Of a stretch of DNA of 37,972 bases, positions 1 through 37,972 are shown one piece after another. Source of the stretch: Labilithrix sp. (GTDB lineage: Bacteria > Myxococcota_A > Polyangia > Polyangiales > Polyangiaceae); the NCBI GenBank assembly GCA_028287065.1, contig JAQBQJ010000134.1, forward strand, positions 1 to 37,972, written 5' to 3'. Both the position numbers and the translations under genes were made by a program. How positions within the stretch are numbered: position 1 is the first letter of the stretch; the number at the start of each line of letters is the position of its first letter. The notes under the pieces are model-generated. The model was given only the letters and a program-made list of their open reading frames with translations. It was not told the origin of the DNA and did no database searches.

Positions 1-1119
1 GCCCCTGCGGCGGCTGAGCCTGCCCCGGCGCCCGCGGCAGCCGAGCCCGGCCCGACCCCGGCGATCAGCATCGGCACGTCGAGCGGCAATCCCGCGACGG
101 ACACTCCGGGCGCGGCGTCCGAGGACCCGAAGGCGAAGCCGAAGCCGCGCCCCTGGGCGGGCACGCAGATCTTCGCGACGACCAGCATGACGACGTCGAC
201 CGTCTTCAAGGGTCAGACGCAGTACAACGACCCGACGGTCGACAGCTCGATCTGGCTCCAGCCGCGCTTCGCGCTCAGCGACGCGTTCCAGCTCCGCGGC
301 CTGCTCGTCTTCAGCTACGAGTTCACGAACTCGGACGACACCGTCACGAAGAACGAGCCGCGCTTCAGCGACACGACGCTCTCGCTGTTCTACCGGAAGA
401 TCCCCGAGATCCCGGGCGGCATCAAGCCGGCGGTCGCCGTCAACCTCGGTCTCCCCACCTCGCCCGAGTCGCGCGCGCGTACGCTCGTCGTCAACCCCGG
501 CGCCACCGTGCAGCTGGTGAAGGCGTTCGAGCACGTCCTCGGCGGCGAGGTCGACATCATCGCGAGCGGCATCTACTCGCACCCGTTCTACCGCAGCACG
601 ACGCCCGAGATTCGCGGCAGCGCGCCCTACGCGTTCCAGTGCATCGGCGCGACGACCTGCCAGGATCAGCTGAGCGGCACGTTCAACGTCTCCGACTCGG
701 TCGGCTACTCGCTGATCCTCACCGGTGAGTGGGGCAAGTGGAGCCCGGCGCTCTTCTACCGCGGTACCAGCCAGTGGGCGTACCACGGCTCGGACGTGCA
801 GAACCCGGTCGACGGCACGACGGTCAGCTCGCCCGCCGGCTTCGACCCGACGCACGTTCGCCAGCGCTCGTACTTCAGCGCGTGGCTCGACTACAACGCG
901 AACTCCTGGCTCACGGCCGAAGTCGGCTACTGGCTCGATCGCACGATGCTCGGCGAGGACGGAACGCGCGGTAACCCGTTCTTCGACAGGTACCAGGACA
1001 TGCGCGTCTACATCGGCGCGAGCTTCAACATCGACAACATCATGAAGCAGCTCGAGGGCGGCCCGGCCGAGGCCGGCATCGTCCGCGCGAAGGCGAAGGG
1101 GCCGATCGGCCACTTCTGA
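1..1119 (+). CDS. Outer-membrane beta-barrel protein, 5' end missing
   Basis: The frame is open from the first base, so the start lies upstream of the window. The first ~45 residues are an Ala/Pro-rich, low-complexity linker. From about residue 47 the protein becomes a series of short alternating polar/hydrophobic strands rich in Tyr, Trp, Ser and Gly with Asp/Asn turns, which is the look of a beta-barrel. It ends in His-Phe; a C-terminal Phe is typical of barrel proteins handled by the BAM complex. Two cysteines (CIGATTC) could form a disulfide in a loop. I infer an outer-membrane channel or transporter-like protein of the kind often annotated as a phenol-degradation MetA-like or hypothetical transporter, but I cannot name a substrate. 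The stop is TGA at 1117-1119. Confidence 0.75.
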   Translation, partial: APAAAEPAPAPAAAEPGPTPAISIGTSSGNPATDTPGAASEDPKAKPKPRPWAGTQIFATTSMTTSTVFKGQTQYNDPTVDSSIWLQPRFALSDAFQLRGLLVFSYEFTNSDDTVTKNEPRFSDTTLSLFYRKIPEIPGGIKPAVAVNLGLPTSPESRARTLVVNPGATVQLVKAFEHVLGGEVDIIASGIYSHPFYRSTTPEIRGSAPYAFQCIGATTCQDQLSGTFNVSDSVGYSLILTGEWGKWSPALFYRGTSQWAYHGSDVQNPVDGTTVSSPAGFDPTHVRQRSYFSAWLDYNANSWLTAEVGYWLDRTMLGEDGTRGNPFFDRYQDMRVYIGASFNIDNIMKQLEGGPAEAGIVRAKAKGPIGHF

Positions 1120-1120
1120 G

Positions 1121-1160
1121 CCTCACCCCCCAGCCCCCTTTCCCGAAGCGGGAGAGGGGG
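1121..1160. repeat. GC-rich palindromic intergenic element / hairpin terminator
   Basis: Starting two bases after the stop of the barrel gene, a C-rich run leads into a hairpin. The 12-base left arm (1134-1145) pairs with the right arm (1149-1160) with one G-T wobble and an AAG loop. There is no T-run after it. The CCCCC...GGGGG arms resemble palindromic elements dispersed between genes in many high-GC genomes, so it may be a REP-like copy that also stops transcription or protects the mRNA end. Confidence 0.55.
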
Positions 1161-1237
1161 AGCATCGCACCGCTGGACGCGCGCCCTTCTCACGGGCGGC
1201 CGTTCGGCGGTTTTCTTTTGTCCGCTTCCCGCCCTCG

Positions 1238-1266
1238 TTGACTTCTATGCGTATGCATAGAAAATC
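1238..1266 (+). promoter_or_regulatory. Candidate promoter with operator-like dyad in its spacer
   Basis: A TTGACT hexamer (1238-1243) is followed after exactly 17 bases by a weak AT-rich -10 position (AAAATC, 1261-1266). The spacer holds an inverted repeat, CTATGC-GTAT-GCATAG (1245-1260). A dyad in the spacer is where a repressor would block polymerase or a MerR-type activator would untwist it. It lies ~30 bases before a strong ribosome site (GAGGAGGGGGA, 1271-1281) and the start codon at 1291. The promoter call is inference, because the -10 is poor. Confidence 0.35.
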
Positions 1267-1290
1267 GATCGAGGAGGGGGAGAACGATCG

Positions 1291-2406
1291 ATGGGAGTGT
1301 CGTCTTCGCGCGCGCGCGTGCTCGCGCTGCTGATCGTTCCGTCGCTTGCGGCCTGCGGGGTCTTCCTCGACATCGCCGAGGAGCCTCCGTCCGAGGTCGT
1401 CCCGCCCGACGGCGGCCAGGACGGGCAAGCGAGCGCGGAGGGCGGCGTCGAAGGCGCCGCCGACGGCCCGCTGGACCCGTGCGTCGCTGCGGGAGATTGC
1501 ACGCCGCAGCTCCTCACGAAGCTGAGCGGCGCCGTGAAGCGCCTCGTCGTCTCCGGGAGCTCGCTCTACATCGCCCACGACACGACCGCCGAGCCGCGCG
1601 TCGTCCGCGTCGCGGCCGATGCTCCCGCTGCGACGTTCGACCTCGATCCCCATGCGACGGGACCGGACGTCTTCGGCGGCAGCTCGTCGATCGCGGTCGA
1701 TCCTTCGGGCGCGATCTACTGGGGCACGCCGAACGGTCTGCGCCGTCACGAGGCCGATGCCGGCGCGGACGCCTCGGCCGATGCAGGGATCACGAGCCTG
1801 TCGGACCTCGGTGCGCCGGTCTCGGGCGTGCGCATCGCCGACGGCCGACTTCACTTCGCCGTCTTCGGACCGCAAGGCGGCGCCGGCGTGAACACCGGGC
1901 ATCTCGCGAGCTGCGCGCTGCCCGGTTGCGGCGACGTCCAGGTCTCGGGCTACACGCCGTATCCGCTCGACCTCGTCGCGATCGGCGCGACGCGGTGGTG
2001 GCTCGCGACCGACAACAGCTTCCAGAACCTCGCGCTCCGTACGGTCGGCCAGGTGATCCCGGGCGAGCAGCAGTCACCGAGCCGCATGGTGACCGACGGC
2101 GCGCTCATCTACTGGTCGACCACCGACGGTCTCCGCATGTTCACGGTCCAGAGCCGCATGCTCGTCGATCTGCTTCCGGTCCCGACGGCGCCGGCGTCAC
2201 GCGTCAACGGCGTCGCCCTCGATCCGACGGGCTCGCTGTACGTCACGCAGGAATCGAAGGTGAAGCGCTGCACGATCGCGAACGGCAAGTGCACGTTCAC
2301 GGACGTCGCAACGACGGCGGGCACAGCGGTCGAGATCGCAGCCGACGCCACGACGCTCTACTGGGGCACGACCGACGGCTCGGTGTGGCGGGTAGCGAAG
2401 CCGTAA
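1291..2406 (+). CDS. Lipoprotein with beta-propeller-like repeats
   Basis: A 371-residue protein. The N-terminus is a lipoprotein signal: Arg-containing n-region, hydrophobic core and lipobox SLAAC with the lipidated Cys at residue 22. An acidic Gly/Asp/Ala-rich linker (about residues 28-58) follows, typical of myxobacterial surface lipoproteins. The rest has recurring blade-like units (SLYIAHD, AIYWGTPNG, LIYWSTTDG, SLYVTQES, TLYWGTTDG) in which an aromatic pair and a turn repeat every ~40-50 residues, as in six- or seven-bladed propellers of the NHL/SMP-30 type. Several Cys (CVAAGDC, CALPGC, CTIANGKC) are spaced for disulfides. The start is fixed by a strong purine-rich ribosome site 10 bases upstream. 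No enzymatic residues were recognised; a ligand-binding or scaffold role is inferred. Confidence 0.8.
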   Translation: MGVSSSRARVLALLIVPSLAACGVFLDIAEEPPSEVVPPDGGQDGQASAEGGVEGAADGPLDPCVAAGDCTPQLLTKLSGAVKRLVVSGSSLYIAHDTTAEPRVVRVAADAPAATFDLDPHATGPDVFGGSSSIAVDPSGAIYWGTPNGLRRHEADAGADASADAGITSLSDLGAPVSGVRIADGRLHFAVFGPQGGAGVNTGHLASCALPGCGDVQVSGYTPYPLDLVAIGATRWWLATDNSFQNLALRTVGQVIPGEQQSPSRMVTDGALIYWSTTDGLRMFTVQSRMLVDLLPVPTAPASRVNGVALDPTGSLYVTQESKVKRCTIANGKCTFTDVATTAGTAVEIAADATTLYWGTTDGSVWRVAKP

Positions 2407-2409
2407 GCG

Positions 2410-2458
2410 AGAGACTAGAGAATCTTAGCGCTTTCGCGCGTTTCTCAGGCTTCTCGGA
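2410..2458. repeat. Copy of a dispersed 26-nt repeat between convergent genes; terminator-like
   Basis: The 58-base gap between two convergent genes is almost filled by this element. Bases 2433-2458 match 24 of 26 positions of the right arm of the large inverted repeat at 31794-31819. A looser complementary stretch (2408-2430, containing GAGAGACTAGAGAA) precedes it, so the RNA could fold in both directions. I infer a bidirectional terminator. It belongs to the same family as the copies at 7160-7183 and 31740-31819. Confidence 0.55.
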
Positions 2459-2464
2459 GCGCGA

Positions 2465-3424
2465 TCAGCGCGTCGGGTTCTTCGCGAGCTTCGTCGCCAG
2501 GTCGTCCAGGAGCGTCGCCTGGTCCGTCGTTGCCGCGCGGCGTGCTTCGGTGACGATCGCCGAGGTATGCGCGTCGTCGACCACGAGCAGCGCGTTCGTC
2601 GCCGCCGTGCGGACCTCGCCGCCGTAGGAGAGGTATGCCTTCACGAGCGCGCGCGCCGCGAGCTCGCGCACAGTCGCCTCGTCCGTGCGCGACGCGAGCG
2701 TCTTCCACGCCCACGCGTTGCCCGCGACGCCGAGCGCCTTCACCGCGGCCTTCGCGGTCGCCGTGTCGGGATGCGCATCGAGGCGCTTCGCCAGGAGCTT
2801 CGTGCCGTCGACGCGGCGCGACGAGCCGACACCCGCGAGCAGGGCCTGAACGCGCTCGCCGTTGGGCGTGGCGGCGTCCGCTGCGTCGAGCGCCGTCACG
2901 AGCGCGGTGAACGCCTCGTCGGTGCCGATGCGACCGAGGGCATCCGCCGAAGCGTGCGTCGTGTCGACGTCGCGCTCGCGAAGCGCGATCCGCGCGAGGA
3001 CCGGGACGGCGCGCGCGTCGCGCACGATGCCGACGGCCTCGATGAGTCCGACGCGCAGCGCATCTCGAGCGCTCGGCGTGAGGTCCGCCGGCGCGTGGCC
3101 GTCGAACGCGAGCAGCTCGAGCATCGGCATGAGCGCACGGTTCCCGAGCACCTTGAAGTGCATCGTGAGCGGCGTTCCCTGCCGGCGCGCGCCGGCATCG
3201 AGCTCGCCTGCGCGCTTCGCGATGTCGTAGACCTGCCGGAACAGATCCGGCGTCTCGGTCCGCGCCTTCTCGATGTCGGCCTTCAGCGAGGAGCGGCTCT
3301 TCGCCGCGAGCTCGCTCGAGTCGACGGCGAGGCCCGCCGCCGAAGCGTCGAACGTCGTCGTCGCCAGCGCGAGCGCCGCGCAAAGGCCCAGGCTCAACTT
3401 CATCATGCTCTTTCGGGTGTTCAT
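2465..3424 (-). CDS. Secreted HEAT-repeat-like protein, coupled to the deiminase gene
   Basis: 319 residues from the ATG at 3424, which overlaps the upstream gene's TGA as ATGA; this coupling is why I prefer it to the ATG six codons earlier (3442), which lies inside the upstream coding region. The N-terminus is a Sec signal (MNTRKSMMKLSLGL, hydrophobic core, likely cleavage after DASA near residue 29). The mature part is mostly helical, with ~30-residue paired-helix units such as RDARAVPVLARIALR, ASADALGRIGTDEAFTALV and AKAAVKALGVAGNAWAWKTLA, which fit HEAT/PBS-lyase-type repeats. Such solenoids bind proteins. It is probably periplasmic or exported and made together with the peptidylarginine deiminase, so it may be a partner or substrate; that link rests only on operon position. 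Confidence 0.75.
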   Translation of the reverse strand: MNTRKSMMKLSLGLCAALALATTTFDASAAGLAVDSSELAAKSRSSLKADIEKARTETPDLFRQVYDIAKRAGELDAGARRQGTPLTMHFKVLGNRALMPMLELLAFDGHAPADLTPSARDALRVGLIEAVGIVRDARAVPVLARIALRERDVDTTHASADALGRIGTDEAFTALVTALDAADAATPNGERVQALLAGVGSSRRVDGTKLLAKRLDAHPDTATAKAAVKALGVAGNAWAWKTLASRTDEATVRELAARALVKAYLSYGGEVRTAATNALLVVDDAHTSAIVTEARRAATTDQATLLDDLATKLAKNPTR

Positions 3425-5295
3425 CGTCCGCTCTCCCACCACTTGGCGGCGGGGATCGCCCGCGTTGCGTTGGTCCCGCAGTGCACTTCACCCATGTTGC
3501 GGTGATAGAGGTCCCAGTCTTCCGCCCAGTGAACGGTCACGCCGAACGGCGCGACGCGCTCTTCCATGATCGCCTTGAAGATGTCCTTGCCCGCGATGTC
3601 CGGACCGTGCGGATCCGGCGCGACGAAGTGGCCGGGCGCCATGTACAGGCCGTTGACCATGCCAGGCTGATACGCGATCGAGCCCTGCGTGTACGGCATG
3701 TGCAGGTACGGGATGCGGATGATCTCCGCGTCCGTGAGGCCCGTCGCGGCCTTGATGATCGCGAGCTGGCCTTGGATCTCGGTGACCGCCTCGGCGCTGG
3801 CCTGCATGACCTCGGTGTCGGCGAGGACCTGATCGATCGTGATCTGCGCCGAGTCGTTCTGGCTCCAGTACTTGCCGACGAACATCGGAACGCCGCCGTT
3901 GCCCGCCGCGGACTGCGTCTCGAGCATCGTCTTCGCGAGCGCCGGGTCGTTCACGAGCATGACCCAGCCGCGCGCCGAATTCGCCTTGATGAACGAGAGC
4001 GTCTCGTCGACGTGTCCGACGAGTAGCCACGACGTGTCGATGTAGAGAGGCTGCTGGACCTTCTGCGCCTCGATCATCTGGAGGAACGTCTTGTCCGGGT
4101 AGTACGAGGCGATGTTCCCGCGGAGCACGCGGCCGAGCGGGAAGCTCTCCGTGCCCTTGGTGTACGGCGGGATCGTCTCGAAGTTGCCGAACGAGTTCAG
4201 CGTGTCGAACTTGCCGTGTCGTGCGGGGTCGAACTGCTGGATGCCGGCGACGTTCTTCCCGCGGAGCTGCGTGAAGACGACCTTGCCTGCGCTGCGCAGC
4301 GGGTTCGTCGCGGAGCTCGGGTTCGACTCGTTCGCCGAGCGGATGTTCACGCGCATCGCGTGCTGCGTTCCGTTCGCGCCCGGCATCGACATGAAGCCGG
4401 TCTCGAAGAAGTCCTGCGTCCACTGATCCTGGACGGCGATGCCCTTCGGCGCCGGGACGCCCGCTGCGGTCGCGGCCGTCGCGAGATCCGCGCGCGTGGC
4501 CTGGCTGCTCGCCGTGTTGATCTGCGAGACATACGTGCTCTCGGCGGCGGACATATGGTGCGACGTGAGGAGCGGCGCGACGCGCATACGGAGCTTGTCC
4601 GTCGTCGCCATGCCCGCGCCTGCGCCGGAGACCGTGAACGTCACGTCGACGAAGCCGTCCCACACCGTGGGGTCGCGAACGATGTCGCGTGCTTCGATCG
4701 CCAGCTCGACGCCCGAGCGGAGCTCCGCGGTCGTGAGCTTGCCGTCCTTCGCGAGCACCTCGAACGCCGCGCCCTTCACCTTGAAGAGTCGGACGTTGGC
4801 GGCCGCCGTGAACGTGATCGTCCCGGTCGCGCCGTCGGGCGCTGCGGCCCAGGGCTTCGTCTTCAGGCGGGCGAGATCGAGCGCGTCGTCGGTGCCGTTG
4901 ACGACCTCGTCCGCCGCGTCGTTGCACTTCACGAGGTCGACGTCACTCACGCCCGCCGTCGGGCACTTCTGCTCGTCGTCGTCGATGTTCGCGAGGAACA
5001 CCGCGCCGTGCTTCGCGTCCCACACGTCCTCGCCGTCGTCGTCCGTCGGGTCGTCGAAGCTGATGACGCCGTCACGGTTCGTGTCGGCGCGGAGATCGAT
5101 CGCGCTCGTCGCCGGAGGTGTCTTGCCGTCGGGCGGCGTGTCCGTCGAGACAGGCGGCGTCGTCGTCCCGGTCGTTCCCGGGATGCTCGGGTCAGCGGGG
5201 TCCGTCGGGATCTCTTCGCTGGTTCCGGAGCCACCGCAGGCGGCAGCCAGGAGGCTCGTGAGGAGCAGGACGTGGTGAAGTCGCTTGCGCTTCAT
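3421..5295 (-). CDS. Lipoprotein peptidylarginine deiminase (PAD, vertebrate-type family)
   Basis: 624 residues from the ATG at 5295, which has a GGAG ribosome site and places a clean lipoprotein signal (MKRKRLHHVL..., lipobox LAAAC, Cys 20) at the N-terminus; the open frame runs upstream to 5418, but that part is not signal-like. A Thr/Pro linker leads to residues 65-145, which resemble the PAD middle domain: DTNRDGVISFDDPTDD and a run of Asp/Asn suited to Ca2+ binding. The rest (about 160-624) matches the catalytic domain. All four catalytic positions of PAD4 are recognisable: Asp in WTQD (D295), His and Asp in VGHVDE (H428, D430) and Cys in GEVHCGTN (C606). PADs convert protein arginine to citrulline, usually Ca-dependently. 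An envelope-tethered enzyme acting on surface or extracellular proteins is inferred. It is translationally coupled to the HEAT-repeat gene. Confidence 0.9.
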   Translation of the reverse strand: MKRKRLHHVLLLTSLLAAACGGSGTSEEIPTDPADPSIPGTTGTTTPPVSTDTPPDGKTPPATSAIDLRADTNRDGVISFDDPTDDDGEDVWDAKHGAVFLANIDDDEQKCPTAGVSDVDLVKCNDAADEVVNGTDDALDLARLKTKPWAAAPDGATGTITFTAAANVRLFKVKGAAFEVLAKDGKLTTAELRSGVELAIEARDIVRDPTVWDGFVDVTFTVSGAGAGMATTDKLRMRVAPLLTSHHMSAAESTYVSQINTASSQATRADLATAATAAGVPAPKGIAVQDQWTQDFFETGFMSMPGANGTQHAMRVNIRSANESNPSSATNPLRSAGKVVFTQLRGKNVAGIQQFDPARHGKFDTLNSFGNFETIPPYTKGTESFPLGRVLRGNIASYYPDKTFLQMIEAQKVQQPLYIDTSWLLVGHVDETLSFIKANSARGWVMLVNDPALAKTMLETQSAAGNGGVPMFVGKYWSQNDSAQITIDQVLADTEVMQASAEAVTEIQGQLAIIKAATGLTDAEIIRIPYLHMPYTQGSIAYQPGMVNGLYMAPGHFVAPDPHGPDIAGKDIFKAIMEERVAPFGVTVHWAEDWDLYHRNMGEVHCGTNATRAIPAAKWWESGR

Positions 5296-5632
5296 GGAAT
5301 GGAGCTCCGGGAGAGGGCGAATGGCGCCGGGCGCTGTGCAAGAGCTCGGCCAAGAGAGACGACCGCGATACACGGCCGAGAGAGGGAGGAGAGGAAGAGA
5401 GGCCGGCGGATCGTGCATCCGCTGTCACTCCTCCTCTGGAGCCGTCCGTTCTCGCACGGGCCTCTCGGACGGAGATGCCCTCGAACGAGCGCGCACTGTA
5501 GCGGCGGGTCCGCGTTCGTCCACGTCTCCCGAACGGCTCATGATCGGAGCCAGATCACCCGCAGTTACCGGCACTTGAGGGCGATAGGCCGCAGGCTCGA
5601 CGCCGTGCCGCGGATCGGAGTAAGAGGCCGCC
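5296..5632. other. 337-base divergent intergenic region
   Basis: This separates the deiminase operon (leftward) from the aldehyde dehydrogenase gene (rightward) and must hold both promoters. No convincing -35/-10 pair was seen on either strand. One inverted repeat is visible: CCGTCCG (5442-5448) and CGGACGG (5466-5472) with a 17-base loop. A GGAG ribosome site (5617-5620) precedes the rightward start. Confidence 0.4.
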
Positions 5633-7141
5633 ATGGACATCACGCGCGAGCTGAAAGCCACCGGCCTCGATCCGCAGAGCCTCGCGAGCGGCGACCTCGT
5701 CGCGCGCTCTCCGATCGACGGCAGCGTCACGGCGCGCCTCCATACGACGGACCCGGCGGGCGTCGACGCGGCGATCGGCCGAGCTCACGACGCGTATCTG
5801 AAGTGGCGATCGGTGCCGGCGCCTCGCCGCGGAGAGCTCGTTCGGCTCTTCGGCGAGGAGCTCCGCGCGAGCAAGGACGCGCTCGCGGCGCTCGTCACGA
5901 TCGAAGCCGGGAAGATCGTTCCGGAGGCGCGCGGCGAAGTGCAGGAGATGATCGACATCTGCGATTTCGCCTGCGGTCTCTCGCGCCAGCTCTACGGGTT
6001 GTCGATCGCGTCGGAGCGTCCCGGGCATCGCATGGCGGAGACGTGGCATCCGCTCGGCGTCGTCGGGATCATCAGCGCATTCAACTTCCCGGTCGCCGTC
6101 TGGGCGTGGAACTTCGCGCTCGCCGTCGTGTGCGGAGACGCGGCGGTGTGGAAGCCGTCGGAGAAGACGCCGCTCACCGCGCTCGCGTGTCAGTCGCTCT
6201 TCGAACGCGCATGCGCGCGCTTCGCGCAGTCGGGCACGCCCGCGCCCAGGGGTCTCTCCGAGATCATCCTCGGCGATGCGAAGATCGGCGAGCGGCTCGT
6301 CGACGATCGTCGCGTGGCGCTCGTCAGCGCGACCGGCTCAACGCGCATGGGGCGCGCGGTTGCGCCTCGGGTGGCGTCGCGGTTCGGTCGTTCGCTGCTC
6401 GAGCTCGGCGGCAACAACGCGATGATCGTCACGCCGTCGGCCGATCTCGATCTCGCGACTCGCGCCGTCCTCTTCAGCGCGGTCGGCACGTGCGGGCAGC
6501 GCTGCACGTCGCTGCGCCGGCTCATCGCGCACGAGAGCGTCCGCGCCGAGCTCACGACGCGACTCGAGCGCGCGTACGGCCAGGTGAAGGTCGGTGACCC
6601 GCGCGCGGAAGGCACGCTCATCGGCCCGCTCGTCGACGCCGCGTCTTACGAGGCCATGCAGTCGGCGCTCGCGCGCGCGAAGAAGGCGGGCGGCGAGGTG
6701 ACCGGCGGCGAGCGCATCGACGTCGCCGGATGCGACGGCGGCTACTACGTGCATCCGTCGATCGCGCGCATGCGCGGGCAGGACGAGATCGTCCGCGAGG
6801 AGACGTTCGCGCCCATCCTCTACGTCATGGGCTATCGCGAGATGGACGAAGCGATCGCGATGCACAACGACGTGCCGCAGGGCCTTTCGTCGTGCGTGTT
6901 CACGAACGACCTCCGCGAGGCCGAGCGGTTCCTCTCGAGCGAGGGTTCGGACTGCGGCATCGCGAACGTGAACATCGGTCCGAGCGGCGCCGAGATCGGC
7001 GGCGCGTTCGGCGGCGAGAAGGAGACGGGCGGCGGCCGCGAATCCGGCTCCGACGCGTGGCGCAACTACATGCGCCGCGCGACGAACACGGTGAACTACT
7101 CGAAGGATCTGCCGCTCGCGCAGGGGATCGTGTTCGGCTGA
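5633..7141 (+). CDS. amaB: ALDH7-family aldehyde dehydrogenase (aminoadipate-semialdehyde dehydrogenase-like)
   Basis: 502 residues, the usual length for the family. NAD(P)-binding and catalytic landmarks are in place: ISAFNFP with Asn 151, AVWKPSEKTP with Lys 174, LLELGGNN with the general base Glu 257, and GTCGQRCTS with the catalytic Cys 291. The tail motifs GPSGAEIGGAFGGEKETGGGRESGSDAW and NYSKDLPLAQGI are characteristic of the ALDH7/antiquitin branch. Known members oxidise alpha-aminoadipate semialdehyde / piperideine-6-carboxylate in lysine catabolism, using NAD+ in the cytoplasm. The next plus-strand gene is unrelated, so this appears to be a single gene. The symbol is assigned by family resemblance; other ALDH7 substrates are possible. 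Confidence 0.88.
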   Translation: MDITRELKATGLDPQSLASGDLVARSPIDGSVTARLHTTDPAGVDAAIGRAHDAYLKWRSVPAPRRGELVRLFGEELRASKDALAALVTIEAGKIVPEARGEVQEMIDICDFACGLSRQLYGLSIASERPGHRMAETWHPLGVVGIISAFNFPVAVWAWNFALAVVCGDAAVWKPSEKTPLTALACQSLFERACARFAQSGTPAPRGLSEIILGDAKIGERLVDDRRVALVSATGSTRMGRAVAPRVASRFGRSLLELGGNNAMIVTPSADLDLATRAVLFSAVGTCGQRCTSLRRLIAHESVRAELTTRLERAYGQVKVGDPRAEGTLIGPLVDAASYEAMQSALARAKKAGGEVTGGERIDVAGCDGGYYVHPSIARMRGQDEIVREETFAPILYVMGYREMDEAIAMHNDVPQGLSSCVFTNDLREAERFLSSEGSDCGIANVNIGPSGAEIGGAFGGEKETGGGRESGSDAWRNYMRRATNTVNYSKDLPLAQGIVFG

Positions 7142-7148
7142 AGCGCGC

Positions 7149-7193
7149 GAGACGAGACTCGAGAAGTCCGAGAAAAGCGCGAATTCTCGTCTC
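7149..7193. repeat. Copy of the dispersed repeat inside a hairpin after the ALDH gene
   Basis: Eight bases after the ALDH stop, a 9-bp stem (GAGACGAGA 7149-7157, TCTCGTCTC 7185-7193) encloses a 24-base core (7160-7183) identical to bases 31742-31765. The hairpin sits where a terminator would be expected but lacks a T-run. Here only one arm of the large inverted repeat is present, and it lies between co-directional genes. Confidence 0.6.
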
Positions 7194-7277
7194 TCTCCCC
7201 CGATGTGGGCCGCCCTGCTGATTTGTAGCAAGTAGCCCGGTTTCTCGACTTGGGCGATGATCGAAGCTGGCCCTTCC

Positions 7278-8525
7278 ATGCAGCTTCGTTCGCTCGCTCT
7301 CGCGTTCGTCCTCGCGCTCGGTTCGGGTCTCGCGCTCGGCTGCGCAGCGCCGACGGATCAAGGTCCCGTCGCGAGCGGCTCCGACGACATCGTCGATGTC
7401 CCGCAGACCGACGTCGAGCGACAGTCGATCGGCAACTGCTGGATCTACGCGCACGCGAGCTGGGTCGAGTCGATGCACAAGGCCGCGACCGGTGAGGACT
7501 TCGACACCTCGCAGTCGTACTGGACGTACTGGCACTGGTTCGATCAGATCACCGGCGGCGCCGCGGGGACGATCTCGACCGGCGGCAACTGGCAGACCGC
7601 CAACGGCATCGTGAAGAAGTACGGCCTCGTACCCGAGAGCGCGTTCGTGTTCGCGGACACCGCGACCGAGATGTCGACGCGCCAGGCGACGTCGCTCGCG
7701 ATCATCAACGAGTCCCTCGCGCACGGCACGCTCCAGGCGACCGCGGCGCGCCGCGATCGCGCGCTCGTCCGCAAGGAGCTCGATCGCGCATGGGCGCTCA
7801 CCGCCGACGTCACGGCCACGCTCGACCGCGTCTTCGGCGCGGACGTCTCGCGCTCCTTCACATCGACCACGTCACGCGCGGACGCGTCCGGCACGCCCAT
7901 CCAGCGCGCCGAGGACTTCGCCGTCGCGTATCCGAATTCTCCCGGTGCCGCGCCTCTGCAGCGTCGCTTGACGCAGGCGATGACCGACTGGCGACAGGTC
8001 TATTATACGGGCAACGATCGCCGCACGTTCCAGGTCCGCGTGCAGCGCGCGCTCCATGCCGCGCAGCCCGTCATCATCACGTGGTTCGTGGACTTCAACG
8101 CGCTCGAGAGTCGTGACACGCCGCTGCGTGGTGCATTCAACCTCGCGACGCTCACCGAGCTCGGTCCGGGACGACAGGGCGGACACATGACCGTCCTCGA
8201 GGACTACCAGGCGAAGCTCGCCGACGGCCGCGTGCTCGAGGCCGGCAAGACGCTCGACCCCGCGAAACCCGAGGACAAGGCGCTGCTCGACACCGCGCTC
8301 ATGCCCAGCTCGCAGGTCGAGTTCTTCCGCGTGAAGAACTCGTGGGGCTCGGCGCGCCCCGACCGCGCGTTCGCGCCGGGCATGCCGGGCTATCACGACC
8401 TCCATCTCGACTACCTCGACGGCCCGGTGAAGAAATGCACCGAGCGCGACGGAGCCACCGACACGACGAGCTGCCCCACGACGACGACGCCGCTCCAGAA
8501 CGTGGTGCTCCCGCCGGGCTTCTAG
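7278..8525 (+). CDS. Papain-fold (C1-like) cysteine peptidase lipoprotein
   Basis: 415 residues from the ATG at 7278; an ATG at 7257 in the same frame would add seven residues, and neither has a clear ribosome site. The signal ends in lipobox LALGC (Cys 22). The papain-type active site can be read in order: Gln 49 and Cys 54 in ERQSIGNCWIYA, His 303 in GRQGGHMTVLEDY, and Asn 354 in FRVKNSWGS. The long gap (~250 residues) between Cys and His and the GNCW motif are more like the bleomycin hydrolase/PepC branch than plant papains, though the protein is exported rather than cytoplasmic. No propeptide is evident between the lipid anchor and the catalytic Cys (~30 residues). The substrate is unknown; an envelope or predatory role is conjecture. 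Confidence 0.8.
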   Translation: MQLRSLALAFVLALGSGLALGCAAPTDQGPVASGSDDIVDVPQTDVERQSIGNCWIYAHASWVESMHKAATGEDFDTSQSYWTYWHWFDQITGGAAGTISTGGNWQTANGIVKKYGLVPESAFVFADTATEMSTRQATSLAIINESLAHGTLQATAARRDRALVRKELDRAWALTADVTATLDRVFGADVSRSFTSTTSRADASGTPIQRAEDFAVAYPNSPGAAPLQRRLTQAMTDWRQVYYTGNDRRTFQVRVQRALHAAQPVIITWFVDFNALESRDTPLRGAFNLATLTELGPGRQGGHMTVLEDYQAKLADGRVLEAGKTLDPAKPEDKALLDTALMPSSQVEFFRVKNSWGSARPDRAFAPGMPGYHDLHLDYLDGPVKKCTERDGATDTTSCPTTTTPLQNVVLPPGF

Positions 8526-8568
8526 CGCGGAGCTTCACGAGCTCGGCGAGACGCGGCAGACTGGGGCC

Positions 8569-10695
8569 GTGCAGCGTCCTCTCTCTTTGCTTTTCGGCGT
8601 CGTGGTCCTCGTCGCGAGCGGTGTCGGCGCGTGCAGCGATAGCGACACGATCGTGCCGCCGCCTCCCGTGCAGGTCGGCGGCGGTCGTTGCGTCCCGCCG
8701 CCTCGATCGACCGACGCGACGATCAAGGTGACCCCCGCGTTCGGCGGTCAGAAGCTCAGCGCGCCGATCGAGCTGATCGCCGGTCCGGGCAACCGCTTCT
8801 ACGCGCTCGAGCAGAAGGGCCTCGTGCGCGTCCTCGACGCCGCCGGCTCGCCCGCGACTACCGCGCTCGACATCTCCGCGAAGATCACCTCCGGCGGCGA
8901 GGCCGGGCTGCTCGGGATCGCGTTCGATCCGAAGTTCGCCGACGACGGCTTCGTCTATCTCGACTTCACTGCGCCCGTCGCGCAGCCGAAGAAGGGCGTC
9001 GTGTTCCAGTCGGTCATCGCGCGGTTTCATTCGAACGACGGCGGCCTCACGATCGATCCCGCGTCGGAGAAGCGCATCCTCGTCGTCGATCAGCCGTTCG
9101 CGAATCACAACGGCGGGCACATCGCGTTCGGACCGGACGGATTTCTCTACATCTCGCTCGGTGACGGCGGCTCGGGCGGCGATCCGATGCGCAACGGACA
9201 GAACAAGGACGTGCTGCTCGGAAAGGTCCTGCGCATCGATCCGAGGGGAGGCGACCCGTACGCGATCCCGCCGTCGAACCCGTTCGCGGCGGGCGGCGGA
9301 CGCCCGGAGATCTTCGCGTATGGCCTACGCAACACCTGGAAGTTCAGCTTCGACACGGTGAGCGGCGAGCTATGGGCCGGCGACGTCGGCCAGAACAAGT
9401 ACGAGGAGGTCGACCGGATCGTCCTCGGCGGGAACTACGGCTGGAACACGCGCGAGGGGAAGCACTGCTTCGCGGCCGACACGTGCGCGACGGAGGGCTT
9501 CATCGACGGTCTCGTCGAGTACGACCACTCCGAAGGCGTCTCGATCACCGGCGGGTACGTCTATCGCGGCACCAAGATCCCGGGGCTCTTCGGCAAGTTC
9601 GTGTACGGCGACTTCGGCAGCGGCCGCATCTGGGCCGTCGAGAAGACGGGACCCGATTCGTTCGCGCCGATGCTCCTCGCGCAGACCGAGCTGAAGATCT
9701 CGACGTTCGGTCAAGCGCCCGACGGCGAGCTCTTCGTCGCCGACTACGGCACGGGCGTCATCCACGCGATCGAGCCCGCCGGCACGTCGGTCACGCCGAC
9801 CGGCCTCGCGGTGAGCCTCGCCGAGACGGGCTGTCTCGATCCGAAGGACGCGACGAAGCCTCCGCCGGGCCTCGTCGGGTACACGGTGAACAGCCCGTTG
9901 TGGTCCGACGGCGCGACGAAGGATCGATGGCTCTACCTTCCGGAGGGCACGACGATCGGCGTCATGCCCGACGGCGACTTCGATCTCCCGCCCGGCAGCA
10001 CCGCCGTGAAGACGTTCTCGATCGGCGGCAAGAAGATCGAGACGCGCCTCTTCGTGCGTTACCCCGACGCGATGTGGGCCGGCTACTCGTACGAGTGGAA
10101 CGACGATCAGACCGACGCGACGCTGCTCGAAGCCGGAAAGACGAAGCCGCTCCCGGGCGGCACGACATGGACGTTCCCGTCACGCGCCGAGTGCTTCGCG
10201 TGCCACACGTCGGTCGCGGGCTTCACGCTCGGCCTCGAGACGAGGCAGCTCGATCGCGACGAAGGTGGAGTGAACCAGCTCGATCGCTTCGCGCCGGTGC
10301 TCGACAAGCCGGTCGTCGCGAATGCGCTCGCGCCGCTCCGCGCCGGAGGCGCCGCGGGCGCATCGGACGAGGAGCGCGCGCGCGGCTACCTCCATGCGAA
10401 CTGCTCGATCTGTCATCGCGAAGGCTATGGAGCCGGTGCCGCGACGATCGATCTGCGGATCGACACGCCGTTCGCCGCCACCAAGACGTGCAACGCCGCG
10501 CCCCAAGGCGGTGACCTCGGCGTGAGCGGCTCGAAGATCGTCGCGCCCGGCGATCCCTCGAAATCGACGCTCGCGCTCCGCATGCGCGCGCTCGATCAGA
10601 ACCGCATGCCGCCGCTCGCGACGCATGTCGTCGACGAGACCGGCGTCTCCGCGATCGAGTCGTGGATCCGCGGCCTGCCGCCGGCGTGTCCCTGA
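8569..10695 (+). CDS. PQQ-type aldose sugar dehydrogenase fused to a two-haem cytochrome c tail, lipoprotein
   Basis: 708 residues beginning at GTG 8569, chosen because it gives a complete lipoprotein signal (SGVGAC, Cys 22). Residues ~60-410 are the glucose/sorbosone dehydrogenase propeller: GEAGLLGIAFDPKFADDG, NHNGGHIAFGPDGFLYIS with the likely catalytic His, GKVLRIDPRGGDPY, YGLRNTWKFSFD and GGNYGWNTREG. Such enzymes oxidise sugars in the periplasm with PQQ. The C-terminal third carries two CxxCH haem sites (C542-H546 and C612-H616) and RMPPLA with Met 680 as a possible axial ligand. Fusion to c haems would let electrons pass straight to the respiratory chain. The stop lies only two bases from the stop of the convergent next gene. 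Confidence 0.85.
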   Translation: MQRPLSLLFGVVVLVASGVGACSDSDTIVPPPPVQVGGGRCVPPPRSTDATIKVTPAFGGQKLSAPIELIAGPGNRFYALEQKGLVRVLDAAGSPATTALDISAKITSGGEAGLLGIAFDPKFADDGFVYLDFTAPVAQPKKGVVFQSVIARFHSNDGGLTIDPASEKRILVVDQPFANHNGGHIAFGPDGFLYISLGDGGSGGDPMRNGQNKDVLLGKVLRIDPRGGDPYAIPPSNPFAAGGGRPEIFAYGLRNTWKFSFDTVSGELWAGDVGQNKYEEVDRIVLGGNYGWNTREGKHCFAADTCATEGFIDGLVEYDHSEGVSITGGYVYRGTKIPGLFGKFVYGDFGSGRIWAVEKTGPDSFAPMLLAQTELKISTFGQAPDGELFVADYGTGVIHAIEPAGTSVTPTGLAVSLAETGCLDPKDATKPPPGLVGYTVNSPLWSDGATKDRWLYLPEGTTIGVMPDGDFDLPPGSTAVKTFSIGGKKIETRLFVRYPDAMWAGYSYEWNDDQTDATLLEAGKTKPLPGGTTWTFPSRAECFACHTSVAGFTLGLETRQLDRDEGGVNQLDRFAPVLDKPVVANALAPLRAGGAAGASDEERARGYLHANCSICHREGYGAGAATIDLRIDTPFAATKTCNAAPQGGDLGVSGSKIVAPGDPSKSTLALRMRALDQNRMPPLATHVVDETGVSAIESWIRGLPPACP

Positions 10696-10697
10696 GC

Positions 10698-12092
10698 TCA
10701 GCGAGGACGAGGAGGCGGACCGCCCTTGCGCGGCACGGGCGGCGGGTGCGGCACCGGCACCTTCGGCGATGACGCCTTCTGAAGATCGTCCTCACCGAGC
10801 GAGATCGGAGGATCGCTCGGCGGCGACGAGCCTCCGTTCACCGCGACGACCGGCGGAGGCTCCGGCCACTCGAGCGACGAGGGCTTGGCCGGGATCTCCG
10901 ACTCGTCCCAGGGCTCGCGCTTCATCTCGTGGGCGATCGCCTTCTCGTTCGACATGAGCGTCTGCATCATCGCGGCACGAGCCTCGGCGAGCTTCGGGCT
11001 CTCCTCGACCTGTCCCGGCGACCACATGCTCCGCTCTTCCCCCGTGCGCACGCTCGGGATGCTCGGCGGCACGTCGTCGCCGTCGTCTCCGCCGTCGACG
11101 GCGGGGATGTCCGGGATCGCGACCGGGAAGCCCGAGTCGTTGTTCGGCTTCGTGACGGGCGGAGCCTCGCTCTGCGCGGCGATCGCCTCCGCGGCGGCGA
11201 GCGCGGCCGCATCGCCAGGCACGCTGATCGTGGGATGAGCCTCGGCGAGCTTGTCGTGCTTCGCGGTCGCGGGCTCCGGATTCGAGGCAATGCCGGCAGA
11301 AAGTGAGGAGGGCGGTGCAGCGCCACCGGCGCCGGCTGCACCGCCGGAGGAGGCTTTGCTCTCCCCGTTCGGCCCGAGTGACGTGCGTGCGCTCTCCGGC
11401 GCCTCGGGCGCGAGGCCCGCCTTGCGTGCGAACTGATCGAGCGCGAAGAGCAGCGCGTCCTGCGCGGTCTTCGCGAGCACGGTGTCCCAGCCGATCGCCG
11501 CGATGATGCCCGCGGGCGAGCCGTCACCGCCCTCGTGCAGCTTGCGGATCCACGCGACGATCTGGTCCTTGCTCAGCGTGTCGCAGAGGACGTCGGTGCC
11601 TTTCAGCTTGCCGCCGCGGCCCTGCACGTTGAGCAGGAACCACTTGTCGTCGATGAGACCGAGCTCACGCGCGGTCGCGAGCGCCTTCTGGATCGCGACG
11701 CCCGTGAGCCGGCCGTGACGCCAGAAGGACCACCACTCGGCGAGCACGATCCAGTCGATGAGGATCTCCGGCGTGATGCCCTCCTCGAAGATCGCCTCGT
11801 CGATGTCGCCGGCGACGAGCGCGTCGTGCACGACGAACTTCACCTTCTCGTCGTCGTCCTTCAGCGCCGCCTTCGCGCCGCGGATGCCCCACTTCGCGAG
11901 CACGGGCCCGCGAACGTCGTTCGGCATGTGCAGGAAGAGCTGATCCTTCGACTTCTGCTCGTCGTACGGGAAGAAGTGAGACACGAACTCTTTGGAAGTC
12001 CGAACGCGTCCGGCCTCCGTCCGGCGATGGTCTTCCATCGACAGACAGAACTTCGTCACCGCTTGATTGCGATCGTTCCTCGGTTTAGCCAC
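10698..12092 (-). CDS. Unrecognised two-part protein, helical N-terminus and Pro-rich C-terminus
   Basis: 464 residues from GTG 12092, preceded at a good distance by GGGAGGAA; an internal ATG (MEDHRR) lacks such a site. No signal peptide. Residues ~1-235 form a compact, charged, Trp-containing helical region (for example ILIDWIVLAEWWSFWRHGRL and DKWFLLNVQGRGGKL). From about residue 240 the protein is disordered: Ala/Ser/Pro/Glu-rich with an acidic patch (GGDDGDDVPPS) and a Pro-rich end (VPHPPPVPRKGGPPPRPR). I recognise no family. The gene is divergent from the 12132 gene with only 39 bases between, so the two may share a control region. Confidence 0.7.
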   Translation of the reverse strand: MAKPRNDRNQAVTKFCLSMEDHRRTEAGRVRTSKEFVSHFFPYDEQKSKDQLFLHMPNDVRGPVLAKWGIRGAKAALKDDDEKVKFVVHDALVAGDIDEAIFEEGITPEILIDWIVLAEWWSFWRHGRLTGVAIQKALATARELGLIDDKWFLLNVQGRGGKLKGTDVLCDTLSKDQIVAWIRKLHEGGDGSPAGIIAAIGWDTVLAKTAQDALLFALDQFARKAGLAPEAPESARTSLGPNGESKASSGGAAGAGGAAPPSSLSAGIASNPEPATAKHDKLAEAHPTISVPGDAAALAAAEAIAAQSEAPPVTKPNNDSGFPVAIPDIPAVDGGDDGDDVPPSIPSVRTGEERSMWSPGQVEESPKLAEARAAMMQTLMSNEKAIAHEMKREPWDESEIPAKPSSLEWPEPPPVVAVNGGSSPPSDPPISLGEDDLQKASSPKVPVPHPPPVPRKGGPPPRPR

Positions 12093-12131
12093 CGATTCCT
12101 CCCAGCGAGGAAATAAGGCTACACCTACGGA

Positions 12132-12998
12132 GTGGCCGGCTGCGTGACCATCTTGCGTGTGGGTGCGCTGGCCATGCTTGTAGGACACGGTTGCACGACG
12201 CAACGGTCGGCGAGCGATCCCCGCGTCGCGCTCGCGACGCCCGAGCTCACGATCCCGCCGCTCGATGCGGGCACCTACGCCGCTCCCGACGCGCCGGGCA
12301 GCGTGCGGTTCGGTCATCCCGTGCCTGGTACGGGCGCAGCGTGGGACGTCTCCGTCCGCGCGAGGAGCCACTCGGAAGATCAGGAGTCGACGTACGAGTC
12401 CGACTATCGCGTCGAGGTGCTCGCGGTCGACGGTCCTGCGCCCTCTCGCGTGCGACTCCACTTCACGCGCAACGTCCACGTGTACCAGGGTCAGGAGAAG
12501 GCCACGGTCATCGACGGCAGGGAGTACGTCGTCGACGCGCGCGCGCCTCACGTCCGCGATGCGAACGGCAACGCGGCGCCCGAGCCCGAGACCGAGCGCG
12601 TGCTCGACGTGTTCCCGGATCTCGGGACGCGCGCTCGCATCGACGAGGTCCTCCCCGACGCCGCCATGAAGGTCGGCGACCGGCGCGACGAGCTCGCCGC
12701 CGCGATCCTGCGCGTGATCCATCCGCGCGCGTGGACGCTGGGGTCGGGCACCGCGCTGCTCGCGGACGCGGGAAGGGACCACGCGCGCTTCGCCGTCACG
12801 TTGGACGCGACGAGCAGCAGCGGTCTCCACATGCTCCTCACCGGCGACGCGAACGTGCGCCTCCGCGACTCGCGACTCGAAGAGCTCACGCTCGAGGGGC
12901 GCTACGAGCAGACCACGAAGGGGCGCACGGATCCGCCGGGCAGCTTCGTGCTCACACGGCGGATCACTTCGGAATCGGAAGCGCGCAGCGCCCGTTGA
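12132..12998 (+). CDS. Putative exported lipoprotein of unknown function
   Basis: 288 residues from GTG 12132; a GTG at 12144 is an alternative, and neither has a strong ribosome site. The N-terminus is hydrophobic and ends in GHGC, a poor but possible lipobox, followed by a Ser/Thr-rich stretch. The remainder looks like beta-sandwich: alternating strands such as WDVSVRARSHSED, YRVEVLAVDG and RVRLHFTRNVHVY, and a C-terminal half resembling a repeated fold (ARFAVTLDATSSSGLHMLLTGDANVRLRD, LTLEGRYEQTTKG). Families with this look measure or bind ligands, but I recognise none. The last 35 bases overlap the end of the convergent 12964-15240 gene. Confidence 0.6.
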   Translation: MAGCVTILRVGALAMLVGHGCTTQRSASDPRVALATPELTIPPLDAGTYAAPDAPGSVRFGHPVPGTGAAWDVSVRARSHSEDQESTYESDYRVEVLAVDGPAPSRVRLHFTRNVHVYQGQEKATVIDGREYVVDARAPHVRDANGNAAPEPETERVLDVFPDLGTRARIDEVLPDAAMKVGDRRDELAAAILRVIHPRAWTLGSGTALLADAGRDHARFAVTLDATSSSGLHMLLTGDANVRLRDSRLEELTLEGRYEQTTKGRTDPPGSFVLTRRITSESEARSAR

Positions 12999-15240
12999 TG
13001 CACTGGATCGCCGGCGAGTTGCAGCAGTCGCCGTTGGTCGTGCACTTCTCGAACTCCTGCGCGCACGCAGGGACAGTCGCGGTGCACACGAGCTTGCCGC
13101 CCGTGCCCGGACGGCAGAACCCGTCGCAGCACTCGTCGCCGGTCTCGCACGAGTTTCCCTCGGACTTGCACGGATCGACGACCCAGTAGCCGCGCGAGTT
13201 GCCGGCGAGCAGCTCCTGCGCAGGGAGATAGAACGCGGGATGGCTCGGATCCGTCCCGGCCGGGGCGTTGAGATCGATCGCGGCGACCCAGAGCTTCTTC
13301 GTGGTCGCGGTCGCGGTGAGGTCGTGGAAGCGCGGGTCGCTATAGAACGGATTGATGGTCGCGACGTTTCCATAAAGGCGACGGCTCGTGAACACGACCC
13401 ACGCGTAGCCGCCCGACGGAACTGGATTCACGGTGGGCTCGTAGTTGAGCGTCGTGTCGTCGCCGTGCGCGGCCGGTCCGGTCGGCAGGTACGACGTGCC
13501 CGCGACCTTGCCGTTCAGGTTGTCGAGCGGCTTCGCCGTCTTCGTCTTGAGATCGAGCCACCAGAGCTCTGCGTGCGTGCCGACGTCCGCCTTCGGATCC
13601 GGCGGCGCGATGTCGGCGTCGGAGCGCGTACCGCCGTAGTCGCGTCCGTTGAAGCGCGTCTCGAGCTCGAACACGATCCCGTCGTTGGTCGGGAGGAACG
13701 AGGGGAAGACCGCGGTGCCCGCCGCCGGCGCGAACAGCTTCGTGATCGGACCGAACTGCTTCTTCGTCTTGTCGAACGTCATCGTGCCGAGCGTCTTCTT
13801 GTCGGCGTCGGTCGCGCCGGCGAACATGGTGAAGGCCAGGTTCTTGCCGTCGGGCGAGAACGACGGGTACGCGGCGCTGAAGCCCGCGGGCCAGTTCGTG
13901 GTGATCGCGGCCGGCGCTCCCGTCGCGCCCGTGGGCACGCTGTAGAGCCCGTTCGGCGTCATGTTCGAGCCGGCCGCGGTGCTCGAGTCGCCGAGGAACA
14001 TCGAGCCGTCCGGATAGATCGCCGGCCACGAGAAGTTCGCGGAGGCGGCGGCGGTCGTGATGACGGTCTCGGCGCCGGTCTTCAGATCGTACGCGCTGAA
14101 CTGGCGCGCGCCGGCCTCGCCGCGCTGTGTGATCAGCACCGAGCCGTTCGCTGCGACCGAGTGACATACGCGGCAATTCGACGAGTCGCCGCTCGCCCCC
14201 GCGACGAGCTTCGGATCCGTCGAGCCGCCGGTGATCGACAGCGTGGCCGCGCCGAACTTGCCGTCGCCGCCGACGCCGCCCGTGTAGTTCTTCGCGAGGC
14301 GCGTGCCGTACGAGTTGTAATAGACGATGCCCTTGAGCGGCGCCGACGCGACCTTCCACTTCATCGTGAGCGGGCCGTACGCGACCGCGCCCTTCGAGAG
14401 GACGAGCGTGACGGTCACGTCCTCGCCGGCGTTCGACGCGAGCAGCTGCTTCCAGGCTTGCTGCGGGATCGGATGATGATCGAACGGCGTCTTCGTCTTC
14501 GCGAAGAAGCCCTCGTAGTCGAACGCGTTCTCGCTCAGCTTGATGTAGACCGCGTCGTAGTCGCCCTGCGCGCCGGGCGCCCACTGAAGGAGAGGCGCGA
14601 GGATGCCGCGAGGCCACACGGTCTTGTCGTACGGGTAGAGCGTCTTCAGCCCCGCGTCCGCGACCGGCGTTCCCTTCAACGTCGCGATCACGCCGGCACC
14701 GACCGCCGCGCCCGGACCTTCGCCGCCGACACCGCCGTTGCCGCCCGAGCCTCCGCCGTCGGGAGCGCCGGCATCGACGACGGTGCCGCCGTTGTCCGTG
14801 ACCTTCACCTTCACGGTGATGCTCGTGCTCGCGGTCTTGCCGTTGCGCGCCGCGGTGATCGTCGCCTTCCCGCCCACGGTGCCCGATGCGGTGAAGAGCC
14901 CGGTGGTGAGACCCACGCTGCCGATCTCACCGCGATCGATCGTGAACGACGCCGGCACCTCGACGCCGCCCGTCGTGATCGCCTTGAACTGCACCGTGGG
15001 CGCGGGCTGTCCGGTCGTGAACGTGACGACCTGATCGAGCGGGGCGATCGTGAACGCTTGCGCGTCCGGATCGATCGCGCTGTCGCCGCCGAGGATCGGA
15101 GGATCGCCGCTCGACGACGTGTTTCCGCTGTCGCCCGTCGTGACGTCGCCGAAATCGGAGCTCACCGCGTCCGAACCGCACGCAACGACGAGCGCGACGC
15201 CCGAGAGCCCAAAGGCCAGCAGCGCATACAATTTCCGCAT
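12964..15240 (-). CDS. Large lipoprotein: Ig-like domain, one haem site, PD40 propeller, Cys-rich tail
   Basis: 758 residues from ATG 15240. Lipobox LVVAC gives lipid-Cys 21. Residues ~62-147 look like a bacterial Ig-like (Big) domain, then a Gly-rich linker (158-183). A single CxxCH haem site (SNCRVCHSV, C356-H360) follows. Residues ~370-560 carry TolB/PD40-like blades (SWPAIYPDGSMFLGD, YPSFSPDGKNLAFTMF, VFPSFLPTNDGIVFE). The last ~60 residues hold twelve or so Cys in paired patterns (CKSEGNSCETGDECCDGFC, CTTNGDCCNSPAIQC), a knottin-like module. The domain order suggests a surface protein with a redox centre. It is the last gene of a four-gene minus-strand run, 14 bases after the prepilin peptidase stop. 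Confidence 0.82.
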   Translation of the reverse strand: MRKLYALLAFGLSGVALVVACGSDAVSSDFGDVTTGDSGNTSSSGDPPILGGDSAIDPDAQAFTIAPLDQVVTFTTGQPAPTVQFKAITTGGVEVPASFTIDRGEIGSVGLTTGLFTASGTVGGKATITAARNGKTASTSITVKVKVTDNGGTVVDAGAPDGGGSGGNGGVGGEGPGAAVGAGVIATLKGTPVADAGLKTLYPYDKTVWPRGILAPLLQWAPGAQGDYDAVYIKLSENAFDYEGFFAKTKTPFDHHPIPQQAWKQLLASNAGEDVTVTLVLSKGAVAYGPLTMKWKVASAPLKGIVYYNSYGTRLAKNYTGGVGGDGKFGAATLSITGGSTDPKLVAGASGDSSNCRVCHSVAANGSVLITQRGEAGARQFSAYDLKTGAETVITTAAASANFSWPAIYPDGSMFLGDSSTAAGSNMTPNGLYSVPTGATGAPAAITTNWPAGFSAAYPSFSPDGKNLAFTMFAGATDADKKTLGTMTFDKTKKQFGPITKLFAPAAGTAVFPSFLPTNDGIVFELETRFNGRDYGGTRSDADIAPPDPKADVGTHAELWWLDLKTKTAKPLDNLNGKVAGTSYLPTGPAAHGDDTTLNYEPTVNPVPSGGYAWVVFTSRRLYGNVATINPFYSDPRFHDLTATATTKKLWVAAIDLNAPAGTDPSHPAFYLPAQELLAGNSRGYWVVDPCKSEGNSCETGDECCDGFCRPGTGGKLVCTATVPACAQEFEKCTTNGDCCNSPAIQCINGRCALPIPK

Positions 15241-15254
15241 CAAAACCAGAATAT

Positions 15255-16148
15255 CTAAGGCGGCGAGATATAGCGATCGAACAGGTCCAGGATCTGCCGC
15301 CGCGCGAAGAGGAACTCGAGGCAACCGAGGACGAGGAACGGGCCCATCGGGAGGCGCATCTGTCCTACCCCCCCTAGCCCCCCTAGCCCCGCATCCTTCA
15401 CTCCGCCGGTTGCTACATCCGCCGCCATCGGATCGTCGCCGAGCGCGGCGCGGGCCTCTTCGTCGCCGGCCTCGGCCTGAGCGCGGAGCGCGGCGATCTC
15501 GGCCTTCACGCTCGCGGGCACCGCGAAGGACAGGCCGAAGACGCGCATGATTGCAGCGCAGAGCGCCGACTGCATCGCACCTGCGAACACCACGAAGATC
15601 GCTCCGGGCGCGCCGAGCCACGCGCCGGCGAAGATCGCGAGCTTCGCGTCACCCAGCCCCATGCCGCTATGCCCACGAAGGCGTTTGTAGAGCGCGAACG
15701 GCAGGTAGGTGAGCGCGAGCCCGACCGCGATGCCCGTCAGCGACCCGATGAGACCGGTCGAACGCCACCACGCCGTCGCGACGGCGAGGACCCCGCCGCC
15801 GAGCGTGAGCTCGTTCGGCAGGATCATGTGCTCGATGTCGACGGCCGCGGCCGCCACGAGCATGAGCGCGAGCGCGAAGTTGACGAAGAAGTAGAACGCC
15901 GCCCGCTCGACCGAAACGGTCGGTGCCGTCATGAGCAGCTGCGCGAGCCCTGCGCCGATCGCCGTCGACACGAGCGCGAGCGCCGCATTGCGCTTCGTGC
16001 GCGCCGCCCCGGTGACGAGCAGCTCGATGTCGTAGCGACGCGGAAGCACGTCCGCGAGCCGAGCCGCGACGACGCCGCCGAGAAGACCGACGCCTGCGCC
16101 GAGCACGCGCACGACGTTCGGCGACACGATGTCGAAGAGAGCAGGCAT
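15255..16148 (-). CDS. Prepilin peptidase (A24 family), lacking the methyltransferase domain
   Basis: 297 residues, polytopic membrane protein. The two catalytic Asp of type IV prepilin peptidases are present: Asp 104 in AVDIEHMILPNELT and Asp 167 in SGMGLGDAKL. The C-terminal LPMGPFLVLG matches the family's conserved end. The N-terminal cytoplasmic domain with its CxxC zinc pairs, found in bifunctional PilD, is absent; the first ~50 residues are just a hydrophobic segment and a basic loop. A hydrophilic insert (residues ~211-263, including KAEIAALRAQAEAGDEEARAALG and a Gly/Leu repeat) splits the last membrane segments. The enzyme would cleave class III signal peptides of pilins or pseudopilins in the inner membrane. 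No pilin gene is nearby, so its substrates must be encoded elsewhere. Confidence 0.85.
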   Translation of the reverse strand: MPALFDIVSPNVVRVLGAGVGLLGGVVAARLADVLPRRYDIELLVTGAARTKRNAALALVSTAIGAGLAQLLMTAPTVSVERAAFYFFVNFALALMLVAAAAVDIEHMILPNELTLGGGVLAVATAWWRSTGLIGSLTGIAVGLALTYLPFALYKRLRGHSGMGLGDAKLAIFAGAWLGAPGAIFVVFAGAMQSALCAAIMRVFGLSFAVPASVKAEIAALRAQAEAGDEEARAALGDDPMAADVATGGVKDAGLGGLGGVGQMRLPMGPFLVLGCLEFLFARRQILDLFDRYISPP

Positions 16149-16172
16149 CCGCGGCCGATCGTACGCGAACCG

Positions 16173-17597
16173 TCAGAGGCTTCGAAGATACGCGACGAGC
16201 GCCGCGCGATCCGGCGCCGGGAGGTCCGTGCCGAACGCGTGTCCGGCGACCGCGCCCTTTCCGAGCGGGCTCCTCGCGTACGTGGGCTCGAGCCGCGCAG
16301 GCGAGAGCACGTCCTCGAGCGTGGGCACCGCGCCGTGATGGAAGTAAGGCGCCGCCGCCGACACGCGAACGAGCGCCGGCGGTCGATACTTGCCGGTGCC
16401 TCGCGCGCCTCCGAACGCGAGCGCGCGATCGGTGCCGACACGCTCGGCGGGGATCGGCGGACCGCCGAGCGCCGCGTTCGAATGACATGCCTTGCACTCC
16501 GCGGCGAAGAGCTCCTCACCGCGCGGCACGAGCTTCGTCTCGCTCGCGCTCGCGACGGCACGCGCCTCGGGCTCGAGCGAATACAGGAACAGCGCGAGCG
16601 CATACGCGAGCTCGCGCGGCGGCCGGATCTTCTGGTGGTTCGAGTGGAGGAGCTGCGTCTCCTGCCGGATCGCGAGCACCGTCGGTCCCGCATGCTTGAT
16701 CGTGCCGGCCTGCGTGAGCGCGCTCTGATGACGAAGTCCCCATAAATCCGGGATCGCGACGGGATCCTCGTCGTCGTCCTCGGTCACGTCGGCACGGCCC
16801 GGACCCCACGTCTTCATCCGCCGCGCGAGGTCCGGATCGACCGGCACCAGCGTGTCCGCGTGGTACGCGAGGCGCAACGCTCCATAGTCGAACGCACGGC
16901 GCGCGTCGCCGACCACGACGTGCCCGCGATCGTCGACGCTCGCATGGCAGATGGCGCACGTGATGCCGAGCGCGGTCCTGCCTCGCACGTCGCTGAAGAG
17001 GCGCACGCCCGGATACGTGCCGTCGGCGGCGGGCTTCACGCCCACGCGCTCGCCGACGTCCGGATGCTCGAGCGCCCAGTTCATGAAGATCTCGACGCGC
17101 AGCGGATAGCCGAAGAACACCTCACGTCCGAGCGCGACCCACCCCGCCATCGTCGTCGGACGCTTGCCGTCCCAGAGCCGCGGGGTCGCGGGATCGAGCG
17201 CGAGCGGACGATGCGCGCGCAGCTCTCCGGCCATCGCGGTCGTCGCGGGCACCGACTGCGGGTTCCACTCTGGAAGGAGATCCCAGCCCTGCGTCTTCAG
17301 CGCATACGCGTCGAGACGTTGGCGCGAGTACGTGTTCTTCGGATTCGCGAGCGACTCGACGAGCGCGTTCCGGCGGAAGTCCGGATCGTCGAGATAGAGC
17401 GCGGCCTCGGCGAGCATGCCGGCCTCGGAGAAACGATCCGCGGGAAGCGTCGGAGGAGCGCTCGTTCTCGAGCTCGGCGCGGCGGCCGCCGCATCGGTCG
17501 TCGTCGCGAGCGTCTCGTTCGATCGCCGGCAGCCGGTGATCGCCGCCAACGAGCCGAGAAGGACGGCGGCGCCGAGCGCCGTCCACGAACGGATCAC
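16173..17597 (-). CDS. Di-haem cytochrome c peroxidase/MauG-like lipoprotein
   Basis: 474 residues from GTG 17597, which overlaps the previous gene's TGA as GTGA. Lipobox AITGC (Cys 23) follows a hydrophobic stretch. Two haem c sites are clear: ITCAICHAS (C214-H218) and AECKACHSN (C368-H372). The C-terminal APYFHHGAVPTLEDVL is the equivalent of the conserved peroxidase/MauG motif between the second haem and the end, and GKYRPPALVRV precedes it as in that family. Classical enzymes reduce H2O2 in the periplasm; MauG-like members oxidise protein side chains. Which of these applies cannot be told from sequence alone. Its ~200-residue N-terminal region is longer than in ordinary peroxidases and not recognised. 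Confidence 0.82.
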   Translation of the reverse strand: MIRSWTALGAAVLLGSLAAITGCRRSNETLATTTDAAAAAPSSRTSAPPTLPADRFSEAGMLAEAALYLDDPDFRRNALVESLANPKNTYSRQRLDAYALKTQGWDLLPEWNPQSVPATTAMAGELRAHRPLALDPATPRLWDGKRPTTMAGWVALGREVFFGYPLRVEIFMNWALEHPDVGERVGVKPAADGTYPGVRLFSDVRGRTALGITCAICHASVDDRGHVVVGDARRAFDYGALRLAYHADTLVPVDPDLARRMKTWGPGRADVTEDDDEDPVAIPDLWGLRHQSALTQAGTIKHAGPTVLAIRQETQLLHSNHQKIRPPRELAYALALFLYSLEPEARAVASASETKLVPRGEELFAAECKACHSNAALGGPPIPAERVGTDRALAFGGARGTGKYRPPALVRVSAAAPYFHHGAVPTLEDVLSPARLEPTYARSPLGKGAVAGHAFGTDLPAPDRAALVAYLRSL

Positions 17598-18277
17598 GTC
17601 GCGACCTGAGGCTCCCGGCTGAGATCCGTCGACTCGAGCACGATCTGCACGCCGTCGATGCGGAGCGTGACGTGCAGCTTGTATCGCGTCGAGTACGCGA
17701 GCCTCGTGTCGCTGCCGCTCAAGGTCGACCATGCGGGCGCCGAGAGATCGTAGCTTGCCTTCAGCTCGCCGGCGGGCTTGATCGTCTGATCCCACGCGCT
17801 GTACGCGTTGCCGGACCACACCTGCGGCTTCGTCGCCTTCAGCGTGTCGACGATCTTGCCGGTCGCGGCGTCGAGCAGCGTGACGTCGACGACCTCGACC
17901 TTCGCGCTCTGCGTGCCGGCGGTCGCGGTGAATGCAATCTGCATGTTCGACTGCTGGCAGAAGGCCCCGCCGCATCCGCCGGGGGCAGGGCTCGACGACG
18001 CTCCGCCGTCCGCCGCGGGCCGGGTGCCGGCCTGTGGCGCGCAGTCGGCCGAAGGAGCGAACCCGCCCGCGGCGCCGCCTCCGCACTCGTCGCCGAGCGT
18101 GACCGCGGAGATCGTCGCCGTGATCTGCAGGCCCGAGGTGGGGGAGGTGACCTGCGCTTGCTTCTGGGGCTCCGTCGAGCCGGTCGACGAGGTCCCCGCG
18201 CTGCACGCGAAGACGGCGATACCGAGGACACCGAGGACCACCGCGCAGAGAACGCTCTTCACCAAGCGCTGGCTCAT
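17594..18277 (-). CDS. Lipoprotein of unknown function, first gene of the cytochrome run
   Basis: 227 residues from ATG 18277. Lipobox AVFAC (Cys 25). A Ser/Thr/Gly-rich linker is followed by a Cys-containing, low-complexity region (LGDECGGGAAGG, ADCAPQAG, GGCGGAFCQQS) that may be disulfide-bonded. The C-terminal ~110 residues form a plausible beta-sandwich (MQIAFTATAGTQSAKVEVVDVTLLD... TRYKLHVTLRIDGVQIVLES). No family was recognised. The TGA overlaps the next gene's GTG, so it is made together with the di-haem protein and could be its partner. Confidence 0.72.
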   Translation of the reverse strand: MSQRLVKSVLCAVVLGVLGIAVFACSAGTSSTGSTEPQKQAQVTSPTSGLQITATISAVTLGDECGGGAAGGFAPSADCAPQAGTRPAADGGASSSPAPGGCGGAFCQQSNMQIAFTATAGTQSAKVEVVDVTLLDAATGKIVDTLKATKPQVWSGNAYSAWDQTIKPAGELKASYDLSAPAWSTLSGSDTRLAYSTRYKLHVTLRIDGVQIVLESTDLSREPQVAT

Positions 18278-18415
18278 GCGCGACCCGTGCCAGACGGGCT
18301 TTTGCACGATCGCCCTCGAAACAAGCAGGATCGCACGGCTCAAGCTGTGCCATGTCCGGACCGTCCTGTCCGATCGGCCCTGGTCACTCGGCCGATCCCC
18401 CCGAGACGTTCTACG

Positions 18416-19261
18416 ATGTGCGTCGACGCCTCCATGGCCGACGCTCCTCCTCCATCGGCACCCGAGCCGCCCTCGTATCTGCTCGAGGGTCGTTACCTCG
18501 CCGAGAAGCTCGTTGCACGCGGCGACACCGCGGACGTGTTCTCGGGCTCCGACACGTGGTCGGGCGAGCACGTCGCGATCCGTCTGCTGCGCGCCGATCG
18601 GATGGATCGAGCGCCCGCGTTCCGGCGCATGTCGGAGCGGCTGTTCGGAACCGCGTCGGCTCGGCTCCTCCGCGCGATCGCGATGGGCGACGATCGCGAC
18701 GGCCGTCCGTACCTCGTGGCCGAGCTCCTCATGGGCCGCGACCTCGAGAAGCTCGGACGCGTGCGCTGGGAAGTGGCCTGCGAGATCACGCGTCAGGCCG
18801 CAGCGGCCATCGCCGAGATGCACCTGCACGGCCTCCATCACGGCGCCCTCCGTGCATCGACGTTCTTCGTGGCCGCCGCGAACGTCGGCGGCTCGCGCGT
18901 GAAGCTGCTCGATCTCGGCACCGGCGATCGCACCGCGACGGCGGCGAAGGACGTGCGCGCGCTCGTCGCGATCCTCCATCGCTTGCTCGTCGGACGACCG
19001 CCTCTCCCCGCGAAGGTCCGTCCTACGCGGCTCCTCACGAACGTCGCCGGCGCGCCGCCCGCGCTCGAAGCGTCGCTCGGTCGATGGCTCGCGAGCGAAG
19101 GAGAAGGCATCGCCGCGGCCGACGTCGCGAACGAGCTGAAGGCGATCATCGACGCGGCCAACAGCGAGTTCTGGTCCGGCGGTCCGACGAGCTCCGGTGC
19201 TCACGAGCTGCCGCGGCCCTCGATGATCTCGATGGCCGATCCCGACGACGACGAAGACTGA
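18416..19261 (+). CDS. Pseudokinase: Ser/Thr-kinase fold without catalytic residues
   Basis: 281 residues from ATG 18416; a second ATG at 18434 is equally possible, and no ribosome site decides. The layout is that of a bacterial Hanks-type kinase domain: N-lobe strand YLLEGRYLAEKLVARGDTADVF, VAIRLLRA, hinge PYLVAELLMGRDLEKL, C-lobe helix AAAAIAEMHLHGLHHGALRASTFF, then VKLLDLGTG. Every key residue is altered. The Gly loop lacks its second and third Gly, the VAIK Lys is Arg 56, the HRD motif reads HHGALRAS with no Asp or Asn, and only Asp 166 of a DLG motif remains. It is therefore likely inactive and acts as a scaffold or sensor. No transmembrane segment or extra domain follows; the tail is acidic (DPDDDED). 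Confidence 0.78.
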   Translation: MCVDASMADAPPPSAPEPPSYLLEGRYLAEKLVARGDTADVFSGSDTWSGEHVAIRLLRADRMDRAPAFRRMSERLFGTASARLLRAIAMGDDRDGRPYLVAELLMGRDLEKLGRVRWEVACEITRQAAAAIAEMHLHGLHHGALRASTFFVAAANVGGSRVKLLDLGTGDRTATAAKDVRALVAILHRLLVGRPPLPAKVRPTRLLTNVAGAPPALEASLGRWLASEGEGIAAADVANELKAIIDAANSEFWSGGPTSSGAHELPRPSMISMADPDDDED

Positions 19262-19265
19262 GCGA

Positions 19266-19730
19266 TCAGCGATCGTCGCGGTCGGCGATCACCGCACGCG
19301 CGCGCTCGACGAGCCGTGCCGCGCTCCACGGCTCCTCGGGCACCCACCTGCGTCCGTACACGAGATAGTGGCCGGTCCGGAGATCGCACGGGAGGTTCGC
19401 CTCGATCGGGTAGTAGCGGTTGTGCGCCTCGACGAGCTGGTTCATGCGCTTGACGTCGATCGTCGCCGCCCTGTCGTGGAGCGCGCGCGTCACGAGCTCT
19501 TCACGGTCCGGCCGCTGGCCGTGCTTCGCGACGAGCGCATCGTGCAACGTAACGAGCATGCGTACGTGCCGCTCTTCGAGGTCCTCGAGGTGCTTCTTGC
19601 GCGTCGCATACGCCGGCGCACCGATGGCGATCGCGCGGATCCGGTCGTTGACCGACAGCGTGAAGTTGCGCGGCGGGTCGGCGCTGTTGAAGGCGCTCTT
19701 CGGGGCCCTTGCGTCGTCGGAGTCGCTCAC
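19266..19730 (-). CDS. Small cytoplasmic protein of unknown function
   Basis: 154 residues from GTG 19730. No in-frame ATG occurs until well into the conserved-looking part, and no clear ribosome site is present. No signal or membrane segment. Mostly helical and highly charged (RKKHLEDLEERHVRMLVTLHDALVAKHGQRPDREELVTRALHDRAA), followed by a Tyr/Trp-rich end (RYYPIEANLPCDLRTGHYLVYGRRWVPEEPW). I recognise no family. It lies four bases from the stop of the convergent pseudokinase gene. Confidence 0.65.
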   Translation of the reverse strand: MSDSDDARAPKSAFNSADPPRNFTLSVNDRIRAIAIGAPAYATRKKHLEDLEERHVRMLVTLHDALVAKHGQRPDREELVTRALHDRAATIDVKRMNQLVEAHNRYYPIEANLPCDLRTGHYLVYGRRWVPEEPWSAARLVERARAVIADRDDR

Positions 19731-19834
19731 GGCGCTGAAAGTAGGGCGCGATCCGCGGCTCGGCAAGCGCGACCGGACGCCCGCGATCGACCGAAAAGTT
19801 GCCCAAAATCGCTGCGGCGAGCACCTTCGCCGCC

Positions 19835-20059
19835 ATGCGTATGGGGAACCTCGATCGAAGGAACGCTCCGGCTCAGACCTCGTGCGTCGTCTGCGGGACG
19901 ACGGATGCACGGCTGCTCTCCACGACCACCCTCGGGGACGGCGGACGCGTCGTCGTCTGCGGCTCGCACAAGGTCGCGCACCGTCGCGCCGAGCGCATCG
20001 CGAGCTCCGTCGACGAGCTACGCCTGCTGCTGTGCGATCGTCGCGTCGCCAACGGCTGA
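19835..20059 (+). CDS. Small zinc-binding protein (CxxC ... CxxH)
   Basis: 74 residues from ATG 19835; ATG 19841 or TTG 19799 are alternatives. The metal-site pattern is CVVC (17-20) and VVCGSH (C42, H45), a CxxC-x21-CxxH arrangement of treble-clef/ribbon type. The basic helix HKVAHRRAERIA follows. No family was recognised, but such small proteins often bind nucleic acid or protein. Its last 42 bases overlap the end of the convergent RND gene, so one of the two ends has compromised freedom; the Cys pattern makes me believe the frame is real. Confidence 0.55.
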   Translation: MRMGNLDRRNAPAQTSCVVCGTTDARLLSTTTLGDGGRVVVCGSHKVAHRRAERIASSVDELRLLLCDRRVANG

Positions 20060-23000
20060 GGGCCGCGACGCCGATCGGCGCTGCTTGGTGAACCGATCGA
20101 GCGCCAGGTAGATCACGGGCGTCGTGAACAGGGTGAGCGCCTGCGAGAAGAGCAGGCCGCCCACGATCGCGATGCCGAGCGGACGTCGCAGCTCCGAGCC
20201 CACGCCGCCTCCGATCGCGAGCGGCACCGCGCCGAGCATCGCTGCGAGCGTCGTCATGAGGATCGGGCGGAAGCGCAGCAGGCACGCCTTCGTGATGGCG
20301 GCCTCGGGTGACAGGCCCTCCTCGCGCTCGGCCTCGATCGCGAAGTCGATCATCATGATCGCGTTCTTCTTCACGATGCCGATGAGCAGGATGATCCCGA
20401 TGAGTGCAATGACGCTCAGCTCCGTCTTGAACAGGAGCAACGCGAGCAGCGCGCCGACGCCCGCGGAGGGAAGCGTGGACAGGATCGTGATCGGATGGAT
20501 GGTGCTCTCGTAGAGCATCCCGAGCACGATGTAGACCGTGACGAGCGCGGCGAGCACGAGCATCGGCTCGCTCGCGAGCGATGCCTTGAAGGCCTGCGCG
20601 GTGCCCTGGAAATCTGCATGGATCGACGCGGGCATGCCGATCTCGAGCTCGGCGCGATGGATGGCGTCGACGGCCTCGCCGAGCGACACGCCGGGCGCGA
20701 GATTGAACGAGAGCGTTGTCGCGGGGAACTGACCTTGATGGCTGATCGAGAGCGCCGTCGCTGCGATGCTCTTCTTCGTCAGCGCATCGAAGGGCACCAT
20801 CCCGCCGTCGGCCGACCGCACGTAAAGACGGTCGACGGACTCGGGACCGCCGACGAGGTCGGGCTTCATCTCGAGGACCACGCGATACTGGTTCATCGCC
20901 GCGTACGTCGTCGCGACCTGACGCTGGCCGAACGCGTCGTAGAGCGTCGCGTCGACTTGCTGCGGCGTCACGCCGAGCCGTGAGGCGGAGTCGCGATCGA
21001 GATCGAGACGCAGCTCGAGCCCGGAGGTCTGCTGATCGGAGTTCACGTCCTTCAGCTGCGGCACCTTGCGGAGGCGCTCGAGCACCTTGGGTCCCCACGT
21101 GCGGAGCTCTTGGAGGTCCGCGTCCTGCAGTGTGTACTGGTACTGCGTGCGCGCCGAGCGACCGCCGACGCGGACGTCCTGCGTCGCCTGGAGGAACAGC
21201 GTGAGCCCCTCGACCTGCGCGAGCTTGGGCCTCAGGCGGGCGATGATCGCGTCCGCGTTCGGGCGCTTGCCCGTCTTCAGATCGACGAACATGGTCCCTG
21301 TATTTCCGGTGTTTCCGGAGCCGGCGCCCACGAACGACACGACGTGCGCGACGTCCGGATCGGCGCCCACGATGGCGAGCACGCGCTCCTGGCGCGCGCG
21401 CATCGCAGGGAACGAGATGTCCTGCGGCGCCTCCGAGAAGCCCATGATCATGCCGACGTCCTGCTGGGGGAAGAGTCCCTTCGGAACGACGATGTAGAGC
21501 GCGACGGTGCCGGCGATCGTCGCCATCGTGAGAGCGCCGACGAGCTTCCGGCGGCGCAGCACCCACGCGAGCGCACGCTCGTAGCCGCGGAGGATGCTCG
21601 CGAGGACCCACTCCGTGCCGCGGTGCAGGCGGCCGTGCGGTCCGTGATCGGGCTTCAGGAGCCGCGAGCACATCATGGGCGTGAGCGTGAGCGACACGAC
21701 CGCGGACACGGCGATCGCGATGCTCAACGTCATCGCGAACTCGCGGAAGAGACGCCCGACGATGCCGCCCATGAGCAGGATCGGGATGAACACGGCGAGC
21801 AGCGAGGCCGTGATCGAGACGATCGTGAAGCCGATCTGCTTCGCGCCCTCGAGCGCGGCCTCGCGCGGGGGACGGCCGGCCTCGACCAGCCGCGCGACGT
21901 TCTCCGTCACGACGATCGCGTCGTCGACGACGAAGCCCGTCGCGATGGTGAGCGCCATCAGCGACAGGTTGTCGAGGCTGTAGTCGAGCAGGTACATCAC
22001 CGCGAACGTGCCCACGAGCGACAGCGGTACCGCCACGCTCGGGATCAACGTCGCCCGGAACGACCGCAGGAACACGAAGACCACGAGCACGACGAGCGCG
22101 AGGCTGATGAGGAGCGTGTACTCGACGTCGGCGACCGAGGCGCGGATGCTCTGCGTGCGATCGAGCGCGATGTCCACCTTGATGGCCGGCGAGATGGACG
22201 TCGCGATCGAGGGCAAGAGCGCCTTTATCCGATCGTTCGTCGCGACGATGTTCGCGCCGGGCTGCCGGCGGATGATCATGAGGACGGACCGGACGCCGTT
22301 CGTCCACGCCGCAACGCGCTCGTTCTCGACGGACTCGAAGACGTGCGCGACGTCGCCGAGGTGCACGACCGCGCCGTTGTTCTGCGCGATGACGACCTTC
22401 TCGAACGACTTCGGGCCGAAGAGCTGATCGTTCGCGCCGATGGTGCGTGCCCTCACGTCGCCGGAGAGAGAGCCCTTCGGCGAGTCGACCGTGGCCTGCG
22501 CGAGCGCAGTCCGGACGTCCTCCATCGTGAGGCCGATGCCCGCGAGGATCTGCGGATCGACCTGCACGCGCACGGCCGGCTGCTGCGACCCTCCGACCGT
22601 GACCTGTCCGACGCCCGAGACCTGCGAGATGCGCTGCGCGAGGATCGTGGTCGCAGCGTCGGCGATCTGACCGATAGGCACGACGTCGCTCGTGAGCGAA
22701 AGGATCATGATCGGCGCGTCGGCCGGATTCACCTTGCGATACGAAGGTCGCGACGGCAGATCTGCCGGGAGCTCGCCGCCGGCGGCGTTGATCGCGGCTT
22801 GCACGTCGCGCGCTGCGCTCTCGACGTCACGATCGAGATCGAACTGCATCGTGATGTTCGTCGTGCCGAGCGCGCTCGTCGAGGTGATCTCCGCGACGCC
22901 CGCGATCCGTCCGAAGCGACGCTCGAGCGGCGTCGCCACGGCCGAGGCCATCGTCTCGGGGCTCGCGCCGGGGAGATTGGCGCTGACCTGGATCGTCGGG

Positions 23001-23125
23001 AAATCGACGCGCGGGAGCGGCGCGACCGGGAGCAGCACGTACGAGAGCATGCCTGCGATGAGCACGGCGGCGGCGAGGAGCACCGTCGCGATCGGCCTCC
23101 GGACGAACGGCGCCGAGACGTTCAC
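20018..23125 (-). CDS. mdtC: RND efflux pump subunit, MdtC-like
   Basis: 1035 residues from GTG 23125, with GGGAGAGG just upstream and GTGA overlap with the preceding gene. A full-length inner-membrane RND transporter: start motif FVRRPIATVLL, porter-domain repeats (PLPRVDFPTIQVSANLPGAS), TM4 proton-relay pair Asp 401-Asp 402 in GFVVDDAIVV, and the partner Lys in GIVKKNAIMMIDFAIE. Drives export of drugs, bile-like compounds or metals by proton antiport, together with a fusion protein and TolC. No HME-type metal-site signature was noticed, so the hydrophobe/amphiphile (HAE-1/MdtBC) class is more likely. Last gene of a four-gene operon. The symbol is by family and order (MdtB/MdtC-type pair), not proven orthology. 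Confidence 0.88.
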   Translation of the reverse strand: MNVSAPFVRRPIATVLLAAAVLIAGMLSYVLLPVAPLPRVDFPTIQVSANLPGASPETMASAVATPLERRFGRIAGVAEITSTSALGTTNITMQFDLDRDVESAARDVQAAINAAGGELPADLPSRPSYRKVNPADAPIMILSLTSDVVPIGQIADAATTILAQRISQVSGVGQVTVGGSQQPAVRVQVDPQILAGIGLTMEDVRTALAQATVDSPKGSLSGDVRARTIGANDQLFGPKSFEKVVIAQNNGAVVHLGDVAHVFESVENERVAAWTNGVRSVLMIIRRQPGANIVATNDRIKALLPSIATSISPAIKVDIALDRTQSIRASVADVEYTLLISLALVVLVVFVFLRSFRATLIPSVAVPLSLVGTFAVMYLLDYSLDNLSLMALTIATGFVVDDAIVVTENVARLVEAGRPPREAALEGAKQIGFTIVSITASLLAVFIPILLMGGIVGRLFREFAMTLSIAIAVSAVVSLTLTPMMCSRLLKPDHGPHGRLHRGTEWVLASILRGYERALAWVLRRRKLVGALTMATIAGTVALYIVVPKGLFPQQDVGMIMGFSEAPQDISFPAMRARQERVLAIVGADPDVAHVVSFVGAGSGNTGNTGTMFVDLKTGKRPNADAIIARLRPKLAQVEGLTLFLQATQDVRVGGRSARTQYQYTLQDADLQELRTWGPKVLERLRKVPQLKDVNSDQQTSGLELRLDLDRDSASRLGVTPQQVDATLYDAFGQRQVATTYAAMNQYRVVLEMKPDLVGGPESVDRLYVRSADGGMVPFDALTKKSIAATALSISHQGQFPATTLSFNLAPGVSLGEAVDAIHRAELEIGMPASIHADFQGTAQAFKASLASEPMLVLAALVTVYIVLGMLYESTIHPITILSTLPSAGVGALLALLLFKTELSVIALIGIILLIGIVKKNAIMMIDFAIEAEREEGLSPEAAITKACLLRFRPILMTTLAAMLGAVPLAIGGGVGSELRRPLGIAIVGGLLFSQALTLFTTPVIYLALDRFTKQRRSASRPSAVGDATIAQQQA

Positions 23126-26100
23126 TCGGCCTCTCCCGGTTGCTCCGCTCCCTCGAGCGGCACCGCGCGCCGGCGTCCGATGCTCTTCAGCCAGCGGCCG
23201 AGGCGCTCCATGTAGAGGTAGATGACGGGCGTCGTGTAGAGCGTCAGGATTTGCGAAACGATCAGGCCGCCGACGATCGTGATGCCGAGCGGCCGCCGCA
23301 GCTCCGCGCCGGCGCCGCTGCCGATGGCGAGAGGCACGCCGCCGAGCAGCGCGGCCATCGTGGTCATCATGATCGGACGGAAGCGCAGGAGACAGGCCTT
23401 GTGGATCGCGTCGCGCGGTGACAGGCCTTCTTCGCGTTCGGCCTCGACCGCGAAGTCGATCATCATGATCGCGTTCTTCTTCACGATGCCTATGAGCAGC
23501 ACGATGCCGATGAGCGCGATGACCGTGAAGTCCGTGCGCGTCGCGATGAGCGCGAGCAGCGCGCCGACGCCGGCGGAGGGCAGCGTCGAGAGGATCGTGA
23601 TCGGATGGATCGTGCTCTCGTAGAGGATGCCGAGCACGATGTAGACGGTGATGAGCGCCGCGAGGACGAGCGCCGGCTCGCTCGCGAGCGACTCGCGGAA
23701 CGCCTGCGCGGTGCCCTGGAATCCGCTGTGCAGGCCCGGAGGCGCACCGAGCTGCGTCATCGCGTTGTTCGTCGCCTCGACCGCGTCGCCGAGCGACGCA
23801 TGCGGCCCGACGTCGAACGAGATCGTGACCGACGAGAACTGTCCCTGGTGGTTCACGACGAGCGGCGCGGCGGTCTCCGCCACGTGCACGAACGTGGAGA
23901 GCGGCACCTGCACGCCTGCCGTCCCGCGCACGTACAGCTGCTCGAGCGCGCGCTGGTCCTTCTGCATCCCGGGCTTCACCTCGAGCACGACGCGATAGAG
24001 GTTCAGCTGCGTGAAGATGGTCGAGACCTGCCGCTGCCCGAACGCGTCGTAGAGCACGTCGTCGATCGCCTGCGTCGAGACGCCGAGCCGCGAGGCGGTG
24101 TCGCGATCGATCGTGACCGCCACGCCGAGGCCCGATTCCTGGAAGTCGCTCGTGACGTCGCGCAGCTCGGGCAGCGCGCGCAGGGCGTCGATGACCTTCG
24201 GCGCCCACTCCGCGAGCTCCTGGGGATCGGCGTCTTCGATCGTGAACTGATACGGCGTGCGGCTCGCGCGCACGTCGATCTGGAGGTCCTGGACCGACTG
24301 CAGGTACGTGGTGACGCCCGGGATCTGCGCGAGCTTCGGCTTCAGCCTCGCCATGATCGTGTCGGCGTCGGCGTCGCGCTCCTTGTGCGGCGCGAGCGTG
24401 ATCGACATGCGACCCGTGTTGAGCGTCGCGTTCGTGCCGTCCGCGCCGATGAACGACGCGACGCTCGCGACCCCGCGCTCGGCCCTGATGACGTCCGCGA
24501 CGGAGCGCTGGAGGTCCATCATGCGCGTGAACGACACGTCCGCCGGGGCCTCCGTGACCGCGATCACGAGCCCGGTGTCCTCCTGCGGGAAGAAGCCCTT
24601 CGGCACCACCCATGCGAGGACGGCGGTGAACGCGACGGTGCCGAGCGTCACGAGCAGCGTCGTGCGCGCATGGTCGAGGACCCAGCGCAGCCCCCGGTCG
24701 TAGATGCTCAGCATCCCTTCGAAGCCGCGCTCCGAGAGCTTGTACAGGCGACCGCGCTCTTCGGCCTTCGGCTCGGGGCGGAGGAGATGACCGCTCATCA
24801 TCGCGGTGAGCGTCAGCGAGAGCAGCGCGGACACGACGATCGCCGCGGCGAGCGTGACGGCGAACTCGCGAAAGAGTCGCCCTATCAAGCCGGTCATGAA
24901 CAGCAGCGGGATCAGCACCGCGACGAGCGAAACCGTGAGCGACACGATCGTGAAGCCGATCTGCTTCGCGCCCTTGAGCGCCGCGGCCATCGGCTCCTCG
25001 CCGTGCTCGATGTAACGCGCGATGTTCTCGATCATGACGATGGCGTCGTCGACGACGAAGCCCGTCGCGATCGTGAGCGCCATGAGGGACAGGTTGTTCA
25101 GGCTGTACCCGAGCAGGTACATGATGCCGAACGTGCCCACGAGCGAGAGCGGCACTGCGACGCTCGGGATGATCGTCGCGCGTACGTTGCGGAGGAACGC
25201 GAAGATCACCAGCACGACGAGGCCGATCGTGATCGCGAGGGTGATCTCGACGTCCTCGACCGAGGCGCGCACCGTCTCGGTGCGGTCGCTGAGGATGGTC
25301 ACGTCGATGCTCTGCGGGAGCGACGCCTTCAGCTGCGGCAGGAGGGCCTTCACGCGATCGGCGACCTGGATGACGTTCGCGCCGGGCTGCCGCTGGACGT
25401 TGACGATGATCGCGCGGCCGCCATTGGCCCACGCCGCGAGCTGATCGTTCTCGACGCCGTCGATGACGTCTCCGACCTCGCCGAGCCGCACCGGCGAGCC
25501 GTTGCGGTACGCGACCACGATGGGCCGGAAGGCCTTCGCGCTCGTGAGCTGGTCGTTCGTCGCGATCGTGTAGTCCTGACGCGCGCCGTCGATGTTGCCC
25601 TTCGCTTGATTGACGTTCGCGGCGACGAGGGCGAGACGCACGTCGTCGATCGACAGCCCCGTGCCGGCGAGCGCCGCGGGATCGACCTGCACGCGGACGG
25701 CGGGCTTCTGGCTTCCGTTGAGCGTCACGAGGCCGACGCCGGCGACCTGCGAGATCTTCTGCGCGAGCACCGAGTCCGCGGTGTCGTTGACCTGCGTGAG
25801 CGGAAGAGACGGAGACGACACGCTCAGCGTGAGCACCGGCGCATCGGCTGGGTTGCTCTTGCTGTACGTCGGCGGCGTGGGGAGCGTGCGTGGCAGGAGG
25901 TTCGACGCCGCGTTGATCGCGGCCTGCACGTCCTGCTCGGCGGCATCGATGCTGCGCTCGAGCGTGAACTGCAGCGTGACCTGCGAGTTGCCGAAGCTCG
26001 ACACGCTCGTCATCTGCGAGAGCGACGGCATCTGACCGAACTGCCGCTCGAGCGGCGTCGTGACCGACTCCGCCATCGTCTGCGCGCTCGCGCCGGGCAG

Positions 26101-26250
26101 GTACGTCGAGACGACGATGGTCGGATAATCGACCTGCGGGAGCGCCGCGACCGGGAGCTGCCGGAACGCGACGATCCCCGCCAAAAAGAGGCCGATCATC
26201 AGCAGCGTCGTCGCAACCGGACGACGGATGAACGGCTCCGAGATGCTCAC
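23122..26250 (-). CDS. mdtB: RND efflux pump subunit, MdtB-like
   Basis: 1042 residues from GTG 26250, overlapping the fusion-protein stop as GTGA. Starts FIRRPVATTLLMIG and has porter motifs (LPQVDYPTIVVSTYLPGAS), the TM4 pair Asp 401-Asp 402 (GFVVDDAIVM) and GIVKKNAIMMIDFAVE near the end, so it should be proton-driven in its own right. It is a close paralogue of the next gene (same length, nearly identical motif spacing), which points to the heteromeric MdtB2C arrangement known in Enterobacteria, although homotrimers are not excluded. Acts in the inner membrane, reaching into the periplasm. Confidence 0.88.
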   Translation of the reverse strand: MSISEPFIRRPVATTLLMIGLFLAGIVAFRQLPVAALPQVDYPTIVVSTYLPGASAQTMAESVTTPLERQFGQMPSLSQMTSVSSFGNSQVTLQFTLERSIDAAEQDVQAAINAASNLLPRTLPTPPTYSKSNPADAPVLTLSVSSPSLPLTQVNDTADSVLAQKISQVAGVGLVTLNGSQKPAVRVQVDPAALAGTGLSIDDVRLALVAANVNQAKGNIDGARQDYTIATNDQLTSAKAFRPIVVAYRNGSPVRLGEVGDVIDGVENDQLAAWANGGRAIIVNVQRQPGANVIQVADRVKALLPQLKASLPQSIDVTILSDRTETVRASVEDVEITLAITIGLVVLVIFAFLRNVRATIIPSVAVPLSLVGTFGIMYLLGYSLNNLSLMALTIATGFVVDDAIVMIENIARYIEHGEEPMAAALKGAKQIGFTIVSLTVSLVAVLIPLLFMTGLIGRLFREFAVTLAAAIVVSALLSLTLTAMMSGHLLRPEPKAEERGRLYKLSERGFEGMLSIYDRGLRWVLDHARTTLLVTLGTVAFTAVLAWVVPKGFFPQEDTGLVIAVTEAPADVSFTRMMDLQRSVADVIRAERGVASVASFIGADGTNATLNTGRMSITLAPHKERDADADTIMARLKPKLAQIPGVTTYLQSVQDLQIDVRASRTPYQFTIEDADPQELAEWAPKVIDALRALPELRDVTSDFQESGLGVAVTIDRDTASRLGVSTQAIDDVLYDAFGQRQVSTIFTQLNLYRVVLEVKPGMQKDQRALEQLYVRGTAGVQVPLSTFVHVAETAAPLVVNHQGQFSSVTISFDVGPHASLGDAVEATNNAMTQLGAPPGLHSGFQGTAQAFRESLASEPALVLAALITVYIVLGILYESTIHPITILSTLPSAGVGALLALIATRTDFTVIALIGIVLLIGIVKKNAIMMIDFAVEAEREEGLSPRDAIHKACLLRFRPIMMTTMAALLGGVPLAIGSGAGAELRRPLGITIVGGLIVSQILTLYTTPVIYLYMERLGRWLKSIGRRRAVPLEGAEQPGEAE

Positions 26251-27458
26251 GGCTGCGCCTTCGCGGTCGTCTGTCCGGCGGGCCTCGGCGCGACGCGCGT
26301 GCCCGGGCGGAGCTGGTTCTGTCCGTCCGTGACGACCGCGTCGCCCTCCTGGATGCCCTTCGCGATCACGGCGACGTCGCCTTCGATCGACCCCACCTCG
26401 ATGGCGCGCGTCGTGACCGTCTTGTCCGGCGCGACGACGTAGGCGAACGTCCCGCTCGGCCCGCGCTGGATCGCCGAGGCCGGCACCACGAGCGCGTCGT
26501 GCAACGTGGTGAGGTGCATGCGCGCCTTGACGAACCCGTTCGGCCAGAGCACGTGCTCGGGGTTCGGGAGCACGGCCTTCAGCCGGATCGTCGCGGTCTG
26601 CGCGTTGACCTGGTTGTCGACGAGCGCGAGCTCTCCGGTCCCGAGCTTCTGGATGCCGTCGCGCGCGTACGCCTCGACGGCGACCTTGCCGTCCTTCATC
26701 GCGCGCTGCACGCGCGGCAGATCGTCCTGCGGGAGCGTGAACACGACCGCGATCGGATCCATCTGCGTGATGAGCACGATGCCGTTCGCGTCGCTCACGT
26801 GGACGAGGTTGCCGGGATCGACCTGCCGCAGGCCGGTCACGCCGTCGATCGGGGATTTGATGCGCGCGTAGTCGAGCTGGAGCCGCGCGTTCTCGACCTG
26901 CGCGCGATCGGCGCGAATGGCGGCCTCGAGCTGATCGACCGCGGTGCGTTGATCGTCGACCTGCTGCTGCGGGATCAGGTTGCCCTTTCGGAGCGTCTCG
27001 TAGCGTTCGAGATTCAGCTTCCCGTTGCTGAGCTGCGCTTCGTCGCGCGCCACCGCGGCTTCGGCGGTATGGAGCTGGATCGTGAAGGGCCGAGGATCGA
27101 CGAGCGCGATCACTTCGCCCTTCTTCACCGCCTGACCCTCGGTGAAGAGGACGCGATCGAGCCGGCCGTCGACCTGCGTCTTGACGGTGACGGTCGCGAG
27201 CGGCGTGACGGTCCCGAGGCCCTCGAGGAGCACGGGCACGTCCTTGCGTGCGGCGATCGCCGTGCCGACGGGGACGACGCGTTCGCCTCCCGCGCTGCCT
27301 GCCGGCGCGCCCCCGCCGGCAGCTCCTGCGGCGCTCGATCCCGCAGCCGGGGTGCGCTGCGCGTTGGCGCGCGCGCTCTGTCCGCGAAGGAACAGCGCGA
27401 AGCCGATCAAGAACGCTACGCCGATGGCGGCGAGCACGAATCGCGTCGTTCGTTTCAT
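26247..27458 (-). CDS. mdtA: RND membrane fusion (periplasmic adaptor) protein, MdtA-like
   Basis: 403 residues from ATG 27458, which overlaps the TolC gene's stop as ATGA. A single N-terminal membrane anchor (~7-25: FVLAAIGVAFLIGFALFL) with no lipobox, then a Gly/Ala-rich linker. The lipoyl halves are VKTQVDGRLDRVLFTEGQAVKKG and ARIKSPIDGVTGLRQVDPGN, flanking an alpha-hairpin (AEAAVARDEAQLSNGKLN...). The beta-barrel and membrane-proximal parts follow (VVPASAIQRGPSGTFAYVV; EGDAVVTDGQNQLRPGTRV). It bridges the RND pumps to the outer-membrane channel encoded just upstream. Confidence 0.88.
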   Translation of the reverse strand: MKRTTRFVLAAIGVAFLIGFALFLRGQSARANAQRTPAAGSSAAGAAGGGAPAGSAGGERVVPVGTAIAARKDVPVLLEGLGTVTPLATVTVKTQVDGRLDRVLFTEGQAVKKGEVIALVDPRPFTIQLHTAEAAVARDEAQLSNGKLNLERYETLRKGNLIPQQQVDDQRTAVDQLEAAIRADRAQVENARLQLDYARIKSPIDGVTGLRQVDPGNLVHVSDANGIVLITQMDPIAVVFTLPQDDLPRVQRAMKDGKVAVEAYARDGIQKLGTGELALVDNQVNAQTATIRLKAVLPNPEHVLWPNGFVKARMHLTTLHDALVVPASAIQRGPSGTFAYVVAPDKTVTTRAIEVGSIEGDVAVIAKGIQEGDAVVTDGQNQLRPGTRVAPRPAGQTTAKAQP

Positions 27459-28819
27459 CGTTGCCCGAGCGCGGCGAGGAGATCCGCGCGTGCTGTGGAG
27501 AGTCGAAACTGTGCCTGCACGACCTGCGCGGCTGCCGTGGTGAGGGCGACCTGCGCGTCACCGAGCTCGATGATGCTGCCGACGCCCGAGGCGTAGCGCC
27601 CCTCGGCGAGGCGAAGGCGCTCGCGCGCGTTCGTGAGCGCCTCGCCCGCTGCGACCTGCGAGGCCTTGGCCGCACGGATGTCGAGCTGCGCCTGCTGCAC
27701 GTCGACGCGGATTTGCAGCTTCTGCGTGTCGGTCTGCGCCCGCGTCGCGTCGGCGTTCGCCTCCGCTTCTCGCACCTGGCCGTGGGTGAGCCCGCCCTGG
27801 AAGATCGGCCAATTGAGGTTCACGCCGACGCTCCACGCGGGACCCAGATCGCCGAGATCGGTGCCCGTCTCGGAGGCGCCCGCCGATGCTGTGAGCGCTG
27901 GCCCGTACTGACCGCGGTACGCTTTCGCACTCAGCTGGTACGCCTCACGTTGCTTGTCGAGGGCGAGGAGCTCGGGCCGCGCGGCGAACGCGCGAGCGAC
28001 GAGGCGATCGGTCGCGAGGTCCTCGCCGTCGATCGGCGGGAGCTCGTCGTCCGCGACCTCGTAGTCGCTCGCGCCGCCGAGCCCGATGGCGCGCGAGAGC
28101 TGCGCCTTCGCGACGGCATAGGCGTTCTCCGCGTCGATGACCTGCAGTCGGCTGTTCGCGACGTCCGTGCGTGCCTGCGCGAGGTCGATCTCCGGCCGCG
28201 TGCCGACGCCGACGAAGCCCTCGATCTGCGTCAGATGCTGCTGGAAGTTCTGGAGCGAGCCGCGCGCAACGCCGATGAGCGCCTTCTGCGCGCGCGCCGT
28301 GAAGTACGAACGACGGACGTCGACGAGGACGTTCTGCGACGCGGTCTTCTCGTTGGCGCTCGCGGCGTCGACGAGCCGGCTCGCGGCGCGCGAGCGGTTG
28401 TACGTCGCGCCGAAGTCCCAGAGGAGCTGCGTCGCGCTTCCGCCGAACGTGAAGACGTCGATCCCGCTCGTGCCCGACGGAGTGATGGCGGACGGTGCTC
28501 CGCCGACGGTCGTGGTCGCCGTGCCGCTGCGCCCACCGACGCCCGCGCTGCGGATCCGCTGGTACGACGCCACGGCGGTGAGCTGCGGGAACAGCCCGGC
28601 GCGCGCCTGCGTCGCTCGCCCTCCGGCCGCGTTCGTCTGCGCTCGAGCTTGCTGGATGGTGGGCTGGTTCTTGAGCGCCGTGGCCACCGCGTCGTCGAGT
28701 CGCAGCACGCGCGCGTTCGTGGTCGCGTCGGGCACGCTTGCCGCCTGCAGCAAGACGGGGAGGACGACGACGGCGAGCGGAGGAAACATGAGCCCGCCGG
28801 CTCGCTTCGCAACAAGCAA
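27455..28819 (-). CDS. TolC-like outer-membrane efflux channel
   Basis: 454 residues if it starts at TTG 28819, which supplies a basic n-region (LVAKRAGG); ATG 28789 would start directly in the hydrophobic core. No strong ribosome site decides. Signal core MFPPLAVVVLPVLLQAAS. The two OEP repeats are recognisable: VLRLDDAVATALKNQPTIQQARAQ and, later, LALDKQREAYQLSAKAYRGQYGPALTASAG, with long coiled helices and NWPIFQGGLTHGQVREAEA. It forms the trimeric tunnel that exports pump substrates. First gene of the operon, 170 bases from the divergent histidine kinase gene. Confidence 0.87.
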   Translation of the reverse strand: MLVAKRAGGLMFPPLAVVVLPVLLQAASVPDATTNARVLRLDDAVATALKNQPTIQQARAQTNAAGGRATQARAGLFPQLTAVASYQRIRSAGVGGRSGTATTTVGGAPSAITPSGTSGIDVFTFGGSATQLLWDFGATYNRSRAASRLVDAASANEKTASQNVLVDVRRSYFTARAQKALIGVARGSLQNFQQHLTQIEGFVGVGTRPEIDLAQARTDVANSRLQVIDAENAYAVAKAQLSRAIGLGGASDYEVADDELPPIDGEDLATDRLVARAFAARPELLALDKQREAYQLSAKAYRGQYGPALTASAGASETGTDLGDLGPAWSVGVNLNWPIFQGGLTHGQVREAEANADATRAQTDTQKLQIRVDVQQAQLDIRAAKASQVAAGEALTNARERLRLAEGRYASGVGSIIELGDAQVALTTAAAQVVQAQFRLSTARADLLAALGQR

Positions 28820-28867
28820 GCCAGCGCATGCGAGCGCGCGTCTCCGGCGTTTGTCGGGTACGACGGT

Positions 28868-28901
28868 GTTCTCGTTCGGAACAGGTGTTCTGGAATCGAA
28901 C
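28868..28901. promoter_or_regulatory. Two tandem GTTC-N7-GAAC palindromes, candidate activator sites
   Basis: GTTC-N7-GAAC occurs at 28868-28882 and again at 28887-28901, spaced 19 bases centre to centre, close to two helical turns. They lie between the divergent efflux operon and the two-component genes, 50-85 bases upstream of a sigma-54-type element. This is the expected position and form of enhancer sites for the NtrC-type regulator encoded at 30390-31733. Assignment to that regulator is inference. Confidence 0.5.
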
Positions 28902-28954
28902 GCGGCCGTCCGGCGAAGCGCGCGAAATCGCGCTATTCCAGGCGGGTTCGAGTG

Positions 28955-28968
28955 GGAATCAGTCTTGC
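28955..28968 (+). promoter_or_regulatory. Candidate sigma-54 promoter (GG-N10-GC)
   Basis: GG (28955-28956), ten bases, then GC (28967-28968) inside GGGAATCAGTCTTGCT, so the -12 box TTGCT matches the consensus and the -24 box keeps its GG. Transcription would start near 28980, leaving a leader of only ~10 bases before the kinase ATG at 28990. The match is short and could arise by chance; the nearby tandem palindromes raise my belief in it. Confidence 0.4.
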
Positions 28969-28989
28969 TCGAGCAGATCCGCGAAGTCC

Positions 28990-30389
28990 ATGAACCCTCT
29001 CATCCGGTACCGGCTGCTCACCATCCTCCTCTTGGGTGTGCTCACGTCGGCGCTCTCGGTCGTCGCGCTCGTGCAGCTCCTGACGACGAGCACGGCGCAG
29101 CGTGTGGAGCGTGCCCGCGACTCCGTCGTCGAAGAGGTCGACCGTCTCTCGCGCGCGCCGTCGGAGCTGTCGGAGCCCTCTCGCTCGACGCTCATCGCGA
29201 TGCGCGGCGGAGTGTGGACGGCCGATACGACCCCGCCGTCGTTGCCCGCGCCGCTCGTCGAGGCGGTGCGCAGCGTCGTCGCGAAGGGCCGCGCCGAGAG
29301 CGGACATGCCGTGCTCGAAACGGCAGCGCAGGGCGGAGGTACCCTCGTGGTCGCTGCGCGTCGCGTCGCCGATCCGGCGGCGCACGGCCTTCCCGACGAT
29401 ACCGTGGTGTTCGTGGCGTTCACCGTGCGCCCGCTTCCGTCGCTCAAGACCTGGCAGAAGATCGTCGCGCTGCTCGCGGCCGCGACGGTGCTGCTCGTCG
29501 GCACGGCGCTCTACTCGGTCGTGACCGTGAATCGGGGAGCCGCCGCGCTGCGGAGCTCGCTCGAGGCCCTGGCGTCCGATCTGCACGCGCCCGTGCCGCG
29601 GCCATCGGTTCGTGAGCTCGATGGCATCGCCGACGGGATCAAGGAGCTCGCGAACAAGCTCGCCGATGCCCGCGTGAAGGAAGAGCGGCTCGCGCGTGAG
29701 CTCGCGCAGAACGAGCGACTCGCTGCGCTCGGCCGCGTGGCGGCGGGCGTCGCGCACGAGGTGCGGAACCCGCTCGCCTCGATCAAGCTCCGCCTCGATC
29801 TTGCGCTCGCCACGCCTTCGGCCGCGCCTCTGCCGGCGGCAGCGCAGGACGCGATCGTCCACGCGACGAGCGAGATCGAGCGCCTCGATCGCCTCGTCGC
29901 CGACCTCCTGGTGGTCGCGGGACGCAAGGTCGGGCCCAAGGGTCATACCGACGTGGGCGAGCTCGTGCGCGCGCGCGTCGACGCGTTGTCTCCGTGGGCG
30001 CGCGAGCGCGGCGTCACGCTCCAGGCCGCGGGCTCCGGCCCGGCAATCGTCGATGCCGATGCGCTCGCGCGTGCCGTCGACAACCTGCTGCGCAACGGCG
30101 TCGAGGCGTCGCCCGCGACGGGTCGTGTCGTCGCGCGCGTCGAAGCGACGGACGCGCTCGTCACGGTGCGTGTCGAGGACGATGGGAAGGGCGTCGTCGC
30201 CGATCGCACGACGGAGCTCTTCGAGCCGTTCTTCACGACGAAGCCCTCGGGCACCGGGCTCGGCCTCGCGATCTCACGCGCCATCGCGAGGGCGCACGGC
30301 GGCGACGTGGTGTACGCGCGCGCGGACGACACGACGTGCTTCACGTTGACGGTGACAGCGGCGAAGCCGCGCGACGTGAGGAGGGCTGC

Positions 30390-30393
<4 letters not shown>
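28990..30393 (+). CDS. Membrane sensor histidine kinase (NtrB/ZraS-like) of the efflux locus
   Basis: 467 residues from ATG 28990. TM1 (~9-31) and TM2 (~156-178) frame a ~125-residue periplasmic sensor that I cannot assign to a known fold. A short linker, probably HAMP-like, leads to the H-box GRVAAGVAHEVRNPLASIKL with phospho-acceptor His 256. The ATPase boxes are N (DNLLRNGVEAS, Asn 365/369), G1 (DDGKG, 397-401), F (FEPFFTTK) and G2 (GTGLGLA, 421-427). Its stop overlaps the regulator's start as ATGA, so the two proteins are a matched pair. I infer it senses an envelope or toxicant signal relevant to the pump. Confidence 0.88.
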
Positions 30394-31733
<1,340 letters not shown>

Positions 31734-31739
31734 CCGAGG

Positions 31740-31819
31740 TCCGAGAAGTCCGAGAAAAGCGCGAAATCCGAGAGCGAGATCCGAGTTCGCGCCTTCGCGC
31801 TTTTCTCAGACTTCTCGGA
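31740..31819. terminator. Large inverted repeat, bidirectional terminator (dispersed repeat family)
   Basis: Arms of 26 bases at 31740-31765 and 31794-31819 pair with a single G-T wobble around a 28-base loop. This fills the 89-base gap between the regulator stop and the stop of the convergent PrsW-like gene. The arms are the full form of the repeat also seen at 2433-2458 and 7160-7183. A stem of this length is a strong candidate for stopping transcription from both sides. Confidence 0.7.
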
Positions 31820-31822
31820 TCG

Positions 31823-33064
31823 TCACCGCTGCCGATACTGCTGTTGCTGCTGTTGCGGCGCCTGCATCTGAGGCGGCATCCACGGGCGGGGTTGTTCGAC
31901 TTGTTTGCCCATCGCCCTCGAGACCTCGGCGCGGAGGCGATGGAGGTCCTGGCGGAGCGGGAAGATCATGTCGGCGCTCACCGTCAGCTTTCGGCCCTGC
32001 GTCGCTCGGCCCGTATGCCACTTGCTGAGCGCGAGGCGCGCTGCCGCGTCGATGAACTTCCGGCCCGCGCGGCCGCCGTAGTTGAACGTCGCCTTGAGGC
32101 GTCCGATCGGTGACGTGATCAGCTCGAGCTCCCACGCCGTGAGGTTGCCCATGAGCACCTCGTCACGGAGGTGATCGCGGATGATCTTTCCCTTCCGCTT
32201 CACGAGCCAGATCACCAGCCCGAAGAACGCGAGCACGAACAGGAACCAGAGCGGCAGCATCAGCAGCACGAGCGTGTTCGACAGCGTCGCCGCCGTGTTC
32301 CACGTCGAGTGCAGGAACGCCGCGAACATGTAGCCGCCGAGCGGCGCGAGCCACTTCAGCCACGTCTTGTTCGTCTCGCGCGCGATGCCGAAGCCGATGC
32401 CGGTCATCGACGTGTAGAGCGGATGTCCCCACGGACCGAGGATCCCGCGCACCACGACCGTGCCGATGAGCACGTCGCCGCCTTCGCGCGCGGCGTTGCT
32501 GTAATAGATGATGTTCTCGATCGCCGCGAAGCCGAGCGCCGCGAACGTCGCGTAGATCACGCCGTCGACGACGCCGTCGAACTCGCGGCGCAAGAAGAAG
32601 AACATCCCGAAGACGGCGAGCCCCTTGAAGAACTCCTCGACGATGGGCGCGCTGACGCACGCGCCGAGCACGTCGCCGAAGCCCTTGCCTAGCGCCGCAT
32701 CGCCGGTGACGTGCACCGCCGTGTTGATCAACGCAGAGAAACCGCACGCAGCGATCCCGCCCCACGCCAGCGCGAGGAGCAGGCACCACCACGGCTCGGG
32801 ATCGTAACGATCGACGATCCACGGGATCCACAGGTAGACGACGAGCGCCGGGAGCGCGAACACCGCGCCGATGAACATCGCGTGCAGCTCGGCGCCGGAG
32901 TTCTTCGAGAACAACGCAGGCAGGATGAAGACGAGCAGCAGCAAGAGCCCGCCGCCGAGCATGCCGAGCGCGTAGAGGACAGCGCCGACGATCTTCCGTG
33001 TTCGCTCGGGATCCGGACGCGCGCCGCCCATAGGTGCGTGCGGTCCCGCGGGTGCTACCTGCAT
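31823..33064 (-). CDS. PrsW-family intramembrane metalloprotease
   Basis: 413 residues from ATG 33064; an in-frame ATG at 33031 is possible. About eight hydrophobic membrane segments span residues ~25-310. The family motifs are present: VEEFFKG (Glu 143, Glu 144, Lys 147), AAIENI (Glu 183), WGHPLYTSMTG (His 214) and FLHSTWN (His 252). PrsW proteins of this CPBP/Abi-like superfamily cleave anti-sigma factors in some bacteria. A ~100-residue cytoplasmic tail ends in a run of six Gln. It follows the mannose isomerase gene on the same strand with an 11-base gap. Confidence 0.83.
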   Translation of the reverse strand: MQVAPAGPHAPMGGARPDPERTRKIVGAVLYALGMLGGGLLLLLVFILPALFSKNSGAELHAMFIGAVFALPALVVYLWIPWIVDRYDPEPWWCLLLALAWGGIAACGFSALINTAVHVTGDAALGKGFGDVLGACVSAPIVEEFFKGLAVFGMFFFLRREFDGVVDGVIYATFAALGFAAIENIIYYSNAAREGGDVLIGTVVVRGILGPWGHPLYTSMTGIGFGIARETNKTWLKWLAPLGGYMFAAFLHSTWNTAATLSNTLVLLMLPLWFLFVLAFFGLVIWLVKRKGKIIRDHLRDEVLMGNLTAWELELITSPIGRLKATFNYGGRAGRKFIDAAARLALSKWHTGRATQGRKLTVSADMIFPLRQDLHRLRAEVSRAMGKQVEQPRPWMPPQMQAPQQQQQQYRQR

Positions 33065-33075
33065 CGGGGGAAAGG

Positions 33076-34296
33076 CTACGTGAGATTGACGGCGGCGCGG
33101 TAGAGAGACGCGCGCGCTGGTCCCGCGGTCCGAACCGTGTAGCGACCGGTCGACGCCGGCACGAACGCGGAGCGGCCACGATCCAGCACGATTTCCCGTG
33201 AATCGTCGCCGGGGACGATCGCCGCTGCGCCCTCCGTACAGAGCAGGATCTCGGGGCCTCGCGCGTCGCGCGTCACCGCCTCGTTCGGCGCGACCTGGAT
33301 CGCCGACAGCTGGAACTCGCGCGCGGGCGTCTTCCACACGCGCTCGTGCGCGTCGATCGCCTGCGCGCGCAGCGGAGCGACGGGGCCGTCGGTGAAATCG
33401 AGCACGCGGAGCAGCTCGGGGACGTCGACGTGCTTCTTCGTGAGGCCTCCGCGGAGCACGTTGTCCGAGCTCGCCATGATCTCGACGCCGACGCCCGAGA
33501 GATATGCGTGCAGATTCCCCGCATCCAGATACAGCGCCTCGCCCGGCTCGAGGTGGACGAGGTTCAGGAGCAGCGCGCTGACGACGCCGACGTCGCCTGG
33601 ATAGAGCGCATCGAGCTTCCTCGCCCATGCGTGCTCGCGCGCGAAGGCTGGAGAGCGCGTCGACTCGCATGCGGTCACGACCGCGCGCACGATCCGCGAG
33701 CCCTCGTGGGAGGGCATCGTCATGAGCGATCCGAACACCGCGCGAAGGCCTTGCGCGTCGGGCGACGTGCGCAGGCCGGCGAGCACCGGCTCGAGCTCGC
33801 GCACGCCGAGCTCGTCGAACATGAGAAGCGTGTCGGCGATGCGCCGGAATCCGCAGAGCGCGTCGACCGGCACGAGCGCGCAGAGCAGCTCCGGCTTGTG
33901 CGATTGGTCCTTGTAGCTGCGCGTCGCGTGATCGCGGGGGATGCCGCGACGATCCTCGTCGGCGAAGCCCGCCTTCGCCTGCGCCGCATTCGGATGCGCC
34001 TGCAGCGAGAGCGGCTGATCGGCGGCGAGCACCTTGAGCAGGAACGGCAGGCGAGGTCCGAACGACGACGTGACGTGCGAGCCGAGCTCGCGCTCTGCGT
34101 TCGCCGCGATCACCTGCTCGAGCGAGCACGCGGCATCACCCGACCGCGTGACGCGCGACGGCGCCATCGGGTGCGCGCCCATCCAGAGCTCCGCCTCCGG
34201 CGTGCTCGAGGGCGACGTACTGCCGGTCAGCTCCGCGATCGCCGTTCGCGAGCCCCATGCATAGGGCATCACCGTGCAGTCGAGGAGATCGACCAT
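33076..34296 (-). CDS. manA: Mannose-6-phosphate isomerase, class I
   Basis: 406 residues from ATG 34296, with GGAG upstream. The zinc ligands of class I enzymes are visible: Gln 99 and His 101 in PLSLQAHPN, Glu 136 in SHKPELLCAL, and His 263 in YLDAGNLHAYLSGVGVEIMASSDNVLRGGL. The catalytic Arg is Arg 282 of NVLRGG. The enzyme interconverts mannose-6-P and fructose-6-P in the cytoplasm, feeding GDP-mannose for polysaccharide or glycoprotein synthesis. Neighbours show no sugar pathway, so it looks like a stand-alone housekeeping gene. Confidence 0.93.
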   Translation of the reverse strand: MVDLLDCTVMPYAWGSRTAIAELTGSTSPSSTPEAELWMGAHPMAPSRVTRSGDAACSLEQVIAANAERELGSHVTSSFGPRLPFLLKVLAADQPLSLQAHPNAAQAKAGFADEDRRGIPRDHATRSYKDQSHKPELLCALVPVDALCGFRRIADTLLMFDELGVRELEPVLAGLRTSPDAQGLRAVFGSLMTMPSHEGSRIVRAVVTACESTRSPAFAREHAWARKLDALYPGDVGVVSALLLNLVHLEPGEALYLDAGNLHAYLSGVGVEIMASSDNVLRGGLTKKHVDVPELLRVLDFTDGPVAPLRAQAIDAHERVWKTPAREFQLSAIQVAPNEAVTRDARGPEILLCTEGAAAIVPGDDSREIVLDRGRSAFVPASTGRYTVRTAGPARASLYRAAVNLT

Positions 34297-34328
34297 CGGG
34301 CGCTCCGATCGCGAGACCGGCTACACGC

Positions 34329-34580
34329 TCACGCGCTCGCCTTGCGCTTTTTCTGCGCAGCCGCAGGCGCGGCGGCGGCATCGGGGACGGCCTTCACGAT
34401 GCCCGGGCGCTGGCTCTGCACCATCACGTCGTCGAGGGCGATCGCGCCGGCGCCCTTGCAGCGGGGGCACACGTACTCGTCATCGTCCCACGCGCTGCCC
34501 GCGCGGCCGAACGGGCCACCCCCGGCTCCGCCACAAGACGGACAGGCGACGCGGTCGAGGTGCTCGGCTTCCGCTTCCAT
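34329..34580 (-). CDS. Small zinc-ribbon protein (two CxxC)
   Basis: 83 residues from ATG 34580 (a GTG six codons upstream is possible). CPSCGG (C13, C16) and CPRCKG (C38, C41) form a CxxC-x21-CxxC ribbon, with the CxxCxGxG flavour of DnaJ-type zinc centres. A basic Ala/Lys-rich tail follows. I recognise no family. Same strand as manA, 32 bases upstream, and may share its transcript. Confidence 0.65.
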   Translation of the reverse strand: MEAEAEHLDRVACPSCGGAGGGPFGRAGSAWDDDEYVCPRCKGAGAIALDDVMVQSQRPGIVKAVPDAAAAPAAAQKKRKASA

Positions 34581-34763
34581 GCCGGGCGATCCTAGCACGC
34601 ACCATTCCACCAGGACCAAGAGCAGGGCCCGCGTGAACCCGCGGCCGGACCGCTGTGAAGCGACGTTCTCGTCGTTCCGCTGAGAACGGATGAGGCGACG
34701 TGAATCCGCCGACATGCACCGCCGCCACACCGGGTACGCACCTTGTAATGGCTGGGCTCCATC
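34581..34763. other. Divergent intergenic region with hairpin CGTTCTC-N11-GAGAACG
   Basis: 183 bases between the small zinc-ribbon gene and the rightward lipoprotein gene; both promoters must be here. The one structure seen is a 7-bp inverted repeat at 34664-34670 and 34682-34688 with an 11-base loop, ~75 bases before the lipoprotein start. A related palindrome closes that gene at 35604-35618. No promoter hexamers were convincing. Confidence 0.4.
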
Positions 34764-35612
34764 ATGACCAAGCTGACCTGCCTGCCCCTTCTCGCCTTCG
34801 CTTCTCTCGGTGTCGTCCTCGTCGGCTGCGGCTCGGATGCCTCCGATCCGTTCGGTCCCGACCCCGATTACGCGTCCGTTCAGCAGCGCTTCACGTCGCC
34901 GACCGGCACGGTCAACGAGCGCAACATGGGCTCGGTGTTCGCGCAGTACGCGGAGAAGCGCTCGACGTCGTCGCAAGCGGCCTTCAGCGGCGCGACGTCC
35001 CTCGGCGGAATGGGCGGCGCAGCAGGCGGCGGCGCGAGCGGCTCGCCGCAGACCGGTGGCGTGCAGTCGAAGGCGCTGCAGCTCCTCGACCTCGCCGAGA
35101 CCGGCAGCTCGTCGTCTCTCCAGTGCAGCGCGCTCGCGCACGGCGACGTGACGGGCAGCTGCTCCTGTCCGGACGGCGGCAGCTTCGACTACGACTTCTC
35201 CGGATTCCGCGCGGTGCAGCAGTCGAGCGGCCCCATCGACGCGTCGTTGAAAGTTCGCTTCGAGGCGTGTCAGCTGAGCGGCGTCGGGATCGACGGGCGT
35301 GAGTTCGTCCACGTCCACGGCGAGCGCGGCGGCGCGAGCTTCGATGCGAAGAGCTTCTCGATGCTCCTCATTGCGGACTTCACGGTCACGAAGGGCGCCG
35401 AAACGCACTCGCTCGATCTCGCGGCGATGATCAGCAACGGCACGATGGAGCTGGCCGTCAAGGTCGACGACGGGTGGGTCACCATCCGCGCGACGAACGG
35501 CGACGCCGCGGGCTCGTTCGAGCTCCGCGATCGCAACGGCACGTGGACGTGCGACGTGAAGGACGGCGCCGGCACGTGCAAGAACGCGAACGGTGAGACG
35601 CGGTCGTTCTGA
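34764..35612 (+). CDS. Lipoprotein of unknown function
   Basis: 282 residues. Lipobox VLVGC (Cys 22) after a standard hydrophobic core. A Gly/Ser/Ala-rich low-complexity stretch (SGATSLGGMGGAAGGGASGSPQTGG) is followed by a probable beta-rich domain with three cysteine pairs (LQCSALAHG...SCSCPDGG; CQL; WTCDVKDGAGTCKN). No family recognised. The start is ATG 34764, with only a weak ribosome site. Confidence 0.75.
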   Translation: MTKLTCLPLLAFASLGVVLVGCGSDASDPFGPDPDYASVQQRFTSPTGTVNERNMGSVFAQYAEKRSTSSQAAFSGATSLGGMGGAAGGGASGSPQTGGVQSKALQLLDLAETGSSSSLQCSALAHGDVTGSCSCPDGGSFDYDFSGFRAVQQSSGPIDASLKVRFEACQLSGVGIDGREFVHVHGERGGASFDAKSFSMLLIADFTVTKGAETHSLDLAAMISNGTMELAVKVDDGWVTIRATNGDAAGSFELRDRNGTWTCDVKDGAGTCKNANGETRSF

Positions 35613-35618
35613 GAACGA
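35604..35618. repeat. 15-base palindrome spanning the lipoprotein stop codon
   Basis: TCGTTCTGAGAACGA is a perfect inverted repeat about its central G and includes the TGA stop. Half-sites GTTCT/AGAAC also form the hairpin at 34664-34688 before the same gene. It could be a protein-binding site or a short transcript hairpin. Confidence 0.35.
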
Positions 35619-35630
35619 ACGTGCGCCCGC

Positions 35631-35987
35631 TCAGCCGCCGCGACGAAGCGAGCGGATGAGCGCCATGTTCGCGGCGTCCTTGAGCATCGTCTTCAAGGCG
35701 GCGTCGATCTTGGCATCGGGGGCGACGTTGATGACCTCCGCACCGACCGCCACGCAGCGATCGACGAGCATGTCCGTGTCCTCCGGCCGGAGGGTCGTCG
35801 AGGCCACGACGAGCTGAGGCATGACCACCGGGATCCGCTCGCACGCCGCCGCGACGTGGCCCACGCGAAGGACGCGCAAGCCGCCGTCGGCGAGCGCATC
35901 CGTACAGATCGTGGCGAGCGGCTCGGCCAACCCCACGAGGATTGCCGTCGGCGTCGCCACGCGCTGGATCGTCTGCGCTTTCACCAC
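35631..35987 (-). CDS. Small receiver-like protein, probably not phosphorylated
   Basis: 118 residues from GTG 35987 (the next codon is also GTG). The alternating pattern AILVGLAEPLATICTDALADGGLRVLRVGHVAAACERI ... PQLVVAS ... GAEVINVAPDA is reminiscent of a receiver-type alpha/beta fold. The phospho-acceptor Asp expected after the third strand is replaced (PQLVVASTT), and the acidic pocket after strand 1 is missing. It would therefore be a degenerate receiver or an unrelated Rossmann-like protein. A TATAAG-like -10 lies just upstream, but without a -35 partner. Family uncertain. Confidence 0.6.
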   Translation of the reverse strand: MVKAQTIQRVATPTAILVGLAEPLATICTDALADGGLRVLRVGHVAAACERIPVVMPQLVVASTTLRPEDTDMLVDRCVAVGAEVINVAPDAKIDAALKTMLKDAANMALIRSLRRGG

Positions 35988-36102
35988 TGCCGTACTTATA
36001 GATCACCCCTGCCCGTGATGGGGAGGAGAGGGGCCCGAACGACCCCGGCCAACAGCGAACTGGGCATCTCTCCGAAATTCCGTGTTAGCCTCGCCTCACT
36101 CG

Positions 36103-37764
36103 ATGGCGAGTCCCCCCTTGGTCTTGCCGGGCGTTCTGTTCGTCGGCGAAGACGAACGCGCTCGAATCGTCGCGCACACCGGCCCAGCCGCTGGCTGGCA
36201 CGTGCCGCGCGGCATCCTTGGTTGGTCGACCGAGGTGTCGGTCGTCGCCCGCGACGCCCTCACCGAGGAGATCCGCCGGTCGACCAAGATGGTCATGCCG
36301 GAGGAGCAGATCCCCCCGGCGAAGATGCCGCTGACCTCGCAGGCGGCCCAGAAGGCGCCGCTCGTCGCGGTCTCGAGCAAGCTGGTCCCGAAGCTCGTCG
36401 AGTCCGGTCTGCGCGTGCACACCGTCGGCGTCGATCGGGTAACGAGCAGCTTCTATTACCTGGCCGAAGGCGGCGGCGAGGACCAGATCCGGATCGAGGG
36501 CGACCTCGTCCAGTCCGTGGGCGCGATGCTCGGCGAGCGCGCCGACAACGCGGCGATCGAGCGCGTGCTCGACGGGCTTCCCGATCGGCTCTTGCGTGCG
36601 CTGTCGAAGGATCGCGTGAGCGAGCTGACCGTCGAGCTCGCCGCTGCGCTTCCGCGCGCTGCTGCGGACGGCCGGGGCACCGCCGACATCGATCTCGAGG
36701 GCTTCGAGAAGGCGCTCTCCGAGCTGGTCGCGAGCGGCGAGAAGTACACGAAGGTCGCGCAGGAGATCGCGAGCAAGCTCGCCGAGACCAACGACCGCCG
36801 TGTCGAGGTCCCGCTGTTCGGTGAGGCCCGCAAGGTCTCGCAGGGCCCGTTCGACATCTCCGTCGGCGAGCGTCGCGTGTCGCTGCCGACGTACGAGCGC
36901 TGGGTGATGAGCAACGCGATCGGCGAAGCCGCTCGCGTCAGCGCTGCTCCTGCCGCCGTCGCGACTCCTGCGGCCGCTCCGAAGAAGCACGACTCGCAGG
37001 ACTCGATGCTCGCGAACCTCGACTCCGGTGCCTCACGCGCCGACGAGGCCGCGGCAAAGGCGAAGGCCGAGGCCGCCGCTGCCGCCGCACAGGCTGCCCA
37101 GGCTCGCGCCGCCGAAGACGCGCGCAAGGCCGCCGAGGCCGCCGCTCAGGCGAAAGCCGCCGAGGAGAAGCGCAAGGCCGACGAGGCGAAAGCCGCCGAG
37201 GAGAAGCGCAAGGCCGAGGAGGCGAAAGCCGCCGAGGAGAAGCGCATGGCCGACGCTGCCGCCGAGGAAGCGCGCGTCGCCGCGGAGGCCGCCGAGAAGG
37301 CGAAAGCGGCCGAGGAAGCGAAGAAGGCCGAAGAGGCGAAGAAGGCCGAAGAGGCGAAGGCCGCCGCCGACGCTGCCGAAGCCGAGCGCGTTGCGGAAGA
37401 GAAGCGAAAGGCCGCCGAGGCCGAAGCCGCCGGTGCCGAGGCGAAGAAGGCCGAGGCGAAGAAGGCCGAAGCGAAGAAGGCCGAGTCCAAGAAGGACGAT
37501 GCCAAGTCCAAGAAGGACGACAGCAAGTCCAAGAAGGACGACGGCAAGAAGAAGGGCGACGGCAAGAAGGCCGAAGCCGAGAAGGCCGACAAGAAGAAGC
37601 CGGACGACAAGAAGGCGGCGAAGACCGCGATCGAGTCGGAGAAGTCGAAGAACGACACGGTCAAGATCAAGCGCGCCGAGAAGGGCAGCAGCATGACGTG
37701 GGTCGTGGTCTTCGCGCTCGTCGCCGCGGGCATCGCCGCGTGGCGGCTGTTCTTCCACGGGTGA
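36103..37764 (+). CDS. Tail-anchored protein with long Ala/Lys/Glu repeat region
   Basis: 553 residues from ATG 36103; GTG 36082 would add seven. Residues 1 to ~285 form an ordered domain of unrecognised family (LVLPGVLFVGEDERARIVAHTG...; acidic helices QEIASKLAETNDRR). From ~300 to ~525 the sequence is a TolA-like helical repeat: KAAEEKRKADEA-type units, then KKAEA and SKKDD/KKDDG units. It ends in a basic stretch and one membrane segment (MTWVVVFALVAAGIAAWRLFF) with no signal peptide, so the protein is probably held at the inner membrane by its C-terminus, with the long rod in the cytoplasm. Function unknown. Confidence 0.78.
   Translation: MASPPLVLPGVLFVGEDERARIVAHTGPAAGWHVPRGILGWSTEVSVVARDALTEEIRRSTKMVMPEEQIPPAKMPLTSQAAQKAPLVAVSSKLVPKLVESGLRVHTVGVDRVTSSFYYLAEGGGEDQIRIEGDLVQSVGAMLGERADNAAIERVLDGLPDRLLRALSKDRVSELTVELAAALPRAAADGRGTADIDLEGFEKALSELVASGEKYTKVAQEIASKLAETNDRRVEVPLFGEARKVSQGPFDISVGERRVSLPTYERWVMSNAIGEAARVSAAPAAVATPAAAPKKHDSQDSMLANLDSGASRADEAAAKAKAEAAAAAAQAAQARAAEDARKAAEAAAQAKAAEEKRKADEAKAAEEKRKAEEAKAAEEKRMADAAAEEARVAAEAAEKAKAAEEAKKAEEAKKAEEAKAAADAAEAERVAEEKRKAAEAEAAGAEAKKAEAKKAEAKKAESKKDDAKSKKDDSKSKKDDGKKKGDGKKAEAEKADKKKPDDKKAAKTAIESEKSKNDTVKIKRAEKGSSMTWVVVFALVAAGIAAWRLFFHG
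37150..37257 (+). repeat. Three tandem 36-base coding repeats
   Basis: Units begin at 37150, 37186 and 37222, each encoding AKAAEEKRKADE with small changes (the third has Met for Lys). Near-identical DNA in a row suggests recent expansion; copy number may vary between strains. Lower-order 21-base SKKDD units lie further on (about 37494-37556). Confidence 0.75.
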
Positions 37765-37770
37765 CGCCAG

Positions 37771-37784
37771 GCGCGTGCACGCGC
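37771..37784. terminator. GC-only palindrome after the tail-anchored gene
   Basis: GCGCGTGCACGCGC is perfectly self-complementary and begins seven bases after the stop. It could help end transcription of the converging genes, but it has no T-run and runs straight into more GC repeats, so the terminator call is weak. Confidence 0.3.
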
Positions 37785-37800
37785 GCGCGCGGCGAACCGA

Positions 37801-37972
37801 CTACGTACCGGTCGCGCGCTCGTCCGCGGTAGACGGCGCGATGAGCCGCTGCTGGCTCACCGCGGCATCGGAGACGGGAACGGGCGTGGGCACCGCGACG
37901 GCCGCGCCCGACGGCGCCGCGACCGCGAGCTGCGCGAGCGAGGGAGGCGGCGGCACCGCGCCGTTCGGCGGC
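37801..37972 (-). CDS. 3' end of a minus-strand gene, Pro/Ala-rich
   Basis: An open frame enters from the right edge and ends at TAG (37801-37803). The 56 visible residues are Pro/Ala/Val-rich (PPNGAVPPPPSLAQLAVAAPSG ... QQRLIAPSTADERATGT). The composition and codon pattern fit a coding, probably disordered C-terminus; nothing more can be said about function. Confidence 0.45.
   Translation of the reverse strand, partial: PPNGAVPPPPSLAQLAVAAPSGAAVAVPTPVPVSDAAVSQQRLIAPSTADERATGT

Follow-up and report, generated by a model that had tools for sequence, protein, structure and literature searches.

The window, by which we mean the whole stretch of 37,972 nucleotides analysed here, encodes a peptidylarginine deiminase (PAD) with a lipoprotein signal, overlapped by a second gene, and the question it raises is to which kind of PAD this enzyme belongs and how it could work outside the cytoplasm of a bacterium. 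The earlier note had read it as a lipid-anchored PAD of the vertebrate type in a myxobacterium. The coordinates it gave for the gene (3421-5295) were right, the strand being minus, and a myxobacterial host agrees with the closest relative of the protein, which comes from Labilithrix sp. (locus L128, 68% identity, sister to the window PAD in our tree). The features of the locus are the following:

3421..5295, minus strand: coding sequence of the PAD lipoprotein, 624 amino acids, from ATG at 5295 to TGA at 3423-3421; Pfam PF03068, E 2.1e-88
5236..5295, minus strand: signal peptide and lipobox, with predicted lipidated Cys20 (codon 5238-5236) and Gly at +2; from the sequence
5104..5235, minus strand: low-complexity linker, residues 21-64, most of it with pLDDT < 50; no PAD_N domain
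4606..5103, minus strand: divergent PAD_M calcium-binding domain, residues 65-230; from profile alignment to PAD4, ligand mapping and model
3433..4605, minus strand: PAD_C catalytic domain, residues 231-621; PF03068
4411..4413, minus strand: catalytic Asp295 (= PAD4 D350); from alignment
4006..4014, minus strand: catalytic His428-Val-Asp430 (= PAD4 H471, D473); from alignment
3478..3480, minus strand: catalytic Cys606 (= PAD4 C645); from alignment
2465..3424, minus strand: coding sequence of an exported HEAT-repeat partner, 319 amino acids, Sec-type signal peptide at about residues 1-29; PF13646
3421..3424, minus strand: ATGA overlap of the PAD stop (TGA, 3423-3421) and the partner start (ATG, 3424-3422); from the sequence
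3185..3187, minus strand: near-invariant Arg80 of the partner, in a loop (79-86) between two helices; from alignment and model

Membership of the PAD family, judged by sequence, is far beyond chance: the match to PF03068 reaches 297 bits (cut-off 25) and covers positions 3-395 of the 395 of the profile over residues 231-621, and D295, H428, D430 and C606, which the earlier note had numbered exactly, are in register with D350, H471, D473 and C645 of PAD4. The N-terminus, MKRKRLHHVLLLTSLLAAAC, reads as a lipoprotein signal, with the lipobox LAAAC20 after a basic, hydrophobic signal peptide and a Gly after Cys20; a bacterial lipoprotein of PAD fold is thus what the lipobox and PF03068 indicate, as had been claimed. 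For the middle domain the picture is more nuanced, since Pfam PAD_M stays below threshold on the window PAD (E 0.047, against E 0.00025 in one relative); of the profile search proposed as a check, the C-terminal part was positive and the PAD_M part sub-threshold. A profile made from the relatives of the window PAD aligns with human PAD4 in one stretch that begins at the middle domain and ends at the C-terminus (E 3e-101) and, with the ligands of Ca3-5 in place, the Ca-binding-like middle domain postulated at the outset is recognizable. The AlphaFold model (42 Myxococcota sequences; pLDDT 89.6, pTM 0.85) superposes with its residues 65-624 on PAD4 114-663: VIA-align against the solved PAD4 structure 5n0m gave Z 48.1 and 1.8 Å over 508 residues with 26% identity, and the overlay on PAD4, also proposed as a check, upholds the predicted fold. 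PAD_N is absent, because the alignment to PAD4 starts at model residue 65 (PAD4 114) and the preceding residues are a low-confidence linker.

Calcium ligands were mapped to PAD4, the assignment of ligands to sites being that of the PAD4 and PADI2 structures. Those of Ca1 (Q294, E298 and E373) and of Ca3-5 (N103, D105, D107, D126, D129, D137, D140 and E201) are present in the window PAD; the Ca2 switch site was not found, E351, D369, N373 and D388 of PAD4 being replaced by F296, R319, E323 and N348. Given this ligand anatomy, the enzyme is likely to depend on calcium. In PAD4, R374 contacts the substrate; its counterpart in the window PAD varies with the alignment, Ser324 in one and Arg in another.

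Is the enzyme then of the vertebrate type, and does it bear directly on where animal PADs came from? We consider this very improbable. Family and fold are common to the window PAD and animal PADs, and PADI1-4 of vertebrates have the PAD_M and PAD_C fold, the catalytic tetrad and most calcium ligands in common with it, but the window PAD lacks PAD_N and the Ca2 switch (with F, R, E and N in the place of its ligands), has an HH linker, is exported, has a partner gene, and is only 24-26% identical to them. The tree points in the same direction. It is unrooted and comprises 97 rows, cyanobacterial and fungal PADs not being among them. A phylogeny had been proposed as a check; ours gave a grouping with Actinobacteria and none with human PADs: one branch, with support 100/99, holds the window PAD, other Myxococcota PADs and all the actinobacterial rows, with the human rows outside. 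Wherever the root is placed, this conflicts with a grouping of the window PAD and animals versus Actinobacteria. Animal PADs, the type that we call EDS (see below) and the remainder join at a single point. In published work, animal PADs were grouped with those of cyanobacteria (PMC8826395). The vertebrate type is thus not supported, and the claim of a direct bearing on animal PAD origin falls with it.

Published subtype markers (PMC8826395) mostly agree with the tree: the window PAD has the HH linker (H246-H247-M248 at the position of PADI2 300-302) and lacks the Ca2 site. Most relatives, the EDS type included, have HHL at this place, so the linker may be ancestral. Another marker of the fungal/actinobacterial type, the replacement of the switch Asp by Gly, was not found in the window PAD, which has Asn; most Myxococcota relatives have Asp, and Gly occurs in one of three plasmid-borne Streptomyces/Embleya proteins. 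This is a minor feature, which the tree outweighs. Given its tree position and these markers, the window PAD is, on the evidence of sequence and model, a PAD by fold and family but of the fungal/actinobacterial and not of the vertebrate subtype. With the PADIs of this subtype (Cummings et al. 2021, PMC8826395) it has in common PF03068, a divergent PAD_M, the lack of PAD_N, calcium sites 1 and 3-5, the loss of Ca2 and the HH linker; Streptomyces proteins named 'protein-arginine deiminase' family or domain in databases are ∼37% identical to it. These PADIs have a cleaved Sec signal, whereas the window PAD has a lipid anchor and the overlapping gene of an exported HEAT-repeat partner; lipoproteins, secretion and myxobacteria are not mentioned in the text of PMC8826395. 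The PPAD of P. gingivalis is also bacterial and exported and also deiminates arginine, but it has distant pentein-fold kinship only and belongs to a different family, one that has no PAD_M (PMC8826395); for the window PAD, scanning against Pfam gave PF03068 and no Porphyromonas-type PAD family, in keeping with the earlier note. A phage or plasmid origin of the PAD was considered and rejected: there was no match in phages or in PHROGs, no match in viral contigs was confirmed, and only four actinobacterial plasmids matched. A role in anti-phage defence was likewise set aside, PADLOC giving no match.

Outside P. gingivalis, citrullination in bacteria has received little study, and by published count PADIs are found in < 1% of bacterial species (PMC8826395). 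The description of PADs of this fold as scattered among bacteria does not hold for this phylum: PF03068 was found in 94 of 379 Myxococcota genomes, i.e. in a quarter of those sampled, versus 3 of 198 Actinomycetota (among which is the PAD-bearing genome on which that set is centred), with a Fisher p of 1e-15 that is only a guide because the genomes are related. The window PAD is the sole PAD in its draft assembly, which is 72% complete. According to the residues at the Ca2 positions, the Myxococcota PADs fall into three types, xRS (to which the window PAD belongs), FxRG and EDS. With signal peptides judged by hydrophobicity and lipobox pattern, essentially all of them are predicted lipoproteins: the strict lipobox pattern is present in 99 of 109, versus 1 of 55 actinobacterial PADs, and the remaining 10 have, by eye, a Cys directly after the hydrophobic stretch. 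The PADs of this phylum are apparently all aimed outside the cytoplasm. In keeping with export, three of them (L012, L016 and L019, with L017 added by sequence) have somatomedin-B domains after the lipobox and ahead of the PAD (PF01033, best E 2e-17); somatomedin-B is a module rich in disulphides and known above all from animals. Another homolog, L052 (G231:C103), begins like a lipoprotein but has other residues in place of both catalytic Asp and of the catalytic Cys; it is probably an inactive PAD.

How could a lipid-anchored PAD work? The best clue, in our opinion, is the partner gene, which the earlier note had passed over. Its AF2 model (pLDDT 93.6, pTM 0.88) is an all-helical solenoid, with which Foldseek retrieved mostly designed alphaRep HEAT proteins at weak scores. 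A HEAT homolog lies directly 3′ of the PAD gene in 42 of 46 xRS loci, in 19 of 19 FxRG loci and in 19 of 20 Myxococcota loci that are named but untyped. In the single exception among the latter, and in three of the four among the xRS loci, the HEAT gene instead lies upstream of the PAD, with both on one strand; some of these reversed cases are a single locus counted twice. L014 and L015 show this reversed order. Myxococcus dinghuensis (L096) and Polyangium fumosum (L074) are among the species with a pair. In 81 PAD-partner pairs, counted without known duplicates and including four EDS-type loci that the HEAT profile also picked up, the two genes share exactly 4 nt in 53, as in the window, and 1 nt in 7. 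A signal-peptide-like N-terminus is present in each of the 81 partners, whose start codons had been picked by a heuristic. Of the window genes searched for at PAD loci, only the HEAT gene recurs, the four others giving no match. The promoter/terminator scan of the locus was uninformative. Our search of open-licence papers found none on PADs with HEAT repeats, on myxobacterial PADs or on the pair.

The association is also seen from the side of the partner. Searching all 379 genomes with the partner profile gave 66 members above 80 bits and none between 81 and 52 bits; 62 are directly 3′ of a PAD, 2 directly 5′, and 2 are contig-end fragments, which stop 4-5 nt from the contig ends in genomes whose PAD is also at a contig end. 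Out of 56 genomes with a partner, 55 have a listed PAD; in the remaining one, G291, the PAD is a contig-end fragment that the list did not include. The pairing is kept across the phylum and after duplication, G283 having four PADs and four partners. One could imagine instead a free-standing surface PAD acting on prey or environmental proteins, for which the HEAT protein would be a general chaperone or an anchoring factor that takes no part in catalysis or regulation. Such an arrangement would suit a lipoprotein PAD in a phylum known for its predators. Moreover, actinobacterial PADs are exported without a partner (0 of 53 loci with a HEAT partner), so that a PAD needs none in principle, and L128, the closest relative of the window PAD, has no partner downstream at its locus, although the second PAD of the same genome has one. 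A general chaperone, however, would hardly be expected to be essentially exclusive to PAD loci (64 of 66 members), nor to come as one partner per PAD even where a genome has several, and we find this explanation unlikely.

We therefore favour a dedicated pair, and think it probable that the two genes form a two-protein, probably calcium-dependent module for citrullination in the envelope; the pairing comes from genomics, and it is activity, substrate and the role of the partner that we infer. In this proposal, 2465-5295 (minus strand) would be a two-gene operon. The PAD would be exported by Sec and lipid-anchored, most likely in the outer membrane, because Cys20 is followed by Gly and not by an Asp retention signal; in E. 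coli, Asp after the lipidated Cys is such a signal. It would bind calcium at site 1 and sites 3-5, without the Ca2 switch of the animal enzymes, and would hydrolyse peptidyl-arginine to citrulline by means of Cys606, His428, Asp295 and Asp430. The partner, translated from the overlapping start codon as an exported HEAT-repeat solenoid, would bind the PAD outside the cytoplasm, where it may present the substrate (possibly its own near-invariant Arg80 loop), be the substrate itself, or control or gate the active site. It thus offers a concrete candidate substrate or regulator of bacterial PADs. As to the targets, proteins of the cell's own surface or of prey, both named in the earlier note, are possible. 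With respect to the loop, position 80 is Arg in 49 of 50 members and is the most conserved charged residue of the partner. Other arginines of the partner are also well conserved, and conserved arginines may be structural in HEAT repeats as well. That this arginine is the residue that meets the PAD active site is a tentative proposal.

The same loop can be read differently. A lipoprotein followed by an overlapping gene recalls the SitA/SitI systems of Myxococcus, in which the SitA toxins, lipoproteins that are handed on through outer membrane exchange, come with a cognate, adjacent sitI (PMC5562445); the PAD could then be a contact-delivered effector and the HEAT protein an inhibitor that shields the envelope proteins of the producer, with the conserved Arg loop as a pseudosubstrate. 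What weakens the comparison is that SitA is polymorphic, its C-terminal domains being variable and active in the cytoplasm (PMC5562445), whereas the PAD is conserved over its whole length and the partner looks exported in 81 of 81 cases. We regard this explanation as quite unlikely, and return to the pair as an envelope citrullination module.

The EDS type provides a second case. It is a short Myxococcota PAD (L040, L041, L044, L045, L047, L050, L051, L053, L162-L165, L167, L169, L170, L172, L174-L180, L182, L188-L190, L192, L193 and L196-L199) that keeps E351, D369, S370 and often D388 and R372/R374, plus the HH linker; one member scores 161 bits against human PADs, above the window PAD and a Streptomyces PAD. 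The Ca2 site has been described as a feature that only the PADIs of cyanobacteria and animals possess, so that its animal-like form in the EDS type bears on how Ca2 regulation arose. Export does not account for the missing Ca2 site of the window PAD, since the EDS type is a lipoprotein too and keeps it. EDS-type PADs are followed by another exported protein, of ∼220-320 amino acids, whose gene overlaps that of the PAD by 4 or 1 nt in 22 of 34 cases. These partners are one family, 33 of 33 being recognised by leave-one-out profiles, and the profile has no other match among the 9453 ORFs of all loci and none in Actinobacteria. Compared with the HEAT family, profile to profile, it gives 96% probability and E 1e-9; the two families appear to be distantly related, less surely than this E-value would indicate because HEAT repeats match one another generically. 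One arginine is invariant in the alignment of EDS partners, mostly within a TRAG-like motif, and this arginine and Arg80 of the HEAT family lie in similar regions, a few columns apart in the profile alignment; because of this offset, their equivalence is only a suggestion. Nearly all PADs of the phylum come with a dedicated exported partner. It is conceivable, though we would not rely on it, that the Myxococcota system is in general a lipid-anchored PAD for which the invariant Arg loop of its partner is either target or gate, in two parallel versions built on different PAD lineages. At one locus, L179 (G092:C110), two tandem EDS-type PADs lie on one strand, 4 nt apart, with a single partner gene after the second.

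In the rest of the window, the gene divergent from the PAD gene (5633-7141, plus strand) encodes an aldehyde dehydrogenase (NCBIfam L-piperidine-6-carboxylate dehydrogenase, 812 bits), for which no link to PADs was seen in the search of PAD loci. It is followed at 7257-8525 (plus strand) by a likely lipoprotein with similarity to Peptidase C1. Further along, at 20000-28819 (minus strand), two RND-type efflux transporters, a membrane fusion protein and a TolC-like protein, recognised by eye from the translations, are encoded in a row.
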